Program-made: the position numbers and the translations under genes
Assembly (NCBI RefSeq): GCF_039503195.1
Contig: NZ_JBCJKP010000001.1
Coordinates: 6,758,001-6,822,000, forward strand
From: Streptomyces mirabilis
Lineage (GTDB): Bacteria; Actinomycetota; Actinomycetes; Streptomycetales; Streptomycetaceae
Reading direction: 5' to 3'
Length of the DNA stretch: 64,000 nucleotides
Notes under the pieces: model-generated
What the model saw: the letters and a program-made list of their open reading frames with translations, nothing else
Database searches by the model: none
What the model was told of the DNA's origin: nothing
Shown: positions 1 to 64,000 of the stretch, piece after piece
How the letters are laid out: each line of letters starts with the position of its first letter
Position numbering within the stretch: the first letter of the stretch is position 1

Positions 1-726
1 ATCCAGCTGCGTGCGATCCCGCTCAAGCCCAAGGGCACCCGGGTCGGTTCGCTCGTCCTGCTGCGTGATGTGACCGAACTGCGCCGCCGCGAACGCGAGT
101 TGATCACGAAGGACGCGACCATCCGGGAGATCCACCACCGGGTCAAGAACAACCTCCAGACGGTGGCGGCGCTGCTGCGGCTCCAGGCCCGGCGCATCGA
201 GTCGGAGCGCGGCCGTGAGGCCCTGGAGGAGGCCGTCCGGCGGGTCGGCTCGATCGCCATCGTGCATGAGACGCTGTCTCAGAACCTGGACGAGCGGGTG
301 GAGTTCGACGAGATCGCCGACCGGGTGCTCGCCATGGTCGCCGAGATCTCACCCGGCAAGGTCACCGGCCGCCGTACCGGCCGCTTCGGCATACTCGACG
401 CCGAGGTCGCCACCCCGCTCTCCATGGTGCTCACCGAGATCCTGCAGAACGCGCTGGAGCACGGCTTCCGCGAGGGCGACCGGGGCACGGTCGAGGTCTC
501 GGCGGTGCGCGGAGGCACCAGCAAGGACGCCCGCCTGCTGGTCACCGTCCAGGACGACGGGGTCGGTCTCCCGGAGGGTTTCGACCCGCACCGCTCGGGC
601 AACCTCGGGCTGCAAATCGTACGGACGCTGGTGGAAGGCGAGTTGGGGGGCAGCTTCGACATGGTGGCGGCCCCGGAGCGCGGCACGCAGGTCATCCTGG
701 ACATTCCGGTGCGGGCGCACAAGTAG
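1..726 (+). CDS. PdtaS-like sensor histidine kinase, C-terminal part (5' end outside window)
   Basis: The frame is open from base 1, so the N-terminus lies outside the window. What is visible is the end of a PAS domain (LVLLRDVTELRRRE), then a HisKA_2 dimerisation helix with the phospho-acceptor motif IHHRVKNNLQT, then an HATPase_c domain with an N box (LTEILQNALEHG), a DDGVGLP box and a GNLGLQIV box. HisKA_2 kinases of this layout are soluble and usually sense through GAF-PAS domains. M. tuberculosis PdtaS (Rv3220c) has the same architecture and also lies beside whiB1, as this gene lies beside wblE, so orthology is likely. The PdtaS partner PdtaR is an RNA-binding ANTAR regulator; it is not in this window. 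A 15-bp terminator follows the stop. Confidence 0.9.
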   Translation: MQLRAIPLKPKGTRVGSLVLLRDVTELRRRERELITKDATIREIHHRVKNNLQTVAALLRLQARRIESERGREALEEAVRRVGSIAIVHETLSQNLDERVEFDEIADRVLAMVAEISPGKVTGRRTGRFGILDAEVATPLSMVLTEILQNALEHGFREGDRGTVEVSAVRGGTSKDARLLVTVQDDGVGLPEGFDPHRSGNLGLQIVRTLVEGELGGSFDMVAAPERGTQVILDIPVRAHK

Positions 727-794
727 GAGTACACGTAGGGGCGCGAGCAGAAGTACCAGCAGAAGTATCTGACGCACCCACACCTCGCGCATGA

Positions 795-828
795 CAGTGG
801 CCCCGGACCAGAAGGTCCGGGGCCACTG
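795..828. terminator. Strong bidirectional terminator
   Basis: A perfect 15-bp inverted repeat (arm CAGTGGCCCCGGACC at 795-809, partner at 814-828) with loop AGAA lies between the convergent kinase gene and wblE, so it can serve both strands. There is no U-tract, as is usual for Streptomyces terminators. Confidence 0.85.
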
Positions 829-935
829 CTTACGTTGCTATGCGCATCGGGGGTACTGCGCGCTGCGGCTCGGGGGCGGGAGATGCGTACTCGCTGTACG
901 CGCCGCCGGGCTCAGGCTCGTTACGGGGTGGGGTG

Positions 936-1193
936 TCAGGCGGTGGCCTGACGGGCCCGGTTGCGGGCGGCACGGCGCTTCATCGCGCGGCGCTCGTCCT
1001 CGCTGAGGCCACCCCAGACGCCGGAGTCCTGGCCGGACTCGAGCGCCCACTGCAGGCACTGCTCCATGACGGGGCAGCGGCGGCAGACGGCCTTGGCTTC
1101 CTCGATCTGCAGCAGCGCAGGACCGGTGTTGCCGATGGGGAAGAAGAGCTCGGGGTCTTCCTCGCGGCAAACGGCGTTGTGACGCCAGTCCAT
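936..1193 (-). CDS. wblE: WhiB-family iron-sulfur regulator WblE (WhiB1 ortholog)
   Basis: This 85-aa protein has the four WhiB cysteines (C9, C37, C40, C46) that bind a 4Fe-4S cluster, the GVWGG turn near residue 58 and a basic C-terminal tail (RRAMKRRAARNRAR) for DNA contact. Length, motif spacing and its place beside a PdtaS-like kinase match WhiB1 of mycobacteria and WblE of Streptomyces, an essential or near-essential NO-sensitive regulator that partners with the primary sigma factor. The start has a GGAGAGG ribosome site 8 nt upstream. A promoter with -35 TTCACA and -10 TGTAAT spaced 17 bp, overlapped by a Crp-like palindrome, lies directly upstream. Confidence in family is very high; assignment to WblE rests on motif and context. 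Confidence 0.95.
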   Translation of the reverse strand: MDWRHNAVCREEDPELFFPIGNTGPALLQIEEAKAVCRRCPVMEQCLQWALESGQDSGVWGGLSEDERRAMKRRAARNRARQATA

Positions 1194-1213
1194 GGCTGCT
1201 ACCTCTCCTTGGT

Positions 1214-1252
1214 ATTACATGCACGTTGCTTGTGAATGTGAACGCTTTCACG
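1214..1252 (-). promoter_or_regulatory. wblE promoter overlapped by a Crp-like box
   Basis: On the minus strand, -35 TTCACA (1237-1242) and -10 TGTAAT (1214-1219) are 17 bp apart. The -35 is embedded in TGTGA-N6-TCACG (1237-1252), one base from the CRP consensus TGTGA-N6-TCACA. M. tuberculosis whiB1 is known to be controlled by its CRP, so cAMP control here is plausible but unproven. The rest of the 319-nt gap 1194-1512 holds a run of T (about 1413-1421) and no other recognisable signal. Confidence 0.6.
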
Positions 1253-1512
1253 AATCCCTCAACAAGTGAAGGGCCGACTGCCAGGATTCCCTGACGTGGT
1301 CCTGTGATTTGAGGAGGGGTTCTGGCTCTCTGTGGGGCCGATGTTGCGGGCCGTCCCGATCGCCACGTAGAGACTCGCAAACCTCAGCGGCGGATACAAC
1401 CCCTTCTGGAAAGTTTTTTTTGATTCCTCGGTGTCGACTAGGTCACAGCCGTACTTCCATGGGGTGGACCCTGGTCTAAACGTTCGAGTGAAAGGACTTT
1501 GGGCCCTTCCGC

Positions 1513-2481
1513 TCACACAATCACACGCAGTGCACGGCGTACGCCTGTGAACGTCACGCTAGTGCGCAGTCCCAGGTGGTCGCCGTCCATCTGGAGGGGG
1601 AGCGGCGCCTTCGAATGCAAGGTGAAGTCGGTCAGGTCGTGCAGGGACAGGGCGTGCCTGCCGTGGGGTCCGCGCTCGGGGGACGAAGTGAGCAACTGGG
1701 TGGCATACCGGGCGGCCGAGGCCGTCGACATGCGGTTGAGAGCGAGTACGTCGAGCCCGGTATCGAACGAAGCCTTAGGTGACGCGTACACCGGACGATT
1801 GCCGAGAAACGTCCAGGGCGAGGTGTTGCAGATTATGGACATCACGAGATCGGTGACCGGGTCCTGGCCGGGCTGCTCCAGTGTGATCGTTCCGTGTCTG
1901 CGGTGAGGTTCGTCCAAAAACTGACGTGCCACTTGGCGCAAATAGAGGGCGTGGGTGGAACGCTTGCCGCGCTCGCGCTGCTGTTCGACCCGGCCGATCA
2001 CCCCCGCGTCGAAGCCGAGTCCCGCGCAGAAGGTGAACCAGCGGGAGGGGACGGCTTCGTCCTCGGTGCCCGGGGTACCCGCGGCGAGACCGAGGCCGAT
2101 CGCGCGCTCACGGTCCTCTCTGAGCGCGTCCAACAGGGCGCCGGTGGCCTCCACGGCGTCGTTGGGCAGGCCCAGGGCGCGGGCGAAGACATTGGTGGAG
2201 CCGCCGGGGACCACCGCGAGGCGGGGCAGACGGTCCAGGTCGGGGCCGTTGTGCAGGAGACCGTTCACGACCTCGTTGACGGTGCCGTCGCCGCCGAGTG
2301 CGACCACCAGTTCTATGTCGTCGCTCTCCCCGGCCTGCCGACCGAGGTCCCGGGCATGCCCGCGGTACTCGGTCGTGACCACCTCGAGCTTCATCTCGCT
2401 CGCCAGCGCGTGGATCAAGACATCGCGCGTGCGCGCACTCGTGGTGGTAGCTGCCGGATTGACCACGAGAAGTGCACGCAT
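1513..2481 (-). CDS. Diacylglycerol kinase family lipid kinase
   Basis: The 322-aa protein starts with MRALLVVNPAATTT and has the catalytic GGDGTVNEVVNGL motif near residue 63 and the PGGSTNVFARALGLP segment near residue 93, both diagnostic of the DAGK catalytic domain shared with YegS, DgkB and sphingosine kinases. The enzyme transfers phosphate from ATP to a lipid alcohol such as diacylglycerol; the actual substrate cannot be read from sequence. The length is typical for a single-domain family member. It is transcribed toward wblE, with a 319-nt gap containing the wblE promoter, so co-transcription with wblE is possible but not required. Confidence 0.9.
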   Translation of the reverse strand: MRALLVVNPAATTTSARTRDVLIHALASEMKLEVVTTEYRGHARDLGRQAGESDDIELVVALGGDGTVNEVVNGLLHNGPDLDRLPRLAVVPGGSTNVFARALGLPNDAVEATGALLDALREDRERAIGLGLAAGTPGTEDEAVPSRWFTFCAGLGFDAGVIGRVEQQRERGKRSTHALYLRQVARQFLDEPHRRHGTITLEQPGQDPVTDLVMSIICNTSPWTFLGNRPVYASPKASFDTGLDVLALNRMSTASAARYATQLLTSSPERGPHGRHALSLHDLTDFTLHSKAPLPLQMDGDHLGLRTSVTFTGVRRALRVIV

Positions 2482-2638
2482 GCGATGCAGCGTACCTACC
2501 GAGGGGTACTGGTCCCAGACAGAGTAGGGATCCGGTAAGAGATGGGGACGTGAGTCTCGACACGGTCAGGTGCGGGACGCGGTGGGGTGGCGGGCGGGGT
2601 CGGGCCGCGCGCCGGGGCCCGAGGGATACCCTTCGGGG

Positions 2639-3088
2639 GTGAGCGCTGAGCAGATCCCCACCCCTGACGCCCCCTCCGCAGAGCCCCGTCCCGGACGGCT
2701 GACCGCCGCGGCCGCGCTGGCCGGGCTGGAGGGGCTGGTGCTCGCCGTGGGGGGCGTGTGGATGCTCGTCCTGGGGGCCACGAGTGACTCGGGAGACCGG
2801 CAGCAGGGCGTGACCCTGGGTGTGACGCTGATCGTGCTCGCGCTGCTGCCCCTGCTGGCCGCCCGCGGCCTGCTGCTGCGCCGCAGCTGGAGCCGGGGGC
2901 CCGCGGTCATCACCCAGATCATGGCGCTGCCCGTCGCCTACAGCCTGCTCCAGGCGGACAGCGTGGCGATCCCCGCCGGAATCGCCCTCGCGGCGGTCGC
3001 GCTCACGGCGCTGGTCCTGCTCGTCAATCCCGAGACCACCCGGGCGCTGGGCATCCGTGGCCCCGGTGCCGCCGAGGAAACCAAGTAG
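2639..3088 (+). CDS. Small integral membrane protein, function unknown
   Basis: This is a 149-aa protein if it starts at the GTG at 2639; the same frame is open from 2570, but the upstream stretch is Arg/Gly-rich and lacks coding character. After a proline-rich cytosolic N-terminus there are four hydrophobic helices: about residues 30-46 (LAGLEGLVLAVGGVWMLVLG), 60-77, 85-105 and 112-132. A charged tail follows (NPETTRALGIRG...EETK). Proteins like this are common hypothetical membrane proteins in Streptomyces. It lies between the lipid kinase and sigH, divergent from the former and convergent with the latter. I do not recognise a function. Confidence 0.7.
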   Translation: MSAEQIPTPDAPSAEPRPGRLTAAAALAGLEGLVLAVGGVWMLVLGATSDSGDRQQGVTLGVTLIVLALLPLLAARGLLLRRSWSRGPAVITQIMALPVAYSLLQADSVAIPAGIALAAVALTALVLLVNPETTRALGIRGPGAAEETK

Positions 3089-3216
3089 CTTCGGCCTGCC
3101 GGCGGGATCCACACCAGTTGCGCGCCCGCTGAAAAGGCGGGATCCGCGCCCGGAGGGCCGGGCTCGTCCGCCTACCGGGGACTCCGTGGCGACGCCCCCG
3201 CTCGGCGGCTGCCCGG

Positions 3217-4311
3217 TTACTCCTCGACCAGGAGCTTTTCGCGGAGCTGAGCGAGGGTGCGGGCCAGCAGGCGGGAGACATGCATCTGGGAGATGCCGAC
3301 CTCCTGTGCGATCTGCGACTGGGTCATGTTGCCGAAGAAGCGAAGGAGCAGGATCCGCTTCTCTCGCGGGGGGAGGTCCTCGAGCAGGGGCTTCAACGAC
3401 TCCCGGTACTCGACGCCCTCCAGGGCCTCGTCCTCGGCACCCAGCGTGTCCGCTACCGCCGGGGACTCGTCGTCCGTGTCGGGGACGTCCAGCGACAGCG
3501 TGGAGTACGCGTTGGCGGACTCCAGGCCCTCCAGGACCTCCTCCTCCGAGATGGCCAGCTTCTCGGCCAGCTCGTGGACCGTGGGAGAGCGCCCGTGCTG
3601 TTGCGACAGCTCGGCCGTCGCCGTCGTCAGGGCCAGGCGCAGTTCCTGCAGGCGCCGCGGCACCCGCACCGCCCAGCCCTTGTCGCGGAAGTGCCGCTTG
3701 ATCTCACCGACGACCGTCGGAGTCGCGTACGTGGAGAACTCGACGCCGCGCTCCGGGTCGAAGCGGTCGACCGACTTGATCAGGCCGATGGTCGCGACCT
3801 GGGTGAGGTCGTCCAGCGGCTCACCGCGGTTGCGGAAGCGGCGCGCGAGGTGCTCGACGAGCGGGAGGTGCATGCGGACCAGCTGATTGCGCAGCTCCGC
3901 GTACTCCGCGCTGCCGTCCTGCAGCTTGCGCAGCTCGATGAACATCGCCCGCGCGCCGCTGCGGTCCTGCGGGTCGTGCTGGATGTGCTGGGCGCTCGGC
4001 CCTTGCTGCGTGCCCTGCACGCTCTGCACCCCTGGCTTGTCGTGTCGCTCGTGCTCGCTCATAGTCCCGCCCGTCACCAGCCGCCGCCCTTCCGAGGACG
4101 TGCTCGGCGCGGCACCCTCCGGATCCCGTTGCCCGTCGTCCTGGCCGGAGAGGCTCTCCTGTGCGTCCTCCGGGTGCGGCCGGGCCTGTTCGGGGATGCC
4201 GTCGACGCCTTCCACCGCGCGCCGCGGCCCGTCGAGGCCGTCGACGCGTCCGGTGGGAAGCTCCCGTGTGCCGCGCTCTTCGTCCCGCACCGGCCCGTCC
4301 CCGTTCCTCAC
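3217..4311 (-). CDS. sigH: SigB/SigF-family stress sigma factor (SigH-like)
   Basis: The C-terminal about 250 residues form a complete sigma-70 group 3 factor: region 2 (LVEHLARRFRNRGEPLDDLTQVATIGLIKSV, then EFSTYATPTVVGEIKRHFRD), region 3 (HGRSPTVHELAEKL) and region 4 (LPPREKRILLLRFF, then TQSQIAQEVGISQMHVSRLL). I chose the GTG at 4311 because it overlaps the anti-sigma stop in a GTGA junction and codons from there to 4062 have strongly G/C third positions, giving 364 aa. The ATG at 4062 (281 aa) is a good second start. The frame also stays open upstream through the whole anti-sigma gene to a TTG at 4743. SigH of S. coelicolor is reported to exist as several isoforms, which fits. Role: osmotic/stress and developmental transcription. 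Confidence 0.85.
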   Translation of the reverse strand: MRNGDGPVRDEERGTRELPTGRVDGLDGPRRAVEGVDGIPEQARPHPEDAQESLSGQDDGQRDPEGAAPSTSSEGRRLVTGGTMSEHERHDKPGVQSVQGTQQGPSAQHIQHDPQDRSGARAMFIELRKLQDGSAEYAELRNQLVRMHLPLVEHLARRFRNRGEPLDDLTQVATIGLIKSVDRFDPERGVEFSTYATPTVVGEIKRHFRDKGWAVRVPRRLQELRLALTTATAELSQQHGRSPTVHELAEKLAISEEEVLEGLESANAYSTLSLDVPDTDDESPAVADTLGAEDEALEGVEYRESLKPLLEDLPPREKRILLLRFFGNMTQSQIAQEVGISQMHVSRLLARTLAQLREKLLVEE

Positions 4312-4721
4312 GCCGGCCCGGGTCCCGCGCCGCGCTGTTTGTAGAGGCTGATCGAAACGGTCTTGTCCTCGGCGACGGTGGAGTCGACCTTGCCCGCGAG
4401 CGCCGACAGGACGGTCCACGCGAACGTGTCCCGTGACGGAGCGTGACCATCGGTGGTCGGAGCTGAGACCGTCACCTCGAGCGAGTCGTCGATGAGCCGG
4501 AAGACACAGCTGAGCACCGATCCGGGGACGGCCTGCTGCAACAGAATCGCGCAGGCCTCGTCCACCGCGATGCGGAGGTCCTCGATCTCGTCGAGGGTGA
4601 AGTCCAAACGCGCCGCGAGACCGGCCGTAGCCGTACGCAGCACCGACAGGTAGGCACCCGCGGCCGGCAGCCGGACTTCCACGAAGTCCTTCGTCGCGGG
4701 CTCGCCTGCGATCTGGGACAC
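4308..4721 (-). CDS. RsbW-like anti-sigma factor kinase
   Basis: This 137-aa single-domain HATPase_c protein has the N-box-like LRIAVDEACAILLQQA around residue 54, with the core VRLPAAGAYLSVLRTATAGLAARLDFTLDEIEDLRIAVDEA typical of RsbW/SpoIIAB relatives. Such proteins hold SigB-type factors inactive and phosphorylate an anti-anti-sigma partner. The GTG at 4721 is preferred over the TTG at 4733 because a GGAGG sits 5 nt upstream. Its stop overlaps the first sigH start, so the two are translationally coupled and it is the presumed SigH antagonist (RshA/PrsH/UshX in the literature, names not consistent). No anti-anti-sigma gene is visible beside it. Confidence 0.88.
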   Translation of the reverse strand: MSQIAGEPATKDFVEVRLPAAGAYLSVLRTATAGLAARLDFTLDEIEDLRIAVDEACAILLQQAVPGSVLSCVFRLIDDSLEVTVSAPTTDGHAPSRDTFAWTVLSALAGKVDSTVAEDKTVSISLYKQRGAGPGPA

Positions 4722-4982
4722 CCTCACCTCCAAGGTGGTACAAGCTCTTTCGAGCTCTTTTCGGGGGCCGAGGGTCGCCCCCCGGGGTAACGCGCTAGGT
4801 GGTTCAGCGGTGACGCTACCGCGCTCCCAACTTTCCTGTCCTGGGGACCCCGCCCCTTGCTGTCACTCATAGTAAGCCTACGAGTACGCACAGTGGCTAG
4901 GGGTCTGCGGGCCCAAATAGGAAGAGCGCGCGCCGGGTTGACGTACCCAGGCGTCAGACGGTCGAACCGTCCGGGCCGTGGG

Positions 4983-5243
4983 TCACGCCAGTACGTGGTC
5001 GACGAAGCACCAGCGCCAGCTCTCACCGGGTTCGAAGGTCCGCATCACGGGGTGTCCGGTCTCCTTGAAATGCTCCGTCGCGTGCCGCAGCGGCGAGGAG
5101 TCGCAGCAGCCGAGGTGCCCGCAGCTCAGACACAGCCGCAACTGCACCGGATGCGTACCGGCGGCCTGGCACTCCAGGCACGTCTCGCTCAGCGGTCCGG
5201 GTTCGGGGTGCGGCAGCTCGTCGGCGTGCGTGCACTGTTTCAT
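4983..5243 (-). CDS. UBP-type zinc finger protein
   Basis: The 86-aa protein is a single ZnF-UBP domain: CTHADELPH near the start, CLECQAAG, LCLSCGHLGCCDSS, then HATEHFKETGHPVMRTFEPGE and a final SWRWCFVDHVL. The Cys/His spacing matches the bacterial stand-alone UBP zinc fingers that are common in actinobacteria. In eukaryotes the domain binds the free C-terminus of ubiquitin; the bacterial role is unknown. It is divergent from the antiporter gene 61 nt away, an arrangement I recall as frequent in Streptomyces, which may mean a shared promoter region. The ATG at 5243 gives the normal length for the family. Confidence 0.88.
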   Translation of the reverse strand: MKQCTHADELPHPEPGPLSETCLECQAAGTHPVQLRLCLSCGHLGCCDSSPLRHATEHFKETGHPVMRTFEPGESWRWCFVDHVLA

Positions 5244-5304
5244 GATTGCCAGGTTACGTCGGGCGTGCGGCATGTCGCGCGAAAACGAGGGCGGGCGGAA
5301 GACG

Positions 5305-6900
5305 ATGGACGTATTGCCACTGCTGTTGCTGGTCGCGGGGAGCGCCGCGGTCGCCGGGCTCGCCCGTCGTACCCCGGTGCCGGCGCCGCTGTTGCTCGTC
5401 GCGGCGGGCCTGGCCGTCTCGTACGTCCCTGGAGTGCCCGGATACGAACTCGACCCGGAGATCGTGCTCCCGCTGGTGCTGCCCCCGCTGCTGTACACGG
5501 CGGCCACCGACAGTTCGTACCTCGATCTTCGGGCGCACATGCGGCCCATCGCGCTGTTGTCGGTGGGGTACGTGCTCTTCGCGACGCTGGCCGTCGGCTG
5601 GGCCGCCTATCTGATCGTGCCGAGCCTGCCGCTGCCCGCGGCGCTGGTCTTCGGAGCGGTGGTGGCGCCGCCGGACGCGGTGGCGGCCACGGCGGTGGCG
5701 CGCCGGGTGGGGCTGCCCTCGCGGATCACCACGATCCTTCAGGGCGAGTCCCTGGTGAACGACGCGACTGCGATCACCGCCTACAAGGTGGCCCTCGCCG
5801 CCGCGGTCGGCGAGGGCGCGACCTGGGCGGGCGGTGTCCGTGAGTTCCTCCTCGCGGCGGTCGGGGGTGTGGTCGTCGGTCTCGTCCTGATGGTTCCGAT
5901 CCACTGGTTGCGCACGCACCTGAATGAGGCGCTTCTCCAGAACACCCTCTCCTTGTTGATCCCCTTCGTCGCCTACGGGATCGCCGAGCAGGTGCACGCT
6001 TCCGGAGTGCTCGCGGTGGTCGTCGTCGCGCTCTACCTCGGGCACCGTGCCTGGGAGGTGGACTTCGCGACCCGGCTCCAGGAGGAGGCGGTGTGGAAGA
6101 TGGTCGCGTTCGTCCTGGAGTCGGCGGTGTTCGCCCTGATCGGACTGCAACTGCCGGTCGTCCTCAAAGGCCTCGGCCAGTACCAGGGAGCCCAGGCCGC
6201 CTGGTATGCGGTGGCCGTCTTCCTGGTCGTGGTCGCCGCCCGGTTCGTGTGGGTCTATCCGGCCACCTTCCTGCCACGGCTCCTGTCGGCGCGCATCCGG
6301 GAGCGCGAGGGGTCCCCCACCTGGAAGGGCCCGTTCGTCATCGGCTGGGCCGGCATGCGCGGGGTGGTCTCGCTCGCCATCGCCTTCTCCATCCCGCTCA
6401 CCGTGCACGGTGGTGCCTCCTTCCCCGATCGCAACCTGCTCCTCTTCCTCACCTTCACCACCGTGATCGGGACCCTGGTCGTCCAGGGGCTGACCCTGCC
6501 CCCTCTCATCCGCCTGCTGAAGCTGCCGGGGCGCGACGTCCAGGCCGAGACGCTCGCCGAGGCGAACGCCCAGGCGCAGGCGTCCCGGGTCGCCGAGGAG
6601 CGCCTCGACGCACTCCTCACCGACGAGCGCAACGCCCTGCCCCCGCCGCTCGCCGACCGGCTCCGCTCGGTCCTGGAACGCCGCCGCAACGCCGTCTGGG
6701 AGCGGCTCGGCGCCGTCAACCCGGTGACCGGGGAGACCGCCGACGACACCTACCGCCGCCTGTCCCGCGAGATGATCAGCGCCGAACGCGAGATGTTCGT
6801 GAAACTCCGCGACCACCGCTACATCGACGACGAAATGCTCCGCACGCTCCTGCGCAGACTCGACCTGGAGGAGGCGGCGGCCTACCGGGAAGCAGCGTGA
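5305..6900 (+). CDS. CPA1-family Na+/H+ antiporter
   Basis: This is a 531-aa membrane protein with about 12 hydrophobic segments between residues 1 and 410. It has the conserved transport core GAVVAPPDAVAATAVARRVG and the ILQGESLVNDATAITAYK segment carrying the membrane-embedded acidic residues. A further conserved GWAGMRGVVSLAIAFSIPL is found near residue 350. The last 120 residues are hydrophilic and helical, a cytosolic tail typical of NhaP-type CPA1 members. The protein exchanges Na+ (or K+) for H+ across the plasma membrane. The ATG at 5305 starts directly with a hydrophobic helix (MDVLPLLLLVAG); the open frame upstream runs antisense through the zinc-finger gene and is not coding. Confidence 0.92.
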   Translation: MDVLPLLLLVAGSAAVAGLARRTPVPAPLLLVAAGLAVSYVPGVPGYELDPEIVLPLVLPPLLYTAATDSSYLDLRAHMRPIALLSVGYVLFATLAVGWAAYLIVPSLPLPAALVFGAVVAPPDAVAATAVARRVGLPSRITTILQGESLVNDATAITAYKVALAAAVGEGATWAGGVREFLLAAVGGVVVGLVLMVPIHWLRTHLNEALLQNTLSLLIPFVAYGIAEQVHASGVLAVVVVALYLGHRAWEVDFATRLQEEAVWKMVAFVLESAVFALIGLQLPVVLKGLGQYQGAQAAWYAVAVFLVVVAARFVWVYPATFLPRLLSARIREREGSPTWKGPFVIGWAGMRGVVSLAIAFSIPLTVHGGASFPDRNLLLFLTFTTVIGTLVVQGLTLPPLIRLLKLPGRDVQAETLAEANAQAQASRVAEERLDALLTDERNALPPPLADRLRSVLERRRNAVWERLGAVNPVTGETADDTYRRLSREMISAEREMFVKLRDHRYIDDEMLRTLLRRLDLEEAAAYREAA

Positions 6901-6916
6901 GGCGCCGTACGAGGGC

Positions 6917-7909
6917 TCAGAGCGGCGCCCCCGTGATCACCGCCGCCACCGTCGTCCCCCGCACGAACGCCCCCTCCTCCACCAGGGTGACAAGTCCGTA
7001 GAGCAACTTGGCGACATAGAGATGTTCCACGGGCAGGCCGTGGCGCTGTTCGAAGTCCGCGGCGAAGGTGTCGAGTTCGGGCGTGGTGCGGGCGTAGCCG
7101 CCGAAGTGGAAGCGGTCGTCGAGTGACCAGGTGCCGCGCCGGCCACCGAAGGCGGCTTCCTGGAGGGCGCTTATGTCACTCCCCAGGAAGCCGCCCTTGA
7201 GGACGGGGATCCCCAGGGCCCGCTGGTCGGGGGCGAGGCCGGCGGCCAGGCCGGCGAGGGTGCCGCCGGTGCCGCAGGCCAGCGCGGCCACGTGGACACC
7301 GTCATGGCCCCGCAGCTCCGCGCCGAGTTCCCGGCAGCCGCGTACGGCAAGGGAATTGCTGCCGCCCTCCGGGACGACGTACGCGTCCTCGGCGCCCACC
7401 GAGCGCAGCAGGGCGGCCAGCGTCTCCGGTTCGCCCTTGCGGCGATACGTCGATCTGTCGACGAAGTGCAGTCGCATGCCGTCGGCCGCGCAGCGGGTCA
7501 GTGAGGGGTTGAGGGGGCGGTCGGCCAGCTCCTGGCCGCGGACCACCCCCACGGTCGTCAGCCCTAGGAGGCGGCCCGCGGCGGCGGTGGCGCGCAGATG
7601 GTTGGAGTACGCGCCGCCGAACGTGACCACCGTGCGGCCCGCCGCCGCGCGGAGGTTCGGGGCGAGCTTGCGCCACTTGTTGCCGATCAGCTCCGGGTGG
7701 ATCAGGTCGTCCCGCTTGAGCAGCAGCCGCACGCCACGGCGCGTGAAGCGCTCGTCCTCGACCTGCCACAGCGGCGAGGGCAGCCTCGGCCGCAGCACCG
7801 TCGGGTCGAGCGCTTCGGGGACGTCCGGAGTGGCCGGGGTGGTCGGGCCGTCCGGGGTGGTGGGGTCGTCCGGGGGTGTGGGGCTGGGCACCCCACCATT
7901 GTCGGACAC
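6917..7909 (-). CDS. PLP-dependent ACC deaminase/D-cysteine desulfhydrase family enzyme
   Basis: This 330-aa fold-type II PLP enzyme has the Schiff-base lysine in the LIGNKWRKLAPNL motif near residue 78. The cofactor-phosphate loop is ACGTGGTLAGLAAGL near residue 212, and a FGGAYSNHLRATAAAG segment follows the lysine. These are the hallmarks of the 1-aminocyclopropane-1-carboxylate deaminase/D-cysteine desulfhydrase family. Which substrate is used cannot be decided here. The first 35 residues are a Pro/Thr repeat (PTPPDDPTTPDGPTTPATPD) that looks disordered and is not part of the fold. The gene is convergent with the antiporter (16 nt between stops). Confidence 0.85.
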   Translation of the reverse strand: MSDNGGVPSPTPPDDPTTPDGPTTPATPDVPEALDPTVLRPRLPSPLWQVEDERFTRRGVRLLLKRDDLIHPELIGNKWRKLAPNLRAAAGRTVVTFGGAYSNHLRATAAAGRLLGLTTVGVVRGQELADRPLNPSLTRCAADGMRLHFVDRSTYRRKGEPETLAALLRSVGAEDAYVVPEGGSNSLAVRGCRELGAELRGHDGVHVAALACGTGGTLAGLAAGLAPDQRALGIPVLKGGFLGSDISALQEAAFGGRRGTWSLDDRFHFGGYARTTPELDTFAADFEQRHGLPVEHLYVAKLLYGLVTLVEEGAFVRGTTVAAVITGAPL

Positions 7910-7946
7910 CTGTCCGGTATACGGGCGGCCACCCCGTGCCCGTCCG

Positions 7947-8537
7947 TCACTTGAGGCGGTCGCGGACGCGCTCTCTCATCGAGGCCATCGTGAAGCCGCG
8001 CGGGTCGACCTTGCCCGGCTGCCACTCCAGGTGGCCGATGACCGAACGCTCCGTCCAGCCGTGGTGGCGGCAGATCGCGGCCGCGACCTTCTCGATGGCC
8101 TCCAGCTGCACCTCGGGCCACGGATCCCTTCCGTCGCCGAGGTTCTCGCACTCGAAGCCGTAGAAGTGGCGGTTGCCGTCGGTGTTCGCCTCGTCGTCCG
8201 GTGGGAGCGCCTTCTCCGCGATCACGGCGCGCAGCACGTCGTCGTCACCCAGGCCCGCGTGGTTGGCCCGGCCGTAGCCCACGAGGTGCAGGACACCGTC
8301 CTTGGTGATGACGCCGTGGCACAGCGGACCGGGCAGGTCCGGGCGGCCCGCACGGCAGATCCCGACGGTGTGCTCGCTGCCCGACGTCACCGAGTGGTGG
8401 ATCATCACGCCGTACACCGGACCCCAGGGCCCCTTGTGATTGCGGTTGTGATGCTCCCAGTCGCCGACCTCGACGACGGTGACGCCTTCCTCCCCGAGCC
8501 GGTTCAGGAAACCGCCCGCGGACATGGGTGGGGCCAT
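7947..8537 (-). CDS. N-acetylmuramoyl-L-alanine amidase (Amidase_2)
   Basis: The 196-aa protein is one amidase_2 domain. The zinc ligands are likely the His in VYGVMIHHSVTSG and the His in SVIGHLEWQPGKVDPRGF, with the catalytic-site Glu region at HFYGFECENLGDG. It cleaves the amide bond between muramic acid and the stem peptide. There is no signal peptide, so export or activity on recycled muropeptides is unclear; the size resembles phage endolysins, but no other phage gene is nearby. It ends 37 nt upstream of the PLP enzyme start on the same strand, so a two-gene transcript is possible. Confidence 0.88.
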   Translation of the reverse strand: MAPPMSAGGFLNRLGEEGVTVVEVGDWEHHNRNHKGPWGPVYGVMIHHSVTSGSEHTVGICRAGRPDLPGPLCHGVITKDGVLHLVGYGRANHAGLGDDDVLRAVIAEKALPPDDEANTDGNRHFYGFECENLGDGRDPWPEVQLEAIEKVAAAICRHHGWTERSVIGHLEWQPGKVDPRGFTMASMRERVRDRLK

Positions 8538-8740
8538 GACCGCCTCCTTCGCACTGCGCGGCGGCCACCGGTCGCGGCCGTCTCGTACCGCAGCTTGTAC
8601 CCGGAACCCGGGGCTCCGGCCCAGCCGTTCGTACGGCGTGCGAGTCGATCCGGTCAGGGGCGCGGGCGCGTCTGACCAGCGCGTTCACGGCGCCTTCGCG
8701 GTGCGTCGGCAGTGTGTCTGCGGTGCGTCCGCGAGACCCG

Positions 8741-8974
8741 TCAGGAGCGCAGGAACGCGTCCCCGTTCACGGCGATGTGGCTCTCCAGCGCCTGCAGGGC
8801 CTGCTGGGTCGCCTCGGGGGAGCCGCTGCCGCGCCGCTCCGCGTAGTACGCCGCGCCCAGTTTCTTCAGGAGGTCGCCGCCCGCACGCTGCGCCTGCACC
8901 TCGTCGAGCTTCTGCTTGCCCTGAGTGAGCCCTCGCTGCGCCTGTTCCTTGGCGCGGTCCAGGAAGCCTGCCAT
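8741..8974 (-). CDS. Small conserved helical protein, unknown function
   Basis: The 77-aa protein begins MAGFLDRAKEQAQRGLTQGKQKLDEVQAQRAGG and continues with LLKKLGAAYYAERRGSGSPEATQQALQALESHI. It is mostly amphipathic helix, with no membrane segment and no cysteine. Proteins of this type are widespread as short hypotheticals in Streptomyces. A good ribosome site (GGAGAC) lies before the ATG at 8974. It is divergent from eshA with 265 nt between, so the repeats upstream of eshA also lie upstream of this gene. Confidence 0.65.
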   Translation of the reverse strand: MAGFLDRAKEQAQRGLTQGKQKLDEVQAQRAGGDLLKKLGAAYYAERRGSGSPEATQQALQALESHIAVNGDAFLRS

Positions 8975-9052
8975 TGCCGTCTCCTGTCGTCGTCCGTCAC
9001 CGCGTCAAACGGTTGGCCTGATCTCGGAGTTCCCGCTCGCAACGGCTCCGCG

Positions 9053-9121
9053 CTGTTCGAAGGCGAGGGCTGCGGCTGTTCGAGGGCGACGGCACCGTCT
9101 GTTCGATCGATCGACAAAAGC
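9053..9121. repeat. Three CTGTTCGA boxes at exact 23-bp spacing upstream of eshA
   Basis: CTGTTCGA occurs at 9053, 9076 and 9099. The first two 23-bp units share 17 of 23 bases; the third runs into the palindrome TCGATCGATCGA. They sit in the 265-nt region between the small divergent gene and eshA, about 120-190 nt before the eshA start. Iterated, evenly spaced boxes suggest a regulator binding cooperatively, but no regulator is known to me for this motif. Confidence 0.55.
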
Positions 9122-9239
9122 GGATCCTCTGCCCAATCCCCCGTGATCCATTCCCGCTCATTCGTGTAATAGCACGGGCACGCTCCGTGATGGAAGGCTG
9201 GTCGGCGCAGATCAGTGCACGACCGGGAGGGCAATTTTC

Positions 9240-10646
9240 ATGTCGGTAGGCGAAGAGGTCCGTGCGGGTCAGGGCAAGCCGCAGCAGAGTCTCGGCACAT
9301 CGGCCGCGCGGAACCTGGCCACCACCACCAAGTCCGCACCCCAGATGCAGGAGATCAGCTCACGGTGGCTGCTGCGCATGCTCCCGTGGGTGAACGTGCA
9401 GGGTGGCACGTACCGCGTGAACCGGCGGCTCAGCTACTCCGTGGGCGACGGCCGCGTGACGTTCGTGAAGACCGGTGACCGTGTGCAGGTCATCCCCGCG
9501 GAGCTCGGCGAGCTGTCCGTGCTCCGCTCGTTCGAGGATCAGGAGGTGCTGGGCGAGCTCGCCCAGCGATGCCAGCAGCGGGAGTTCGTACCGGGCGAAG
9601 TGCTCGCCTCGTTCGGCAGCCCGTCCGACGAGGTGTTTCTGCTCGCGCACGGCAAGGTGGAGAAGATCGGCACCGGCCCGTACGGCGACGACGCGGTCCT
9701 CGGCGTCCTCGCCGACGGCGCGTACTTCGGCGAGCAGGCGCTCATCGACCCGGACGCCATCTGGGAGTACACGGCCCGCGCCGTCACCGCGGTCACCGTG
9801 CTCGCGCTGCCCCGCCAGGACCTCGAGCAGGTCGCCGAGCGCTCCGACGCCCTGCGCGAGCACCTCACGTCGCTGCGCGCGATTCCGGAGCAGCGCACCA
9901 ACAAGTACGGCGAGAAGGAGATCGACCTCGCGGCCGGCCACACCGGGGAGCAGGACATCCCCGGCACCTTCGTGGACTACGAGGCCGCACCGCGCGAGTA
10001 CGAACTGAGCATCGCCCAGACCGTGCTGCGCCTGCACACGCGTGTGGCCGATCTCTACAACCAGCCGATGAACCAGACGGAGCAGCAGCTCCGCCTCACC
10101 GTCGAGGCGCTGAAGGAGCGCCAGGAGCACGAGCTCATCAACAACCGGGAGTTCGGACTGCTCAACAACTGCGAGTACGACCAGCGGCTCCAGCCGCACG
10201 ACGGGGTGCCCAGCCCCGACGACCTGGACGAGCTGCTCAGCCGCCGGCGTGGCACCAAGCTGTTCCTCGCCCACCCGCGCGCGATCTCCGCGTTCGGCCG
10301 CGAGTGCAACAAGCGTGGGCTGGTCCCCGAGAGCGTCGAGATCGCGGGCAACCGCATCCCGACCTGGCGCGGTGTGCCGCTGTTCCCGTGCAACAAGATC
10401 CCCGTCAGCGACGCCCGTACGACCTCGATCATCGCCATGCGTACCGGCGAGGCCGAGCAGGGTGTCATCGGCCTCCAGCAGGCGGGCATCCCCGACGAGA
10501 TCGAGCCGAGCCTGTCGGTGCGCTTCATGGGGATCAACGAACAGGCGATCATCTCCTACCTGGTGACGGCGTACTACTCGGCGGCGGTTCTCGTGCCGGA
10601 CGCCCTCGGCATCCTGGAGAACGTCGAGATCGGCCGCTGGCGGTGA
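9240..10646 (+). CDS. eshA: EshA: family 2B encapsulin shell protein with cyclic-nucleotide-binding domain
   Basis: The 468-aa protein has an N-terminal arm (1-75), an inserted cyclic-nucleotide-binding domain at about 85-205 ([44 protein letters not shown]) and an HK97-like encapsulin shell domain at about 230-468 ([34 protein letters not shown]; ending [34 protein letters not shown]). This is the family 2B encapsulin architecture. EshA of S. griseus and S. coelicolor forms large multimers and affects ppGpp level and antibiotic production; those particles are now understood as encapsulin compartments. The GGGAGG ribosome site precedes the ATG. The stop overlaps the start of the polyprenyl synthase, its presumed cargo. 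Whether cyclic nucleotides are bound is not evident from sequence. Confidence 0.93.
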
Positions 10647-11845
10647 CCTTCCCGACGCCCGCCGCCGTGTTCCCGCCCGATCAGGCGGGAACACCGGGGA
10701 CGAGGCGGAGTCCGGCCGAGACCCTGGACAGGCGGGGCCGCATCGGCAAGCCCACGGAAGGCAGGCCCTCGGACGGCGGTTCCGCGGACGGGAGGCCCAT
10801 GGATCGGCAGGTCGCGCCCGGCCCGGTGGACGGACAGGAGGCGACGGGCATCCTGGAGTACGCGCGGGCGTCCGTCGACCCCGCGCTGCGCAGGGCCGTC
10901 GACTCGCTGCCGGGATCCATGCGCCGGATCGCGCTCTACCACTTCGGCTGGGAGCACGCGGACGGCACCCCGGCGGCGGGCAACGCGGGCAAGGCGATCC
11001 GCCCGGCCCTGGTGCTCACCGCCACGGGAGCGCTCGGCGGTCAGCACGAGGCCGCCGTACAGGCGGCGGCCGCCGTGGAGTTGATCCACAACTTCACGCT
11101 GTTGCACGACGACGTCATGGACCGGGACACCACCCGCAGACACCGCCCCACCGCGTGGACCGTGTTCGGCGACGCCGACGCGATCCTCGCCGGGGACGCC
11201 ATGCAGGCGCTCGCCCAGCGGATGCTCGCCGAGGACTCGCACCCGGCGTCCCAGGCCGCCGCCGCCCGGCTCGCTTCCTGTGTCGTCGAGCTGTGCGAGG
11301 GGCAGCACGCGGACACGGCCATGGAGAAGCGCGGACCCGCCGAGGTCACCCTCGACGAAGTGCTCGCCATGGCCGAGGCCAAGACCGGCGCGCTGCTCGG
11401 CTGCGCGTGTGCGCTCGGCGGGCTGTACGCGGGCGCGGACGAGCAGGACGTCGACGCGCTGGACGCGTTCGGCCGGGAGGCCGGCCTCGCCTTCCAGCTG
11501 ATCGACGACGTGATCGGGATCTGGGGGGACCCGAGCCGCACCGGCAAGCCGGCCGGGGCGGACCTCATCGCCCGCAAGAAGTCGCTGCCCGTGGTCGCTG
11601 CGCTCGCCTCCGGCACCCCGGCGGCGACGGAACTCGCCGAGCTGTATGGAGTTCCCTACGAGGAAGGGGAGTTGGAGCGCACGGTCCTGGCCGTCGAGCG
11701 GGCGGGCGGCCGTGACTGGGCGCAGCTCCAGGCGGCCGACCGGATGTCGCGGGCGATGCACGCGCTGTCCCGGGCGATCCCCGACCCGGAGGCGGCGGGC
11801 GGCCTCCTCGCGCTCGCGGAGTTCGTGACGCGGCGCAGCAACTGA
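10643..11845 (+). CDS. Polyprenyl diphosphate synthase, probable encapsulin cargo
   Basis: This is a 400-aa isoprenyl diphosphate synthase of the trans type. The first aspartate-rich motif is [18 protein letters not shown] (Asp156-Asp160), the second is [12 protein letters not shown] (Asp288-Asp296), and the [10 protein letters not shown] lysine-arginine motif precedes them. It condenses allylic diphosphates with isopentenyl diphosphate; chain length cannot be fixed by eye. I start at GTG 10643 because it overlaps the eshA stop (GTGA). This adds a 52-residue Pro/Gly/Arg-rich tail (beginning [16 protein letters not shown]) before the internal ATG at 10799. Disordered N-terminal tails of this kind act as cargo-loading domains in family 2 encapsulin systems, so the enzyme is inferred to sit inside the EshA shell. 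Confidence 0.9.
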
Positions 11846-11847
11846 CG

Positions 11848-11881
11848 CGTTCGACCCTTCGGATGACCCGTTCGACCCTTC
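11848..11881. repeat. Two 13-bp direct repeats after the polyprenyl synthase stop
   Basis: CGTTCGACCCTTC occurs at 11848-11860 and 11869-11881, giving a 21-bp period directly after the stop codon. The 233-nt gap to the GNAT gene has no clear terminator hairpin, so read-through into the GNAT is possible. Confidence 0.5.
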
Positions 11882-12078
11882 AGAAGGGCGGTTGAAGACC
11901 CCGGGGCCTCCAGGACCGTACGGCACCTGACCTCCGTACGGCACCGGGCTCCGGCCGGAGCGGGTCCCGCGCATCCCCACGGTGTGCGGGGCCCGCCCCT
12001 CCCAGGGCCGGACAGGCCCGAAGGCCCTAGGCTGCAACAGCCGTACGATCAGCGGCGGTTGAGGCGAGAGGGTGGGAC

Positions 12079-12690
12079 ATGGGCGTGGTGATCCGGACGG
12101 CGGACGAGGGCGATCGGGAGCTGGTCACCCGGCTGCTCGACGAGGCGTTCCAGGACGACCCGGTGAGTGTCTGGGTCTTTCCGGACGCGGCGCACCGCCG
12201 CGCCAAGCACCCCGGGCTGATGGGGATGTTCACCGAGGTCGTGCTCGCCGAGGGCCGTGTGGACGTCACGGAGGACGGCACGGCGTGCGCGCTGTGGCTG
12301 CCCGTGCCCGCCGACGCAGGCCACGCCGACGAGGAGGACGACGGTCCCGTACGGCTGCGTGAGGCCGTCGACCCGGACAACGAGCGCGTCGAGCTGATCG
12401 GCCGCCTGACGGCCGGGATCCACCCCGCGGGCCGCGCCCACGAGTACCTGTGGATGATCGGCGTGGCGCCGGAGCGTCAGGGCGAGGGCCTCGGTACCGC
12501 GCTCGTCCGGTCGGTCCTCGACCGCTGCGACCGCGAGGGTCTGCCCGCCTATCTGGAGGCGAGCAACGCCGGTAGCCGCCGCCTCTACGAGCGTCTCGGC
12601 TTCGCTCTCACGGGGCGCCCTCTCGATCTGCCGGACGGTCCGCGGATGTGGCCGATGTGGCGCGAGCCGCAGCCCGGGCGGGGGGTCTGA
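12079..12690 (+). CDS. GNAT family N-acetyltransferase
   Basis: The 203-aa protein has an N-terminal beta strand (VVIRTADEGDRELVTRLLDEAF) and the acetyl-CoA-binding motif A region LWMIGVAPERQGEGLGTALVRSVLDRC near residue 133. Motif B follows as AYLEASNAGSRRLYERLGF. It transfers an acetyl group from acetyl-CoA to an unknown amine or alcohol acceptor. It follows the encapsulin cargo gene on the same strand after 233 nt. Whether it belongs to the compartment operon is open: no N-terminal disordered tail is present, so it is unlikely to be an encapsulated cargo. Confidence 0.85.
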   Translation: MGVVIRTADEGDRELVTRLLDEAFQDDPVSVWVFPDAAHRRAKHPGLMGMFTEVVLAEGRVDVTEDGTACALWLPVPADAGHADEEDDGPVRLREAVDPDNERVELIGRLTAGIHPAGRAHEYLWMIGVAPERQGEGLGTALVRSVLDRCDREGLPAYLEASNAGSRRLYERLGFALTGRPLDLPDGPRMWPMWREPQPGRGV

Positions 12691-12848
12691 TCGGGCAAGT
12701 CGGAGGACGGCGGGTTCGGCATCCGTCTGGCGGCGGTGCGCGGCCCGCGGGGGCGCCGCTCGACCGAGGCGCGCGCGTTCAAGAGCGGCGTCTTCATGCG
12801 GACGTACAGCGGGAAGCGGTGAAGCGTCTCCCGCCCTACCCTGAATGC

Positions 12849-13163
12849 ATGGGCACCGATGAGCATGTCTGCCCCGCCTGTCGGCAGCCGGTCACCACCG
12901 TCGTGCGGCGCCACAAGACGCTGGGCGCGTTCGTTCCCGTGTGGGGTCCCGGCCCCTGCCACAACCCGGAGTGCGAGGCGTACGTCGGCGGGCCCGGGGC
13001 CGGAGGCGGAGCCAGGTCCGGCGGCGGCGCCAAAGCCGGAGCCGGAGCCGGAGGCGGCACGGGGTCCCGGTCCGTGCCCGCGACCGGAGCCGAGCCCGGC
13101 AGGGACACCGGGGACGCCGGGGAGCCCCGGGAGCATCCCGGGGAGTCCGTCGCGGAAAAATGA
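12849..13163 (+). CDS. Small zinc-ribbon-like protein with Gly/Ala-rich tail
   Basis: From the ATG at 12849 this encodes 104 aa. The N-terminal 45 residues carry CPACRQPV near residue 8 and CHNPECEAYVGG near residue 37, two cysteine pairs fitting a zinc ribbon. The rest is low-complexity Gly/Ala/Pro (GGPGAGGGARSGGGAKAGAG) and then acidic, presumably disordered. I do not recognise the family. The next gene starts 21 nt downstream on the same strand, so the two may be co-transcribed. The low-complexity tail could inflate the apparent open frame, but the cysteine region and high G/C third positions support coding. Confidence 0.55.
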   Translation: MGTDEHVCPACRQPVTTVVRRHKTLGAFVPVWGPGPCHNPECEAYVGGPGAGGGARSGGGAKAGAGAGGGTGSRSVPATGAEPGRDTGDAGEPREHPGESVAEK

Positions 13164-13184
13164 GGAAGCCGAGGAAGCCGACTC

Positions 13185-13598
13185 ATGAAGTACCTGGTGA
13201 TGGTGCAGGGCACGCCGACGGGCTACGAGGGCACGCGGGGCAAGGGCTCCGCGCACGCCCCGGCCTGGAGCGAGCAGGAGCTGCAGGCGATGTACGCGTA
13301 CATGGGCGCGATCAACGACGACCTCTCGAAGTCCGGTCAGCTCGTCGACGGGCAGGGGCTGGCCGAACCGGCACAGACCCGCCTGGTCACGGCCGGGCAG
13401 GACGGGAAGGCCGGCATCTCCGACGGGCCGTACGGCGAGACCAAGGAGCTGATCGCCGGCTACTGGGTCCTGGAGTGCGCGAGTCTGGAGCGGGTCACCG
13501 AGATCGCCGAGCGCGTCACCCGCTGCCCAGGACCCGAGGGCGCCACGAACGACCCGGTGGTCATCCGCCCCGTCCTGGACGGCGCCGGAGACATCTGA
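13185..13598 (+). CDS. YCII-related (DGPF-domain) protein
   Basis: The 137-aa protein begins MKYLVMVQGTP, has the family signature DGPYGETKELIAGYWVLECASLERVTEIAERV and ends in a strand VVIRPVL. These alpha-beta barrels (YciI/DGPF, dimeric) are often found next to ECF sigma factors or small enzymes in actinobacteria; the catalytic role is not established. No ECF sigma gene is adjacent here. It follows the zinc-ribbon gene closely and precedes the DUF952 gene by 87 nt. Confidence 0.85.
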   Translation: MKYLVMVQGTPTGYEGTRGKGSAHAPAWSEQELQAMYAYMGAINDDLSKSGQLVDGQGLAEPAQTRLVTAGQDGKAGISDGPYGETKELIAGYWVLECASLERVTEIAERVTRCPGPEGATNDPVVIRPVLDGAGDI

Positions 13599-13685
13599 GC
13601 GGGACGCGCCCGCGGGACTCTCGGGCTCCCCGAGCGGCGCTACTCGAAGCCGCGGGCGGCCCGGCCGAGGCCGTAGCGTGTGGGC

Positions 13686-14018
13686 ATGTCCGAACCCTTG
13701 TTGCACCTCACCGAGCGCTCCCTGTGGGACGCGGCGCGCGCGTCCGGCGCGTACGAGATGTCCACCCGTGGCCGCACCCTCCAGGAGGAGGGCTTCATCC
13801 ACTGCTCGCTACGGCACCAGGTCCCCGGGGTCGCCTCCTTCCTGTACGGCGGGTACGACGGCCCCGACGAGCTGGTGCTCCTGGTCATCGATCCCGAACG
13901 GTTGGACGTGCCGGTGCGCTACGAGGCGGTCAAGCCCGGGGGCGAGGAGTTCCCGCACATCTATGGGCCGATTCCGGTGGCGGCCGTGGTGGACGTGGAG
14001 GTGTGGGAGTCCGCGTAG
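13686..14018 (+). CDS. DUF952 family protein
   Basis: The 110-aa protein (MSEPLLHLTERSLWDAA...) shows the DUF952 pattern: GFIHCSLRHQVPGVASFLYGGYDGPDELVLLVIDPERL and FPHIYGPIPVAAVVDVEVWE. DUF952 resembles ADP-ribosyltransferase-like folds, but no activity is demonstrated to my knowledge. The start may be GTG 13680 (two residues longer) or ATG 13686. It is convergent with the VOC gene at 14057. Confidence 0.85.
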   Translation: MSEPLLHLTERSLWDAARASGAYEMSTRGRTLQEEGFIHCSLRHQVPGVASFLYGGYDGPDELVLLVIDPERLDVPVRYEAVKPGGEEFPHIYGPIPVAAVVDVEVWESA

Positions 14019-14056
14019 GGTCGTCCGCGGCCGTCCGCTTCGGGCCGTTCTCCGGA

Positions 14057-14815
14057 TCAGGCCGGGGCCGGGAGGCTGCCCGTCGCCGGGTCCCGGCCGG
14101 TCAGGCAGTACGTGCCGCCGACCGGGTCGCGCATGACGGTCCAGCGGGCGCCGTGGCCGAGGAGCACGGCACCGAGCCGCTCGTGGTGGGCGCGTACCGC
14201 CTCGATGTCCGAGCAGGCGATGTCGAGGTGGGCGGCGGCGGGGCGGGCGGTGTCGAGGCGTTGCAGGAGGATGCGGAAGGGGAGCCCGGCGGGTGGCCTG
14301 AGCAGGTGGAACTCCGGGAGCGCGCCGGGGTGCGACTCCCATCCGGTCAGGGCGCTCCAGAAGGCGACTTCGGCCTCGAAGCGAGTGGGCGCCACGTCCA
14401 GGCACACCTGGTCGAGGCGGCTGGTGGTGCCGGTGGGGCCCGGGACGACCGGAGGCCGCGCCGACTCGCCGTGCCAGCGGACCGCGCAGAACGGCTGACC
14501 ACCGGGGGAGCGCAGGACGACCAGGTCCTCTTCGGTGGTGACGATCTCGGCGCCGAGCCGCCGGGCCGACTCCGCCAGCGCCGGTACGTCCTCGACGGCG
14601 AGGTCGAGATGGGCGCCGCCCTCGCCCGCGTCGACGCCCTGCGCCTTGACGCAGGCGTCGGTGCCGTCGGGCAGCAGGGTCACGAACTCGCCCTGCTCAC
14701 CGCGCGGTTCGGACAGCTTCGTCGCCGTGACCGCGGTCCAGAAGCCGCAGGCGCGACCGAAGTCCTTCATGGGCCGGTCGACGAAGGCGTAGGTCCATCG
14801 AATGGGGTCAGCCAT
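14057..14815 (-). CDS. Two-domain VOC (glyoxalase/bleomycin-resistance fold) protein
   Basis: The 252-aa protein holds two vicinal-oxygen-chelate modules: WTYAFVDRPMKDFGRACGFWTAVTAT...DLVVLRSPGGQPFCAVRW (about 4-118) and LDQVCLDVAPTRFEAEVAFWSALTGW...WTVMRDPVGGTYCLTGR (about 135-240). Metal-ligand candidates are the His in GGAHLDLAVEDV and AAHLDIACSDI. Substrate unknown; members act on antibiotics, glyoxals or aromatic diols. The ATG at 14815 has GGGAGCG upstream. It begins 20 nt after the ATP-grasp stop on the same strand, so the two are probably one transcript. Confidence 0.85.
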   Translation of the reverse strand: MADPIRWTYAFVDRPMKDFGRACGFWTAVTATKLSEPRGEQGEFVTLLPDGTDACVKAQGVDAGEGGAHLDLAVEDVPALAESARRLGAEIVTTEEDLVVLRSPGGQPFCAVRWHGESARPPVVPGPTGTTSRLDQVCLDVAPTRFEAEVAFWSALTGWESHPGALPEFHLLRPPAGLPFRILLQRLDTARPAAAHLDIACSDIEAVRAHHERLGAVLLGHGARWTVMRDPVGGTYCLTGRDPATGSLPAPA

Positions 14816-14835
14816 GGGCCGTTTCCCGCTCCCTC

Positions 14836-15690
14836 TCAGACGCCGTGTGCGGCTCGTACCGTCTCCTGTCCGATCAGCCCGCGCAACGATGTTTTCACCC
14901 GTGAGACGAAGGTGTCCCGCGCGTCGGGGGAGAGGACGTCCAGGGACAGGTACGGGTTCAGGTCCTCCAGCTCCACGAGGAGCAGTTCGCCGTCGGGGGC
15001 CCGGCAGGCGTCGACGCGCTGGATGCCGTACGCGATGTCGTTCCAGTCGACGAACCGCTGCGCGAACTCCCGGTCCCGCTCGGTCGGCTCGTACGGTTCC
15101 AGGGCCCAGCGCTCCTCCGGGCGGGGGGCGTACAGGGCGTACTGGAAGGTGTGGTCGACGAAGTAGAAGGACACCTCGTAGCGGAAGTCGATGCGTGGCT
15201 GGACGAGGATGTTGCCGTACGGCAGTTCGGGCAGCCGGTCGCGCGGTACGAACTCCAGGCCGATGGAATCCGCTCCCAGCTTGGGCTTCACGACGTAGGT
15301 GTCGACGTCCGGAAGCCGGTCGAGGTCGTCCGCGCGGTCGATGGTCGGGATGACCGGGAACCCCGCCGCGGTGAGGTCCAGCAGGTACCCCTTCCCCGCC
15401 ATGTCGCCCTTGCCGGACAGCTGGTTGTACACGCGGACACCTTCCGTGACCGCCTGCTTCCGGAACGCGTCGTACTGCGCCTGGTAGTGCAGCACGGGCC
15501 CGCTGTTCCGCACGACCACGGCGTCGAAGCCGGTCATCAGCGCGGCCGCGTCCAGGGGGTGGCACACGGCCAGGTCGAACTCCTCACGCAGCCGGGAGGT
15601 GAGGAAGATGTCCTCGTCGCAGTACCGCCGCCCCTTGGCCGGGTAGGCCAGGTCACTGACGTAGAGGACGCGGGGGCGCGCGGACGGCAT
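14836..15690 (-). CDS. ATP-grasp-like protein, unknown substrate
   Basis: The 284-aa protein has an N-terminal preATP-grasp-like region (RVLYVSDLAYPAKGRRYCDEDIFLTSRLREEFDL). The central part resembles an ATP-grasp fold: YVVKPKLGADSIGLEFV (nucleotide-binding lysine), GNILVQPRIDFRYEVSFYFV, and GELLLVELEDLNPYLSLDVL, with the acidic metal-binding cluster ELEDLN. ATP-grasp enzymes join carboxylates to amines or thiols through acyl-phosphates. No amino-acid ligase, RiPP precursor or NRPS gene is adjacent. It is followed closely by the two-domain VOC gene. The family assignment is by pattern and length only. Confidence 0.7.
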   Translation of the reverse strand: MPSARPRVLYVSDLAYPAKGRRYCDEDIFLTSRLREEFDLAVCHPLDAAALMTGFDAVVVRNSGPVLHYQAQYDAFRKQAVTEGVRVYNQLSGKGDMAGKGYLLDLTAAGFPVIPTIDRADDLDRLPDVDTYVVKPKLGADSIGLEFVPRDRLPELPYGNILVQPRIDFRYEVSFYFVDHTFQYALYAPRPEERWALEPYEPTERDREFAQRFVDWNDIAYGIQRVDACRAPDGELLLVELEDLNPYLSLDVLSPDARDTFVSRVKTSLRGLIGQETVRAAHGV

Positions 15691-15803
15691 CGATGACTCC
15701 TCGGACTGCGGGACTTCAGACGTTCCGTTCCCTGGGCGACCCGCTCCCAGGGAACAGACGGACGTAGTCTGCCTCGCGCCGGCCGAGGCGGGGGTGGCCG
15801 GGG

Positions 15804-16220
15804 TCAGGCATCGGGGCGCTCGGTGAAGCGCAGGAGGTTGCCCGCCGGGTCACGGAAGGCGCAGTCGCGGACGCCGTACGGCTGGTCCATCGGCTCCTGG
15901 AGGACGTCGGCGCCGGAGGCGCGGACGCGTTCGTAGAGGGCGTCGCAGTCGGCGGTGGAGAAGATGACACCGCGCAGGATGCCCTTGGCGAGGAGCTCGG
16001 CCATGGCCTGCTTGTCGGCGGGGGAGATGTCCGGGCTCGCGGCGGGGGGCTCCAGGACGATCTGGACGTCCGGCTGGAGCGGGGAGCCGACCGTCACCCA
16101 GCGCATCCCCTCGAAGGCGACGTCACCCCGGACCTCCAGACCGAGGACGTCCCGGTAGAAGGCGAGCGCTTTGTCATGGTCGTCCACGGCGATGAAGCAC
16201 TGTGAGAGTTTCAGGTCCAT
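15804..16220 (-). CDS. Single-domain VOC family protein
   Basis: The 138-aa protein (MDLKLSQCFIAVDDHDKALAFYRDVLGLEV) is one VOC domain with the typical central MRWVTVGSPLQPDVQIVLEPP and C-terminal VRDCAFRDPAGNLLRFTERPDA. Such proteins are often metal-dependent dioxygenases, isomerases or antibiotic-binding proteins; the function here is undetermined. Upstream, only 9 nt from the ATG, begins a perfect 25-bp inverted repeat, and the AraC-type regulator gene lies just beyond it on the same strand, so the regulator and this gene are probably functionally linked. Confidence 0.85.
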   Translation of the reverse strand: MDLKLSQCFIAVDDHDKALAFYRDVLGLEVRGDVAFEGMRWVTVGSPLQPDVQIVLEPPAASPDISPADKQAMAELLAKGILRGVIFSTADCDALYERVRASGADVLQEPMDQPYGVRDCAFRDPAGNLLRFTERPDA

Positions 16221-16229
16221 GGCTCCACG

Positions 16230-16312
16230 CTAGGACCTGTCCGGCCGATCACGGCCGGTATCGACGAGGCGCCGCGGCTTTCCTCCCCCGTGATCGGCCG
16301 GACAGGTCCTAG
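16230..16312. promoter_or_regulatory. Perfect 25-bp inverted repeat between AraC gene and VOC gene
   Basis: The arm at 16230-16254 (beginning CTAGGACCTGTCCGGCC) is an exact reverse complement of 16288-16312, with a 33-nt spacer. The right arm includes the AraC stop codon and the left arm ends 9 nt before the VOC ATG. It may be a terminator for the regulator gene, an operator, or an RNA hairpin controlling the VOC ribosome site. Confidence 0.75.
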
Positions 16313-16734
16313 AGCCGTGTACCCGGTTCCGCTTCCGGGTTGCGGTGGCGGGTCGGGCGGGTCAGGCGCTGGGCCACGCACGGCGGGATCGGGGCGCCGT
16401 GGTCGTGCGGCCGGGCCCGGTACGCGCTCGGGGTCTCGCCGACCAGCTCCGTGAAGCGGGAGCTGAACGAACCGAGCGACGTACAGCCCACGGCGAGGCA
16501 GACCTCCGTGACCGTCAGGTCGCCCCGCCGCAGCAGGGCCTTGGCCCGCTCTATTCGGCGGGTCATGAGATAGCTGTACGGCGTCTCCCCGTACGCCGCC
16601 CGGAAGCTCCGTTGGAAGTGCCCGGGTGACATCAGCGCGGTGCGCGCGAGCGCGGCGACGTCCAGCGGCTCCGCGTACTCGCGGTCCATCCGGTCGCGTG
16701 CCCGGCGCAGCCGGACCAGATCCTCCAGAGTCAT
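16309..16734 (-). CDS. Short AraC-family regulator (HTH domain only)
   Basis: The 141-aa protein consists almost only of the two-HTH AraC DNA-binding domain: DVAALARTALMSPGHFQRSFRAAYGETPYSYLMTRRIERAKALL and TVTEVCLAVGCTSLGSFSSRFTELVGETPSAYR. It lacks the usual ligand-binding N-terminal domain, so like the MarA/SoxS class it would be controlled by its own level or by a partner. The downstream VOC gene is its most likely target. Start ATG at 16734; it begins about 40 nt from the stop of the XRE gene on the same strand. Confidence 0.9.
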   Translation of the reverse strand: MTLEDLVRLRRARDRMDREYAEPLDVAALARTALMSPGHFQRSFRAAYGETPYSYLMTRRIERAKALLRRGDLTVTEVCLAVGCTSLGSFSSRFTELVGETPSAYRARPHDHGAPIPPCVAQRLTRPTRHRNPEAEPGTRL

Positions 16735-16774
16735 TTCTTCAGGATGGCACGCGCCACTGACAGAGGCCGGTGGG

Positions 16775-17668
16775 TCAACGACGGGGAGGGGACGCCGCCG
16801 CCGGGCCGGGGGCGACCAGCAGGCCGGCGAGCAGTTGGAGACGCTCGGCGTCGGGCCCGCCCTCCTCGGCGGTGAAGGCGATGAGTACGGGGCCGGTGGC
16901 GTCCGGCATCGGGTACGCGTCCCAGTCCAGGTTCAGCTCCCCGACCAGGGGGTGCCGGACGCGCATCCGGCCGCGCGTGGTCTCCGCCACGTCATGACGC
17001 GCCCACAGGTCCGCGAACTCGTCGCTTCGGACGGCGAGTTCACCGACCAGCTCGACGGCGCGCGGATGTCCGGGCTCGGCCGCGACCTGCGTGCGCAGCA
17101 TCGCGACCAGCTCGGCGACGGTGGCGGCCCGCTCCGGGCACGTCCGGTCGGCCTCCGGGTGGAGCAGCAGCGACAGCAGGTTGCGTTCGCTCCGCGGGCG
17201 TTGGGTGAACTCGCCGAGCAGGGCACCGGCGAGCGGGTTCCACGCCAGTACGTCCAGGAAGCGGCCGACGACCACGGAGGGCGAGGTCATCGTACGCAGC
17301 AGCCGCAGGGTGGTGGGCGGTACCTCCTCGGGCGCGTGGTGGCGCGGGCGCTTCGCGGGCGTGCGCACGGCGGCGGCGAGGCTGTGCAGATGCCGGGTCT
17401 CCTCGGCGGTGAAGTTGAGGGCGCGCGCGAGGGCGTCGAGGACCTGCTCGGAGGGGCGTACGTCGCGGCCCTGCTCCATGCGCTGGTAGTAGTCCGAACT
17501 GACCCCGGCCAGCAGGGCCAGTTCCTCGCGCCGCAGCCCGGCGACGCGCCGCCGCGGACCGGGTTCCAGACCGACGTCCTGCGGCCGCAGCCGGGTGCGG
17601 CGAGTCCGGAGGAACTCCCCGAGCTCGTGTCGGGGATCGTCGCTCACCGCGACGGGTTCGTCGGTCAC
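16775..17668 (-). CDS. XRE-family regulator with MmyB-like ligand domain
   Basis: This 297-aa protein has an N-terminal HTH (RVAGLRREELALLAGVSSDYYQRMEQGRDVRPSEQVLDALARAL, residues 40-85) and a C-terminal MmyB-like domain (VVGRFLDVLAWNPLAGALLGEF...WARHDVAETTRGRMRVRHPLVGELNLDW...LIAFTAEEGGPDAERLQLLAGL). MmyB-type regulators usually sit divergent from a short-chain or quinone-type dehydrogenase they control and may bind a fatty-acid-like ligand. Exactly that arrangement is seen here: a quinone oxidoreductase starts 147 nt away on the other strand. A GGGTC-N5-GACCC palindrome lies in the intergenic region. Confidence 0.92.
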   Translation of the reverse strand: MTDEPVAVSDDPRHELGEFLRTRRTRLRPQDVGLEPGPRRRVAGLRREELALLAGVSSDYYQRMEQGRDVRPSEQVLDALARALNFTAEETRHLHSLAAAVRTPAKRPRHHAPEEVPPTTLRLLRTMTSPSVVVGRFLDVLAWNPLAGALLGEFTQRPRSERNLLSLLLHPEADRTCPERAATVAELVAMLRTQVAAEPGHPRAVELVGELAVRSDEFADLWARHDVAETTRGRMRVRHPLVGELNLDWDAYPMPDATGPVLIAFTAEEGGPDAERLQLLAGLLVAPGPAAASPPRR

Positions 17669-17815
17669 GGCTTCAGTATCCCCGCGGCGCGGCCCGCGAG
17701 GGTGGGTCTGCCGGACCCAGGAAAGCCGAACCGGGGAAAAGGCGAACGACCGTGATGCCGCGGCCCGCTACCAGGATCTGCACCGCAACAGCCGACCGCG
17801 GAAGGGAACAGCGCC

Positions 17816-18769
17816 ATGAAGGCCGCTCAGATCACGAGTTACGGCGACGCGGTGGACGTGCTGCGGATCAACGACGTCGACCGGCCCGTCCCCGGCGCGG
17901 GTGACGTACTGGTCCGCGTCGAGGCGTCCAGCGTGAACGGCCACGACGTGATCGTCCGTTCCGGGGAGATGAAGATCGTCTCGGGGCGCCGGTTCCCGCT
18001 CGGCACAGGGCTGGACTTCGCCGGCGTCGTCACCGGATCCGGCACCGGCGTCGAGGGCCTGCGGGTCGGGGACCGGGTGTGGGGCACGGTTCACCCCCGG
18101 CAGCGACACACCATCGGCGGGGCGGCCGAGTACGTCGTCGTCCCCGCGGACCGGCTCGCGCCCGCCCCGGCGGCACTCTCCGCGGCCGAAGCGGCCTCCC
18201 TGGCCGTCGCCGGTGCGACGGCGCTGATCGCGGTGCGGGACACCGTACGCCTCGCGCCCGGAGAGAAGGTGCTGGTCCGTGGCGCGGCGGGCGGCGTCGG
18301 CACGGCCGCCGTCCAACTCGCCCACGCCCTGGGCTGCCACGTGACCGCGCTGGCCCGCGCCCGTCACGCCCCCGCCCTCACCGACCTCGGCGCCGACGAG
18401 GTCCTCGACCACGGCTCCACCACCTCGGACCGGATCGGCCCCTTCGACGTCGTCGTCGACACGGTCGGTACGGAACTGAACTGCTACCGGAGCCGGTTGG
18501 CCAAGGGCGGCCGGATGGTCACCGTCGGGCTGTCGGCCCCCGCCCTGGCCGCGATCGCGGCGTCCAGCGTGTACGGCGCCCGTCGCGTCCGCACCTTCAG
18601 CGCCAACCCCGACGCCACCGTGCTGCGCGCCCTGGCCGACCACGTCACCTCGGGAGCGCTGCGCCCGGTGGTGAACAGCGTGTACCCACTCGCGGACATC
18701 GCCGCGGCGCACCAGGCCTTCGAACGCGGCGGCGTCGTCGGCAAGCACGTGGTCGCCGTGTCCGAATGA
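17816..18769 (+). CDS. NADPH:quinone reductase-like zinc-free alcohol dehydrogenase (MDR)
   Basis: The 317-aa medium-chain dehydrogenase/reductase has the N-terminal GroES-like domain (MKAAQITSYGDAVDVLRINDV...VEASSVNGHDVIVRSG) and a Rossmann domain with VLVRGAAGGVGTAAVQLAHALG. The zinc-ligand cysteines of true alcohol dehydrogenases are absent, placing it in the quinone oxidoreductase group. It probably reduces quinones or enones with NADPH. It is divergent from, and likely controlled by, the MmyB-type regulator. Start ATG at 17816 has GGAAGGGAA upstream. Confidence 0.9.
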   Translation: MKAAQITSYGDAVDVLRINDVDRPVPGAGDVLVRVEASSVNGHDVIVRSGEMKIVSGRRFPLGTGLDFAGVVTGSGTGVEGLRVGDRVWGTVHPRQRHTIGGAAEYVVVPADRLAPAPAALSAAEAASLAVAGATALIAVRDTVRLAPGEKVLVRGAAGGVGTAAVQLAHALGCHVTALARARHAPALTDLGADEVLDHGSTTSDRIGPFDVVVDTVGTELNCYRSRLAKGGRMVTVGLSAPALAAIAASSVYGARRVRTFSANPDATVLRALADHVTSGALRPVVNSVYPLADIAAAHQAFERGGVVGKHVVAVSE

Positions 18770-18775
18770 CGTCGG

Positions 18776-18840
18776 ACGAACGAAGCCCCGACGAAGGCCC
18801 AACGGCCCCGACGAAGGAGCAACGAAGCCCCGACGAAGGA
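18776..18840. repeat. Degenerate about 21-bp tandem repeat (GAAGCCCCGACGAAGG type)
   Basis: Just after the dehydrogenase stop the core CCCCGACGAAGG occurs three times with variable flanks (GAAG or ACGG before it). It is non-coding and lies between convergent genes, before the double hairpin. No function is evident. Confidence 0.5.
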
Positions 18841-18880
18841 CGAACGAGACGCCGGCGGAAGAAGTCCGGCGAAAGAAGAC

Positions 18881-18932
18881 CGCACCCGGACCGTCAGGGA
18901 CGCCGAGTTCGGCGTCCCGCGGGCCGGGTGCG
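18881..18932. terminator. Two-tier hairpin terminator between convergent genes
   Basis: An inner hairpin GGGACGCCG-AGTT-CGGCGTCCC (18897-18918) is nested in an outer stem CGCACCCGG (18881-18889) with CCGGGTGCG (18924-18932). It separates the dehydrogenase from sodN and can work in both directions. Confidence 0.75.
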
Positions 18933-18995
18933 GGCAGAGCGACCGTGCGACCTGAGAAACCGAACAGGTCGCGGGTCGAGCCGTATGACCAAAGG

Positions 18996-19391
18996 TCAGG
19001 CCTTCTTGGTCTCCCAGAAGATCTTGTCGATCTGGGCGATGTAGTCCAGCGCCTTCTGGCCCGTGGCCGGGTCCGTGGACGCCTTGGCGGCCGAGAGGGC
19101 CTTCAGGGTGTCGTTGACCAGCTGGTGCAGCTCCGGGTACTTCTCGAAGTGCGGGGGCTTGAAGTAGTCGCTCCAGAGCACCGACACGTGGTGCTTGGCG
19201 AGCTCGGCGCGCTGCTCCTTGATGACCGTGGCGCGAGCCTGGAAGTGCGGGTCGTCGTTTGCGGCCATCTTTTCCTGGACGGCCTTCACCGACTCCGCCT
19301 CGATGCGGGCCTGGGCCGGGTCGTACACGCCGCAGGGCAGGTCGCAGTGCGCGCTGACCTTGACCTTGGGGGCAAACAGGCGGGAGAGCAT
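18996..19391 (-). CDS. sodN: Nickel superoxide dismutase
   Basis: The 131-aa precursor has a 14-residue leader (MLSRLFAPKVKVSA) followed by the nickel hook HCDLPCGVYDP. In the mature enzyme His1, Cys2 and Cys6 bind nickel and catalyse superoxide dismutation as a cytoplasmic hexamer. The rest (ARIEAESVKAVQEKMAAND...WETKKA) matches the four-helix family along its full length. Cleavage to expose His1 is done by the SodX protease, encoded divergently 144 nt away. Ribosome site AGGAAGG precedes the ATG. In S. coelicolor sodN is controlled by nickel through Nur and the s-SodF small RNA; I did not identify those sites here. Confidence 0.98.
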   Translation of the reverse strand: MLSRLFAPKVKVSAHCDLPCGVYDPAQARIEAESVKAVQEKMAANDDPHFQARATVIKEQRAELAKHHVSVLWSDYFKPPHFEKYPELHQLVNDTLKALSAAKASTDPATGQKALDYIAQIDKIFWETKKA

Positions 19392-19535
19392 TGAGCTGTC
19401 CTTCCTCGTGATCGTCTTCTCAGGTGGGACATTACTCCGTAGGAGACGTCTTTTCTCGAGTGCCCCCATGGGCTTAGGACAAAAGTCCAGGGTGAGACTG
19501 GGACTGGTGGAGGATGGACCGGGGAGGTGCCGGTG

Positions 19536-19970
19536 ATGCCGGAGCTGTCGCAGGAGACCGAGCGTGGGAGGGCCGTGCTGCCGTTCGGGGCGGCCGAGGT
19601 GACGGGGCCCTCCATGGTGCCCACGCTCCAGCACGGGGATCGGCTCGTCGTGCAGTACGGGGCCCGGGTCGGGCCCGGTGACGTGGTCGTTCTGCGCCAT
19701 CCGTTCCAGCAGGACCTGCTGGTCGTGAAGCGGATCGCGGAGCGGCGCGAGGGGGGCTGGTGGGTGCTCGGGGACAACGCCTACGCGGGTGGGGACAGCA
19801 CCGACTACGGGACCGTGCCCGAGGACCTCGTCCTCGGGAAGGTGCGTTTCCGCTACCGGCCCCACCTCCCGGGTCAGCGCTCGCCGCTCGCGGTCGTCCG
19901 CTGGGCGCTCGGCGCCGCCAGGCCGGTGCTCTCCGACCGGTCGGCCTCCAGGCGTTTGCGGGCCCGGTAG
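19536..19970 (+). CDS. sodX: Nickel superoxide dismutase maturation protease
   Basis: The 144-aa protein is an S24/S26 peptidase-like domain: the nucleophile serine in VTGPSMVPTLQHGDRLVVQ, the lysine in LLVVKRIAE, and the signature GDNAYAGGDSTDYGTV. It trims the SodN leader so that the new N-terminal histidine can bind nickel. The ATG at 19536 is favoured over GTG 19527 because GGGGAGG sits 8 nt upstream. Its 3' end overlaps the convergent CGNR zinc-finger gene by 97 bp, so part of both proteins is encoded on opposite strands of the same DNA. Confidence 0.93.
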   Translation: MPELSQETERGRAVLPFGAAEVTGPSMVPTLQHGDRLVVQYGARVGPGDVVVLRHPFQQDLLVVKRIAERREGGWWVLGDNAYAGGDSTDYGTVPEDLVLGKVRFRYRPHLPGQRSPLAVVRWALGAARPVLSDRSASRRLRAR

Positions 19971-20503
19971 GCGGCCACGTTGGCGCGCGTCGCGCAGCGG
20001 TCCGAGCAGTAGCGCCGGGAGCGGTTCGTCGACGTGTCCAGGTACGCGTTGCGGCAGGGGGCCGCCTCGCAGAGGCCGAGGCGGTCCACGCCGTACGCGG
20101 TGAGGTGGAAGGCGAGTCCCATGGCGGCGATCGCCGCGTAGCCCGCGGTCGCGTTCGACGGGTGGTCCGCCAGGTGCATGTGCCACAGCGGGCGCCCGTC
20201 GTCGTCCCGGTGGTCGTGCCCGGAGATCTGCGGGCTGACGGGGAACTCCAGGAGGAGTGAGTTCAGCAGGTCCACGGACAGGGTCTCGTCGCCGCCGTCG
20301 GCCGCCTCGAAGACGGCGCGCAGCCGGGCGCGGACCGACCGGAAGCGGGTGACGTCCGCGTCCGTGGCGCGGCGGGCCGCGGAGGAGTTCCCTCCGAAGA
20401 GGTCCCGGACCGCCTCGACCGAGGTGAGCGAATCCTTGCCCCGGGTCGGCTCCTCGGTGTTGACGAGGCGTACCGCGTAATCCGAGTAATAGGCCAGTTC
20501 CAC
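19874..20503 (-). CDS. CGNR zinc-finger (ABATE domain) putative regulator
   Basis: This 209-aa protein has an N-terminal ABATE-type domain (MELAYYSDYAVRLVNTEEPTRGKDSLTSVEAVRDLF) and a C-terminal treble-clef zinc finger, CEAAPCRNAYLDTSTNRSRRYCSDRCATRANVAAYRARK, the CGNR signature. Members are thought to be stress-linked transcription regulators, with the RRYCS...CA.R..VAA.R helix contacting DNA. The tail after the finger overlaps sodX antisense by 97 bp. It is divergent from the methyltransferase gene. Confidence 0.88.
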   Translation of the reverse strand: MELAYYSDYAVRLVNTEEPTRGKDSLTSVEAVRDLFGGNSSAARRATDADVTRFRSVRARLRAVFEAADGGDETLSVDLLNSLLLEFPVSPQISGHDHRDDDGRPLWHMHLADHPSNATAGYAAIAAMGLAFHLTAYGVDRLGLCEAAPCRNAYLDTSTNRSRRYCSDRCATRANVAAYRARKRLEADRSESTGLAAPSAQRTTASGER

Positions 20504-20613
20504 TTGTAGTCCTTACGGAGGCGCTCTATCGTCGTGCGTGCGGTCAGGTAACGGCTGATTGCACTTCCAGGGTATTACGCGGGCGAGTGAGGACGAACGG
20601 AGAAGAGGCTTCC

Positions 20614-21402
20614 ATGACCGTCGGCACCGGAATCGACAGCGACGAGACCCATGGCAACGGCACCGACTGGCACGCCTGGCAGGAGAGCTGGGACCGGCAA
20701 CAGGAGTGGTACATGCCGGACCGCGAGGAGCGCTTCCGGGTGATGCTCGACATGGTCGAGGCCCTGTGCGGCCCGGAGCCGCGCGTCCTCGACCTGGCCT
20801 GCGGCACCGGCACCATCACGGCCCGGCTCCTCGACCGCTTCCCGAAGGCCACCAGCACCGGCGTCGACCTCGACCCGGCGCTGCTCACCATCGCCGAGGG
20901 CACCTTCGCGGGCGACGCGAGGGTCTCCTTCGTCACGGCCGACCTCAAGGACCCGCACTGGGCGACCCGGCTGCCGTACGACTCGTACGACGCCGTCCTG
21001 ACCGCCACCGCCCTCCACTGGCTGCACAGCGAACCCCTCGCGGTCCTCTACGGCCAGGTCGCCCAGCTCGTCCGCGACGGCGGCGTCTTCATGAACGCCG
21101 ACCACATGATCGACGAGTCCACGCCCCGGATCAACGAGGCCGAGCGCGCCCAGCGGCACGCCCGGATGGACCAGGCCAGGGCGCGCGGGGTGCTCGACTG
21201 GGCCGCCTGGTGGGAGCTGGCGGCCCAGGACCCCGCCCTCGCCGCGCCGACCGCCCGCCGCTTCGAGATCTACGGGGAGCACGCCGACGGCGACATGCCG
21301 TCCGTCGACTGGCACACGCGCGTGCTGCGCGAAAGGGGCTTCGGGGAGGCGCGGGCGGTGTGGCGGTCGCCGTCCGACGCGCTGGTGCTGGCAGTGAAGT
21401 AA
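20614..21402 (+). CDS. Class I SAM-dependent methyltransferase
   Basis: The 262-aa protein has motif I VLDLACGTGTITARLLDRFP near residue 66, motif II GVDLDPALLTIAEG, and YDAVLTATALHWLHSEPLAVLYGQVAQLVRDGGVFMNADHM, as in UbiE/TrmR-type methyltransferases. Substrate unknown. I prefer the ATG at 20614, which has AGAAGAGG upstream, over GTG 20587. It is divergent from the CGNR gene, with a 110-nt intergenic region, and ends in a strong terminator. Confidence 0.87.
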   Translation: MTVGTGIDSDETHGNGTDWHAWQESWDRQQEWYMPDREERFRVMLDMVEALCGPEPRVLDLACGTGTITARLLDRFPKATSTGVDLDPALLTIAEGTFAGDARVSFVTADLKDPHWATRLPYDSYDAVLTATALHWLHSEPLAVLYGQVAQLVRDGGVFMNADHMIDESTPRINEAERAQRHARMDQARARGVLDWAAWWELAAQDPALAAPTARRFEIYGEHADGDMPSVDWHTRVLRERGFGEARAVWRSPSDALVLAVK

Positions 21403-21450
21403 GCAGGCCGCGGGGGTCCGGACGAGGAGTCCGGGCCCGGACCGGACGAA

Positions 21451-21485
21451 GAAGGGGCGGTACGGGAATCCCGTACCGCCCCTTC
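21451..21485. terminator. Strong bidirectional terminator
   Basis: A 16-bp perfect stem (21451-21466 with 21470-21485, arm GAAGGGGCGGTACGGG) with loop AAT lies between the convergent methyltransferase and ABC transporter genes. Confidence 0.88.
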
Positions 21486-21500
21486 ACGCTTGTCCGTGGC

Positions 21501-22295
21501 TCAGAGCACCTTGGACAGGAACGACTGCGTCCGCTCGTGCTGCGGGTTCGTCAGTACGTCACGCGGGTGGCCGGACTCGACCACCACACCGCCGTCCATG
21601 AAGACCAGCGAGTCGCCCACCTCGCGGGCGAAGCCCATCTCGTGGGTGACGACGATCATCGTCATGCCGGACTCGGCGAGGTCGCGCATGACGTCGAGGA
21701 CGTCACCGACCAGTTCCGGGTCGAGCGCCGAGGTCGGCTCGTCGAAGAGCATCAGCTTCGGGTCCATCGCCAGCGCGCGGGCGATGGCGACACGCTGCTG
21801 CTGACCGCCGGAGAGCTGCGAAGGGTAGCTGGCCGCCTTGTCGGCCAGGCCGACGCGCTCCAGGAGCTGCTCCGCACGCGCCCGGGCCTGGGTCCTGCTG
21901 ATGCCCTTGACCTGGACCGGGGCCTCCATGACGTTCTCGAGCGCCGTCATGTGCGGGAACAGGTTGAAGCGCTGGAAGACCATGCCGATGTCCCGGCGCT
22001 TCAGCGCGACCTCGTTGTCCTTGAGCTCGTACAGCTTGTCGCCCTTCTGGCGGTAGCCGACCAGCTCCCCGTCGACGTACAGCCGGCCGGCGTTGATCTT
22101 CTCCAGGTGGTTGATGCACCTCAGGAAGGTCGACTTGCCGGAGCCGGAGGGGCCGATGAGGCAGAAGACCTCGCCGGGCCTGACCTCCAGGTCGATGCCC
22201 TTGAGGACCTCGACCGCGCCGAAGGACTTGTGGACGCCTTCGGACTTCACCATCGGCGTACCGGAAATGTCTTTGCCGGTTTCCTTCTCGGTCAT
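21501..22295 (-). CDS. Polar amino acid ABC transporter ATPase
   Basis: The 264-aa ATPase has Walker [16 protein letters not shown] near residue 46, a Q-loop [16 protein letters not shown], the signature [17 protein letters not shown], Walker [15 protein letters not shown] and the switch histidine in [13 protein letters not shown]. The match is to GlnQ/GluA-type amino acid importers. Its ATG (22295) overlaps the permease stop in an ATGA junction, so it is the last gene of the operon SBP - permease - ATPase. Confidence 0.95.
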
Positions 22296-23230
22296 GCCGT
22301 CGCCCCCTTCCGGCTCGACAGGGACGTCACATTGGCCTTGATCTTCTGCCACGGGGTGGGCGGCAGCTGACGGCTCGAACCGCGGGCGTAGTACCGCTCG
22401 ACGTAGTACTGGCCCACGCTCAGGACCGAGGTCATGATCAGGTACCAGGCGGCGGCCAGGAAGAGCATCTCCACCGGGGCGCCGGAGGTCTGTCCGATGT
22501 CCTGGGCGTACCGCAGGAGTTCGTAGTACTGCACCGCCGACACGAGGGAGGTCGTCTTGAGCATGTTGATGACCTCGTTGCCCGTGGGCGGCACGATCAC
22601 GCGCATCGCCTGCGGGATGATGATCCGCCGCAGCGTCTTGCCGTGGCTCATGCCCAGCGCGTGCGCGGCCTCGGTCTGGCCCTCGTCGACCGAGAGCAGA
22701 CCGGCGCGGCAGATCTCGGCCATGTACGCGGCCTCGTTCAGGCCCAGGCCCAGCAGCGCCGTCAGGAACGGCGTCATGAAGCTGGACCAGTAGTCCTTGT
22801 AGATCGGCCCGAGGTTGATGTACTCGAAGACCAGACCCAGGTTGAACCAGACGAACAGCTGGACGAGGACCGGGGTGCCGCGGAAGAACCAGATGTAGAA
22901 CCACGCGATGGACGAGGTCACAGGGTTCTTCGACAGGCGCATCACCGCGAGCAGGATGCCGCCGAGGATGCCGATCGCCATCGAGAGCACCGTCAGCAGC
23001 AGCGTCTGGCCGACGCCCTTGATGATGCGGTGGTCGAAGAAGTAGTCCGGCACCGCATGCCAGTTGATCTTGCCCTGGCCGAACGCGTAGATGATCGCGA
23101 CGAGCACGGCGATCGCGACGACAGCCGAGAGGTAGCGTCCGTAGTGCCGGACGGGGATGGCCTTGATGGCCTCCGGCCCGGCCGGAGGAGTGCCCTCCGG
23201 CCCTGCCGTCTTGTCGATGTCAACAGTCAC
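22292..23230 (-). CDS. Polar amino acid ABC transporter permease
   Basis: The 312-aa protein has an N-terminal membrane helix ([17 protein letters not shown]) and an HisM/GltK-type permease domain with about five helices, including [25 protein letters not shown] and the EAA loop [33 protein letters not shown], which contacts the ATPase. It probably works as a homodimer because only one permease gene is present. Stop and next start overlap by 4 nt. The binding-protein stop lies 38 nt upstream. Confidence 0.93.
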
Positions 23231-23268
23231 GGGTGTTGTTGCCTTTCAGTGCCCGCTCGCGCCCGCGG

Positions 23269-24225
23269 TCACTTTCCTCCGTTGACCGCGGCCGTCTTGA
23301 CGGCGCCGGCCTCGACGCCCCACTTCGCTATCACCTTGTCGTACTCGCCGTTCTTGATGATCGCGTCGAGCGCGGCCTGCAGTGCGTCGCGGAGCTGCGT
23401 GTTGGACTTGGCGACCGCGATGCCGTACGGCGCCGCCTCGACCTGCTCGCCGACGAGCTCGAAGTCCTTGCCGCCGCCCGAGGTCTTCACCGCGTACGCG
23501 GCGACCGGGAAGTCCGAGGAACCGGCGTCGGCGCCACCGGCGCGCACCCGGGTCTGGGCCTGCTGGTCGTTGTCGTAGGACTCGATGGCGATCTTCTTGC
23601 CGCCCGTGCACTTCTTCGACTCGGACTTGGCGAGGTCCTCCGAGACCGTGCCGCGCTGCACCGCGATCTTCTTGCCACAGAGGTCGGCCCAGGTCTTGAT
23701 GTTCTGGGTCTTGCCCTTGGGGGTGTAGATCGAGACACCCGCGGTGAAGTAGTCGACGAAGTCGACGCCCTCGCCGACCTTCTTGCCGGTGTCGGCGTCG
23801 ACACCGTTCTGGCGGTCCGCGGTGTCCGTCATCGCGGACATCGCCATGTCGTACCGCTTGGAGCGCAGACCCGTGATCAGGGTGTCGAAGGTGCCGTTCT
23901 GGAACTCGAACTTCACTCCGAGCTGCTTGCCCATCGCGTCCGCCAGATCGGGGTCGATACCCACGGTCTTGCCGGAGCTGTCCTTGAACTCGACCGGCGC
24001 GTACGCGATGTCCGAGCCGACCTTGATGACACCCGCGTCACGGATCGACGCGGGCAGCTTCGAGGCCAGCGGAGCTGAGGCGGCGCTCGAGGAGGAGCTG
24101 TTGGAGTCCTTCTTGGTCTGGTCACCGCAGCCGGTGAGGACCAGGGCCCCGGCGACCGCGATCGCACCGACCGCTGCTATCCGGGACTGCGCGGCGGTCG
24201 AACGACGGGTGGTGCTTGCGGTCAT
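23269..24225 (-). CDS. Amino acid ABC transporter substrate-binding lipoprotein
   Basis: This 318-aa precursor starts MTASTTRRSTAAQSRIAAVGAIAVAGALVLTGCGDQTKK; LTGC is the lipobox, so the mature protein is anchored by a lipidated cysteine. The SBP_bac_3 domain follows (IRDAGVIKVGSDIAYAPVEFKDSSGKTVGIDPDLADAMGKQLGVKFEFQ...). Such proteins bind glutamate, glutamine, cystine or basic amino acids; the ligand cannot be told here. The ATG at 24225 has GGAGG upstream, which decides the start over ATG 24276. First gene of the three-gene importer operon. Confidence 0.93.
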   Translation of the reverse strand: MTASTTRRSTAAQSRIAAVGAIAVAGALVLTGCGDQTKKDSNSSSSSAASAPLASKLPASIRDAGVIKVGSDIAYAPVEFKDSSGKTVGIDPDLADAMGKQLGVKFEFQNGTFDTLITGLRSKRYDMAMSAMTDTADRQNGVDADTGKKVGEGVDFVDYFTAGVSIYTPKGKTQNIKTWADLCGKKIAVQRGTVSEDLAKSESKKCTGGKKIAIESYDNDQQAQTRVRAGGADAGSSDFPVAAYAVKTSGGGKDFELVGEQVEAAPYGIAVAKSNTQLRDALQAALDAIIKNGEYDKVIAKWGVEAGAVKTAAVNGGK

Positions 24226-24768
24226 GGTGGGTGCCTCCGGCGGATGAGGGAGTTGCCGATGGGTCGACGAGAACACACACCTTTGGGTGTCGCGACCTCG
24301 TGTGATGACGGCATCTTGCCATTCGGACTGCGCGCTTCAGGGGACTCGCTATGTCAAAATCGGATAACGGGTGATCCCCGAACCGTCGCGGACGGCTCCA
24401 TCAGGGCCGGACCTTGTACGGGAATCCCTCCTTCCGGCCGGAAGATCTTCGGCGCATCTCATGATGCGGGCCGCCACGACTCCGCACTTGTAGTGTCTTG
24501 AGGTCATGTCCTGGACTTGTCCGCATATCCAGGTATGAGTCATGTCACCGGCGTGTGAGCTTCGCGGTATGGACTCGTCGCCGACCTGGTCCGTCCGGTA
24601 AGAAGGTTCTCAACACCCCTCATCCGGGGCTCAGGGCGCGTGTGCGGCGCGCCCGTCGCGTATCCGCCCGTACGCACCACCACGGCGGCAGGGTTACGCG
24701 GTGCCCGCCCACCCCTCAACCAGGAGTGGTCACCCTCAAATCAATGAAGACTTAAGGGGTAAAACAAA
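24226..24768. other. 543-nt intergenic region between transporter and malic enzyme
   Basis: This divergent region must hold both promoters. On the minus strand a TTGACA (24352-24357) is a candidate -35 for the transporter operon. An imperfect palindrome CCTGGA-N12-TCCAGG lies at 24510-24533. I see no coding potential, hairpin terminator or riboswitch. Confidence 0.5.
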
Positions 24769-26043
24769 GTGGCAGCGGAGATCGTCAATCCTCGCAGCGA
24801 CAGCAGTACGGGTCTTGAAGGCGACGTGGAGCCGGTCAATTCCGCCGGCTCCGTCGACACCGTCGGTTCCGACGGTTCCGTCGACTCCCTCGACTTCGAC
24901 CCTGCCTTTGCGCTGCACCGTGGCGGCAAGATGGCCGTGCAGGCCACCGTGCCCGTCCGTGACAAGGACGACCTGTCCCTGGCGTACACGCCCGGCGTGG
25001 CGAAGGTGTGCAGCGCCATCGCCGAGCAGCCCGAGCTCGTCCACGACTACACGTGGAAGTCGTCCGTCGTCGCTGTGGTGACGGACGGTACGGCGGTGCT
25101 GGGACTCGGTGACATCGGCCCGGAGGCCTCCCTTCCCGTGATGGAGGGCAAGGCCATCCTGTTCAAGCAGTTCGGCGGGGTGGATGCCGTGCCGATCGCG
25201 CTGGACTGCACGGGCGTCGACGAGATCGTGGAGACCGTGGTCCGGCTCGCTCCCTCGTTCGGGGGCGTCAACCTGGAGGACATCTCCGCGCCGCGGTGCT
25301 TCGAGATCGAGCGCAAGCTCCAGGAGCGGCTCGACATTCCCGTCTTCCACGACGACCAGCACGGGACCGCGATCGTGACGCTGGCGGCGCTGCGGAATGC
25401 CGCGAAGCTGACCGGTCGGACGCTGGGTGATCTGCGTGCGGTGATCTCGGGGGCGGGGGCGGCCGGGGTCGCCATCGCCAAGTTCCTGCTGGAGGCGGGG
25501 ATCGGTGACGTCGCGGTCGCGGACCGCAAGGGCATCGTCTCCGCGGACCGGGACGATCTGACCGACGTCAAGCGGGAGCTCGCCGGGATCACCAACAAGG
25601 CGGGGCTCACGGGGTCGCTGGAGTCGGCGCTCGCGGGTGCGGACGTCTTCATCGGCGTGTCCGGGGGTACGGTGCCGGAGCCGGCGGTGGCGTCGATGGC
25701 CGAGGGGGCCTTCGTCTTCGCCATGGCCAACCCGAATCCCGAGGTGCACCCCGAGATCGCCCACAAGTACGCGGCCGTGGTCGCCACCGGGCGGTCGGAC
25801 TTCCCGAACCAGATCAACAACGTGCTGGCGTTTCCCGGGATCTTCGCGGGGGCGTTGCAGGTGCGGGCGTCCCGGATCACCGAGGGGATGAAGATCGCGG
25901 CGGCCGAGGCGTTGGCCGCGGTCGTCGGGGACGACCTTGCCGCGGACTACGTGATTCCGTCGCCGTTCGATGAGCGGGTGGCTCCTGCGGTGACCGCGGC
26001 GGTGGCCGCGGCTGCTCGGGCCGAGGGCGTTGCCCGTCGCTGA
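24769..26043 (+). CDS. NADP-type malic enzyme
   Basis: The 424-aa protein has the malic N-terminal domain (DLSLAYTPGVAKVCSAIAE, catalytic Tyr in LAYTPG; GDIGPEASLPVMEGKAILFKQFGGVDAVPIALD) and the NAD-binding domain (RAVISGAGAAGVAIAKFLLEAGIGDVAVADRKG; FAMANPNPEVHPE). The motif VFHDDQHGTAIVTLAALRNAAK supplies the metal-binding acidic residues. It decarboxylates malate to pyruvate, giving NADPH for lipid and polyketide synthesis. Lengths and context correspond to the NADP-dependent enzyme of S. coelicolor. The GTG start has AAGGGG about 10 nt upstream; the first 45 residues are a disordered Ser/Asp-rich extension. Confidence 0.93.
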   Translation: MAAEIVNPRSDSSTGLEGDVEPVNSAGSVDTVGSDGSVDSLDFDPAFALHRGGKMAVQATVPVRDKDDLSLAYTPGVAKVCSAIAEQPELVHDYTWKSSVVAVVTDGTAVLGLGDIGPEASLPVMEGKAILFKQFGGVDAVPIALDCTGVDEIVETVVRLAPSFGGVNLEDISAPRCFEIERKLQERLDIPVFHDDQHGTAIVTLAALRNAAKLTGRTLGDLRAVISGAGAAGVAIAKFLLEAGIGDVAVADRKGIVSADRDDLTDVKRELAGITNKAGLTGSLESALAGADVFIGVSGGTVPEPAVASMAEGAFVFAMANPNPEVHPEIAHKYAAVVATGRSDFPNQINNVLAFPGIFAGALQVRASRITEGMKIAAAEALAAVVGDDLAADYVIPSPFDERVAPAVTAAVAAAARAEGVARR

Positions 26044-26060
26044 CGCGGTCGCGTGATTTC

Positions 26061-26093
26061 AGGGCCTCGCCGGGGTGCTCCCGGCGGGGCCCT
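26061..26093 (+). terminator. Terminator after malic enzyme
   Basis: Stem AGGGCC-TCGCCGGG with CCCGGCG-GGGCCCT and loop GTGCT, 17 nt after the stop codon. Confidence 0.8.
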
Positions 26094-26204
26094 GCTTCGT
26101 GTCCCGGACTGGTCCGTACGGGGGCCCTTGTCCGCCCCTCGGCGGGCGCGCGGCAGGGGAGAGCGGGGAGCGGGGGATGGGGCGGAGCCCTACCTGAGGA
26201 GCGT

Positions 26205-26224
26205 GGGGAACTGCGCGATCAGCC
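26205..26224 (+). repeat. Dispersed Streptomyces intergenic repeat, copy 1
   Basis: The 20-bp core GGGGAACTGCGCGATCAGCC matches the copy at 53706-53725 on the other strand at 18 of 20 positions and is a string I recall as very frequent between genes in Streptomyces. It lies in the 370-nt gap 26044-26413, which also contains three GGGGCGGAGCCC-like strings and otherwise only the promoter of the downstream gene. Confidence 0.6.
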
Positions 26225-26413
26225 CCCACGCGCCCGCGGCCGAGTGCGCGCGGGCGGGTGGGGAATCGGGGCGGAGCCCCGGGTGGGAGGTCGGCGGTTG
26301 CTTTCGCTTGCGGCCGGCGCGGACCGGTGTGACGTGGAGCGTGAGGGTGGCGGGACGTGTGTCACAGGGGGACGTGGTTCCGTCGGGCGGGGGCGGAGCC
26401 TATCGTCAAGGTC

Positions 26414-27379
26414 ATGTTCGCTGCCTACGCCGCCCGCATTGACCGTGACCAGCCGCTCACCGGCCTGGAGTTGGGGGAGCGCCCGGCCCCCGAGCAGAGG
26501 CCGGGCTGGACCACCGTGAACGTCAGGGCAGCGTCCCTGAACCACCATGACCTCTGGTCCCTGCGCGGCGTCGGTCTCGCCGAGGACAAGCTGCCGATGA
26601 TCCTCGGATGCGACGCGGCCGGCGTCGACGAGGACGGCAACGAAGTCGTGCTGCACTCGGTCATCGGACAGACGGGGCACGGGGTCGGCCCGAAGGAGCC
26701 CCGCTCCATCCTCACCGAGCGCTACCAGGGCACGTTCGCCGAACAGGTCTCCGTCCCGACGTGGAACGTCATTCCCAAGCCCAAGGAACTCTCCTTCGAG
26801 GAGGCCGCCTGTCTGCCGACCGCATGGCTGACGGCGTACCGCATGCTCTTCACCAACGCCGGAGTACGGCCCGGCGACTCCGTCCTCGTCCAGGGCGCCG
26901 GCGGCGGCGTGGCGACCGCCGCGATCGTGCTCGGCAAGGCCGCCGGTCTTCGCGTCTTCGCCACCAGTCGCGACGAGGCCAAGCGCAAGCGGGCGGTCGA
27001 GCTGGGCGCCGTGGAGGCACTGGAGTCCGGCGCACGGCTGCCGCAGCGCGTGGACGCGGTCATCGAGACGGTCGGCGCGGCCACCTGGTCGCACAGCATC
27101 AAGTCGCTGCGTCCCGGCGGCACGCTGGTCATCTCGGGCGCCACGAGCGGCGACCGCCCCTCGCACGCCGAGCTCACCCGCATCTTCTTCCTGGAACTCA
27201 AGGTCGTCGGCTCCACGATGGGCACCAAGGACGAGCTGGAGGATCTGCTCTCCTTCTGCGCCGCCACGGGTGTGCGCCCCGTCATCGACGAGGTGCTTCC
27301 GCTGGACCAGGCCCGGGAAGGGTTCGAGCGGCTGGCGGCGGGCGATCAGTTCGGGAAGATCGTTCTTACGGTGGGATGA
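26414..27379 (+). CDS. Zinc-binding-type alcohol dehydrogenase/quinone reductase (MDR)
   Basis: The 321-aa protein has the GroES-like N-terminus (VNVRAASLNHHDLWSLRGVGLAEDKLPMILGCDAAG) and the nucleotide-binding motif VLVQGAGGGVATAAIVLGKAAGL. NADP preference is suggested by ATSRDEAKRKRA after the second strand. The structural zinc cysteines are missing, so it belongs to the zinc-independent branch. Substrate unknown. The ATG at 26414 begins the homologous region; the upstream open frame is low complexity. It is followed by two hairpins, so it is likely monocistronic. Confidence 0.88.
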   Translation: MFAAYAARIDRDQPLTGLELGERPAPEQRPGWTTVNVRAASLNHHDLWSLRGVGLAEDKLPMILGCDAAGVDEDGNEVVLHSVIGQTGHGVGPKEPRSILTERYQGTFAEQVSVPTWNVIPKPKELSFEEAACLPTAWLTAYRMLFTNAGVRPGDSVLVQGAGGGVATAAIVLGKAAGLRVFATSRDEAKRKRAVELGAVEALESGARLPQRVDAVIETVGAATWSHSIKSLRPGGTLVISGATSGDRPSHAELTRIFFLELKVVGSTMGTKDELEDLLSFCAATGVRPVIDEVLPLDQAREGFERLAAGDQFGKIVLTVG

Positions 27380-27392
27380 GGGATGAGGGAAG

Positions 27393-27460
27393 CCTCGGCC
27401 GTTCCGGCCGAGGTGCAGTGCGGGGTGGTCGCGGCGGGCTCGGGAGGATTCGAGCCCGCC
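27393..27460 (+). terminator. Two consecutive terminator hairpins
   Basis: CCTCGGCCG-TTC-CGGCCGAGG (27393-27413) is followed by GGCGGGCTCG-N8-CGAGCCCGCC (27433-27460) after the dehydrogenase gene. Confidence 0.8.
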
Positions 27461-27475
27461 GTTTCGCGTGCCGTC

Positions 27476-27521
27476 TGTCAACTGGGGTTGACGCCCGCCC
27501 AGTTGTCAACTTAGATTGACA
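27476..27521 (+). promoter_or_regulatory. Tandem 18-bp palindromic operators before the HTH/Clp-N pair
   Basis: TGTCAACTGGGGTTGACG (27476-27493) and TGTCAACTTAGATTGACA (27504-27521) share the pattern TGTCAAC-N4-5-TTGAC and start 28 bp apart. The second ends 2 nt before the ATG of the HTH gene, so bound protein would block the promoter or the ribosome site. Autoregulation by the 69-aa HTH protein is the simplest reading. Confidence 0.75.
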
Positions 27522-27523
27522 GC

Positions 27524-27733
27524 ATGACCGAAGCAACGGATCTCGCCGAGCGTGCGGGTGATCGCGATCCGCGGATCGGACTGCGGGCGGTCTCCGCGCT
27601 GCGGAGGCTGCTGGAGCAGTTGGAAGCGGTACAGGTGCGCAGTGCGCGCAATCAGGGCTGGTCGTGGCAGGAGATCGCCGCGGAACTCGGAGTGAGCAGG
27701 CAGGCCGTGCACAAGAAATACGGGAGGCAGTGA
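27524..27733 (+). CDS. Small HTH DNA-binding protein
   Basis: The 69-aa protein is a single helix-turn-helix: a helical start (IGLRAVSALRRLLEQLEAVQVRSARNQGWSWQEIAAELGVSRQAVHKKYGRQ) with recognition helix SRQAVHKKYG. It resembles the short HTH regulators paired with Clp N-domain proteins in actinobacteria. Its stop overlaps the ATG of the Clp-N gene (TGATG), so the two are coupled. The twin palindromes directly upstream are its likely targets. Confidence 0.85.
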   Translation: MTEATDLAERAGDRDPRIGLRAVSALRRLLEQLEAVQVRSARNQGWSWQEIAAELGVSRQAVHKKYGRQ

Positions 27734-28299
27734 TGTTCGAGCGGTTCACGAAGGACGCCCGGGCCGTGGTCGCGGGAGCGGTCGGGCACGCCGAACGCAC
27801 GGGTGCCGAGGCGGTGGACGAGGAGCACATGCTTCTCGCCCTCCTCGATCGGGAGGGCAGCCGCGGCTCGTTCGCGCTGGTCTCACTCGGGGCGGCCGGT
27901 CGTCGGGACTCCATGGAACGGTCGCTCGCCGAGGCACGCCGGCGGGGCGGGCTCTCCCGCGCCGACACGGAGGCGCTCTCCGGGCTCGGGATCGACCTCT
28001 CGGAGATTGTCTCCCGGGTGGAGGAGGCCCACGGGGTCGGGGCGCTGGGATCGGGGAACGGAGGGGGCGGCGGTCGCCGTTCCAGGCGTCGGCCGTTCGC
28101 CCCGGGGGCCAAGGACGTGCTGACGCGTTCCCTTCGTGCGGCGCTCGCCCGTCATGACCGGCACATCGGCGACGAGCATCTGCTGATGGCCCTGACTGCT
28201 CGACCCGGTGTGCCGGCGGAGGTGCTCGCCGACCACGGGGTCACCTATGAGGCGGTCACGCGCGTGCTGTACGGCGGCGGGGAGGCCAAGGCGGGGTGA
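27733..28299 (+). CDS. Clp N-terminal (repeat) domain protein without ATPase
   Basis: The 188-aa protein has two Clp_N-like repeats: MFERFTKDARAVVAGAVGHAERTGAEAVDEEHMLLALLDREGS (about 1-75) and PGAKDVLTRSLRAALARHDRHIGDEHLLMALTARPGVPAEVLADHGVTYEAVTRVL (about 120-180). A Gly/Arg-rich linker joins them. In ClpA/ClpC this domain binds adaptors and substrates; here the AAA+ rings are missing, so it may be a substrate receptor, an anti-adaptor or a ligand sensor for the coupled HTH protein. The AAA+ absence is normal for this paired family. Confidence 0.88.
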   Translation: MFERFTKDARAVVAGAVGHAERTGAEAVDEEHMLLALLDREGSRGSFALVSLGAAGRRDSMERSLAEARRRGGLSRADTEALSGLGIDLSEIVSRVEEAHGVGALGSGNGGGGGRRSRRRPFAPGAKDVLTRSLRAALARHDRHIGDEHLLMALTARPGVPAEVLADHGVTYEAVTRVLYGGGEAKAG

Positions 28300-28403
28300 G
28301 TGAGCGGTCGGCACCGGGGACTTCGCCGGGGGCTTCTCCGAGGTCCCCGGCCGGAGCCCGGGGATCCCCTCGGGGCTCGGAAAGCCCCGGGCGGCGATGG
28401 GTG

Positions 28404-29462
28404 TCAGCTCTTCGACGTGCGCAGCGCGGCCCCGATGTGCGCCGCAGCCGTCGACAAGTGGCGGCGGGCCGAGCGGAGTTGGTCCTCCGTCACCCCGTGG
28501 TCACGGGCGGCGTCGCGGATGTCGTCGCGGAAGCGGTCCAGGAGGCGTTCGAGGTCACGGGCCGGGTCGCCGGTGGAGTCCTCGTGGGCCCAGGAGGGTG
28601 CGTAGTCGGCAGGGAACTCCTCCGGAGTGTCCGTGTACTCGGCGTATTCGGGCTTCGCCGACCCGGTGGCCGCCGCACCCGCGCGGCCGAAGCCGAAGTC
28701 CTTGCCGAAGGTCTTTCCGAAGTCGCCGAACTCCTTGGCCAGTTCGCTCAGGCCCTCACGGACCCCGTTCGGCCAGTCGCCGCGCGCGAAGCGGTCCTGG
28801 ACCTGCTCCTGGACCCGCTTGGCCATGCGCTGCATCTCCTCCTGCGCCTCCTTGGCCTGGCGCCGCGCGCGCTGCGCCTCGTCGCGGGCCCGGCGGCTCT
28901 CGTCCTTCGCGCGCCGGTTCTGCTCCTTCCACTCCTGCTTGACCCGCCGCATCTCCTCCTTGGCGACCCGCCACGATTCCTTGTCCCGGGAGTCTCCGAA
29001 GTCCCCGAACTCGCCCGCGGGACCTTCGTGTTCTCCGGTGCCGGTGCCGGTACCGGTGCCGCTCTTGCCGGTGCGCCTCGCCTCGGTGGCAGCGGCCCGC
29101 ATCTCTCGGCGCAGATCGCCCGCCGCGCCCCGCACATCGGCGCGGATCTCCGCGGCGAGCTCCGCGACCGAATCGCGGATCTCCAGCTCCAGGTCGGCCA
29201 GTTCGCCGCTGCGGTCGGCCAGTTCGGCGCGGCCCGCGTCCGTGATCGCGTACACCTTGCGGCCGCCCTCGGTGGTGTGGGTGACCAGCCCTTCCGCCTC
29301 CAGCTTCGCCAGCCGGGGGTAGACGGTGCCCGCCGAGGGCGCGTACAGCCCCTGGAAGCGCTCCTCCAGGAGCCGGATCACCTCGTACCCGTGGCGGGGG
29401 GCCTCGTCCAGCAGCTTCAGCAGGTAGAGGCGCAGGCGGCCGTGGGCGAAGACGGGAGGCAT
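28404..29462 (-). CDS. PadR-family regulator with long coiled-coil extension
   Basis: The 352-aa protein starts with a PadR winged helix (LRLYLLKLLDEAPRHGYEVIRLLEERFQGLYAPSAGTVYPRLAKLEAEGLVTHTTEGGRKVYAITDAGRAEL, residues 10-85). A helical region and a Gly/Thr linker follow, then a highly charged coiled coil of about 80 residues (SWRVAKEEMRRVKQEWKEQNRRAKDESRRARDEAQRARRQAKEAQEEMQRMAKRV). The end is an aromatic/Gly stretch and a C-terminal helical domain. Ordinary PadR proteins are about 110-200 aa, so the extension is unusual. Its ATG lies 1 nt after the stop of the DUF4097 gene, forming an operon. Confidence 0.88.
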   Translation of the reverse strand: MPPVFAHGRLRLYLLKLLDEAPRHGYEVIRLLEERFQGLYAPSAGTVYPRLAKLEAEGLVTHTTEGGRKVYAITDAGRAELADRSGELADLELEIRDSVAELAAEIRADVRGAAGDLRREMRAAATEARRTGKSGTGTGTGTGEHEGPAGEFGDFGDSRDKESWRVAKEEMRRVKQEWKEQNRRAKDESRRARDEAQRARRQAKEAQEEMQRMAKRVQEQVQDRFARGDWPNGVREGLSELAKEFGDFGKTFGKDFGFGRAGAAATGSAKPEYAEYTDTPEEFPADYAPSWAHEDSTGDPARDLERLLDRFRDDIRDAARDHGVTEDQLRSARRHLSTAAAHIGAALRTSKS

Positions 29463-29463
29463 G

Positions 29464-30339
29464 TCAGAGCACCTTCTTGTCGGTCGGGGTCTCCGGAGAA
29501 GCGGACGACCCGTCCTCGCGGGGCTCGTCCTCCGCCGTCGGCCTGCGGAGCATGGCGATGGAGCCGGAGACGGTCATCGCCTTCAACTTGCCGTTGCCCG
29601 CGCCCAGTCGGCCGGTGATCTTCTTGGCGCCCCACTGGCCGCTGACCCGGAGGTCCTCGAAGGCGCTGGAGACCGTGCCGCTGGCGGTGTTGGCCTCCAC
29701 CTCGGCGTCCGCGGGGTGCGGGAGGCGGATGGCGATCTCCCCCGAGACGTTCGACAGCTGGACGTCGGTGGGGGTGCCCCTGGGATCGAGGTCCACGATC
29801 ATCGAGCCGCTCACCGATTCGGCGCGCACGGAGCAGCCCGAGGCCTCGACCACGGTCAGGTCGCCGGAGACGGAGTTGAAGCGGAGGTCGCCGGAGACGG
29901 CCTGGGCCTCCAGGCTCCCGGAGACGGTCTCCACGCGGACGGGGCCGGTGATCCGCACGAGGGTCGTGTCGCCCGTGACGCCCCTGACCGCCACCCGGTT
30001 CTCCATCCCGGAGACCACGGCGGCGGCGCCGACGACGCCCACCTCGACGGAGGTGCCGGCCGGGACGGCCAACGTGACGACGGCGCTGCGGCGCCAGCCC
30101 TTGCGGTCGAGCCACTTGAGGAAGCCCTTCCAGGGCAGGTCCTCGTATGCCACCGTGAGCGTGCCGTCCTGCTGGGTCACGAGCAGTGGCGGGCCCTCCA
30201 GCTCGGAGACTTCCAGGCGGGCGGAACCCTCGTCGGTCCCCACGACGTTCACCGTTCCGTTGACGACGCGCACATGAAGTGCCGTCACGGGGTCGTCGAA
30301 GGTGAGCTTCCTCGGCTCTGCGACGGACCACTCGGACAT
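29464..30339 (-). CDS. DUF4097 beta-helix-like protein
   Basis: The 291-aa protein has repeated strands with the pattern VSGD/VSGS (VETVSGSLEAQAVSGDLRFNSVSGDLTVVEASGCSVRAESVSGSMIVDL...LSNVSGEIAIRLPHPADAEVEANTASGTVSS), the right-handed beta-solenoid typical of DUF4097/DUF4098 adhesin-like proteins. No signal peptide is visible. In Firmicutes such proteins accompany PadR or LiaF-type envelope-stress systems; here it is co-transcribed with a PadR gene. The ATG at 30339 gives full family length. Confidence 0.88.
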   Translation of the reverse strand: MSEWSVAEPRKLTFDDPVTALHVRVVNGTVNVVGTDEGSARLEVSELEGPPLLVTQQDGTLTVAYEDLPWKGFLKWLDRKGWRRSAVVTLAVPAGTSVEVGVVGAAAVVSGMENRVAVRGVTGDTTLVRITGPVRVETVSGSLEAQAVSGDLRFNSVSGDLTVVEASGCSVRAESVSGSMIVDLDPRGTPTDVQLSNVSGEIAIRLPHPADAEVEANTASGTVSSAFEDLRVSGQWGAKKITGRLGAGNGKLKAMTVSGSIAMLRRPTAEDEPREDGSSASPETPTDKKVL

Positions 30340-30404
30340 GGTGCAGACCTCCCAACGACCCGACCAGACCGGGCGCGCGTCTGGACTCGACGTAATCTGG
30401 ACTC

Positions 30405-30444
30405 GACGCGCCATATCGCGTCTTCCGCTATTCACGATATATCG
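30405..30444 (-). promoter_or_regulatory. Candidate PadR operator/promoter
   Basis: A perfect 10-bp palindrome CGATATATCG (30435-30444) and a related CCATATCGCG (30411-30420) lie 70-105 nt before the DUF4097 start. AT-rich palindromes of this sort are common PadR targets and stand out in this GC-rich DNA; binding is inferred. Confidence 0.45.
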
Positions 30445-30572
30445 CGGGTGCGGAAAGTCAAGGCACTCGTTTGGGGGAAGTGACGCCCTCGCTGTCGGGG
30501 CTTGCGGGTGAGTGGCGGGGACGTGGTGGGCAAAACGGGCCATTGCGGTCGCCGTCGATCTACGGTGTGCCC

Positions 30573-31400
30573 ATGCCCACGACGCCCGACCCGTCCCAGG
30601 CCAAGGCCGCCGGCGCCCTGCTGCTCTGCCGGGCAGGGCACGAGTCCGTCGGTCTGGCCGCCCAGCTGTTGCGGGAGCGGATGCTGCTCACCGGGGCGGG
30701 ACCCGGGTGGAGCGTGCTCGTTCCGGAGGGGGAGCCCTGGCTGCACGGCGCCGAGCCCGTCGACCGCGTGGTCACGGGGTGGGCCACCGCCCTGGCCGTC
30801 AGCGCTCCCTGGCCCGTACTGGCCCTGTGGTGGGACGCGGACCGCAGCGGCCTCACCCTCGCGGCGGGCTTCCGGCGCACCGTGGGCTACGAATGGCTGG
30901 CGAACGGCACCCCGGTCGGTGAGGACGAGGCGATGTGCACCTTCGCCGCGCGGCTCGGCCTCGACCCGGTCCTCGACATGCAGGCGCTCGACCCGCTGAC
31001 CAGGCCGGGATCCGGGGCGGACGCCCGCGCGCGCCTGCGGGGACTGCTCGCCGTCCTCACGCGCGCGGGGGTGCTGCTGCCGGCCGGGCTCGGACCCGGG
31101 GAGCCGGCCGACCGGCTCCTCGAGGTGGCCCGGACCCAGCCAGGTGCCGAGCAGATCGAGTGGCACGGGTGGCGGGCGGCGGTCCGGGCGGAGCTGGAGG
31201 CGGTGGAAGGCGCCGGTGGGAGTTCCTGGCTGCGCGGGCGCCGGGCCCGTGTCCTCGCGACCGGGCAGCTGGCCGCCGGGCTGCCGCTCACCGTGTGGGG
31301 CGTACGGCGCCACAGCGCAGGCTGGATCGTCGCGGGGACGCTCCTGATGTTCCACGGGGCGCTCGGCCTCGCGTACGACCGGCTGCGCGCCTTCGACTGA
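30573..31400 (+). CDS. Conserved hypothetical protein with C-terminal hydrophobic segment
   Basis: The ATG at 30573 opens a 275-aa protein (MPTTPDPSQAKAAGALLLCRAGHESVGLAAQLLRERMLL). It contains LALWWDADRSGLTLAAGFRRTVGYEWLANGTPVGEDEAM and ends in a hydrophobic stretch (SAGWIVAGTLLMFHGALGLAYDRLRAFD) that could be a single membrane helix. I do not recognise a domain. It is divergent from the DUF4097/PadR operon and convergent with the small gene at 31428. Confidence 0.7.
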   Translation: MPTTPDPSQAKAAGALLLCRAGHESVGLAAQLLRERMLLTGAGPGWSVLVPEGEPWLHGAEPVDRVVTGWATALAVSAPWPVLALWWDADRSGLTLAAGFRRTVGYEWLANGTPVGEDEAMCTFAARLGLDPVLDMQALDPLTRPGSGADARARLRGLLAVLTRAGVLLPAGLGPGEPADRLLEVARTQPGAEQIEWHGWRAAVRAELEAVEGAGGSSWLRGRRARVLATGQLAAGLPLTVWGVRRHSAGWIVAGTLLMFHGALGLAYDRLRAFD

Positions 31401-31427
31401 CGCCCACCCGCTCCCGACGTCGGGGGC

Positions 31428-31610
31428 CTACTCCTCGTCGTCCTCGTCGTCCAGCCGCGCCAGCCACGTCGCCAGCCGCTCCACGGGCACCTCGAAGTCC
31501 GGATTGAGGTCGACGAACGTACGCAGCTGCTCGGCGAGCCACTCGAAGGTGACCTCCTCCTCGCCGCGCCGCTTCTCCAGTTCCTCGATGCCACGGTCGG
31601 TGAAGTACAT
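31428..31610 (-). CDS. DUF6104 family small acidic protein
   Basis: The 60-aa protein MYFTDRGIEELEKRRGEEEVTFEWLAEQLR... ending LARLDDEDDEE is strongly acidic and helical and highly typical of a short family found beside kgd in Streptomyces. No function is known to me. It is transcribed in the same direction as kgd, with a terminator hairpin between the two. Confidence 0.8.
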   Translation of the reverse strand: MYFTDRGIEELEKRRGEEEVTFEWLAEQLRTFVDLNPDFEVPVERLATWLARLDDEDDEE

Positions 31611-31727
31611 GGATGGTGCTCCGTCGGTGAAAGTGAAGGGGAACGCTGAGAAAAGGATAAGTGGGCGCACGGGGCGCCCGGAGGGCCTCGGACCCCGTAG
31701 CACCGCAGGAACGGTGGCACAGGGAAA

Positions 31728-31760
31728 GGCCCGGCCTCCGGTGTTCTCGGAAGCCGGGCC
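31728..31760. terminator. Terminator downstream of kgd
   Basis: GGCCCGGC-C-TCCG pairs with CGG-A-AGCCGGGCC around a 7-nt loop, 28 nt after the kgd stop. Confidence 0.75.
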
Positions 31761-31787
31761 CTTCACCGGACGTGAGCGGGTCGAGGG

Positions 31788-34700
31788 CTACGCCTCGAAC
31801 ACCTCACGCACCAGCTGCTCCTGCTCGGCCTGGTGCCGCTTCGCCGAGCCCACGGCCGGGGACGAGCCGGCCGGGCGGGAGATGCGGCGCAGCCGCTCGG
31901 CGCCCGGGATGTCGGCGCCGACGGCCAGGTCCAGGTGGTCGATCAGGTTGAGGGCGATGAAGGGCCACGCGCCCTGGTTCGCCGGCTCCTCCTGGGCCCA
32001 CAGGTACTTCTCGGCGTTCGGGTACTTGGCGATCTCCGCCTGGAGCTCCGCACCCGCGAGCGGGTACAGGCGCTCGATGCGGATGATCGCGGTGTCCGTG
32101 ACGCCGCGCTTCTGCCGCTCGGCCTCGAGGTCGTAGTACAGCTTGCCGGCGCAGAAGACGACCTTGCGGACCGCCGCGGCCTCGACCGAGTCGTCGCCGA
32201 TGACGGGGCGGAAGGCGCCCGTGGTGAACTCCTCCGTCTTCGACGCGGCGGCCTTGAGGCGCAGCATCGACTTCGGGGTGAAGACGACCAGCGGCTTGTG
32301 GTGCGGGTTGTGCACCTGCCACCGCAGGAGGTGGAAGTAGTTCGACGGGAGCGTCGGCTGGGCGACCGTCATGTTGTTCTGCGCGCACAGCTGGAGGAAG
32401 CGCTCGATGCGGGCCGAGGAGTGGTCCGGGCCCTGGCCCTCGTAGCCGTGCGGGAGGAGGAGGGTGACGCCGGACGTCTGGCCCCACTTCTGCTCCGCGG
32501 CCGAGATGTACTCGTCGACGACCGTCTGCGCGCCGTTGACGAAGTCGCCGAACTGCGCCTCCCACATCACGAGGGCGTCCGGGCGGGCCAGCGAGTAGCC
32601 GTACTCGAAGCCCATGACCGCGTACTCGGAGAGCAGGGAGTCGTAGACGTTGTAGCGGGCCTGGTCGTCGGAGAGGTACTGGAGCGGGGTGAAGTCCTCG
32701 CCCGTGACCCGGTCGATCAGGACCGCGTGGCGCTGGCCGAAGGTGCCGCGGCGGGAGTCCTGGCCCGACAGCCGGACCGGGGTGCCCTCCAGGAGGAGGG
32801 AGCCGATGGCGAGGGTCTCGCCCATGCCCCAGTCGATCGTGCCGTCCTCGATCATCGCCGCCCGGCGCTGCAGCTGCGGCAGCAGACGCGGGTGGACGGT
32901 GACGTTGTCGGGGATGTTGACCTGGGACTCGGCGATCCGCTTGACGACCTCCTGGGAGACCGCGGTCTGCACGGCCACCGGGAACTGCGCCTGCGGGTCC
33001 GAGATCTGCACCTCGGCCCCCTGCGAGACGGCCTCGCGGACCTCGGTGAACACCTTCTCCAGCTGGCCCTGGAAGTCCTGCAGCGCCTGCTCGGCCTCTT
33101 CGAGGGTGATGTCGCCGCGGCCGATCAGGGACTCGGTGTAGAGCTTGCGCACCGAGCGCTTCTTGTCGATCAGGTCGTACATCAGCGGCTGCGTGAACGC
33201 CGGGTTGTCCGACTCGTTGTGCCCGCGACGGCGGTAGCAGATGAGGTCGATCACGACGTCCTTGTTGAACGCCTGGCGGAACTCGAAGGCCAGGCGAGCG
33301 ACGCGGACGACGGCCTCGGGGTCGTCGCCGTTCACGTGGAAGATCGGCGCCTCGATCATGCGGGCCACATCGGTGGCGTACATGGAGGAGCGCGAGGACT
33401 CCGGGGCGGCGGTGAAGCCGACCTGGTTGTTGATGACGATGTGGACCGTGCCGCCGGTGCGGTAGCCACGCAGCTGCGACATGTTCAGCGTCTCGGCGAC
33501 CACACCCTGGCCCGCGAAGGCCGCGTCACCGTGCAGGGCGACCGGCAGGACGGTGAAGTCCGTGCCGCCCTTGTTGATGATGTCCTGCTTGGCGCGGGCG
33601 ATGCCCTCGATGACCGGGTCGACCGTCTCCAGGTGGGAGGGGTTCGCGGCCAGCGAGACCTTGATCTGCTCGCCGTCGAGGCCGGTGAAGGTGCCCTCGG
33701 CGCCCAGGTGGTACTTCACGTCGCCGGAGCCGTGCATCGACTTCGGGTCGAGGTTGCCCTCGAACTCGCGGAAGATCTGCGCGTACGACTTGCCGACGAT
33801 GTTGGCGAGGACGTTCAGGCGGCCGCGGTGGGCCATGCCGATGACGACCTCGTCCAGGCGGGACTCCGCGGCGCTGTCGATCACGGCGTCGAGCAGCGGG
33901 ATGACGGACTCGCCGCCCTCCAGGGAGAAGCGCTTCTGGCCGACGTACTTCGTCTGCAGGAAGGTCTCGAAGGCCTCCGCCGCATTCAGGCGGCGCAGGA
34001 TGCGCAGCTGCTCCTCGCGCTCCGGCTTGGAGTGCGGGCGCTCGACGCGGTCCTGGATCCACTTGCGCTGCTTCGGGTCCTGGATGTGCATGAACTCGAT
34101 GCCGGTGGTGCGGCAGTACGAGTCGCGCAGCACACCGAGGATGTCGCGCAGCTTCATCATCGACTTGCCGGAGAAGCCGCCGACCGCGAACTCGCGCTCC
34201 AGGTCCCACAGGGTGAGGCCGTGCTCGGTGATGTCGAGGTCGGGGTGCTTGCGCTGGCGGTACTCCAGCGGGTCGGTGTCGGCCATGACGTGGCCGCGGA
34301 CCCGGTAGGAGTGGATCAGCTCGAAGACGCGGGCGGCCTTCGTGACGTCGTCGTCGTGGCTGGCGTCGATGTCCTTGAGCCAGCGGACCGGCTCGTAGGG
34401 GATGCGCAGGGCCTCGAAGATCTCGTCGAAGAAGCCGTTCTCACCGAGGAGGAGGTTCGCGACGATCCTGAGGAACTCGCCGGAGGCGGCGCCCTGGATC
34501 ACCCGGTGGTCGTAGGTCGACGTGAGCGTCATGACCTTCGAGATGCCGAGCTTGTTCAGGGTGTCCTGGGAGGTGCCCTGGAACTCCGCCGGGTAGTCCA
34601 TGGAGCCGACGCCCATGATGACCGACTGGCCGGGCATCAGACGCGGGACGGAGTGGACGGTGCCGAGGCCGCCGGGGTTGGTCAGGGAGACCGTGACACC

Positions 34701-35615
34701 GGTGAAGTCGTCCATCGTCAGCTTGCCGTCGCGGGCGCGGCGGACGATGTCCTCGTAGGCCTGCCAGAACTCGAAGAAGTTCAGCGTCTCGGCCTTCTTG
34801 ATGCCGGCGACGACGAGCTGGCGGTCGCCGTTCGGCTTCACCAGGTCGATGGCGAGACCGAAGTTGACGTGCGCGGGCTTGACGAGGGTGGGCTTCCCGT
34901 CCTTCTCCGCGTAGTGCCAGTTCATCGACGGCATGGCCTTGATGGCCTGCACCATCGCGTAGCCGATGAGGTGGGTGAAGGAGATCTTCCCGCCCCGGGC
35001 GCGCTTCAGGTGGTTGTTGATGACGATGCGGTTGTCGAAGAGCAGCTTCACCGGGACCGCGCGCACGGACGTGGCCGTGGGCAGCTCCAGGGAGGCGTTC
35101 ATGTTCTTCGCGACGGCACCGGCGGGACCACGCAGCGTGACGTACTCGGGACCATCGGGGGCCTGGGTCGCGGGCTCGGCCTTCGGCTTCGCGGCGGCCG
35201 GAGCGGCCTTCACGGGGGCCGGGGCGGCGACAGCGGGCTTCGGCGCCACCGGAGCGGCGGCGGGAGCGGCGGCCTGGACGGGCGCAGGAGCGGCCTGAGC
35301 CGGGGCTGCGGGCGCCGCGGGTGCGGCCGGGGCCGCCGGAGCGGCAGGCGCGGCCTGTGGCGTCGCTGACGGGGTGGTGGTCCCTGCGGCCCCCGCGGCC
35401 GCAGTACCCGCCGAAGCCGAGGCGGCAGGAGCCCCCGGCTTGTAGTCGGCGAAGAAGTCCCACCAGGCTCGGTCTACCGAATTCGGGTCCTGGAGGTACT
35501 GCTGATAGATCTCGTCGACGAGCCATTCGTTCGCACCGAACGCGGCCGCGGGGTTCTTCCCGGCGGCTTGGTCATCGGTCGAGATGCTCGAGTTACTGGG
35601 GGACTGTGGCGACAC
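31788..35615 (-). CDS. kgd: 2-oxoglutarate dehydrogenase E1/E2-fusion (Kgd/OdhA type)
   Basis: From GTG 35615 the protein is 1275 aa. Order: E1 N-terminal arm ([27 protein letters not shown], about 25-60); a long Ala/Pro linker; an E2-type acyltransferase domain ([19 protein letters not shown], then [16 protein letters not shown]) without a lipoyl domain; and the ThDP-dependent E1 domain ([46 protein letters not shown]). This is the actinobacterial KGD/OdhA layout of the TCA-cycle complex. GTG 35642 is an alternative start nine residues upstream, but the homologous start [10 protein letters not shown] is at 35615. The E2p and E3 partners are not in the window. Confidence 0.95.
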
Positions 35616-35897
35616 GGCGGCAACCGCCCTCTTCCGCTTCACAAGGTGATGGACAGCGGGAATTAAGGCTACGCCCCCATGGCCGAGAAGGTCAGGCCGG
35701 GCCGGTCCAACGTCGTGTAAGTCACATCGGAAAGCGTGTTTCGGGGAAGGAAATGGCGGGAAACAAGCGGGGTTTCGGTCCGGAATGGGTACGTCGATCC
35801 AGGGTCGCGGTACGACTCACACGGCCCTGTGCCTGATCACACGTGTCCACGAGCACGGGACGACGGTGGATCTTGTGGCTCCGGTTCGAACTTTACG

Positions 35898-37040
35898 TCA
35901 ACTTGGGAGAGAAGGAAGCCCTGGAAGGATGACCTGAATCCGGCAGCCCCGCTGGGATTCGGCCACGCCGATCCGACCGCCGTGCAGATCGACCGCCCAC
36001 CGGGCGATGGCGAGCCCGAGCCCCGTACCGCCGTCGCTGCCCGGGCCGTGCGGCGAGGGCACCCCGCCACGGTTGAAGCGCTCGAAGACCCGGTGCCACT
36101 CCGACTGCGGAATGCCGGGGCCCTCGTCCAGGACCTCCAGGGCGAGTGACTCCGGGTAGTCGCCGCGCCGCGCCTTGACCGTCACCCGGCCGTGCGGCGG
36201 GCTGTGCTTGACCGCGTTGTCGATGAGGTTCGCCACGACCTGGTGGATCCGCTCCGGGTCCGCGTGCGCGGTCAGCTCCGGCGGGGACACGTCGAGGTGC
36301 AGATGGACGTCGGTGCGGGTGTGACTGCCGGAGCCCGAGGCGATGCCCGCGCGCACGGAGGCGACCATGTTGGCCTCCTTGAGCACGCCGGACAGGTACG
36401 GCCACACCTCGAAACGGCGCCTGCGCAGGGGTACGACGCCGTTGTCCAGCCTGGAGAGGTCCAGCAGCGTCTCGACCAGCCGGCCCAGCCGCTCCGTCTG
36501 CTTCAGGGCCGTACGCATCGTCTCGGGATCGGCGGCGGAGACGCCGTCCACGACGTTCTCCAGGACCGCGCGCAGGCCCGCGATGGGGGTGCGCAGCTCG
36601 TGCGAGACATTCGCCACGAGTTCCTTGCGCTGGCGGTCCTGGGCCTCCAGTTCGTCGGCCATGAGGTTGATCGTCTGGGCCAGGTCGCCCAGCTCGTCCC
36701 GCCGGTCGTCACGCACCCGGCGGGTGTAGTCGCCGTGCGAGATGGAGCGGGCGACCGTGTTCATCTCGTCCAGCGGAGCCGTGAGCGAATGGGCCACGAA
36801 CTGCGTTATCAGCAGTGTGGCGATCATCGAGAAGACCGTGATGAAGCGGAGCTCCGTCTTGGTGTGCACCGCGATCATCGACAGGCCCGTGGTGATGAGC
36901 ACGGAGATGACGACCAGAGCGCCCAGCTTGGTCTTGATCGAGAAGGGGCGTACGGAGCCCCAGAACCCCTCGCCGCGGCCCGGCTCACCGGGACCGCTCA
37001 CGACGCCCGTGGTTCTGCCCGATTCACCGAGCCCGCTCAT
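35898..37040 (-). CDS. Two-component sensor histidine kinase (HAMP, HisKA)
   Basis: The 380-aa protein has two membrane helices (LGALVVISVLITTGLSMIAV and FITVFSMIATLLITQFVAHSL) separated by only about ten residues, so almost no extracellular sensor. A HAMP domain follows, then HisKA with His147 in ELVANVSHELRTPIAG, and HATPase_c with VVANLIDNAVKHSPP, EVLDEGPGIP and GTGLGLAIARW. It probably senses membrane or intramembrane signals. It follows the response regulator by 47 nt on the same strand. Confidence 0.93.
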   Translation of the reverse strand: MSGLGESGRTTGVVSGPGEPGRGEGFWGSVRPFSIKTKLGALVVISVLITTGLSMIAVHTKTELRFITVFSMIATLLITQFVAHSLTAPLDEMNTVARSISHGDYTRRVRDDRRDELGDLAQTINLMADELEAQDRQRKELVANVSHELRTPIAGLRAVLENVVDGVSAADPETMRTALKQTERLGRLVETLLDLSRLDNGVVPLRRRRFEVWPYLSGVLKEANMVASVRAGIASGSGSHTRTDVHLHLDVSPPELTAHADPERIHQVVANLIDNAVKHSPPHGRVTVKARRGDYPESLALEVLDEGPGIPQSEWHRVFERFNRGGVPSPHGPGSDGGTGLGLAIARWAVDLHGGRIGVAESQRGCRIQVILPGLPSLPS

Positions 37041-37087
37041 GACATCAGCCCCCTACATGAGGTTCCTGGTCCCTGCGGAGACCCGGC

Positions 37088-37825
37088 TCAGGGAGTCGGG
37101 GTCTCCAGGGCGTAGCCCACGCCGTGGACGGTACGGATCCGCTCGGCACCGATCTTCCGGCGCAGCGCCTTGATGTGGCTGTCCACGGTCCGAGTGCCCG
37201 AGGCGTCCGCCCAGTCCCAGACCTCGGCCAGCAACTGCTCGCGGGAGAGTACCGCGCGCGGAGTGTTGGCGAGGCATACCAGGAGGTCGAATTCGGTGGG
37301 CGTGAGGTGCACGTCCTCCGAGCGCACCCGCACCCGGCGCTGCGCGTGGTCGATCTCCAGCTCGCCGAGGCGCAGGATCCCGCTGCGTGGCGTCGAGGCG
37401 GCCACCACGGCCCGCTCGACCCGGCGCAGCAGGACGTGCACGCGCGCGGCCAGCTCGCGCATCGAGAACGGCTTGGTCATGTAGTCGTCGGCGCCGACGC
37501 CGAGCCCGACCAGCATGTCGGTCTCGTCGTCGCGCGCGGTGAGCATCAGCACCGGCACCGGGCGCTGGGCCTGCACGCGTCGGCAGACCTCCAGGCCGTC
37601 GAAGCCGGGCAGCATGATGTCGAGGATCAGCAGGTCGGGCTGCCAGGCCTCTGCTGTGTCGACGGCGGCCGGTCCGTCGCCCGCGGTTTGCACGAGGAAT
37701 CCCTCGGCTCGCAGGCGGGCCGCGATGGCGTCGACGATCGTCGGGTCGTCCTCGACCACCAGCACCCGGCGCTGAGCGCCTGGCGTGGCCGCCGTGCCGT
37801 TGTGCGAGGTGTGTGTCTGCTCCAT
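37088..37825 (-). CDS. OmpR/PhoB-family response regulator
   Basis: The 245-aa protein has a receiver domain (RVLVVEDDPTIVDAIAARLRAEGF; phospho-acceptor Asp69 in DLLILDIMLPGFDG; K in DYMTKPFSMREL) and a winged-helix effector (HLTPTEFDLLVCLANTPRAVLSREQLLAEVWDWADASGTRTVDSHIKALRRKIG). It is the first gene of the pair with the histidine kinase. Regulated genes are unknown. Both genes are read away from the spermidine-synthase-like gene. Confidence 0.94.
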   Translation of the reverse strand: MEQTHTSHNGTAATPGAQRRVLVVEDDPTIVDAIAARLRAEGFLVQTAGDGPAAVDTAEAWQPDLLILDIMLPGFDGLEVCRRVQAQRPVPVLMLTARDDETDMLVGLGVGADDYMTKPFSMRELAARVHVLLRRVERAVVAASTPRSGILRLGELEIDHAQRRVRVRSEDVHLTPTEFDLLVCLANTPRAVLSREQLLAEVWDWADASGTRTVDSHIKALRRKIGAERIRTVHGVGYALETPTP

Positions 37826-37938
37826 CGCCCGCCCCTGAGGTGTGCTTTCCGGAATCCGTGGGGTGATCCCATGACTGCGCTTGACGCTTGAATGATCTGC
37901 GCCAGGGAAGCAGGGTACGGGCAGTCACCTTCGCTCGG

Positions 37939-38616
37939 CTATCCAGGCCCGACCGCGAGGTGGACGACGTCCGGAACGCCCCGGGCAACGGGGATCTCTT
38001 CGGTACGCACCTGGTGGAATCCGGCATTCCGCAGCGTTCCTTCAAATTCCGGAGAGGGCTGCGCCGACCACACGGCGAGCACCCCGCCCGGCTTCAACAC
38101 CCTTGCGCAGCTTGCCAGTCCGGCCGGTCCGTACAGCCCGGTGTTGTCTTCGGTGACGGTCCAGTCGGGGCCGTTGTCGATGTCGAGGCACAGCGCGTCG
38201 TACGTGTCGGAAGTCTCATTGACGTGAGCGAGCAGATCGGATCTCACGATCTCGGTCCGGGGGTCGGCGAGCGCCGCCGCGGAGAGTTCCGCCAGCGGTC
38301 CGTCACGGTGCCAGTCGATGACGGCCCCTTCGCGTTCGACGACGGTGATGTGCCCCCAGCGCGGGTCGGCGGCGGCGTGTGCGAGGGAGAACCCGACACC
38401 GAGCCCCCCGATCAGCACCCTGGGCTCCGCCCGTCCGTCCAGGGCGTCCAGCGCGGCGTCGACGAGCAGCCGTTCCGAGCGGCCGTCGGAGGTGTCCATC
38501 AGGAAGCACCCGTTGGCGATGATCTGCAGCAGCGCCCCGTGACGCCGCAACACGACCTCGCCGTAGGGGCCTTCCCGGCGATCGATGACTACAGGGATGT
38601 CGTACGAGGCAGTCAT
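37939..38616 (-). CDS. Spermidine-synthase-like (polyamine aminopropyltransferase fold) protein
   Basis: The 225-aa protein (MTASYDIPVVIDRREGPYGEVVLRRHGALLQIIANGCFLMDTSDGRSERLLVDAALDAL) resembles the SpeE Rossmann core: PRVLIGGLGVGFSLAHAAADPRWGHITVVEREGAVIDWH and YDALCLDIDNGPDWTVTEDNTGLY. The acidic residue that positions putrescine in true SpeE lies in this DIDNG region, but homologs of this size without the N-terminal beta domain are often called methyltransferase-like. The start is ATG 38616 or ATG 38625 (three residues longer). It is in its own transcription unit. Confidence 0.8.
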   Translation of the reverse strand: MTASYDIPVVIDRREGPYGEVVLRRHGALLQIIANGCFLMDTSDGRSERLLVDAALDALDGRAEPRVLIGGLGVGFSLAHAAADPRWGHITVVEREGAVIDWHRDGPLAELSAAALADPRTEIVRSDLLAHVNETSDTYDALCLDIDNGPDWTVTEDNTGLYGPAGLASCARVLKPGGVLAVWSAQPSPEFEGTLRNAGFHQVRTEEIPVARGVPDVVHLAVGPG

Positions 38617-38671
38617 GGCTCCCATCCTGGCACTTTCACCAGGATGGGCAGCCGAATTAACCCTCGGGAGG

Positions 38672-39790
38672 TCAGAGGTTCAGTCCGTGCCCGTAAGGGA
38701 ACACGGAGTCCTCGGTGTCGCCGGGGACGTCCGGCCGTGACGCCTCGACCGCCCCCATGGAGCGCGGCAGTTCGAACGGCAGTCGCCCCTGGGCCCGCGC
38801 CCGTCCGATGGCGACGTCCAGGAGTGCCGTGTCGCTCGCGCCGTAGTCGGCGACCAGCGCGGCCGCCTTCGCGGCGATCCCGGTGAGGACGGCGGGCCGT
38901 TCGAGGTTGACGCACACCAGCGTGGGCACCGCGTCCAGCAGTCGCAGGATCTCCTTGAGCTCGTCCTCCGGGAAGGCCAGCGACCCCGAGTGGAAGAAGG
39001 ACTCGAAGAGACCGAGGCGCTCCTCGGAGGGCGTGCGCAGCCGCAGGACCGCGAGGTCCGCGTCGACGGGATCGGCGACGACATTGCCGTACGCGGCGGC
39101 CACTTGCTCGGAGGCGGGCCTCCACGGCCGCCTCGAAGGGCTGGAGGTGGTACTCACGCAGGCCGCCCGGGTAGATCTGCTCCTTGCCCTGCGCGAAGTG
39201 CGGGTCCTCGCCGTCCTTCTGCGGTCCGCCGCCGGGGAAGTGCTCGACCATGGCGGCGACGGAGTCCGGTCCGAGCCTCGTCCCCGGGAGACCGCGTACG
39301 CACGCCCGAACCAGCTCGCTCGTCGGCTCCGCGCTGGATCCGAACGTGCCGCTCCGGCGCGACCAGCGCGGCTCGGTGGCCAGGTCGATCGGCGGGTGCA
39401 GCGCGACCCGGAAGCCCACCGCCAGGTACTCGCGACGGACCGTGTCCCCGAAGCGCTCCACCAGCGCCGGGTCGCCGATCGCGGCCAGGCCCAGGGGTTC
39501 GGGCCAGGCGGAGCAGGCGCCGGAGTTGAAGGAGGCGCCCGGGTGGTCGGTGAACGCGTGGCGCGGGTCGGTGGAGAGGGTGACCGGGATGCCCAGACGG
39601 GTGCTCGCGGCCGGCTCCTGGACCTGGTTGACCCACTGGGCCGTCTCGCGCACGCCGTACTGGCCGACGAGGTTGAAGTGGGTCAGTCCCCTGCCCTCGA
39701 TCAGCTCGGGGGCGGGGCGTGCACGAGGGGCCCGTCGGTGGCGAAGGTGCCGTCCGCGTCCTGCTCGCCGAGGCGGGCGATCCCGGCCAC
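38672..39790 (-). pseudogene. GH3 beta-glucosidase pseudogene (5' truncated, internal deletion, frameshifts)
   Basis: Three pieces in different minus-strand frames make up a broken family 3 glycosidase. An extreme N-terminal piece DADGTFATDGPLVHAPP lies at about 39715-39770. A larger N-terminal piece at about 39118-39712 (ELIEGRGLTHFNLVGQYGVRETAQW...LGIPVTLSTDPRHAF...AAMVEHFPGGGPQKDG...LREYHLQPFEAAVEA) is in another frame. The C-terminal piece at 38672-39118 (EQVAAAYGNVVADPVDADLAVLRLRTP...RLPFELPRSMGAV...FPYGHGLNL) is in a third. The catalytic aspartate region between the last two pieces, roughly 200 residues, is missing, and the true N-terminus is cut off. The gene cannot make an active enzyme. 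Confidence 0.85.
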
Positions 39791-40111
39791 CCCGCCCACG
39801 CGTTCTTCGTGCAGTGCTACGCCGATCTCGTCGAGGTCGGCGTAGCACTGCACGAGGCGGTCGCGAGCGGCGAACTGAAGCCCGACACCGACTGCGAGGC
39901 GCTCGCCGAGGAGTTCGCCGCCGTCATGGACGGCATCCAGCTGCAGTGGGCCCTCGACCCCACGGGCGTCGACATGTCCGCTCGGACGCGGGCCTACCTC
40001 CACCGGCTGCTGCGCTCGATCACCGTCTCGGGCGCGGGGCTGCCTTCGGACGCACATGCAGGACTGACTTGTTCGCACGCAGGGACCGACTCGGACGCGC
40101 GCACGGACTGA
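39755..40111 (+). pseudogene. TetR-family regulator remnant (HTH domain missing)
   Basis: The frame EAGDPGHPAHAFFVQCYADLVEVGVALHEAVASGELKPDTDCEALAEEFAAVMDGIQLQWALDPTGVDMSARTRAYLHRLLRSIT is the C-terminal ligand-binding half of a TetR regulator. No helix-turn-helix is found upstream in any plus frame; the gene is cut at the same point where the GH3 pseudogene loses its 5' end. The two genes would have been divergent, so one deletion removed the shared promoter and both N-termini. The open frame may still be translated as a fragment but cannot bind DNA. Confidence 0.75.
39807..39855. repeat. Near-perfect 49-bp palindrome inside the TetR remnant
   Basis: Arm CGTGCAGTGCTACGCCGA (39808-39825) is exactly repeated inverted at 39837-39854, with one more pair outside, and the 11-nt centre is itself largely self-complementary. 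It lies beside the GH3/TetR junction. Confidence 0.85.
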
Positions 40112-40185
40112 CTCGGACGCGTGTGCGGAGACGGCGACCCCGGACGCCGTACGCGCTTATCAGGTTGCTATGAATCGCCTCCCAC

Positions 40186-41181
40186 GTGGCGTCGGTCATA
40201 GACAGCGGCGCCGCGAGCCCCCAAAGGTGGGGCGGGACGGAAGGAGCCCCTCACCTTGGACCGGAGCACGACCGCGACGGCGACGGCAGTGGCGACGACC
40301 ACGGCCCCGACGGCCTCCTCGGCCGATGCCGCGCTCAAGGACCCACAGGCAGGCACGCTTCTCCTGGACGGGGTGCCGCGACAACGCGGCGCCACGGCCG
40401 TGTTGCCCGCCCCCGCCCGGCGACGACATCCCCTGTACTCGCCCCTCCCGCCCCATCCGCTCCACCCGTCTCCCGCGCCCTCGCCCGGCTCCGGTCACTT
40501 CGTCCCTGGCGGCTGCTGCCCACCCCCACCGGAACGCCGTTCACCTTCGGTTACGCGGTCGTGCTCACCGTCACCGCGATGGTCACCGACTACGCGGACC
40601 CCTCCCTCGTCCACGCCTTGCAGCAGGGGTCCAGCACCGATGTCGCGCACCTCGTACGCGAACCGGTGCTGGTGCTGCTGGCCAGCGCGCTGTGGATGGC
40701 GGGCGGGATCACCTCGCCGTACGCCATCGGGTTCGTGCTGGTGCTGACCGCGCTGGAGCGGCGGATAGGCGGCCTGCGGGCCGCCGGAGTCTTTCTGCTC
40801 GGGCACGTCGTGGCCACCTTGGCCACCGAGGTGCCCGTCGGCCTTTCCGTGCTGGTGGGAGACCTCCCCGACAGCTCCTTGCACCGCCTCGACTACGGCA
40901 TCAGCTTCGGCGTCGCCACGAGCGTCGGCGCGCTCGCCGGGCTGCTGAGGCCCTGGCTGCGCTGGCCGCTGCTGGTCGTCTTCGGCTCGATGGTCGTCGG
41001 GGACCTGCTCGAATTCGCCGACCCGATGACGGACTGGGGGCACGTGATGTCCCTGGCGATCGGGGTGTCGACCTGGCCGCTGGTCCGGGGCTGGCGCCGC
41101 GCCCGTACGCAGGCGGCCTCCGGCCCCGCCACCCCCGCCGCCGTACACACCGCTCGGACGCCCGGCACCGTCGCCGCCTAG
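40186..41181 (+). CDS. Rhomboid-like integral membrane protein, probable frame change near 5' end
   Basis: From about 40480 to 41181 the frame encodes a hydrophobic protein: LPTPTGTPFTFGYAVVLTVTAMVTDYADPSLVHALQQGSS, then VREPVLVLLASALWMAGGI, SPYAIGFVLVLTALERRIGG, AGVFLLGHVVATLATEVPVGLSVL, RLDYGISFGVATSVGALAGLL and HVMSLAIGVSTWPLVRGW, about six helices resembling actinobacterial rhomboid-like proteins. No Ser-His dyad (GxSG) is evident, so protease activity is doubtful. The stated GTG start is only the open-frame limit. Between 40256 and about 40410 another frame, beginning TTG after AAGGAG (DRSTTATATAVATTTAPTASSADAALKDPQ), has better codon positions, suggesting a frameshift. Confidence 0.65.
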   Translation: MASVIDSGAASPQRWGGTEGAPHLGPEHDRDGDGSGDDHGPDGLLGRCRAQGPTGRHASPGRGAATTRRHGRVARPRPATTSPVLAPPAPSAPPVSRALARLRSLRPWRLLPTPTGTPFTFGYAVVLTVTAMVTDYADPSLVHALQQGSSTDVAHLVREPVLVLLASALWMAGGITSPYAIGFVLVLTALERRIGGLRAAGVFLLGHVVATLATEVPVGLSVLVGDLPDSSLHRLDYGISFGVATSVGALAGLLRPWLRWPLLVVFGSMVVGDLLEFADPMTDWGHVMSLAIGVSTWPLVRGWRRARTQAASGPATPAAVHTARTPGTVAA

Positions 41182-41189
41182 CACCGCGG

Positions 41190-41840
41190 GTGGTCGGGGT
41201 GTTCGGGGCGGGCCCGGTCCGGTCGGGCCAGGTGGCCCGGGCCGCCGTCAGCCGTCGGGCCCGCTCCGGGACGCCGAGGCGGCGCTCCTGTTGCGCACGC
41301 GCTCCGTGGAGCCTGTCGGTGAGCTGGTACGGGTCGCCGCGCAGGTCGTAGTACGCGCCGTAGTACTCGCGAAACAGGACCTCGCCGCCGTTCACCCCGC
41401 CGGGCAGCCGACCCTGCCGGTCCAGGCGGAGGCCGGAGTACGCGGAGGCCCGGAGTACGCGGAGGCCGTAGCACTCCGTGTACTGCTTCGTCTTGCCGAT
41501 GTACGTCGCCGTACTGCTCCGTCTTGCCGATGTACGTCGCCCAGCTGTGGATCGGCTGCTTGTCCTCGACGTGCGCCGTGCGCCGTGAGCCGGTCGTCGG
41601 TCCTGGCCGTGCCGAGTCCCCCGAGCCAGTCGACGGTCTCGGGCCTCGCCCGCTCCGTTCCTCTGGGTGGGTCGTCGGTGACGACGACGAGGATGGTGGG
41701 CCGCCCGGAACGATGGCCGCCGGGAGCGGCGGGCGCGGTGGCGGCCGGGGCCCGCCCGACGGCCGCCGTCCCGGCGCCCACGACCACCCGGCGCCGAGTC
41801 GACCCCCGTCCCCGTCCCTGCTCCTGCCCTCGTGCGGGAC
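41190..41840 (-). pseudogene. Sulfatase pseudogene disrupted by tandem duplications
   Basis: On the minus strand an N-terminal piece reads STRRRVVVGAGTAAVGRAP (Tat-like twin arginine) and then GRPTILVVVTDDPPRGTERARPETVDWLGGLGT (41620-41820), the start of a sulfatase with the metal-binding DD. A C-terminal piece reads FREYYGAYYDLRGDPYQLTDRLH (about 41290-41390), the usual sulfatase end. The middle with the formylglycine cysteine is missing. A 17-bp and a 31-bp tandem duplication, neither a multiple of three, break the frame between the pieces. The gene is dead. Confidence 0.8.
41431..41541. repeat. 17-bp and 31-bp tandem duplications in the sulfatase pseudogene
   Basis: GGAGTACGCGGAGGCC plus one base occurs twice in tandem (41431-41447, 41448-41464). 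A 31-bp unit starting GTACTGCT and ending GATGTACGTCGCC occurs twice (41480-41510, 41511-41541) with a single mismatch. Both are recent duplications by their near identity. Confidence 0.85.
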
Positions 41841-42003
41841 CTGTTCTGCCCTCGTACGGGAAGGGACGGCGGGCCGACGGCGTTGACCGCACCACAGGCG
41901 CTCGCCGCGTATTTGCGGCGGAGTGGCGCCGACCAAGAGGGAAGCGGGGCGGATACCCCGCCGACCTGTGCGGATGTCTCCGTGGCGCGGAGTCGGGAGA
42001 GCG

Positions 42004-42019
42004 ATCGCTCACAGCGAAC
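42004..42019 (+). promoter_or_regulatory. ClgR-like box upstream of lon
   Basis: On the minus strand the site reads GTTCGC-TGTGA-GCGAT, close to the ClgR motif GTTCGC-N5-GCG. ClgR is a known activator of clp and lon genes in Streptomyces. Match by eye. Confidence 0.55.
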
Positions 42020-42051
42020 AGACCCTGGGGAACAATCCGGGGCTCACGTGC

Positions 42052-42072
42052 ATTGAGTCGGCATAGCTCAAC
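42052..42072 (+). promoter_or_regulatory. HAIR element (HspR site) upstream of lon
   Basis: ATTGAGT-N7-GCTCAAC matches the HAIR consensus CTTGAGT-N7-ACTCAAG at 11 of 14 positions with the exact spacer. HspR represses lon in S. lividans through such a site. It lies 22 nt before the lon start. Confidence 0.75.
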
Positions 42073-42093
42073 TTGACTGCCTAGGGAGAGATA

Positions 42094-44511
42094 ATGGCTT
42101 CGACGTCCACACCGCTCACCCTGCCCGTGTTGCCGCTCGATGACGAGGTCGTGCTGCCCGGGATGGTGGTTCCGCTGGACCTGAACGACGCCGATGTGCG
42201 CGCCGCGGTGGAGGCCGCCCAGGCCGCCGCGCGGTCGGAGCCCGGCAAGCCGAAGGTGCTGCTGGTGCCACGCATCGACGGGGCGTACCCGAGCACGGGC
42301 GTGCTCGGCACCGTCGAGCAGGTCGGCCGACTGGCCGACGGCGACCCGGGCGCGCTGATCCGCGGCCGTGGGCGCGTGAAGATCGGCGCCGGGACGACCG
42401 GTCCTGGTGCCGCCCTGTGGGTCGAGGGCACCCGGGTCGACGAGACCGTGCCCGACCCGCTGCCCGGCCATGTCGCCGAGCTGGTCAAGGAGTACAAGGC
42501 CCTCGCCACCAGCTGGCTGCGCAAGCGCGGCGCCTGGCAGGTCGTGGACCGCGTGCAGGCCATCGACGACGTGTCCGCCCTTGCCGACAATTCCGGTTAC
42601 TCCCCGTTCCTGAGCACCGAGCAGAAGGTCACGCTGCTGGAGACCGCCGACCCGGTCGCCCGGCTGAAGCTCGCCACCGAGCAGCTGCGTGAGCACCTCG
42701 CCGAGCAGGATGTCGCCGAGTCCATCGCGAAGGACGTCCAGGAAGGCGTCGACAAGCAGCAGCGCGAGTTCCTGCTGCGGCGCCAGCTCGAAGCCGTCCG
42801 CAAGGAGCTGCGCGAGCTGAACGGCGACGCCAAGGAGGGCGAGGAGTCCGACGACTACCGGACCCGCGTCGAGGCCGCCGACCTCCCCGAGAACGTCCGC
42901 GAGGCCGCGCTCAAGGAAGTCGACAAGCTGGAGCGGTCCAGCGACCAGTCGCCCGAGGGCGGCTGGATCCGGACCTGGCTCGACACGGTCCTGGAACTGC
43001 CGTGGAACGAGCGGACCGAGGACGAGTACGACATCCAGGGCGCCAAGGGCATCCTGGACGCCGAGCACGCCGGTCTGGAGGACGTGAAGGAGCGCATCAC
43101 CGAGTACCTGGCCGTGCGCAAGCGGCGTTCCGAGCGTGGTCTCGGCGTCGTCGGCGGGCGGCGCGGCGGTGCCGTGCTCGCGCTCGTCGGTCCGCCCGGT
43201 GTCGGCAAGACCTCGCTCGGCGAGTCCGTCGCGCACGCCATGGGCCGCAAGTTCGTCCGGGTCGCGCTCGGCGGCGTACGGGACGAGGCCGAGATCCGAG
43301 GCCACCGGCGTACATACGTCGGCGCGCTGCCCGGCCGTATCGTCCGCGCCATCAAGGAGGCCGGGTCCATGAACCCGGTGGTCCTGCTGGACGAGATCGA
43401 CAAGGTCGGCTCCGACTTCCGCGGCGACCCCGCCGCGGCGCTGCTCGAAGTCCTCGACCCCGCCCAGAACCACACCTTCCGGGACCACTACCTGGAGGTC
43501 GAGCTCGACCTCAGCGACGTGGTGTTCCTGGCGACGGCCAACGTGCTCGAAGCCATCCCGGAGGCGCTGCTCGACCGTATGGAACTGGTCCGGCTCGACG
43601 GGTACACCGAGGACGAGAAGGTCGTCATCGCCCGTGACCACCTGCTGCCGCGTCAGCTGGAGCGGGCCGGTCTGGAGAAGGAGGAGGTCGCGCTCGACGA
43701 GAGCGCGCTGCGCAAGCTCGCCGGGGAGTACACCCGGGAAGCGGGCGTACGCAACCTGGAGCGGGCCGTCGCACGCCTGCTCCGCAAGGTCGCGGCGCAG
43801 CACGAACTCGGCGAGCGGGTGCTGCCCTTCACGGTGACCGACGCCGACCTGCGCGGGCTCGTCGGACGGCCGCACCACGTGCCCGAGTCCGCCCAGGACC
43901 CGGCCGAGCGCCGTACCGCGGTGCCCGGTGTCGCCACCGGTCTGGCCGTGACGGGCGCGGGCGGTGACGTCCTCTTCGTGGAGGCGTCGCTGGCCGACCC
44001 GGAGACCGGCGCGGCCGGTCTGACCCTGACCGGACAGCTGGGTGACGTGATGAAGGAGTCGGCGCAGATCGCGCTCTCCTTCCTCCGCTCGCACGGCGCC
44101 GAGCTGGAACTGCCGGTCGGCGACCTGAAGGACCGGGGCGTGCACATCCACTTCCCGGCGGGCGCGGTCCCCAAGGACGGTCCGAGCGCGGGCGTCACCA
44201 TGACGACGGCGCTGGCCTCGCTCCTGTCCGGCCGACTGGTCCGCACGGACGTGGCGATGACGGGTGAGGTCTCACTGACCGGCCGTGTCCTGCCCATCGG
44301 CGGGGTGAAGCAGAAGCTGCTCGCCGCGCACCGGGCGGGTGTCACCACGGTCATCATCCCGAAGCGCAACGAGGCCGACCTGGACGACGTCCCGGCCGAG
44401 GTGCTGGAGAAGCTGGACGTCCACGCCGTCACGGACGTCCGCCAGGTCCTGGAACTGGCGCTGTCGCCGGCGATGAACGGCGCGACGTCGGAGGTTCCGG
44501 TAGCGGCGTGA
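42094..44511 (+). CDS. lon: ATP-dependent protease Lon
   Basis: This is an 805-aa LonA protease. Substrate-binding N-domain (PLTLPVLPLDDEVVLPGMVVPLDL, 8-200), coiled-coil (EQDVAESIAKDVQEGVDKQQREFLLRRQLEAVRKELRELNGD), AAA+ domain with Walker A GPPGVGKTSLGES near residue 367 and Walker B VVLLDEIDKVG, and the protease domain with catalytic Ser698 in PKDGPSAGVTM and Lys741 in GGVKQKLLAAHRAG. It degrades misfolded and regulatory proteins in the cytosol. An HspR HAIR element and a ClgR-like box precede it, fitting heat and proteolytic-stress control, and a 10-bp terminator stem follows. Sequence and length are fully normal. Confidence 0.98.
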   Translation: MASTSTPLTLPVLPLDDEVVLPGMVVPLDLNDADVRAAVEAAQAAARSEPGKPKVLLVPRIDGAYPSTGVLGTVEQVGRLADGDPGALIRGRGRVKIGAGTTGPGAALWVEGTRVDETVPDPLPGHVAELVKEYKALATSWLRKRGAWQVVDRVQAIDDVSALADNSGYSPFLSTEQKVTLLETADPVARLKLATEQLREHLAEQDVAESIAKDVQEGVDKQQREFLLRRQLEAVRKELRELNGDAKEGEESDDYRTRVEAADLPENVREAALKEVDKLERSSDQSPEGGWIRTWLDTVLELPWNERTEDEYDIQGAKGILDAEHAGLEDVKERITEYLAVRKRRSERGLGVVGGRRGGAVLALVGPPGVGKTSLGESVAHAMGRKFVRVALGGVRDEAEIRGHRRTYVGALPGRIVRAIKEAGSMNPVVLLDEIDKVGSDFRGDPAAALLEVLDPAQNHTFRDHYLEVELDLSDVVFLATANVLEAIPEALLDRMELVRLDGYTEDEKVVIARDHLLPRQLERAGLEKEEVALDESALRKLAGEYTREAGVRNLERAVARLLRKVAAQHELGERVLPFTVTDADLRGLVGRPHHVPESAQDPAERRTAVPGVATGLAVTGAGGDVLFVEASLADPETGAAGLTLTGQLGDVMKESAQIALSFLRSHGAELELPVGDLKDRGVHIHFPAGAVPKDGPSAGVTMTTALASLLSGRLVRTDVAMTGEVSLTGRVLPIGGVKQKLLAAHRAGVTTVIIPKRNEADLDDVPAEVLEKLDVHAVTDVRQVLELALSPAMNGATSEVPVAA

Positions 44512-44529
44512 CGGACGCTGCCGGAAGGG

Positions 44530-44563
44530 AAGGCCCGGGTCCCGTGAGGGAGGCCCGGGCCTT
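44530..44563 (+). terminator. Terminator after lon
   Basis: Perfect stem AAGGCCCGGG (44530-44539) with CCCGGGCCTT (44554-44563). Confidence 0.85.
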
Positions 44564-44612
44564 CGCCGTGCCGTCAGCCGTTTGTGTCGGCTGTCGGCCG
44601 ACATCGGTCGAC

Positions 44613-44672
44613 TGAAATCTGAAATCTGAAATCTGAAATCTGTCAGCTGTCAGCTGTCAGCTGTCAGCCGTC
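44613..44672. repeat. Heptanucleotide tandem repeats (TGAAATC)4 (TGTCAGC)4
   Basis: Four copies of TGAAATC (44613-44640) are followed directly by four copies of TGTCAGC (44641-44668) and a degenerate fifth CGTCAGC. They lie between the lon terminator and the convergent lysozyme gene. Seven-base units of this sort expand and shrink by slippage and are candidate strain markers. Confidence 0.9.
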
Positions 44673-44697
44673 AGCCGCCATCGGTCATCGGCCTCGG

Positions 44698-45525
44698 TCA
44701 GCCGTTGGCCAGCGCCTGCACCCGGTCCAGCCCGCCGTTGAACTTGTCGTGGTCACCGACCGTCGGTCCGGACGAGGTGTACTGCCACATCGTGTAGTAC
44801 GCCCAGCCGGCCGGCAGCGCGCCGGGGTCGGCGGCGTAACGGGCGATCCACAGGGGGTTGGCGGAGGCGAAGCCGCCGTAGTTGCCGGTGCAGTCGCTCC
44901 ACCAGCTGGTCGCCGTGTAGATCACGGCGTCCCGGCCGGTGCGCGCCTTGTACTGGGCCAGGAAGCTGCTGATCCAGCTGACCATCGCGCTCTGGGTCTT
45001 GCCGTAGCAGGCGGCCCCGTACGGGTTCCACTCGATGTCGAGCGTGCCCGGCAGCGTCCTGCCGTCACCGGACCAGCCGCCGCCGTGGTCCACGAAGTAG
45101 TTGGCCTGGGTGGCGCCGCTCGTCGTGTCGGGGGTCGCGAAGTGGTACGCGCCGCGGATCATGCCGACGTTGTACGAGCCGTTGTACTGCTGGGCGAAGT
45201 AGGGGTTCGTGTAGTAGGTCCCCTCGGTGGCCTTGGTGTAGGCCCACTTGACCCCGCTGCTCCACAGGGTCGACCAGGCGACGTTGCCCTGGTAGCCGCT
45301 GACGTCCACGCCTTCCGTCTGGGTGGCGTCACCGGTGGTGGGCGTGCCGGCCTGGCCGTCGTGCGCGAGGACGCCCATGCCCAGGCGGGCCGAGCCCCGG
45401 GCGGGTGTGTCGGCGGCCGAGGAGGGCGGGGCGGAGAGGGCGCAGAGCAGGGAGAAGGCGGCGAGCAGGGTTCCCGGCGCGAGCAGGCGCAGGCGGTTCG
45501 GCGTTCCGGATCTGTGCACGGGCAT
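44698..45525 (-). CDS. Secreted GH25 lysozyme (N,O-diacetylmuramidase-like)
   Basis: The 275-aa precursor has a signal peptide (LLAPGTLLAAFSLLCALSAPPSSAADTP, cleavage near residue 38). The GH25 domain follows: GVDVSGYQGNVAWSTLWSSGVKWAYTKATEGTYY with the catalytic-region Asp, GMIRGAYHFATPD, and GTLDIEWNPYGAACYGK with the Asp-Glu pair, ending YTMWQYTSSG. It cuts the glycan strand of peptidoglycan and matches the Streptomyces muramidases (cellosyl/mutanolysin type). It has no cell-wall-binding repeats. It is convergent with lon and divergent from the MarR pair. Confidence 0.94.
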   Translation of the reverse strand: MPVHRSGTPNRLRLLAPGTLLAAFSLLCALSAPPSSAADTPARGSARLGMGVLAHDGQAGTPTTGDATQTEGVDVSGYQGNVAWSTLWSSGVKWAYTKATEGTYYTNPYFAQQYNGSYNVGMIRGAYHFATPDTTSGATQANYFVDHGGGWSGDGRTLPGTLDIEWNPYGAACYGKTQSAMVSWISSFLAQYKARTGRDAVIYTATSWWSDCTGNYGGFASANPLWIARYAADPGALPAGWAYYTMWQYTSSGPTVGDHDKFNGGLDRVQALANG

Positions 45526-45755
45526 GACGGGCCTCCGAAGGGCTCGATGGAGCCAGGTGGGGGGAACGGTGCGGACATCCGTGCCGTGAGTGGTGCGGGC
45601 ATGTGTGCCGTGAGTGGGGGGTCAGGTCCTCGTCGACCTGGCGGCATGGGCATGCCATTGGGTGCCTGTTCACGAAGCTACGCACGGGGAGAACGCGCTG
45701 GGAAGAGGGGCCGTGGGCTGCCGTTGGTCTACGCCTGAGAAATACTTACGGAGCT

Positions 45756-45769
45756 GTGGCTATGGCCAC
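45756..45769 (+). promoter_or_regulatory. Candidate MarR operator palindrome
   Basis: GTGGC-TATG-GCCAC lies about 48 nt before the first MarR gene start; it may be the autoregulatory site but is short. Confidence 0.35.
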
Positions 45770-45816
45770 CTTTTGGCGGAAACTTTCAGAGTCGGGAAAC
45801 CGGGTGAGGGGCAGAC

Positions 45817-46335
45817 GTGCGCGAGGACAGGAACGGAGGCCGACGTCCGGCCGGCCTCGACGGGCCGGGCAGGGGTGTGGACCAGCCCGCCGCGCACGGC
45901 GGCCCGGACCCGGAGTTCCTCTCCCTGGAGCGCGAGTTGACCGTGTTCCTGCGCCGTGCCCGCGCCAACCAGGGTGAGATGGCCCGTGAGGTCCATCCGG
46001 ACCTGGAGTCCGCCGCGTACGGACTCCTCGTACGCCTCGACGAGTGGGGCCGCCAGCGCGCCACCGAACTGGCCGCCTACATCGGCGTCGGCAAGGCCAC
46101 CATGTCCCGCCAGCTGCGCGCCCTGGAGGAGCTCGGCCTCGTCGCCCGTGAGCCCGACCCCGCCGACGGCCGTGCCTGGCTCGTCCACCTCACCGAGGAG
46201 GGCCGCGGCCGGGTCGGCCAGGTGCGCGAGGCCCGGCGCGCCCGGTACGTGAGTGAGCTCGCCCACTGGGATCCTCACGAGGTCGCGGAGCTGGCGCGGC
46301 TGCTGCACCAGCTGAACCTCGGCATGGAGAAGTAG
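45817..46335 (+). CDS. MarR-family regulator, first of a tandem pair
   Basis: The 172-aa protein has a disordered N-terminus and a MarR winged-helix core: SLERELTVFLRRARANQGEMAREVHPDLESAAYGLLVRLDEWGRQRATELAAYIGVGKATMSRQLRALEELGLVAREPDPADGRAWLVHLTEEGRGRV. Recognition helix: GVGKATMSRQLRALEELG; wing: REPDPADGRAWLVHL. The GTG at 45817 has GAGGGG upstream; GTG 45877 is a possible shorter start that matches the length of its neighbour. It is followed by a close paralog 12 nt downstream, and the pair is divergent from the lysozyme gene. Confidence 0.9.
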   Translation: MREDRNGGRRPAGLDGPGRGVDQPAAHGGPDPEFLSLERELTVFLRRARANQGEMAREVHPDLESAAYGLLVRLDEWGRQRATELAAYIGVGKATMSRQLRALEELGLVAREPDPADGRAWLVHLTEEGRGRVGQVREARRARYVSELAHWDPHEVAELARLLHQLNLGMEK

Positions 46336-46347
46336 GAGGAGGCGGGC

Positions 46348-46779
46348 GTGGACGAGGAATTCCCCGCGCTGGAGCGGGAGCTGACCCTGCTGCTGCGGCG
46401 CGCCCGGGCCAGTTCCGGCGAGATGGCCCGAGAGGTCCACCCCGACCTGGAGGCCTCCGCGTACGGGCTCCTCTTCCGCCTCGACGAGTGCGGCCGTCAG
46501 CGCGCCACCGAACTGGCCGCGTACATCGGCGTCGGCAAGGCCACGATGTCCCGTCAGCTCCATGCCCTGGAGGAGCTCGGTCTGGTCGCCCGTGAGCCCG
46601 ATCCCGTCGACGGGCGTGCCTGGCTCGTCCGTCTCACGGACGAGGGCCGGCACCGGTTCCGTACGGTGCGGGAGGCGCGCCGGGCACGGTACGTCCGTGA
46701 ACTCGCGGGCTGGGACCCGCGCGAGGTCGCCGAACTGGCCCGGTTGCTCCACCAGCTGAACCGGGGCATGGAGAAGTAA
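46348..46779 (+). CDS. MarR-family regulator, second of a tandem pair
   Basis: The 143-aa protein is nearly colinear with the preceding regulator (about 80 percent identical by eye over the core FPALERELTLLLRRARASSGEMAREVHPDLEASAYGLLFRLDECGRQRATELAAYIGVGKATMSRQLHALEELGLVAREPDP). Differences are concentrated in the helix after the wing (RHRFRTVREARRARYV against RGRVGQVREARRARYV). The GTG at 46348 has a GGAGGAGG ribosome site. This is a recent tandem duplication; the two proteins may form heterodimers. Confidence 0.9.
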   Translation: MDEEFPALERELTLLLRRARASSGEMAREVHPDLEASAYGLLFRLDECGRQRATELAAYIGVGKATMSRQLHALEELGLVAREPDPVDGRAWLVRLTDEGRHRFRTVREARRARYVRELAGWDPREVAELARLLHQLNRGMEK

Positions 46780-46797
46780 CGCTCCGATCCGCCCCGC

Positions 46798-47586
46798 TCA
46801 CCACTCCACGAAGACCACCGTCGCGTCGTCGTGCGTCTTGCTCCGCCTCAGCCGTGCCCGCGCCTCGGCGTCGGCCCGCTCCAGAGTCCGTACGCGGTCC
46901 ACGAGGGACTGGGCGCCCTCCTTGCGGACGACGGTGAACAGGCCGCCCCAGTCGCCCTCCCCGAACTTCTCCACCCAACGGGTCGCCCCGTCCGTCAGGG
47001 CGGCCAGGGCACGGACCTCGGCCCGGGGCACGGTCCCCGTCACAGCCCGGGCCGCGACCGAGGGATCGGCGGCGGCCGTGAAGAAGCCCCCCTCCTTGTT
47101 GCGGACGGTCGCGTCGGCGATCACGTCCGAGGCGAGAGAGGCGCGGGGGACACGGGTGAGGCGGTCGTCCAGGACCGGTGTCACCTCGCCCGCGGGGGAC
47201 TCCAGCAAAAGGGCGGAGTCCGAGAGGACCAGGTACTCGACGAGGTCGGCCGACCAGCGGGCGAGGACCACGGTTGCCTGCGGCGTGCGCGGGTGAGAAA
47301 GGTCACAGGTGTCGGAGTGGGCCTCGGAAGCGCGCCGGATGGACCGGGAAAGGATCTCCGCCAAGGTCAGATCCCGGCGGGAAACGGACAGTTCGGTCAG
47401 GGCTCCGCCGAGGTGTGCGGAGAACCAGTGGACGGAATGCAGACAGCCGTCGTCGCCCGGCGGGGGAGTCACGCCGTCGAGGACGACCAGTGATCCTCCT
47501 TGTCCTGACGCCGGAAGGCCGACCGATGCGAAGTCCTCATTGGGGCGGGCCGGGTCGCCCGGCTCTGAGACGAGTTCGGTGCGCAT
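46798..47586 (-). CDS. PP2C-like (SpoIIE-fold) protein of unknown role
   Basis: The 262-aa protein MRTELVSEPGDPARPNEDFASVGLPASGQGGSLVVLDGVTPPPGDDGCLHSVHW resembles PP2C phosphatases: the RPNEDF, LVVLDGVT and LAALTDGATRWVE motifs carry the acidic metal ligands, and it ends SKTHDDATVVFVEW, the usual final DDAT motif. This suggests a Mn2+-dependent Ser/Thr protein phosphatase. Convergent with the second MarR gene, 18 nt apart. Confidence 0.82.
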   Translation of the reverse strand: MRTELVSEPGDPARPNEDFASVGLPASGQGGSLVVLDGVTPPPGDDGCLHSVHWFSAHLGGALTELSVSRRDLTLAEILSRSIRRASEAHSDTCDLSHPRTPQATVVLARWSADLVEYLVLSDSALLLESPAGEVTPVLDDRLTRVPRASLASDVIADATVRNKEGGFFTAAADPSVAARAVTGTVPRAEVRALAALTDGATRWVEKFGEGDWGGLFTVVRKEGAQSLVDRVRTLERADAEARARLRRSKTHDDATVVFVEW

Positions 47587-47889
47587 TCAGCCAGTCTGCA
47601 CGAGCCCTTCACAAGGTCCACGAAAGGCTGGCAACGGTCGCAGGGCCGGTGCGGACCAGCAGCTCAGCCGCCGGGTTTGGCATGGAATGATCGACTCCGG
47701 CAAGGCGTGGCGGCGAATATTGCCAAAGCGCGCCGCAGACGTCCAACCGGCCCGCCGTGCAGGGGGGTCGCACGCGCCACAGGAACTTGCCCGCCAACTC
47801 CGGTCCGGGGTTCACTCCTTCGGGTGGCGGGCCGGATGATGCGGGACCACTGCCCACCGGCACTGGGAGGGTCGGGAGCCGATGGGACA

Positions 47890-47921
47890 CCCCCTGCTCG
47901 AGCGAAGTCGAGAGCTTGGGG
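47890..47921 (+). repeat. Dispersed palindromic Streptomyces repeat
   Basis: CCCCCTGCTCGAGCGAAGTC followed by GAGAGCTTGGGG forms a stem (GCTCGA with TCGAGAGC region; CCCC with GGGG). I recall this string as a widespread intergenic element of Streptomyces. It lies in the 392-nt region 47587-47978 before the conservon, which otherwise holds the operon promoter. Confidence 0.55.
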
Positions 47922-47978
47922 AGGGCGGACGCCCAGTTGACGGAACGTCACCCGGGACCTCGGGTACACGAGTCAGGA

Positions 47979-50840
47979 ATGCGAGCACCGGTGCAGAAGA
48001 TGCGGTCTCGGCGCACAGGCAAGCAGGCGGCCTCCGGAGCCGGGCAGTCGGCCTCCGAAGGGGGCGCGGAGCGCACGCCGGGCGCCGCGGGGCAGACCCC
48101 TGCGGGCAAGGGCCGCTCCGCTCACGTGCGCAATCGGCTGATCATCGCCGTGGCGGTCGTCGCGGCCGCCATCGTCGGCGCCGGAGCCCCCACGGTCCTC
48201 GCGGCCTCCGAGCAGCTGAACGACTCCCAGAACCTGGTGACGCTCTCCGGGCGGACCCAGCAGGCGCTGACGCTCGCCCACTCGCTGGCCGACGAGCGCG
48301 ACGAGGTCACCTCGTACATCGCCGCGGGCCGGCCGAAGTCCAAGGCGCCCTCCGAGCAGCGCAGCGCCCGGGTCGACCGGCAGGTCGACGAGGTGCGGGC
48401 GGACGCGAACGCGCCCACCGTCCTCCTGAAGGACCTGGACGGCATCGGCACCGCCCGCAGAGCGGCGCTCACCGGCAAGAGCACCGCTCTCGAAGCGCAC
48501 GAGGCGTACTCCGACGTCATCACCGAACTCCACGCCCTCGCCGAGGACCTGGCCGAGCAGCTGCCGCCCCGCGCGGGCTCCGGCGCGCACGCCCTCGCCG
48601 AGCTGGACTCCGCGGTCCAGCAGTCCGCCGCCGCCCGCGGACTGCTCCTCGCGGCCCTCAACATCCCGCGCACCACCCAGACGGTCATCAACCCCGTCAC
48701 CGGGCTGGCGTCCACCATCAGCAGCTCGTCCTCCGCCGGCGCGAAGCAGCGCGACGCGCTCAGCGCCGCCGCCCAGCAGGCCCGGCTCCGCTCGGACGCG
48801 GCCCTCGCGGACTTCCGCGAGACGGCCCCCAAGGACGCCAAGGACTCGTACGACTCCACGGTCACCGGACCCGACGTCACGACCGCGGACAAGTACCTCA
48901 CCGACCTCACCGACCAGCCGACGCTCTCCGACTCCGAGCTCGACTCCAGCACGAACAAGGTGGACGCGGCGCTCTCCGCCCGCGTCGAGCTGATGCGCGG
49001 CGCCGAGTCCGCGCTCAACGACCACCGCACCAAGGACCTGGAGCGGCTGCGGGACGACGACGTCACCGCGCTGGAGATCCGGATCGCCCTCATCGGCACC
49101 CTGCTGCTGGTCGCGGTCGGCGTCTCGATGGCCATGGCCCGCACACTCACCCGCCCGCTGGCCGTGCTGCGCCTGGGCTCGGCCCGCCTCGCCGCGGACC
49201 CGGGAGCGCGGGAGCCGGTCAAGTTCACCGGCCGCAACGACGAGTTCGCCCAGGTGGTCCGCTCCGTCAACGCGCTGCACGCGCACGCCGCCGCGCTCCA
49301 TGAACGGCTGACCACCCTCGAGGCGGACCGCAAGCACCTCATCGGGCAGCGCCAGCTGATGGCCGACGAGCGCGACAGGCTGCGCGCGGAACTCGCCGAC
49401 GCGGCGGCCCACCTGGAGCAGGTGCGCGGCACCATCCACGGCACCTTCGTCAACCTCGCGCTGCGCACCCTCGGCCTGGTCGAGCGGCAGCTCGGGGTCA
49501 TCGAGGGCCTGGAGGAGCGCGAGCAGGACCCGGACCGCCTCGGCACGCTCTTCAAGCTGGACCACTTCGCGACCGTCATGCGGCGCCACAGCGAGAACCT
49601 GCTCGTCCTCGCCGGCCACGAGCACGTCCAGCACCACGCGGGCCCCGTCCCGCTGGTCGACGTCGTACGGGCCGCGGTCAGCGAGATCGAGCGGTACGAG
49701 CGCGTCCGTATCGCCGTGTTGCCGCCGCACGCGCACCTCGCCGGGTTCGCCGCGGACGACCTCTCGCACCTGGTGGCCGAACTCCTGGAGAACGCCTCCT
49801 CGTTCTCTCCACCCGACCTGCCCGTCGAGGTCTCCGGCTGGCTGCTGGAGAACGGCGAGGTGATGCTCTCCGTGCAGGACGAGGGCATCGGCATGGCCGC
49901 CGACCGGATGGCCCAGCTCAACGCCCGCCTCTCCGCGTTCGACCCGGAGGACGCCTACGACCAGGAGAGCGGCGAGGGACTCGGGCTCGGCCTGTACGTG
50001 GTGGCCCGGCTCGCCCACCGGCACGGCGTCCGCGTACAGCTGCGGGAGCAGAAGCAGGGCGGCACCGCGGCCGTGGTCGTCCTCCCCAGGACGCTGCTCG
50101 CGACCGCCCCCGCCGTCACGGTCCCCTCGGCCTCCCCGGTCGCCGGAGCCGCCCCCTCGGCCGTCCTCCCGGGCGCCGACGCGGAGGCCAACTCGAACGT
50201 GCTGCACGGCCGTTCGGCCCTCACGGCACGGGGCCAGGCGAGGCCGGCCGTTCCGACCACTCCCGCCGGTGACGAGGACCCGCTGATCGCCGCCGCGGAG
50301 GAGGCCGTACGCGCGGACGCCGCCGCGGAGGAGGCCGTACGGTCGGACGCCGCCGCGCAGGAGGCGGCATACGCACCCGAGCCGACGCCCTCCGAGACCA
50401 CCATGGAGCTGCTGGCACCGCTGGTCCCGCCGGACGAGCCGGTGGCTCCGGCGCACGAGCCCGCAGTGTCCGCGCCCACTGCCGACCCCTACGCCATCGG
50501 CCCCGACTCCCACGAACGGGTGTCGGACGAGGAGACGGAGCGGGTCACCGACAAGGGACTGCCCAAGCGGACGCCGAAGATCTCGGCGCCCGCACCGGTT
50601 CCCCGGCCGCGCGCCGGTGGTGTGGACGCCGAGGCGCTGCGGCGCAGGCTCGGCGGCTTCCACCGGGGCGCGACGGAGGGCCGCCGCGACGTGGAGGCCG
50701 AGATCGCCGAACAGACGGCCCAGACGCCCACCCCGCACCACACCGCACGGAACACCGCGCAGGACCAAGCACAGGACGCGGTGCGCCGGCAGGACGCAGT
50801 AGACGCATCGGGGGGCACAGTCGAGGAGGCAAGCAGTTGA
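47979..50840 (+). CDS. Conservon sensor-kinase-like protein (CvnA)
   Basis: The 953-aa protein (start ATG 47979; GTG 47991 or ATG 48000 also possible) has a membrane helix (NRLIIAVAVVAAAIVGAGAPTVLAA, about 50-75). An extracellular nitrate/nitrite-sensor-like helical domain follows (80-360), then a second helix (IRIALIGTLLLVAVGVSMAMA), HAMP (LTRPLAVLRLGSARLA), a dimerisation helix and an HATPase domain (HLVAELLENASSFSPP; DEGIGMAADRM; GEGLGLGLYVVARLA). A long Ala/Glu-rich tail (last 250 residues) contains a duplicated 10-residue unit EEAVRADAAA. CvnA proteins nucleate the membrane complex with CvnB-D. Stop and next start overlap. Confidence 0.92.
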   Translation: MRAPVQKMRSRRTGKQAASGAGQSASEGGAERTPGAAGQTPAGKGRSAHVRNRLIIAVAVVAAAIVGAGAPTVLAASEQLNDSQNLVTLSGRTQQALTLAHSLADERDEVTSYIAAGRPKSKAPSEQRSARVDRQVDEVRADANAPTVLLKDLDGIGTARRAALTGKSTALEAHEAYSDVITELHALAEDLAEQLPPRAGSGAHALAELDSAVQQSAAARGLLLAALNIPRTTQTVINPVTGLASTISSSSSAGAKQRDALSAAAQQARLRSDAALADFRETAPKDAKDSYDSTVTGPDVTTADKYLTDLTDQPTLSDSELDSSTNKVDAALSARVELMRGAESALNDHRTKDLERLRDDDVTALEIRIALIGTLLLVAVGVSMAMARTLTRPLAVLRLGSARLAADPGAREPVKFTGRNDEFAQVVRSVNALHAHAAALHERLTTLEADRKHLIGQRQLMADERDRLRAELADAAAHLEQVRGTIHGTFVNLALRTLGLVERQLGVIEGLEEREQDPDRLGTLFKLDHFATVMRRHSENLLVLAGHEHVQHHAGPVPLVDVVRAAVSEIERYERVRIAVLPPHAHLAGFAADDLSHLVAELLENASSFSPPDLPVEVSGWLLENGEVMLSVQDEGIGMAADRMAQLNARLSAFDPEDAYDQESGEGLGLGLYVVARLAHRHGVRVQLREQKQGGTAAVVVLPRTLLATAPAVTVPSASPVAGAAPSAVLPGADAEANSNVLHGRSALTARGQARPAVPTTPAGDEDPLIAAAEEAVRADAAAEEAVRSDAAAQEAAYAPEPTPSETTMELLAPLVPPDEPVAPAHEPAVSAPTADPYAIGPDSHERVSDEETERVTDKGLPKRTPKISAPAPVPRPRAGGVDAEALRRRLGGFHRGATEGRRDVEAEIAEQTAQTPTPHHTARNTAQDQAQDAVRRQDAVDASGGTVEEASS

Positions 50841-51340
50841 CCGCGCCCAGTACCTTCGGCCTGAGCAGTGAAGCTCGCAATCTGCACTGGCTGTTGACGA
50901 ACCTCGTCGAGGAGGTGCCGGGCCTCCAGTCGGTCGCGGTCGTCTCCTCCGACGGTCTGCTGCTGCTGTCGTCCGACCCCGGGAGGAACGCGGAGGCCCG
51001 CACCGGGGCGGAGGCGCGCCCCACCGGCCCCAAGGGATCCTCCGCGGACCTCGCCACCATCGTCTCCGGCATCGGCAGCCTCACCATCGGCGCCGCCAAG
51101 CTGATGGACGCGGGCGGGGTGAAACAGACGATGGTCGCGATGGACGAGGGCAGCCTCTTCGTCATGTCGATCAGCGACGGCTCGCTGCTCGGGGTGCACG
51201 GCGCCCCGGACTGCGACATGAGCGTGGTGGCGTACCACATGGCGCTGTTCGTCGGCCGTGCCGGGCACGTCCTGACGCCCGAACTCCGCAGCGAGCTACG
51301 CCAGTCACTCGAAGCCAAGCCGACGGGGAGTGCCCAGTGA
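50837..51340 (+). CDS. Roadblock/LC7 domain protein (CvnB)
   Basis: The 167-aa protein is one Roadblock/LC7 domain: LHWLLTNLVEEVPGLQSVAVVSSDGLLLLSS (residues 15-47) and GVKQTMVAMDEGSLFVMSISDGSLLGVHGAPDCDMSVVAYHMALFVG. These MglB-like proteins act as GTPase-activating partners of the downstream GTPase. The start is TTG in a TTGA overlap with the CvnA stop. The loop PGRNAEARTGAEARPTGPKG is an insertion relative to short homologs. Confidence 0.92.
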   Translation: MTAPSTFGLSSEARNLHWLLTNLVEEVPGLQSVAVVSSDGLLLLSSDPGRNAEARTGAEARPTGPKGSSADLATIVSGIGSLTIGAAKLMDAGGVKQTMVAMDEGSLFVMSISDGSLLGVHGAPDCDMSVVAYHMALFVGRAGHVLTPELRSELRQSLEAKPTGSAQ

Positions 51341-51744
51341 GTTCTTCCTCCGCGCCCAAGCTCCCCATACGTGGCGGGGAGCGCAAACCGGCCCGCGTGC
51401 GCCCGTACTCGCTCACCGGCGGCCGTACCCGTTTCGGGCACGTGCTGCTGGTCGAGACGTTCGTGGCGGCGCTCGAGGCCCCCGAGGAGCGCAAGGAGCT
51501 GACCAACGGCTCCCTCGCGACCCGGGTGATGCCCGAGATGCGGGCCATCGTCGAACTCTGCCGCCGGATGCGTACGGTGGCCGAGATCGCCGCCCTCCTC
51601 AGGATGCCGCTGGGTGTGGTCCGCGTCCTCCTGAGCGACCTGGCGGACCAGGGAAAGATCCGTGTGTACGGAACAGGTCACGGCCCGGGACAGCCGGACC
51701 GCGCTCTGCTGGAAAGGGTGCTGAATGGACTCCGTCGTCTCTGA
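51337..51744 (+). CDS. DUF742 family protein (CvnC)
   Basis: The 135-aa protein has the DUF742 pattern VRPYSLTGGRTR near residue 22 and the winged-helix-like IVELCRRMRTVAEIAALLRMPLGVVRVLLSDLADQGKIRV. It is the third component of the conservon and probably bridges kinase and GTPase. GTG start overlaps the CvnB stop (GTGA), and its own end overlaps the GTPase gene by 20 nt. Confidence 0.92.
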   Translation: MSSSSAPKLPIRGGERKPARVRPYSLTGGRTRFGHVLLVETFVAALEAPEERKELTNGSLATRVMPEMRAIVELCRRMRTVAEIAALLRMPLGVVRVLLSDLADQGKIRVYGTGHGPGQPDRALLERVLNGLRRL

Positions 51745-52399
51745 GGGTGCGCCGAGAACGGCCTCCCCCGCCTCGGCTCCGATGCCTCTGGCCCCGGTGC
51801 CGCTGCCCGAGTCCGACGAGAACCTCCAGGCCTGGCAGACCGACCGCACCCGCGCCCCGATCGCGACGAAGATCGTGGTGGCGGGCGGCTTCGGCGTGGG
51901 CAAGACCACGCTGGTGACCGCGGTCTCCGAGATCACGCCTCTCCAGACGGAGGCGCTGATGACCCAGGCCAGCGAGGAGACGGACGACCTCACCGGCACC
52001 CCGGACAAAGTGACCACGACCGTGGCCATGGACTTCGGCCGCATCACACTCGACGACGACCTGGTCCTGTACCTCTTCGGAACGCCGGGCCAGCAGCGGT
52101 TCTGGTTCATGTGGGACGACCTGGTGCGCGGTGCGATAGGCGCCGTGGTCCTCGCCGACACCCGCCGCCTCAAGGACTGCTTCCCGGCGCTCGACTACTT
52201 CGAGAGCTGCGGACTGCCGTACGTCGTCGCGGTCAACCACTTCGACGGCAGCGAGCGGTTCGACGCCGACGACGTGCGCGAGGCCCTCACGGTGCCCCCA
52301 CACATACCTGTCATGATCATGGATGCCAGGCGCCGGATCTCGGTCGTCGAGACCCTGCTCGCGCTGGTGGGGCACGCGCTCGACGCGAGCCCCGAATAA
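51725..52399 (+). CDS. Small Ras-like GTPase (CvnD)
   Basis: The 224-aa protein has the G1 loop KIVVAGGFGVGKTTLVTAVSE near residue 49, the G3 motif LFGTPGQQRFWFMWDDLVRGAIGAVVLADTRR and G4 AVNHFDGSE. The absence of a canonical NKxD (NHFD instead) is typical of CvnD proteins. It switches between GDP and GTP forms under control of CvnB. The first 40 residues are a Pro/Ala-rich tail. It starts inside the end of the DUF742 gene. Confidence 0.93.
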   Translation: MDSVVSEGAPRTASPASAPMPLAPVPLPESDENLQAWQTDRTRAPIATKIVVAGGFGVGKTTLVTAVSEITPLQTEALMTQASEETDDLTGTPDKVTTTVAMDFGRITLDDDLVLYLFGTPGQQRFWFMWDDLVRGAIGAVVLADTRRLKDCFPALDYFESCGLPYVVAVNHFDGSERFDADDVREALTVPPHIPVMIMDARRRISVVETLLALVGHALDASPE

Positions 52400-52423
52400 G
52401 ACGTACACGGAGTTAGGACGCGC

Positions 52424-53677
52424 ATGCGGAAGATACTCGTCGTCGGAGCCGGTCAGTCCGGACTCCAGCTTGCCCTCGGCCTCCAGTCGCACGGGTACGA
52501 GGTCACCCTGATGTCGAACCGGACGGCGGACGAGATCCGCACCGGCCGCGTCATGTCGACGCAGTGCATGTTCCACACGGCACTCCAGCACGAGCGCGAT
52601 CTCCAGCTGAACTTCTGGGAGTCCCAGGCCCCGAAGATCGAAGGACTCGGCGTCTCGGTCGCCGCCCCCGGCTCGCACGACCCCGGTCCGACCCAGCGGG
52701 CGATCGACTGGGTGGGCAGGCTCGACGGCTACGCGCAGTCGGTCGACCAGCGGGTGAAGATGGCCGGCTGGATGGAGACCTTCGCCCAGCGCGGCGGCCA
52801 ACTGGTCATCCACGGCGCGGCGGTCTCCGACCTGGACTACTTCGCCCGTACGTACGACCTGGTCCTGGTGTCGGCCGGCAAGGGCGAGCTGGTCTCCATG
52901 TTCGGCCGGGACGCCGCCCGTTCGCCGTACGCGCAGCCGCAGCGCGCCCTCGCCGTCGCCTACGTCCACGGTCTGGGCCCGCGCCCCGAGCACCCCGACT
53001 ACGACGCGGTCCGCTGCAACCTGGTCCCCGGCGTCGGCGAGCTCTTCGTCATGCCGACCCTCACCACCTCCGGCCGTGCGGACATCCTCTTCTGGGAGGG
53101 CATACCCGGCGGCCCGGTCGACGCCTTCAACGGCATCAAGGACCCCGCCGAACACCTCTCCCTGACCCTGGAACTCATGGAGAAGTTCGTGCCGTGGGAG
53201 TACGCCCGGGCCACCAAGGTCGAACTCACCGACGCCAACGGAACACTGTCCGGACGCTACGCCCCCACCGTCCGCAACCCGATCGGCCGCCTCCCCGGCG
53301 GCGGCCTGGTCCTGGGCGTCGCCGACGTGGTCGTCGCCAACGACCCGATCACCGGCCAGGGCTCCAACTCCGCCTCCAAGTGCGCGGCGGCGTACCTCGG
53401 CGCGATCCTCGAGCGCGAGGACAAGGAGTTCGACGAGGCGTGGATGCGGTCCGCGTTCGACCGGTACTGGGACACGGCCCAGCACGTGACGAAGTGGACG
53501 AACGCCATGCTGGGCGTGCCGCCGGAGCACGTCCTCAACCTGATCGGGGCCGGGGGACAGATTCCGGCGGTGGCGCATCGTTTCGCCAACGGGTTCAACG
53601 ACCCGGCGGACTTCGAGAACTTCTTCTATGAGCCGGAGAAGACGGAGGCGTACCTCGCTTCCGTGACGGGGGCCTGA
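52424..53677 (+). CDS. Styrene-monooxygenase-like FAD-dependent oxygenase
   Basis: The 417-aa flavoprotein has an N-terminal FAD-binding Rossmann motif (ILVVGAGQSGLQLALGLQSHGYEVTLMSNRTADEIRTGRVMSTQCMF) and the StyA-type region (YDLVLVSAGKGELVSMFGRD; LVLGVADVVVANDPITGQGSNSASKCAAAYLGAI). StyA-type oxygenases are two-component enzymes needing a flavin reductase (StyB), which is not in this window. They epoxidise styrene, indole or similar aromatics. The gene starts 24 nt after the CvnD stop on the same strand, so it belongs to the conservon operon, whose other family members often end in a P450 instead. Confidence 0.9.
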   Translation: MRKILVVGAGQSGLQLALGLQSHGYEVTLMSNRTADEIRTGRVMSTQCMFHTALQHERDLQLNFWESQAPKIEGLGVSVAAPGSHDPGPTQRAIDWVGRLDGYAQSVDQRVKMAGWMETFAQRGGQLVIHGAAVSDLDYFARTYDLVLVSAGKGELVSMFGRDAARSPYAQPQRALAVAYVHGLGPRPEHPDYDAVRCNLVPGVGELFVMPTLTTSGRADILFWEGIPGGPVDAFNGIKDPAEHLSLTLELMEKFVPWEYARATKVELTDANGTLSGRYAPTVRNPIGRLPGGGLVLGVADVVVANDPITGQGSNSASKCAAAYLGAILEREDKEFDEAWMRSAFDRYWDTAQHVTKWTNAMLGVPPEHVLNLIGAGGQIPAVAHRFANGFNDPADFENFFYEPEKTEAYLASVTGA

Positions 53678-53705
53678 CCTGTCCCTCCGGGCGCGGGGAG
53701 TCCGT

Positions 53706-53725
53706 GGCTGGTCGCGCGGTTCCCC
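53706..53725 (-). repeat. Dispersed Streptomyces intergenic repeat, copy 2
   Basis: The reverse complement GGGGAACCGCGCGACCAGCC matches the copy at 26205-26224 at 18 of 20 bases. It is embedded in a longer GC-rich palindrome (GCGCGGGG...CCCCGCGC, CCCCTCGGGGGCG) between the oxygenase and the NlpC/P60 gene. Confidence 0.7.
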
Positions 53726-53746
53726 GCGCCCCTCGGGGGCGCGCCC

Positions 53747-54835
53747 CTAACGGGACGCGACTCTTGGTGGTGTGTAGTGCCGCAGGAGCTTTCCGTCCGG
53801 GTCCGGGCGGACGGCTCCGAGCAGCGGGTTGGCGGCGATGGGGGAGACCTTGACGTCGGTTCCCGGTCTCGGGGCCTGTACGACCAGGCCGTCCCCCAGG
53901 TACAGGGCGACATGGGTGGCCTTGGGGAAGTAGATCACCAGATCCCCGGGGCGGAGATCGTTCAGCGGAATGTGGGGCAACTGGGCCCATTGCTCCTGGC
54001 TGGTCCGGGGGATGGGCCGCCCTGCGTGCCCCCAGGCCTGCGAAGTGAGCCCCGAGCAGTCGTACGCCCCGGGACCCTCGGCCCCCCACACGTACGGCTT
54101 CCCGATCTGGTCCACGGCGTACCGCACCGCCTTCTCGCCCTCCCGCGTGGGCGGTCGCGCACTGCTGAGCGCCCCTGACGCCACGAACTTCTGCTGCGCC
54201 TCGGTGACTCCCGACTTCTCCAGCCGGGCGAGCTTGGCGAGCTGATCGGGGCTGAGCGAGGCGAGCAGCACCTCGACGTCCTTGAGCCGCCCCCGCACCT
54301 CGTCGCGCTCCTTCTTCTGACGTTCGGCGAGAGAGAGTTGACCGTCGAGCGCCTTGCGCGCCTTCCGTGCAAGACCGTCGGTCCTGCGCTCCGTCTCCTG
54401 CAGCCGTTCGACGGTCTCGATCCGCTCCCGCGCCAGCTGCCCGATCACATGCCCCTCGTCCAGGGCATGCTGTGGATCACGGGCGAGCAGCAGCCGTACG
54501 TACGACGAGATCTCGCCGCTGTTCTGGTACTCCTGCCGGGCGAGCCGCCCCGCCGCCGTGCGGCTGTCGTGCAGCGAGAGGCGGGCCCTGGCGAGGTTCC
54601 CGTCGAGCCGGGCGACCTCGGCCTTCTGCTTCTTCAGCTTCTCCGCAGTGGCGTTGTACGTCTCGGTGGCGCGCTCGGCGTCCTGGTAGAGCTGCTGAAG
54701 ATCCGTCAGTAGGTGAGTCACGGAATGCTCTTCGGCCCCGGGGTCCGGCGCGGCCACCACCGCCGGCGCGGAGGCCAGCAGCACCCCCGACGCCATCGCG
54801 GCCGTACAGGCCAGACGTACAAGCCTTCCTGACAC
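53747..54835 (-). CDS. Secreted NlpC/P60 peptidoglycan hydrolase with coiled-coil N-domain
   Basis: The 362-aa precursor begins with a signal peptide (LVRLACTAAMASGVLLASAPAVVAAPDP), then a long coiled-coil region (THLLTDLQQLYQDAERATETYNATAEKLKKQKAEVARLDGNL..., about 35-230) and a C-terminal NlpC/P60 domain with the catalytic Cys in PGAYDCSGLTSQAWGHAG and His in KATHVALYLGDGLVVQAP. The layout is that of RipA-like D,L-endopeptidases, which split stem peptides during septation. Start at GTG 54835, decided by a GGAGGTGA ribosome site; a stable hairpin sits just before it. Its expression and self-inhibition by the coiled coil are inferred from relatives. Confidence 0.93.
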   Translation of the reverse strand: MSGRLVRLACTAAMASGVLLASAPAVVAAPDPGAEEHSVTHLLTDLQQLYQDAERATETYNATAEKLKKQKAEVARLDGNLARARLSLHDSRTAAGRLARQEYQNSGEISSYVRLLLARDPQHALDEGHVIGQLARERIETVERLQETERRTDGLARKARKALDGQLSLAERQKKERDEVRGRLKDVEVLLASLSPDQLAKLARLEKSGVTEAQQKFVASGALSSARPPTREGEKAVRYAVDQIGKPYVWGAEGPGAYDCSGLTSQAWGHAGRPIPRTSQEQWAQLPHIPLNDLRPGDLVIYFPKATHVALYLGDGLVVQAPRPGTDVKVSPIAANPLLGAVRPDPDGKLLRHYTPPRVASR

Positions 54836-54847
54836 TTCATCACCTCC

Positions 54848-54877
54848 GGTGCCGAGGTGGTACCTCCACCTCGCACC
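54848..54877 (-). promoter_or_regulatory. Hairpin immediately upstream of the NlpC/P60 ribosome site
   Basis: GGTGC-bulge-GAGGTGG pairs with CCACCTC-GCACC around a 5-nt loop, 12 bp in all, ending directly before the GGAGG. It could modulate access to the ribosome site; no known riboswitch class is recognised. Confidence 0.5.
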
Positions 54878-54937
54878 GGCAGGATCAGGGAGGCGCATCC
54901 CGAGCGCGCGCCGACTGACCGGTTCGGCCCAAGAACC

Positions 54938-55246
54938 TCACTCGTCGGCGTGGGACTCCGGCGTGGCTCCCGCGCTCTTGCCGCCGGGCTTGGACCAGGG
55001 CCACTTGCGCCCGCTCCCCGCGTCGCCCGAGGGGTCGTACTCGTACTTCCACGCCTGATGCAGCCCCAGTCGCTTGCTCACCCGCGCCTGGACGCGCCGG
55101 TAGACGAGCACGGTCGGCGGACCGCCGTCGGCATCCGGAACCGGAACCCGGTACACCTTCGGCGGGTGTCCGGTCAGACCGAGCAGGACGGGCAGCACAC
55201 GCCCGTCCAGCGGGCCGCCCTCGAAGGGGGTGTCTTCGCTCTTCAC
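54938..55246 (-). CDS. Conserved hypothetical protein
   Basis: From GTG 55246 the 102-aa protein reads VKSEDTPFEGGPLDGRVLPVLLGLTGHPPKVYRVPVPDADGG...VLVYRRVQARVSKRLGLHQAWKYEYDPSGDAGSGRK and ends in a charged tail. The PFEGGPLDGRVLPV motif and compact beta-rich pattern look conserved, but I do not recognise a family. There is no good ribosome site before this start. It lies between TetR (26 nt upstream, same strand) and the NlpC/P60 gene. Confidence 0.6.
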   Translation of the reverse strand: MKSEDTPFEGGPLDGRVLPVLLGLTGHPPKVYRVPVPDADGGPPTVLVYRRVQARVSKRLGLHQAWKYEYDPSGDAGSGRKWPWSKPGGKSAGATPESHADE

Positions 55247-55271
55247 GGCACCAGTGTCACAAACGCACCCG

Positions 55272-55997
55272 TCACAGCAGCCGCGCGGCATCACCGATCA
55301 CCGGAAGAACCGCCCGGGCCAGCTTCCCCAGGGCACCTTCCCGCCCCTCCAGGACGAGCGCGGCCCGCACCACGCGGGCGGTCTGCGGATCACGTCCGGC
55401 ACTGACCACGAGCATCGCCACGAACTGCTCCACGAGCCAGTCCCGCAGCTCGTCCAGCGGCGGCTCCTTGCCCCCGTCCAGCCAGCTCAGCGAGGCGCCC
55501 TCCACCGCGGTGATCCACATCCGCACGGTCATGCGCAGCCGTCGCCCCGGATCCTTCACGCCCAGATGATCCAGAATGTGCTCTGCCGCCGCCCGCCGCA
55601 CGCCGTCCACTATGGCCGTCGTCCTGGAGGTCTCGACGACACTGCCTCCCTGAAGCAACGCGGTGAACCCGGCGTCGTGCTGGTCCACGAACGCCAGGTA
55701 CCGATCCAGGGCCCGGGCCAGCCGCACGCTCAACGGCCCCTCGGGGGGCTCCGCGAAACAGTGCTCCAGATCCTCCGCGGCGGACCGCAGGGCAGCCTCG
55801 TACAGCTGCTGCTTGCCGCCCGGGAAGTACCGGTACACCAGAGGCCGTGACACGCCCGCCGCCTCCGCCACGTCATCGAGCGAGACCTCCTCGGGTGCCC
55901 GGTGCGCGAAGAGGGACAGTGCCGCTTCGAGGAGCTGCGAGCGCCGCTCCTCGACACTCAGCCGACGGTATGCGGGGGTGGGAGCCTGCGAGGTCAT
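55272..55997 (-). CDS. TetR-family transcriptional regulator
   Basis: The 241-aa protein has an N-terminal HTH (RRSQLLEAALSLFAHRAPEEVSLDDVAEAAGVSRPLVYRYFPGGKQQLYEAAL, residues 17-70) and a helical C-terminal ligand domain (LARALDRYLAFVDQHDAGFTALLQGGSVVETSRTTAIVDGVRRAAAEHILDHLG). The ligand is unknown. It is immediately downstream of the AurF-like gene on the same strand (79 nt) and thus the natural regulator of the divergent diiron oxygenase pair. Confidence 0.93.
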   Translation of the reverse strand: MTSQAPTPAYRRLSVEERRSQLLEAALSLFAHRAPEEVSLDDVAEAAGVSRPLVYRYFPGGKQQLYEAALRSAAEDLEHCFAEPPEGPLSVRLARALDRYLAFVDQHDAGFTALLQGGSVVETSRTTAIVDGVRRAAAEHILDHLGVKDPGRRLRMTVRMWITAVEGASLSWLDGGKEPPLDELRDWLVEQFVAMLVVSAGRDPQTARVVRAALVLEGREGALGKLARAVLPVIGDAARLL

Positions 55998-56076
55998 ATC
56001 GGCAGCGTAACGGCCAGGACACGAGCCCCTTCCCCGCCGCGGCCGCGACCCACCACGGCCGTCGGGCGCCCCGCCC

Positions 56077-57006
56077 TCAGGCCAGCAGCCCCGACGCCCT
56101 CCACAGCCGCCGTCCGACTCCCCGCAGCACCCCGATGTCGTCCAGGAAGTCGGTCAGCCGCTTGGCGCCGGTCTGCATGACCTCCCGCCGGTGCCCGCTC
56201 GCCCGTACCTGCGCCACGGCCTCCCGCTGGTCGAGGCCGACGTTCGTGTAGACCTCGGGATTGACGAAGGCGACGGAGAAGATCCGGGCGAACTCCCCCG
56301 ACGTCACCCGCGTGAACTCCTGCGACCACCGCGGCGCCGTCACCATCTGTCGTCGCAGTTCCTCCCGCGCGTACCGCACGTGCCGCGCCTCCTCCACCAC
56401 GTGGATGCGGGTGACCCCCCGTACCAGGCTCTGCACCCGCTCGTCCGGAAAGGTCAGCCGCTGCATCCAGTCGAGGATCTCCTCGCCGAGCAGAGTCGCC
56501 GTGAAGGACCCGGGCGTGGTCGAGATGGTCTTGAAGACCCGCCCCAGATTCAGATGCGTCCGGCTCACGGGGTAGTACGGCGTTCCCCCGTGCGAGATCA
56601 GCCGGGCGAACATCTTCGAGTGCCGGCACTCGTCCTCGATCTCGGTCAGCGCATAGCGCACATGCGCACTCGTCGCCGCCTTGTCGTAAATGTGCCGCAC
56701 CAGCAACTGCATCAGAATGATCTCGAACCAGATCCCCAGCGAAGCCAGCGCGGCCGCCTCGTGGTGCGAGAGCAGAACCCGCTGCTCCTCGCCCATCCGC
56801 TTCCACAGCGGGGTGCCGTACAGCGACACCAGCTCCGGCGGCCAGAACCACTTGCCCTCCTCGAAGGGCGAGTCCCAGTCCAGCTCCTTGTCCGGGTCGA
56901 AGGAGTGCTTGGCGGAGGAGTCGAGCAGCCGCTCGGCGACCTGCTCCCGGTCCTTGAGCAGACCGAGCGCATCGCGCAGCACGTCCACTTCCGTCACGGT
57001 CGTCAT
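56077..57006 (-). CDS. AurF-like diiron N-oxygenase family protein
   Basis: The 309-aa protein is a ferritin-like diiron enzyme. Metal-ligand motifs: LTEIEDECRHSKMFAR, FTATLLGEEILDWMQRL and RIHVVEEARHVRYAREELRR (EExxH pattern). Length and pattern match the p-aminobenzoate N-oxygenase (AurF) family, which oxidises aryl amines to nitro groups; many homologs have unknown substrates. It is divergent from the second diiron protein with 150 nt between starts. No biosynthetic cluster is adjacent. Confidence 0.85.
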   Translation of the reverse strand: MTTVTEVDVLRDALGLLKDREQVAERLLDSSAKHSFDPDKELDWDSPFEEGKWFWPPELVSLYGTPLWKRMGEEQRVLLSHHEAAALASLGIWFEIILMQLLVRHIYDKAATSAHVRYALTEIEDECRHSKMFARLISHGGTPYYPVSRTHLNLGRVFKTISTTPGSFTATLLGEEILDWMQRLTFPDERVQSLVRGVTRIHVVEEARHVRYAREELRRQMVTAPRWSQEFTRVTSGEFARIFSVAFVNPEVYTNVGLDQREAVAQVRASGHRREVMQTGAKRLTDFLDDIGVLRGVGRRLWRASGLLA

Positions 57007-57156
57007 GGCTGTTCCCACCTCGTCGTACGGGGTCCAGTACGGGATCCATCCGGGTTACCGGCGGTCACGACTTATGAGACTGCTTGTCAGCAAGCTCGTC
57101 AATCCCTTGCGCGCGACTTGTTGACGACGCGTCTACCTCGTGTGAGCCTGCGATGT

Positions 57157-58263
57157 ATGTCGACGCACGAGCTGTACGCCAAGGACCCGGGAGACCCCCT
57201 CTGGCAGGTACCGGCCTCAGGGGCGGCACGCTTCAGCTGGGAGTACGACGACGGTCGCGACCGACTCCTCGCCCTGTACCAGAAGGGCAAGGACAAACAG
57301 TGGGACGGCCAGAAGAGAATCGACTGGGACCTGGAGGTCGACCCCCACGACGCTCTCGGTACCCCCGACGAGTCGATGACCCTCTACGGGACCCCGTACT
57401 GGGCGAAGATGACCGACCGGGACAAGGGCGAGTTGCGCAAGCACTACGCGTCCTGGCAGTTCAGCCAGTTCCTGCACGGTGAGCAGGGGGCCATGGTCTG
57501 CGCCGCGCGCATCGTCGAGTCGGTCCCCGACCTGGACGCGAAGTTCTACTCGGCCACCCAGACCATGGACGAGGCCCGCCACGCCGAGATCTACGCCCGC
57601 TTCCTGCAGGAGAAGATCGGGATGCTCTACCCGATCAACGACAACCTGCGGTCGCTCCTCGGCGACACCCTCCGGGACTCCCGCTGGGACATGCCGTACC
57701 TCGGGATGCAGGTCCTCATAGAGGGCCTGGCCCTGGCGGCCTTCGGCATGATCAGGGACACCACCGACAAGCCCCTCCCCAAGCAGATCCTCGCCTACGT
57801 GATGCAGGACGAGGCCCGCCATGTCGCCTTCGGCCGGATGGCGCTGCGCGACTACTACACACAACTCTCCGACGCCGAACTCCGCGAACGCGAGGAATTC
57901 GTCATCGAGGGCTGCTACTTGATGCGGGACCGGCTGCGCGGCGTCGAGGTCCTGGAGAACTTCGGCATTCCCAAGGCCGAGGCCGAGGAATACAGCGAAC
58001 AGTCCGAATTCCTGCGCCTCTTCCGCCAGTTGCTCTTCAGTCGCATCGTCCCGTGCGTCAAGGACATCGGCCTGTGGGGCGAACGTCTCCAGCGGGCGTA
58101 CGTCGACATGGGCGTTTTCGAGATGGGCGACTCCAACCTCGACCTCCTGATGGCCCAGGACGAGGAGGTGGCCGAGCGGTTGGACGCGGAGCGGTTCGCG
58201 GCGGAGGAGAGGGAACGGGTGGCGGAGGTGACGGAGATGATCGAGAAGGGTGAGGGCTCGTAG
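57157..58263 (+). CDS. Ferritin-like diiron oxygenase (R2-like family)
   Basis: The 368-aa protein has two EARH motifs, FYSATQTMDEARHAEIYARFLQEK near residue 150 and ILAYVMQDEARHVAFGRMALRDYY near residue 215, with preceding glutamates in LHGEQGAMVCAARI and LIEGLALAAFG, a full diiron site. The N-terminus (PASGAARFSWEYDDGRDRLLALYQKGKDKQWDGQKRIDW) is characteristic of a large actinobacterial ferritin-like family annotated as hydroxylase-like. The ATG at 57157 is preceded by TTGACG (57120-57125) as possible -35. It is not clearly homologous to the neighbouring AurF-like gene despite sharing the diiron fold. Confidence 0.85.
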   Translation: MSTHELYAKDPGDPLWQVPASGAARFSWEYDDGRDRLLALYQKGKDKQWDGQKRIDWDLEVDPHDALGTPDESMTLYGTPYWAKMTDRDKGELRKHYASWQFSQFLHGEQGAMVCAARIVESVPDLDAKFYSATQTMDEARHAEIYARFLQEKIGMLYPINDNLRSLLGDTLRDSRWDMPYLGMQVLIEGLALAAFGMIRDTTDKPLPKQILAYVMQDEARHVAFGRMALRDYYTQLSDAELREREEFVIEGCYLMRDRLRGVEVLENFGIPKAEAEEYSEQSEFLRLFRQLLFSRIVPCVKDIGLWGERLQRAYVDMGVFEMGDSNLDLLMAQDEEVAERLDAERFAAEERERVAEVTEMIEKGEGS

Positions 58264-58332
58264 GACGAACCGCCGGAGACGGCCTGCCCGAACGCGCGTG
58301 CGCCGGCCCACTCGGACCGGCATGCTCACATC

Positions 58333-59241
58333 ATGACATCCGCCCCGAACCCCCATGTCCCACCACGCGTCCTGGCCCGCCGCAGTCTGGAGGGTCTGGC
58401 CCTGGGTGACGCCTTCGGCGAACGCTGGTTCCCCCTCTTCCGGGACCGCCCCCAGGCGTACGAGGAGATCCGAGCCCGGCGCACCCCCGAGGAACCGGAC
58501 TGGCACTGGACGGACGACACGGCGATGGCACTCGGCATCTTCCGTGTCCTCGACGAACACGGCGAGATCCGGCAACCGGAACTGGCCCAGGCCTTCGCCC
58601 TCGGCTACGACGCCGACCCGGCCCGGGGCTACGGCTACGGCATGCACCAACTGCTCCCGCGCCTCCTCCAGGAGCCGGACCGCTGGGCGGAACTGGCACG
58701 CGGACTCTTCGACGGCGAGGGCAGCCTCGGCAACGGCGCGGCGATGCGGGTGGCCCCGTTGGGCGCCTGGTTCCGGCACGACCTGCGCCTGGTGATCGCA
58801 CAGGCGACGCTGTCGGCGGAGGTGACCCACGCCCACCCGGAGGGCATCGCGGGCGCGGTGGCGGTGGCCGTCGCGGCGGCGTTGTCGACTCGTTGGGACC
58901 TCACCATCGGCACGGTCGTCGAGGCCACGCCGGACAGCGCCGTCCGCGAGGGGCTGCGGCGCGCCGCGAGCCTTCCCTTCGCCACCGAACCCTGGAAGGC
59001 CGCGGACATCCTCGGCAACGGCCGGCGCATCCGCGCCGACGACACCGTTCCCTTCGCCGTCTGGTGCGCCGCCCGCCACCCCGACGACCTCACCTCGGCC
59101 CTGTGGAGCACGGCGGAGGGCTTCGGCGACGTCGACACGACCTGCGCCATCACGGGCGGCATCGTGGGCGCCCGTACGGGAGTGGGGAACGTACCCGAGG
59201 AATGGCTGAGCCGCCGCGAGGCGGTCCCCGGCGCCGCATAG
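58333..59241 (+). CDS. ADP-ribosylglycohydrolase family protein
   Basis: The 302-aa protein has the ARH family pattern: RRSLEGLALGDAFGERWFP, HWTDDTAMALGIFRVL (metal-binding TDDT), GSLGNGAAMRVAPLGAWF and AEGFGDVDTTCAITGGIVGARTG (DVDT pair). ADP-ribosylglycohydrolases remove ADP-ribose from proteins or act as DraG-like enzymes. Start ATG at 58333; it lies 69 nt after the ferritin-like gene on the same strand and may be in its transcript. Confidence 0.9.
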   Translation: MTSAPNPHVPPRVLARRSLEGLALGDAFGERWFPLFRDRPQAYEEIRARRTPEEPDWHWTDDTAMALGIFRVLDEHGEIRQPELAQAFALGYDADPARGYGYGMHQLLPRLLQEPDRWAELARGLFDGEGSLGNGAAMRVAPLGAWFRHDLRLVIAQATLSAEVTHAHPEGIAGAVAVAVAAALSTRWDLTIGTVVEATPDSAVREGLRRAASLPFATEPWKAADILGNGRRIRADDTVPFAVWCAARHPDDLTSALWSTAEGFGDVDTTCAITGGIVGARTGVGNVPEEWLSRREAVPGAA

Positions 59242-59259
59242 GCCGCGCCGGGCACCGCG

Positions 59260-59985
59260 TCAGTTGTTCCAGCTCTCGTCGTACGGGTCGTGCGGGGTCG
59301 GGACCGGTTTGGCCACGGTGACGTCGAGGAACGGGATGCGGCCGTCGTTGACGGGGTCCTTGGTCTGCTCGGCGGTGTAGGTACCGGTGACCTGGAGCCA
59401 GGTGTCGGGCTGAAGGACGGGCGGGATGTTGCCGGTCAGGCCGATCTTGACCGGTTGGGCGTCGGCGGCACAGCAGTTGAGGGCCATCCGGACCAGGTAC
59501 GGGGTGCCGTCCTTGGCGAGGGCGACGAAGCCGGTGACTTGGACCCGACGGTGGGCCAGGGTGCGGCCGTGGTCGTAGGCGGCGCGGCCCGCGTAGTCGA
59601 CGACGCCGAGCGGGAGCGGGTCGGTGGCCGGCAGGGACGGGTAGGCGAGGGGCGCCTGCAGGGCCGTACCGGCGTGCATGGCGCTGTAGGAGCCCAGCGA
59701 GGGCGGGGAGACCAGGATCAGGGCGAGGAGGGGGAGGACGAGGAGCCAGGCGACCCGGGGTTCGCGGTGGACGTGTCCGTGTCCGTCACCGTCGCCGGCT
59801 TCACCCCGGCCCCGTCGCTCGTACCAGACCGTCGCCACCGCCGCCATGATCAGCACGACCCCGGCGGCCAGCAGCAACGGCCGCAACCCGGCCTTGACGT
59901 AGCGCAGGTAGAGGTCGGTGAGTCCGGCGTGCAGGACCGCCGCGCCGACGAGGAACAGGACCGCCGCCTGTGCCTGCCGGTTCAC
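59260..59985 (-). CDS. TIGR03943 family membrane protein
   Basis: The 241-aa protein has two N-terminal membrane helices (AAVLFLVGAAVLHAGL; RPLLLAAGVVLIMAAVATVWY), a His-rich loop (GDGDGHGHVHREPR), a third helix (WLLVLPLLALILVSPP) and a C-terminal soluble domain (VQVTGFVALAKDGTPYLVRMALNCCAADAQPVKIGL). The NCCAADA cysteine pair is the conserved signature of TIGR03943/YcgQ proteins. Always paired with a DUF318 permease, as here (4-nt overlap). The His loop and Cys pair suggest a metal or thiol role; substrate unknown. Confidence 0.9.
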   Translation of the reverse strand: MNRQAQAAVLFLVGAAVLHAGLTDLYLRYVKAGLRPLLLAAGVVLIMAAVATVWYERRGRGEAGDGDGHGHVHREPRVAWLLVLPLLALILVSPPSLGSYSAMHAGTALQAPLAYPSLPATDPLPLGVVDYAGRAAYDHGRTLAHRRVQVTGFVALAKDGTPYLVRMALNCCAADAQPVKIGLTGNIPPVLQPDTWLQVTGTYTAEQTKDPVNDGRIPFLDVTVAKPVPTPHDPYDESWNN

Positions 59986-61052
59986 AGCAGCACCGTCCCG
60001 ACCAGGACCGAGCCGAGGACGGCGAGGGCGAAGGTGGCGGGCGCGAACCGCAGGGCGAACCCGCGGCCGAACGTGCCCGCCTGCATGGCGAAGAGCTTCA
60101 GGTCGATCATCGGTCCCACCACGAGGAAGGCCAGCCGCGCGGTCAGCGAGAACTGGGTCAGCGAGGAGACGACGAACGCGTCGGCCTCGGAGCAGATGGA
60201 CAGCAGCACGGCGAGGACCGCGAGGGCGAGGATCGCCACCACGGGGTTGGCGGCCGCGGCGTGCAGCCAGGTCGCCGGGACGACGGCCTTCAGCGTGGCC
60301 GCCGCCATCGCCCCGATGACGAGGAACCCGCCGGCGTGCATCACGTCGTGCCGTACGGAATCCCAGAACGCGGCGCCCTTGCCGAGCCCCTCGTGCGAGG
60401 GCCGGGCCGGCGGCCGCATCCAGTCCGCCCGCCCCAGCCGCTGCCACAGCCACCCCATCACGCAGGCCACGAGCAGGCTCGCCACGAACCGGGCGAGGAC
60501 CATCTCGGGGTTGCGGGGGAACGCGACGGCGGTGGCCGTCAGCACGATCGGGTTGATCGCGGGCGCCGACAGCAGGAACGCCAGCGCCGCCGCGGGCGTG
60601 ACCCCCCGTCGTACCAGCGCCCCCGCCACCGGTACCGACGCGCACTCGCAGCCGGGCAGTACCGCCCCCGCCATCCCGGCGACCGGCACGGCCAGCGCGG
60701 GCCGCTTCGGCAGCGCCCGGGCGAAGAACGTCGGCGGCACGAACACCGCGATGACCGCCGACAGCAGCACACCGAGGACGAGGAAGGGCAGCGCCTGGCA
60801 GACCACCGCGACGAACACGGTCATCCAGCTCTGCATCACCGGCGCCGACAGCGCCCGGCGGATCGGCCCCTGCGCCACCACCAGGACGAGCAGCAGCATG
60901 ACCAGGACGAGCGGCGAGTTGAACTGCCAGCCGTGGGCCGCGGCCGCCTGCTTCCTCGGACCGTCCGGTGCGTCCGTCTGTTCCCGTGGACCGTCCGGTG
61001 CGTCCGCGTCGCGGTGGTCGGCCCCGGGCGGGGCCGCTTTGGTGATGCTCAC
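59982..61052 (-). CDS. DUF318 family permease (YraQ-like)
   Basis: From the GTG at 61052 the 356-aa protein has an N-terminal tail with a duplicated DAPDGPREQ/DAPDGPRKQ unit and then about eight membrane helices. Conserved loops are PGCECASVPVAGALVRRGVTPAAALAFLLSAPAINPIVL and LSICSEADAFVVSSLTQFS. The PGCEC and CSEADAF cysteines are strictly conserved in YraQ-type permeases, which are thought to export or import a metal-thiol or similar compound. It is the first gene of the pair with TIGR03943. GGAGG lies 10 nt before the start. No Zur box could be identified by eye. Confidence 0.92.
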   Translation of the reverse strand: MSITKAAPPGADHRDADAPDGPREQTDAPDGPRKQAAAAHGWQFNSPLVLVMLLLVLVVAQGPIRRALSAPVMQSWMTVFVAVVCQALPFLVLGVLLSAVIAVFVPPTFFARALPKRPALAVPVAGMAGAVLPGCECASVPVAGALVRRGVTPAAALAFLLSAPAINPIVLTATAVAFPRNPEMVLARFVASLLVACVMGWLWQRLGRADWMRPPARPSHEGLGKGAAFWDSVRHDVMHAGGFLVIGAMAAATLKAVVPATWLHAAAANPVVAILALAVLAVLLSICSEADAFVVSSLTQFSLTARLAFLVVGPMIDLKLFAMQAGTFGRGFALRFAPATFALAVLGSVLVGTVLL

Positions 61053-61183
61053 GGGCGAGGTACCTCCGGCAGGGCACGGGCTGGAATCTCGTGGGTGGGT
61101 TCCCCTCCCCATAAATACGCCCGTATAGGTACGCCCGTTCAGGCGGGGGCGTTCATTCCCGCAAGGCGGCCCCGACTCCCGGC

Positions 61184-62638
61184 TCAGAACCCGAGTACCG
61201 CCTTCATCACCGCTTTCGCGATCGGCGCCGCGTCCCCGCCCCCGCTGATGTCCCCGCGGTCGGCCGCCGCGTCCTCGACGACGACCGCGACCGCCACCGC
61301 GGGCTCCATCGCGCCGTCCGCCTGGGCCCAGGAGATGAACCAGGCGTACGGCATCCCCAGGTTGTCGATGCCGTGCTGGGCGGTCCCGGTCTTGCCGCCG
61401 ACCGTCGCTCCTGGAATCGCGGCGTTGGTGCCGGTGCCCTCCGTCACCACGTCCGTCATCAGCTCCCGCATCCGCATGGCGGTCGCCGGGTTCATCGCCT
61501 GGTGGAGCGTGCGGGGACCGGTCGTCGACACCGTGCTGTCGTTCCGGGTGGTCGTCTTCTCCACCAGATAGGGCGTTTTGACGGACCCGCCGCCCGCGAC
61601 GGCAGCCGAGATCATCGCCATCTGGAGGGGAGTGGCCCGGGTGTTGAACTGACCGATGGAGGAGAGCGCGAGCTGCGCCTTGTCGAGCGTCGTGTCGAAG
61701 TTGCTGGGGGCGACGGAGAAGGGGATCCGCAGGTGGTCGTTGAAACCGAAGTCCGTCGCCGTGCGGGTCATGTCGCTCAGCCCCACGTCCACGCCCAGCT
61801 TGGCGAAGACCGTGTTGCAGGACCACTCGAAGGCGTACCGCAGCGAGGCGTCCTCGCAGCCCTCGCTCTCGTTCGTCAGCCGGGTCGTGGTGCCGGGCAG
61901 CCGGTACGGGTCCGGGGAGGTGGTCGACGTGTCGAGGTCCGTCACCACCCCCGCGTCGAGGGCCGCCGCGGCCGTCACCACCTTGAACGTCGACCCGGGC
62001 GGATAGGTCTGCCGGATCGCCCGGTTGAGCATCGGCTTGTCCGCCGCCCCGTTCAGCCGCTCCCAGGCGTGCGTGACCGCCTTGCCCGTCCCGGACAGTT
62101 CCCCCGGGTCGTACGACGGGGTGGAGACCAGCGCGAGGATCCTGCCGGTGGACGGCTCGATGGCCGCCACCGCCCCGCGCCGCGAACCGAGACCCCGGTA
62201 CGCGGCGCGCTGTGCGGCGGGGGCGATCGTCGTGATCACCTTGCCGGCGGGGTTCTGGGCGCGGGTGGCGTCGTTCCACAGGGGGAAACGCGAGAGCAGC
62301 GGGTCGCTGCCGGAGAGGATGCCGTCCTCGGTGTTCTCCAGGAACGTCGACCCGTACACCTGCGAGGCGAAGCCGGTCACGGGCGCGTACAACGGTCCGT
62401 CCGTGTAGGTCCGTTCGTAGCGGAGCTGCTGGCCGCTGTCCCTGGAGCCGGTGACCGGCCGGCCCCCGACGAGGATGTCACCGCGCGGCTGGCCGTAACG
62501 GGCGATCGTCTGGCGGCGGTTGGCCGGGTTGTCGTCGTACGCCCCGGCCTGGAAGACCTGGACGCGGGTGGCGTTGACGAGGAGCGCCAGCAGCAGCACG
62601 GCGCAGAGCGCGGCGGCCCGGCGGATGTACTTGGTCAT
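61184..62638 (-). CDS. Penicillin-binding protein transpeptidase (PbpA-like)
   Basis: The 484-aa class B PBP has an N-terminal membrane anchor (RRAAALCAVLLLALLVNATRVQVF), a PBP-dimer domain and the transpeptidase domain with SxxK at Ser216-Lys219 (PPGSTFK), SxN at Ser273-Asn275 (WSCN) and KTG at Lys416-Gly418 (VGGKTGTAQ). It crosslinks peptidoglycan. The ATG overlaps the stop of the FtsW/RodA gene (ATGA), forming a SEDS/PBP pair in one operon. Compared with the pstP-pbpA cluster elsewhere, this is a second such pair. Confidence 0.94.
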   Translation of the reverse strand: MTKYIRRAAALCAVLLLALLVNATRVQVFQAGAYDDNPANRRQTIARYGQPRGDILVGGRPVTGSRDSGQQLRYERTYTDGPLYAPVTGFASQVYGSTFLENTEDGILSGSDPLLSRFPLWNDATRAQNPAGKVITTIAPAAQRAAYRGLGSRRGAVAAIEPSTGRILALVSTPSYDPGELSGTGKAVTHAWERLNGAADKPMLNRAIRQTYPPGSTFKVVTAAAALDAGVVTDLDTSTTSPDPYRLPGTTTRLTNESEGCEDASLRYAFEWSCNTVFAKLGVDVGLSDMTRTATDFGFNDHLRIPFSVAPSNFDTTLDKAQLALSSIGQFNTRATPLQMAMISAAVAGGGSVKTPYLVEKTTTRNDSTVSTTGPRTLHQAMNPATAMRMRELMTDVVTEGTGTNAAIPGATVGGKTGTAQHGIDNLGMPYAWFISWAQADGAMEPAVAVAVVVEDAAADRGDISGGGDAAPIAKAVMKAVLGF

Positions 62639-63981
62639 GGCGCCGCCGTCCCGTCGTACTGGCTGCGTGCCGAGTCACTGACGCGGATCAGCAGCGCCAC
62701 GATGATCCAGTTGGTGACGACCGAGGAGCCGCCCTGGGCGAGGAACGGCATCGCCATCCCGGTCAGCGGGATCAGACCGGTCACGCCGCCCGCGATCACG
62801 AAGACCTGGAGCGCCACGATCGAGGCGAGGCCGATGGCGAGGAGCCGTCCGAAGGGGTCGCGCAGGGCGAGGCCGGCGCGATAGCCGCGTTCCACGAGGA
62901 GGCCGTAGAGGAGGAAGATCGCACAGAGCCCGAAGAGGCCCAGTTCCTCGCCCGCGGTGGCCAGGATGAAGTCCGACTTGGCGGCGAATCCGATGAGGAT
63001 GGAGTGGCCGAGCCCGAGGCCGGTGCCCAGCATCCCGCCCGCGGCGAACGCGAACAGGGACTGGGCGAGCTGGTTCGGCCCCTGGCCCGCCTCGATCGTC
63101 GCGAAGGGGTGCAGCCAGTCCTGCACCCGGCTGTGGACGTGCGGTTCCAGCCAGCCGACGGCGACCGCGCCCACACAGGCGAGCAGCAGGCCCACCGCGA
63201 TCCAGCCGGTGCGGCCGGTGGCGACGTACAGCATGATCACGAAGAGTCCGAAGAACAGCAACGAGGTGCCGAGGTCCCGCTCCAGGACCAGGACCAGCAC
63301 GCTCAGCAGCCAGATCGCGACGATCGGGCCGAGGACCCGGCCGGTGGGGAGCTGGAGCCGCTTGAACCGCCAGACGGGGCGCCCCGCGTAGGCGAGCGCG
63401 TTGCGGTTGGCCGCGAGGTAGCCGGCGAAGAAGACCGCGAGCAGCACCTTCGCGAACTCGCCCGGCTGGATGGAGAACCCGGCGATCCGGATCCAGATCC
63501 GGGCGCCGTTCACGGCGGGGAAGAGGATGGGCAGGACCAGCAGGCCCAGCGCCGTGACGACCGAGACGTAGGTGTAACGCTGCAGGACGCGGTGGTCGCG
63601 CAGGAAGAGGACGGCCGCGATGAAGAGCGCGACGCCGAGCGTCGACCAGATGAGCTGGATGGGGGCGGCCCGGTCGCCCGGGGTCTCCAGGTCCAGGCGG
63701 TAGATCAGTACCAGGCCCAGGCCGTTGAGCAGGACGGCGATGGGCAGCAGCAGCGGATCGGCGTACGGCGCCCGCAGCCGCACCGCGACATGCGCGAGGA
63801 GTGCGAGCACGCCGAGCCCGGCGCCGTAGACCGCGGCGCCGGGCGGGAGCGTGCTGTGCCGGGCGTATCCGACCGCGCAGTAGCCGAACACGGACAGCAG
63901 TACGGCCATGACGATCAGGGTGAACTCGATGCCACGGCGCCGGGGCAGGCGGACGGCGGAGGTGGGCGGGTCCGCTGCCAC
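62635..63981 (-). CDS. FtsW/RodA/SpoVE-family (SEDS) glycosyltransferase
   Basis: The 448-aa protein has about ten membrane helices. Conserved SEDS segments include YRLDLETPGDRAAPIQLIWSTLGVALF, the loop GARIWIRIAGFSIQPGEFAKVLLAVFFAGYLA, DLGTSLLFFGLFVIMLYVATGR and the C-terminal GMAMPFLAQGGSSVVTNWIIVALLIRVS. SEDS proteins polymerise lipid II into glycan strands together with a class B PBP, here the overlapping downstream gene. The start ATG lies 19 nt from the window end, so any upstream gene of the operon is outside. Confidence 0.94.
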   Translation of the reverse strand: MAADPPTSAVRLPRRRGIEFTLIVMAVLLSVFGYCAVGYARHSTLPPGAAVYGAGLGVLALLAHVAVRLRAPYADPLLLPIAVLLNGLGLVLIYRLDLETPGDRAAPIQLIWSTLGVALFIAAVLFLRDHRVLQRYTYVSVVTALGLLVLPILFPAVNGARIWIRIAGFSIQPGEFAKVLLAVFFAGYLAANRNALAYAGRPVWRFKRLQLPTGRVLGPIVAIWLLSVLVLVLERDLGTSLLFFGLFVIMLYVATGRTGWIAVGLLLACVGAVAVGWLEPHVHSRVQDWLHPFATIEAGQGPNQLAQSLFAFAAGGMLGTGLGLGHSILIGFAAKSDFILATAGEELGLFGLCAIFLLYGLLVERGYRAGLALRDPFGRLLAIGLASIVALQVFVIAGGVTGLIPLTGMAMPFLAQGGSSVVTNWIIVALLIRVSDSARSQYDGTAAP

Positions 63982-64000
63982 GGTGGTTCCCCGTGTACCG

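Follow-up and report, generated by a model that had tools for sequence, protein, structure and literature searches.

EshA of Streptomyces griseus is reportedly a family 2B encapsulin shell with a 2-methylisoborneol (2-MIB) synthase as its cargo, and the solved chain 9bhu presumably comes from the study of that protein.

A second kind of family 2B operon was catalogued in the 2021 survey by Andreas and Giessen (PMC8346489). According to that survey, family 2 is the most abundant class, and the PT-type family 2B operons, found almost only in Actinobacteria, combine a cNMP-fold shell with an adjacent polyprenyl diphosphate synthase (PT) that has a disordered N-terminal region. The survey counted 900 PT operons, only 165 of them with a terpene cyclase. 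It found no targeting motif for PT cargo, and proposed that the disordered N-termini of 50-100 residues serve in loading. The two-component encapsulin of S. lydicus has a shell of the same family 2B (PMC12407261), and that paper describes closed-shell assembly in family 2B relatives and states, citing earlier work, that the family 2B domain binds no cyclic nucleotide in characterised relatives.

Gene content of the locus

We analysed a stretch of 64,000 nucleotides of Streptomyces mirabilis, hereafter the window, and the features discussed below are collected in Table 1. The shell protein matched NF041163 over nearly its full length (residues 17-466) with 776.8 bits against a cut-off of 400, and PF19307, an HK97-type profile of the SrpI/family 2 kind, with 457.6 bits. 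The SrpI-like match covers residues 216-466, and PF00027 is inserted ahead of it. The closest solved chain was 9bhu (671 bits, inserted domain included), so that the shell is like that of the EshA 2-methylisoborneol system, whereas the cargo here is a PT and not a cyclase. As known for relatives, the shell would assemble into a T=1 particle. The PT scored 494.3 bits against NF041169 (family 2 encapsulin cargo, polyprenyl transferase; cut-off 450) and also matched PF00348.

Table 1. Features of the S. mirabilis shell-PT locus, in window coordinates
Feature	Position	Strand	Basis
Family 2B encapsulin shell protein (EshA type), 468 aa	9240..10646	+	NF041163, PF19307 and PF00027; closest solved chain 9bhu
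Shell N-terminal extension, residues 18-31	9291..9332	+	Closely similar in the full-length shells inspected, including 9bhu, 9bix and 9bje
Cyclic-nucleotide-binding-fold domain, shell residues 114-201; Trp175 at the presumed place of the phosphate-binding Arg	9579..9842	+	PF00027; Trp in relatives
PT, polyprenyl (predicted geranylgeranyl) diphosphate synthase, 400 aa, GTG start over the shell stop	10643..11845	+	NF041169, PF00348, structural matches
About the first 18 PT codons, shell-PT spacer taken into the reading frame (approximate boundary)	10643..10696	+	DNA alignment with relatives
Conserved spacer hairpin GTGTTCCCGCC-loop-GGCGGGAACAC; includes the in-frame alternative start GTG 10667	10667..10694	+	Spacer comparison, pattern search
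PT codons 19-52, surviving part of the ancestral N-terminal tail; part aligns with TDTKQGPTEILERRSPTG of L025	10697..10798	+	Alignment with relatives
Internal ATG, PT codon 53, GGGAGG upstream	10799..10801	+	Start of NCBI record P0004
First aspartate-rich motif DDVMD; Phe151 five residues ahead	11108..11122	+	Sequence alignment
Second aspartate-rich motif DDVIG	11504..11518	+	Sequence alignment
GNAT acetyltransferase, separate neighbour, 233 bp downstream	12079..12690	+	PF00583

The open reading frame coordinates and profile matches confirm the reading of an earlier note on this DNA, namely an EshA-type shell and a prenyl synthase overlapping by four nucleotides (GTGA) and followed by a GNAT gene. 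The GNAT neighbour is usual, as it is present in 52 of the 75 related loci that extend far enough, and antiporter and ACC-deaminase-like genes lie upstream of the shell-PT pair in all 71 eligible loci. The shell adjoins the PT in 78 of 80 named loci; the remaining two (L027 and L084, without a shell and at contig edges) were excluded from every shell-PT count.

We regard it as probable that the locus is one more member of the catalogued class, a PT-type family 2B encapsulin operon with a single shell. Unlike the S. lydicus system it has only one shell gene (PMC12407261), while its gene content is identical to that of the PT-type operons in PMC8346489; the four-nucleotide overlap and an in-frame hairpin are features of the window's clade that the available part of the survey does not mention. 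Since NCBIfam already has names for the two proteins (family 2B shell; PT cargo of family 2), and since the survey had counted the PT operons by the hundreds, the shell-PT system is already described and its gene content here is not new.

The earlier note also set the locus apart as lacking a terpene cyclase. The absence itself held for the window, the six cyclase matches of the genome all lying elsewhere, the nearest about 23 kb outside. It is not a special feature, however, given the proportion of PT operons with a cyclase reported in PMC8346489, and six cyclase-only queries (E up to 1e-3) gave no match beside the 80 related PT loci, for which 3.6-21 kb of DNA each was searched, 59 of them extending at least 9 kb on both sides. 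The genome has in addition a separate operon of the 2-MIB type (L219), where a cyclase and a GPP methyltransferase are both found beside a second shell; this arrangement is not present in the window.

Fold and predicted product of the PT

The PT model has the type I trans-prenyl synthase fold (TMt 0.92 against 3nf2 of S. coelicolor and 0.89 against the GGPP synthase 1wy0) and carries both aspartate-rich motifs, which are invariant across 17 aligned sequences, the window included. GGPP synthases have an aromatic residue five positions before the first aspartate-rich motif, and this is Phe151 in the PT, Tyr in 1wy0 and Phe in 5jfq. Fold and DDxxD are thus common to the PT and the type I enzymes 1wy0, 5jfq and 3nf2, and the aromatic residue to the PT and the first two. 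What sets the PT apart from all three is a disordered N-terminal extension of some 62 residues. Given a start at GTG 10643, residues 1-62 come before the PT domain, and the AlphaFold2 model shows them with pLDDT below 50 and no secondary structure. The equivalog cut-offs of the NCBIfam GGPP synthase profiles were not reached (IdsB, 362.9 against 475; GGPP_syn, 184.6 against 500), and the product is a prediction: the PT, which would be the intended cargo, is expected from fold and motifs to make a linear prenyl diphosphate in the C20 range, most likely GGPP.

Start site of the PT gene

A start at GTG 10643 adds exactly 52 codons ahead of the internal ATG 10799. It had been claimed that an annotation from this ATG would miss the tail, and at least one NCBI record does so, P0004 of a near relative (348 aa, 97% identity). 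The alternative is that this annotation is right, with the PT translated from ATG 10799, the 52 upstream codons forming an untranslated hairpin spacer and the overlap being a chance product of base composition. We consider this rather unlikely, even though the same start is used in P0004 and is preceded by a good Shine-Dalgarno-like GGGAGG.

Several observations on relatives would fit the ATG start. Measured from the shell stop, the PT reading frame is distributed over all three phases (16, 34 and 29 of 79 rows). In 29 of the 79 rows (28 named loci and the window) there is an in-frame start codon within the shell stop and an open frame, because TGA follows a last shell codon with G or A as its third base; the GTGA overlap is close to the chance level. 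Proof of translation through the overlap by codon conservation failed, as amino-acid-changing differences outnumber silent ones across codons 19-52 in the window's clade and there is no third-position bias. Tails also vary widely in length and are poorly conserved, and with only 8 residues left in L210 a long tail is not required in every relative.

The GTG start is nevertheless favoured on sequence grounds, since the tail from about residue 19 is homologous in frame to the translated tails of relatives that start upstream at M(G/A)EFMTET. Further, pairwise comparison within the clade gave length differences of 24, 15 and 9 nt, all of them multiples of three (perhaps reflecting two events only), and another lineage (L036, L038, L051, L059, L070 and L080) keeps the tail, with the ancestral second Met, as judged by eye, placed precisely at an ATGA overlap. 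A tree of 78 rows, from which the partial-shell locus L023 was excluded, gave 7 changes for overlap-only starts, at least 6 of them forced by starred branches. It should be noted that the start classes were set by hand (15 overlap-only, 14 with an in-frame spacer, 49 others; L030 and L068 doubtful). Overlap-only PT starts thus seem to have arisen about seven times; in 50 of the 79 rows the PT start can only lie beyond the shell stop, frequently at M(G/A)EFMTET.

We suggest that a deletion of about 100 nt in the window's clade removed the ancestral ribosome-binding site and start. Because of this loss the PT is most likely translated from GTG 10643, through coupling to termination of the shell frame. 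The resulting protein would carry about 18 spacer-encoded residues, hairpin included, followed by the remnant of the ancestral tail.

A conserved hairpin in the spacer

Of 109 distinct shell-PT spacers, 59 matched an anchored pattern for the hairpin (58 of these in the same register within 5 nt) and 50 did not. As these rows (57 of them distinct) were picked on the inner stem, the counts for the inner pairs are biased by selection; the outer four pairs, which lie outside the selecting pattern, are paired in 53-55 of the 57 distinct rows and are free of this bias, yet the structure was drawn from the same rows. Of the cells, 97.1% were paired, as against 37-63% after sliding. The signal was no more than modest in two of the five covariation measures, with 43 and 15 of 500 shuffles equally high. 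A search with GGNCCNACNGGNCTNGGNACN over 246 genomes matched 113, but the backward-read control also matched many, and this pattern was used only for choosing loci.

The hairpin is not a usual intrinsic terminator, having no T run at any site. Nor is it a dispersed repeat, as the genome has one site within 2 mismatches of the consensus pattern, or a known RNA by Rfam (no match at the hairpin, E up to 1). A terminator role is still possible, since of 17 shells that lack a recognised gene behind them, 5 are followed at similar positions (+16 to +64) by strong hairpins of other sequence. The hairpin most likely lowers PT expression relative to the shell, and it may set the ratio of shell to cargo. 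Literature searches, which covered few subscription papers and left preprints aside, found no study of a shell-cargo hairpin.

Probable loading of the cargo

The disordered N-terminus probably serves to load the PT into the shell. The earlier note took the entire 52-residue tail for a loading domain; its length and disorder were as described, but about 18 of the codons are spacer and the tail varies in length. Across homologs, the tail has a homologous in-frame part from about codon 19 and is poorly conserved overall. As a loading domain the tail is thus only plausible.

Searches of the same kind gave no study of PT encapsulin cargo loading and no packaging experiment on a PT system. This, along with the poor tail conservation, could suit a PT that is co-transcribed with the shell yet stays unpackaged in the cytosol, which we find improbable as the shell adjoins the PT in nearly all named loci and the disordered N-terminus resembles that of other family 2 cargo.

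As to how loading through the N-terminus might work, family 2B cargo could imitate the N-terminal arm of the shell and compete for the site of a shell arm, a quite doubtful idea at present. A two-domain cyclase cargo carries GPTGLGTSAARIGLTTTRR, near-identical to a 15-residue stretch of the shell N-arm, and its motif LGTSAAR matches the shell's own arm; shuffles reached this score in 0.3-0.7% for six motif sequences that had been selected for GPTG. The origin of the cyclase motif may lie elsewhere, because 24 geosmin-type synthases that have no shell nearby (within about 1.5 kb) include 8 with a GLGTSAA-like stretch (by eye, counting variants) and another 10 with a GTSAAD linker (L244, L249 and L251 gave no read). 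The common PT start EFMTETKQSP may, by its sequence, copy the next part of the shell N-arm. With 4 of the 5 column choices the N-arm was the best shell window, but shuffling the columns reached the score in 9-28% of cases, and the resemblance is not significant.

The cyclic-nucleotide domain

We take Trp175 to occupy the place of the phosphate-binding Arg, an equivalence aligned by eye against E. coli CRP. The phosphate-binding-cassette Arg that marks a cyclic-nucleotide-binding regulator is thus replaced in the shell, and Trp is found at this place in 78 shells of the named loci and the window (64 by pattern, 14 printed; partial shell L023 excluded). Among 72 other shells that were parsed, 11 were out of register (a shift of one place in 7 and of more in 4) and have the Trp nearby. 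The model of the earlier note, a cyclic-nucleotide-gated compartment with the whole tail as loading domain, fits the presence of PF00027, the disordered PT N-terminus of the AlphaFold2 model and the loading proposal in PMC8346489, but is highly improbable given the Trp in the shells inspected, the spacer origin of the first 18 or so tail codons and the lack of cyclic-nucleotide binding in characterised relatives (PMC12407261). Gating is thus unsupported, and cyclic nucleotides are not the gate.

Conclusions

The locus itself is one further member of its class, and its interest may lie in the junction of the shell and PT genes. The conserved shell-cargo hairpin and the repeated loss of the spacer toward an overlapping start could both fix the amount of cargo per shell. 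If cargo motifs do copy the shell N-arm, a rule for loading in family 2 would follow.

Gene identity and neighbourhood

The shell gene and the polyprenyl diphosphate synthase (PT) gene lie in a genome of 11.1 Mb (window C1:6758001-6822000, C1 being the contig) and share the four bases GTGA, and counted from the overlapping start ATG 10799 is codon 53 of PT; both the overlap and the internal position of this ATG, as proposed in the earlier note, are borne out by the ORF coordinates. The nearest solved shell is 9bhu (671 bits). The system is already known, so the observation is confirmed and its earlier interpretation is partly right; what is new lies at the shell-PT gene junction.

Features of the shell-PT locus and of related sites in the same genome
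Feature	Position	Description
Shell gene	9240-10646	family 2B encapsulin, NF041163 776.8 bits (curated model, cut-off 400)
Shell N-terminal extension (N-arm)	9291-9332	
Match to Rfam RF02735	9269-9778, minus strand	Sernc350, Saccharopolyspora antisense RNA; antisense to shell gene
PT gene	10643-11845	NF041169 'family 2 encapsulin nanocompartment cargo protein polyprenyl transferase' 494.3, cut-off 450
Hairpin GTGTnCCCGCCCnnnnGGGCGGGnACAC	10667-10694	about 20-50 nt past shell stop
Second shell, cyclase and GPP methyltransferase operon	L219 1788-5172 (C1 about 0.80 Mb)	profile matches
Terpene cyclase match (L011)	C1:6734889-6735476	about 33 kb upstream of PT, outside the window; nearest shell about 32 kb away

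Of 246 genomes sampled from the genus, 240 had a shell above the cut-off, 6888 of 7995 scored proteins were PT relatives at 1e-30 or better in the protein search, and the cargo name is already on many of the 120 PT relatives among the matches listed. The 80 relatives used for loci comprised 79 Streptomyces records and one labelled Actinobacteria bacterium; the shell adjoins PT in 78 of them, and the other two end at a contig edge. Since the upstream genes are syntenic among eligible loci (antiporter 71/71, ACC-deaminase-like 71/71, amidase 60/71), an acetyltransferase (GNAT) gene is commonly found downstream (52 of 75) and the pair is widespread, we regard the locus as an inherited Streptomyces neighbourhood. 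The DNA analysed for the 80 PT loci, 59 of them reaching at least 9 kb on each side, gave no terpene cyclase match with E up to 1e-3. The lack of a cyclase thus holds for the window's PT locus and its relatives, but not as a special feature, as PMC8346489 counts 900 PT and 904 cyclase operons, 165 with both.

Elsewhere in the genome a second shell (717.6 bits) is overlapped at its end, via ATGA, by a cyclase gene (NF041167, 421.2 bits, cut-off 400), and with a geranyl diphosphate 2-C-methyltransferase (NF041943, 455.2, cut-off 400) this operon is of the 2-methylisoborneol type. No GPTGLGT-like motif was found in this locus. The RF02735 match on the shell gene (157.7 bits, gathering threshold 50) may be an echo of conserved coding sequence; an antisense RNA is possible.

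Shell domains and PT enzyme

The shell N-arm nearly equals the cargo stretch LGTSAARIGLTTTR of locus L186, whose encapsulin-linked two-domain cyclase reads GPTGLGTSAARIGLTTTRR when compared with the 15-residue shell N-terminal extension. Column shuffles reach this likeness in 0.3-0.7% only. The likeness of the PT start to the N-arm was reached in 9-28% and is thus not beyond chance. In the part of PMC8346489 available the cyclase motif is suggested as a targeting sequence, the shell comparison not being among its points. Of 30 cyclases, six lie no more than about 1.5 kb from a shell, and each of these shows the motif or a variant of it, either in the linker or close to the end of the protein; yet 8 of the remaining 24 show it too, and a GTSAAD linker is present in 10 more.

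Aligned by eye, Trp175 of the inserted domain occupies the position of the cyclic-phosphate-binding Arg of CRP-type proteins. Trp is found in 78 shells (PT loci and window) and at the same place in 61 of 72 other parsed shells, the remaining 11 reading out of register with Trp nearby. According to PMC12407261, which cites earlier work, the domain binds no cyclic nucleotide, and a suggestion is reported that a different small molecule may bind. With Trp at the phosphate-binding place and this report, the gating by cyclic nucleotide raised earlier is probably absent.

The top solved match to the PT model was 3nf2 (TMt 0.92), along with the GGPP synthases 1wy0 and 5jfq, and the DDVMD and DDVIG motifs do not vary across 17 aligned PT sequences. 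Type I GGPP synthases have an aromatic residue at the fifth position before the first Asp-rich motif, and PT has Phe there. From fold, motifs and Phe together C20 is our best guess for the predicted product; PT reached none of the GGPP-synthase equivalog cut-offs (IdsB 362.9, required 475).

Start site and tail of PT

Start and spacer were analysed in 79 shell-PT loci (rows) including the window, and the tree held 78 rows. In 50 of the 79 the shell stop is overlapped by no start codon in frame with PT, and the first in-frame ATG of these 50 lies a median of 113 nt past the stop (34 lie 95-135 nt away, 10 closer and 6 farther). This ATG often opens the sequence M(G/A)EFMTET(K/Q)Q(S/G)P or something close to it; the pattern matches in 31 of the 79 rows. 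Shell-to-PT phases split 16, 34 and 29, and spacer length varies freely.

Because about 100 nt between the hairpin and the ancestral second Met codon are missing from the DNA alignment in the window and L014-L016, and a 12-residue stretch of the window PT tail aligns in frame with MTDTKQGPTEIL of the relative L025, the first ~18 codons of the window PT are spacer and the remainder of the tail is what survives of the ancestral tail. In the tree L017, the closest sister (SH-aLRT 87), has retained the spacer.

Rows with only an overlapping start account for 7 changes on the tree, at least 6 on well-supported branches, and in one lineage (L036, L038, L051, L059, L070, L080) the ancestral second Met falls, as judged by eye, exactly within the ATGA overlap. 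As such starts recur and this lineage keeps both second Met and tail, a start at the shell stop appears workable, which argues for GTG 10643. Against this argument, third-position bias is absent in the tail of the window's clade; codons 19-52 there hold 5, 11 and 16 amino-acid-changed codons against 2 silent per pair.

AlphaFold2 (17 aligned sequences, mean pLDDT 79.4) gave residues 1-62 of PT a pLDDT below 50, with helices beginning at 65. The 52-residue tail is thus predicted to be disordered, as described in the earlier note. The tail may act as cargo loader, but conservation gives no demonstration of this, given the amino-acid changes and a length in relatives from 8 residues (L210) to well over 100 (L063).

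At locus L199 the PT match changes reading frame around residue 356, which points to a frameshift or an error in sequencing.

Hairpin in the spacer

Of 109 distinct shell-PT spacers, 29 have a best hairpin above the 99% level of mononucleotide shuffles, always beginning 12-25 nt past the stop, and an anchored pattern found the hairpin in 59, of which 58 share the register within 5 nt. In 57 distinct rows 97.1% of cells are paired, against 37-63% if slid. Both-side changes were seen in 10 cells (7 at one pair; shuffled mean 1.5, 0/500 shuffles as high). The 3 pairs with such a change were equalled by 43/500 shuffles, and the count of further pair types by 15/500. As pairing is this high but shuffles match the two pair measures, the stem is strongly conserved, and covariation is real but modest.

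Columns 8/27 beside the stem core are mismatched in 37 of the 57 rows, the window having T-A. The window hairpin is unique in the genome within 2 mismatches; it had no match in Rfam, and no T run was found at hairpin sites. In L116 an ATG in frame with PT replaces the hairpin GTG, hence a start codon may sit inside the hairpin.

Hairpins above the 99% level follow 1 of 5 shells preceding a cyclase and 2 of 11 preceding a second shell, in both groups further downstream (+30 to +74). They also follow 5 of 17 shells without a recognised next gene (+16 to +64), where they are of other, longer sequences and may be terminators. In the two-shell loci L097, L100, L101, L104 and L106 strong hairpins, long and GC-rich and of a different sequence, lie 16-64 nt past the second shell, the next gene not being recognised. 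For the PT-type hairpin we infer that it keeps PT expression below that of the shell, and partial termination at the hairpin would be one way to lower PT relative to shell.
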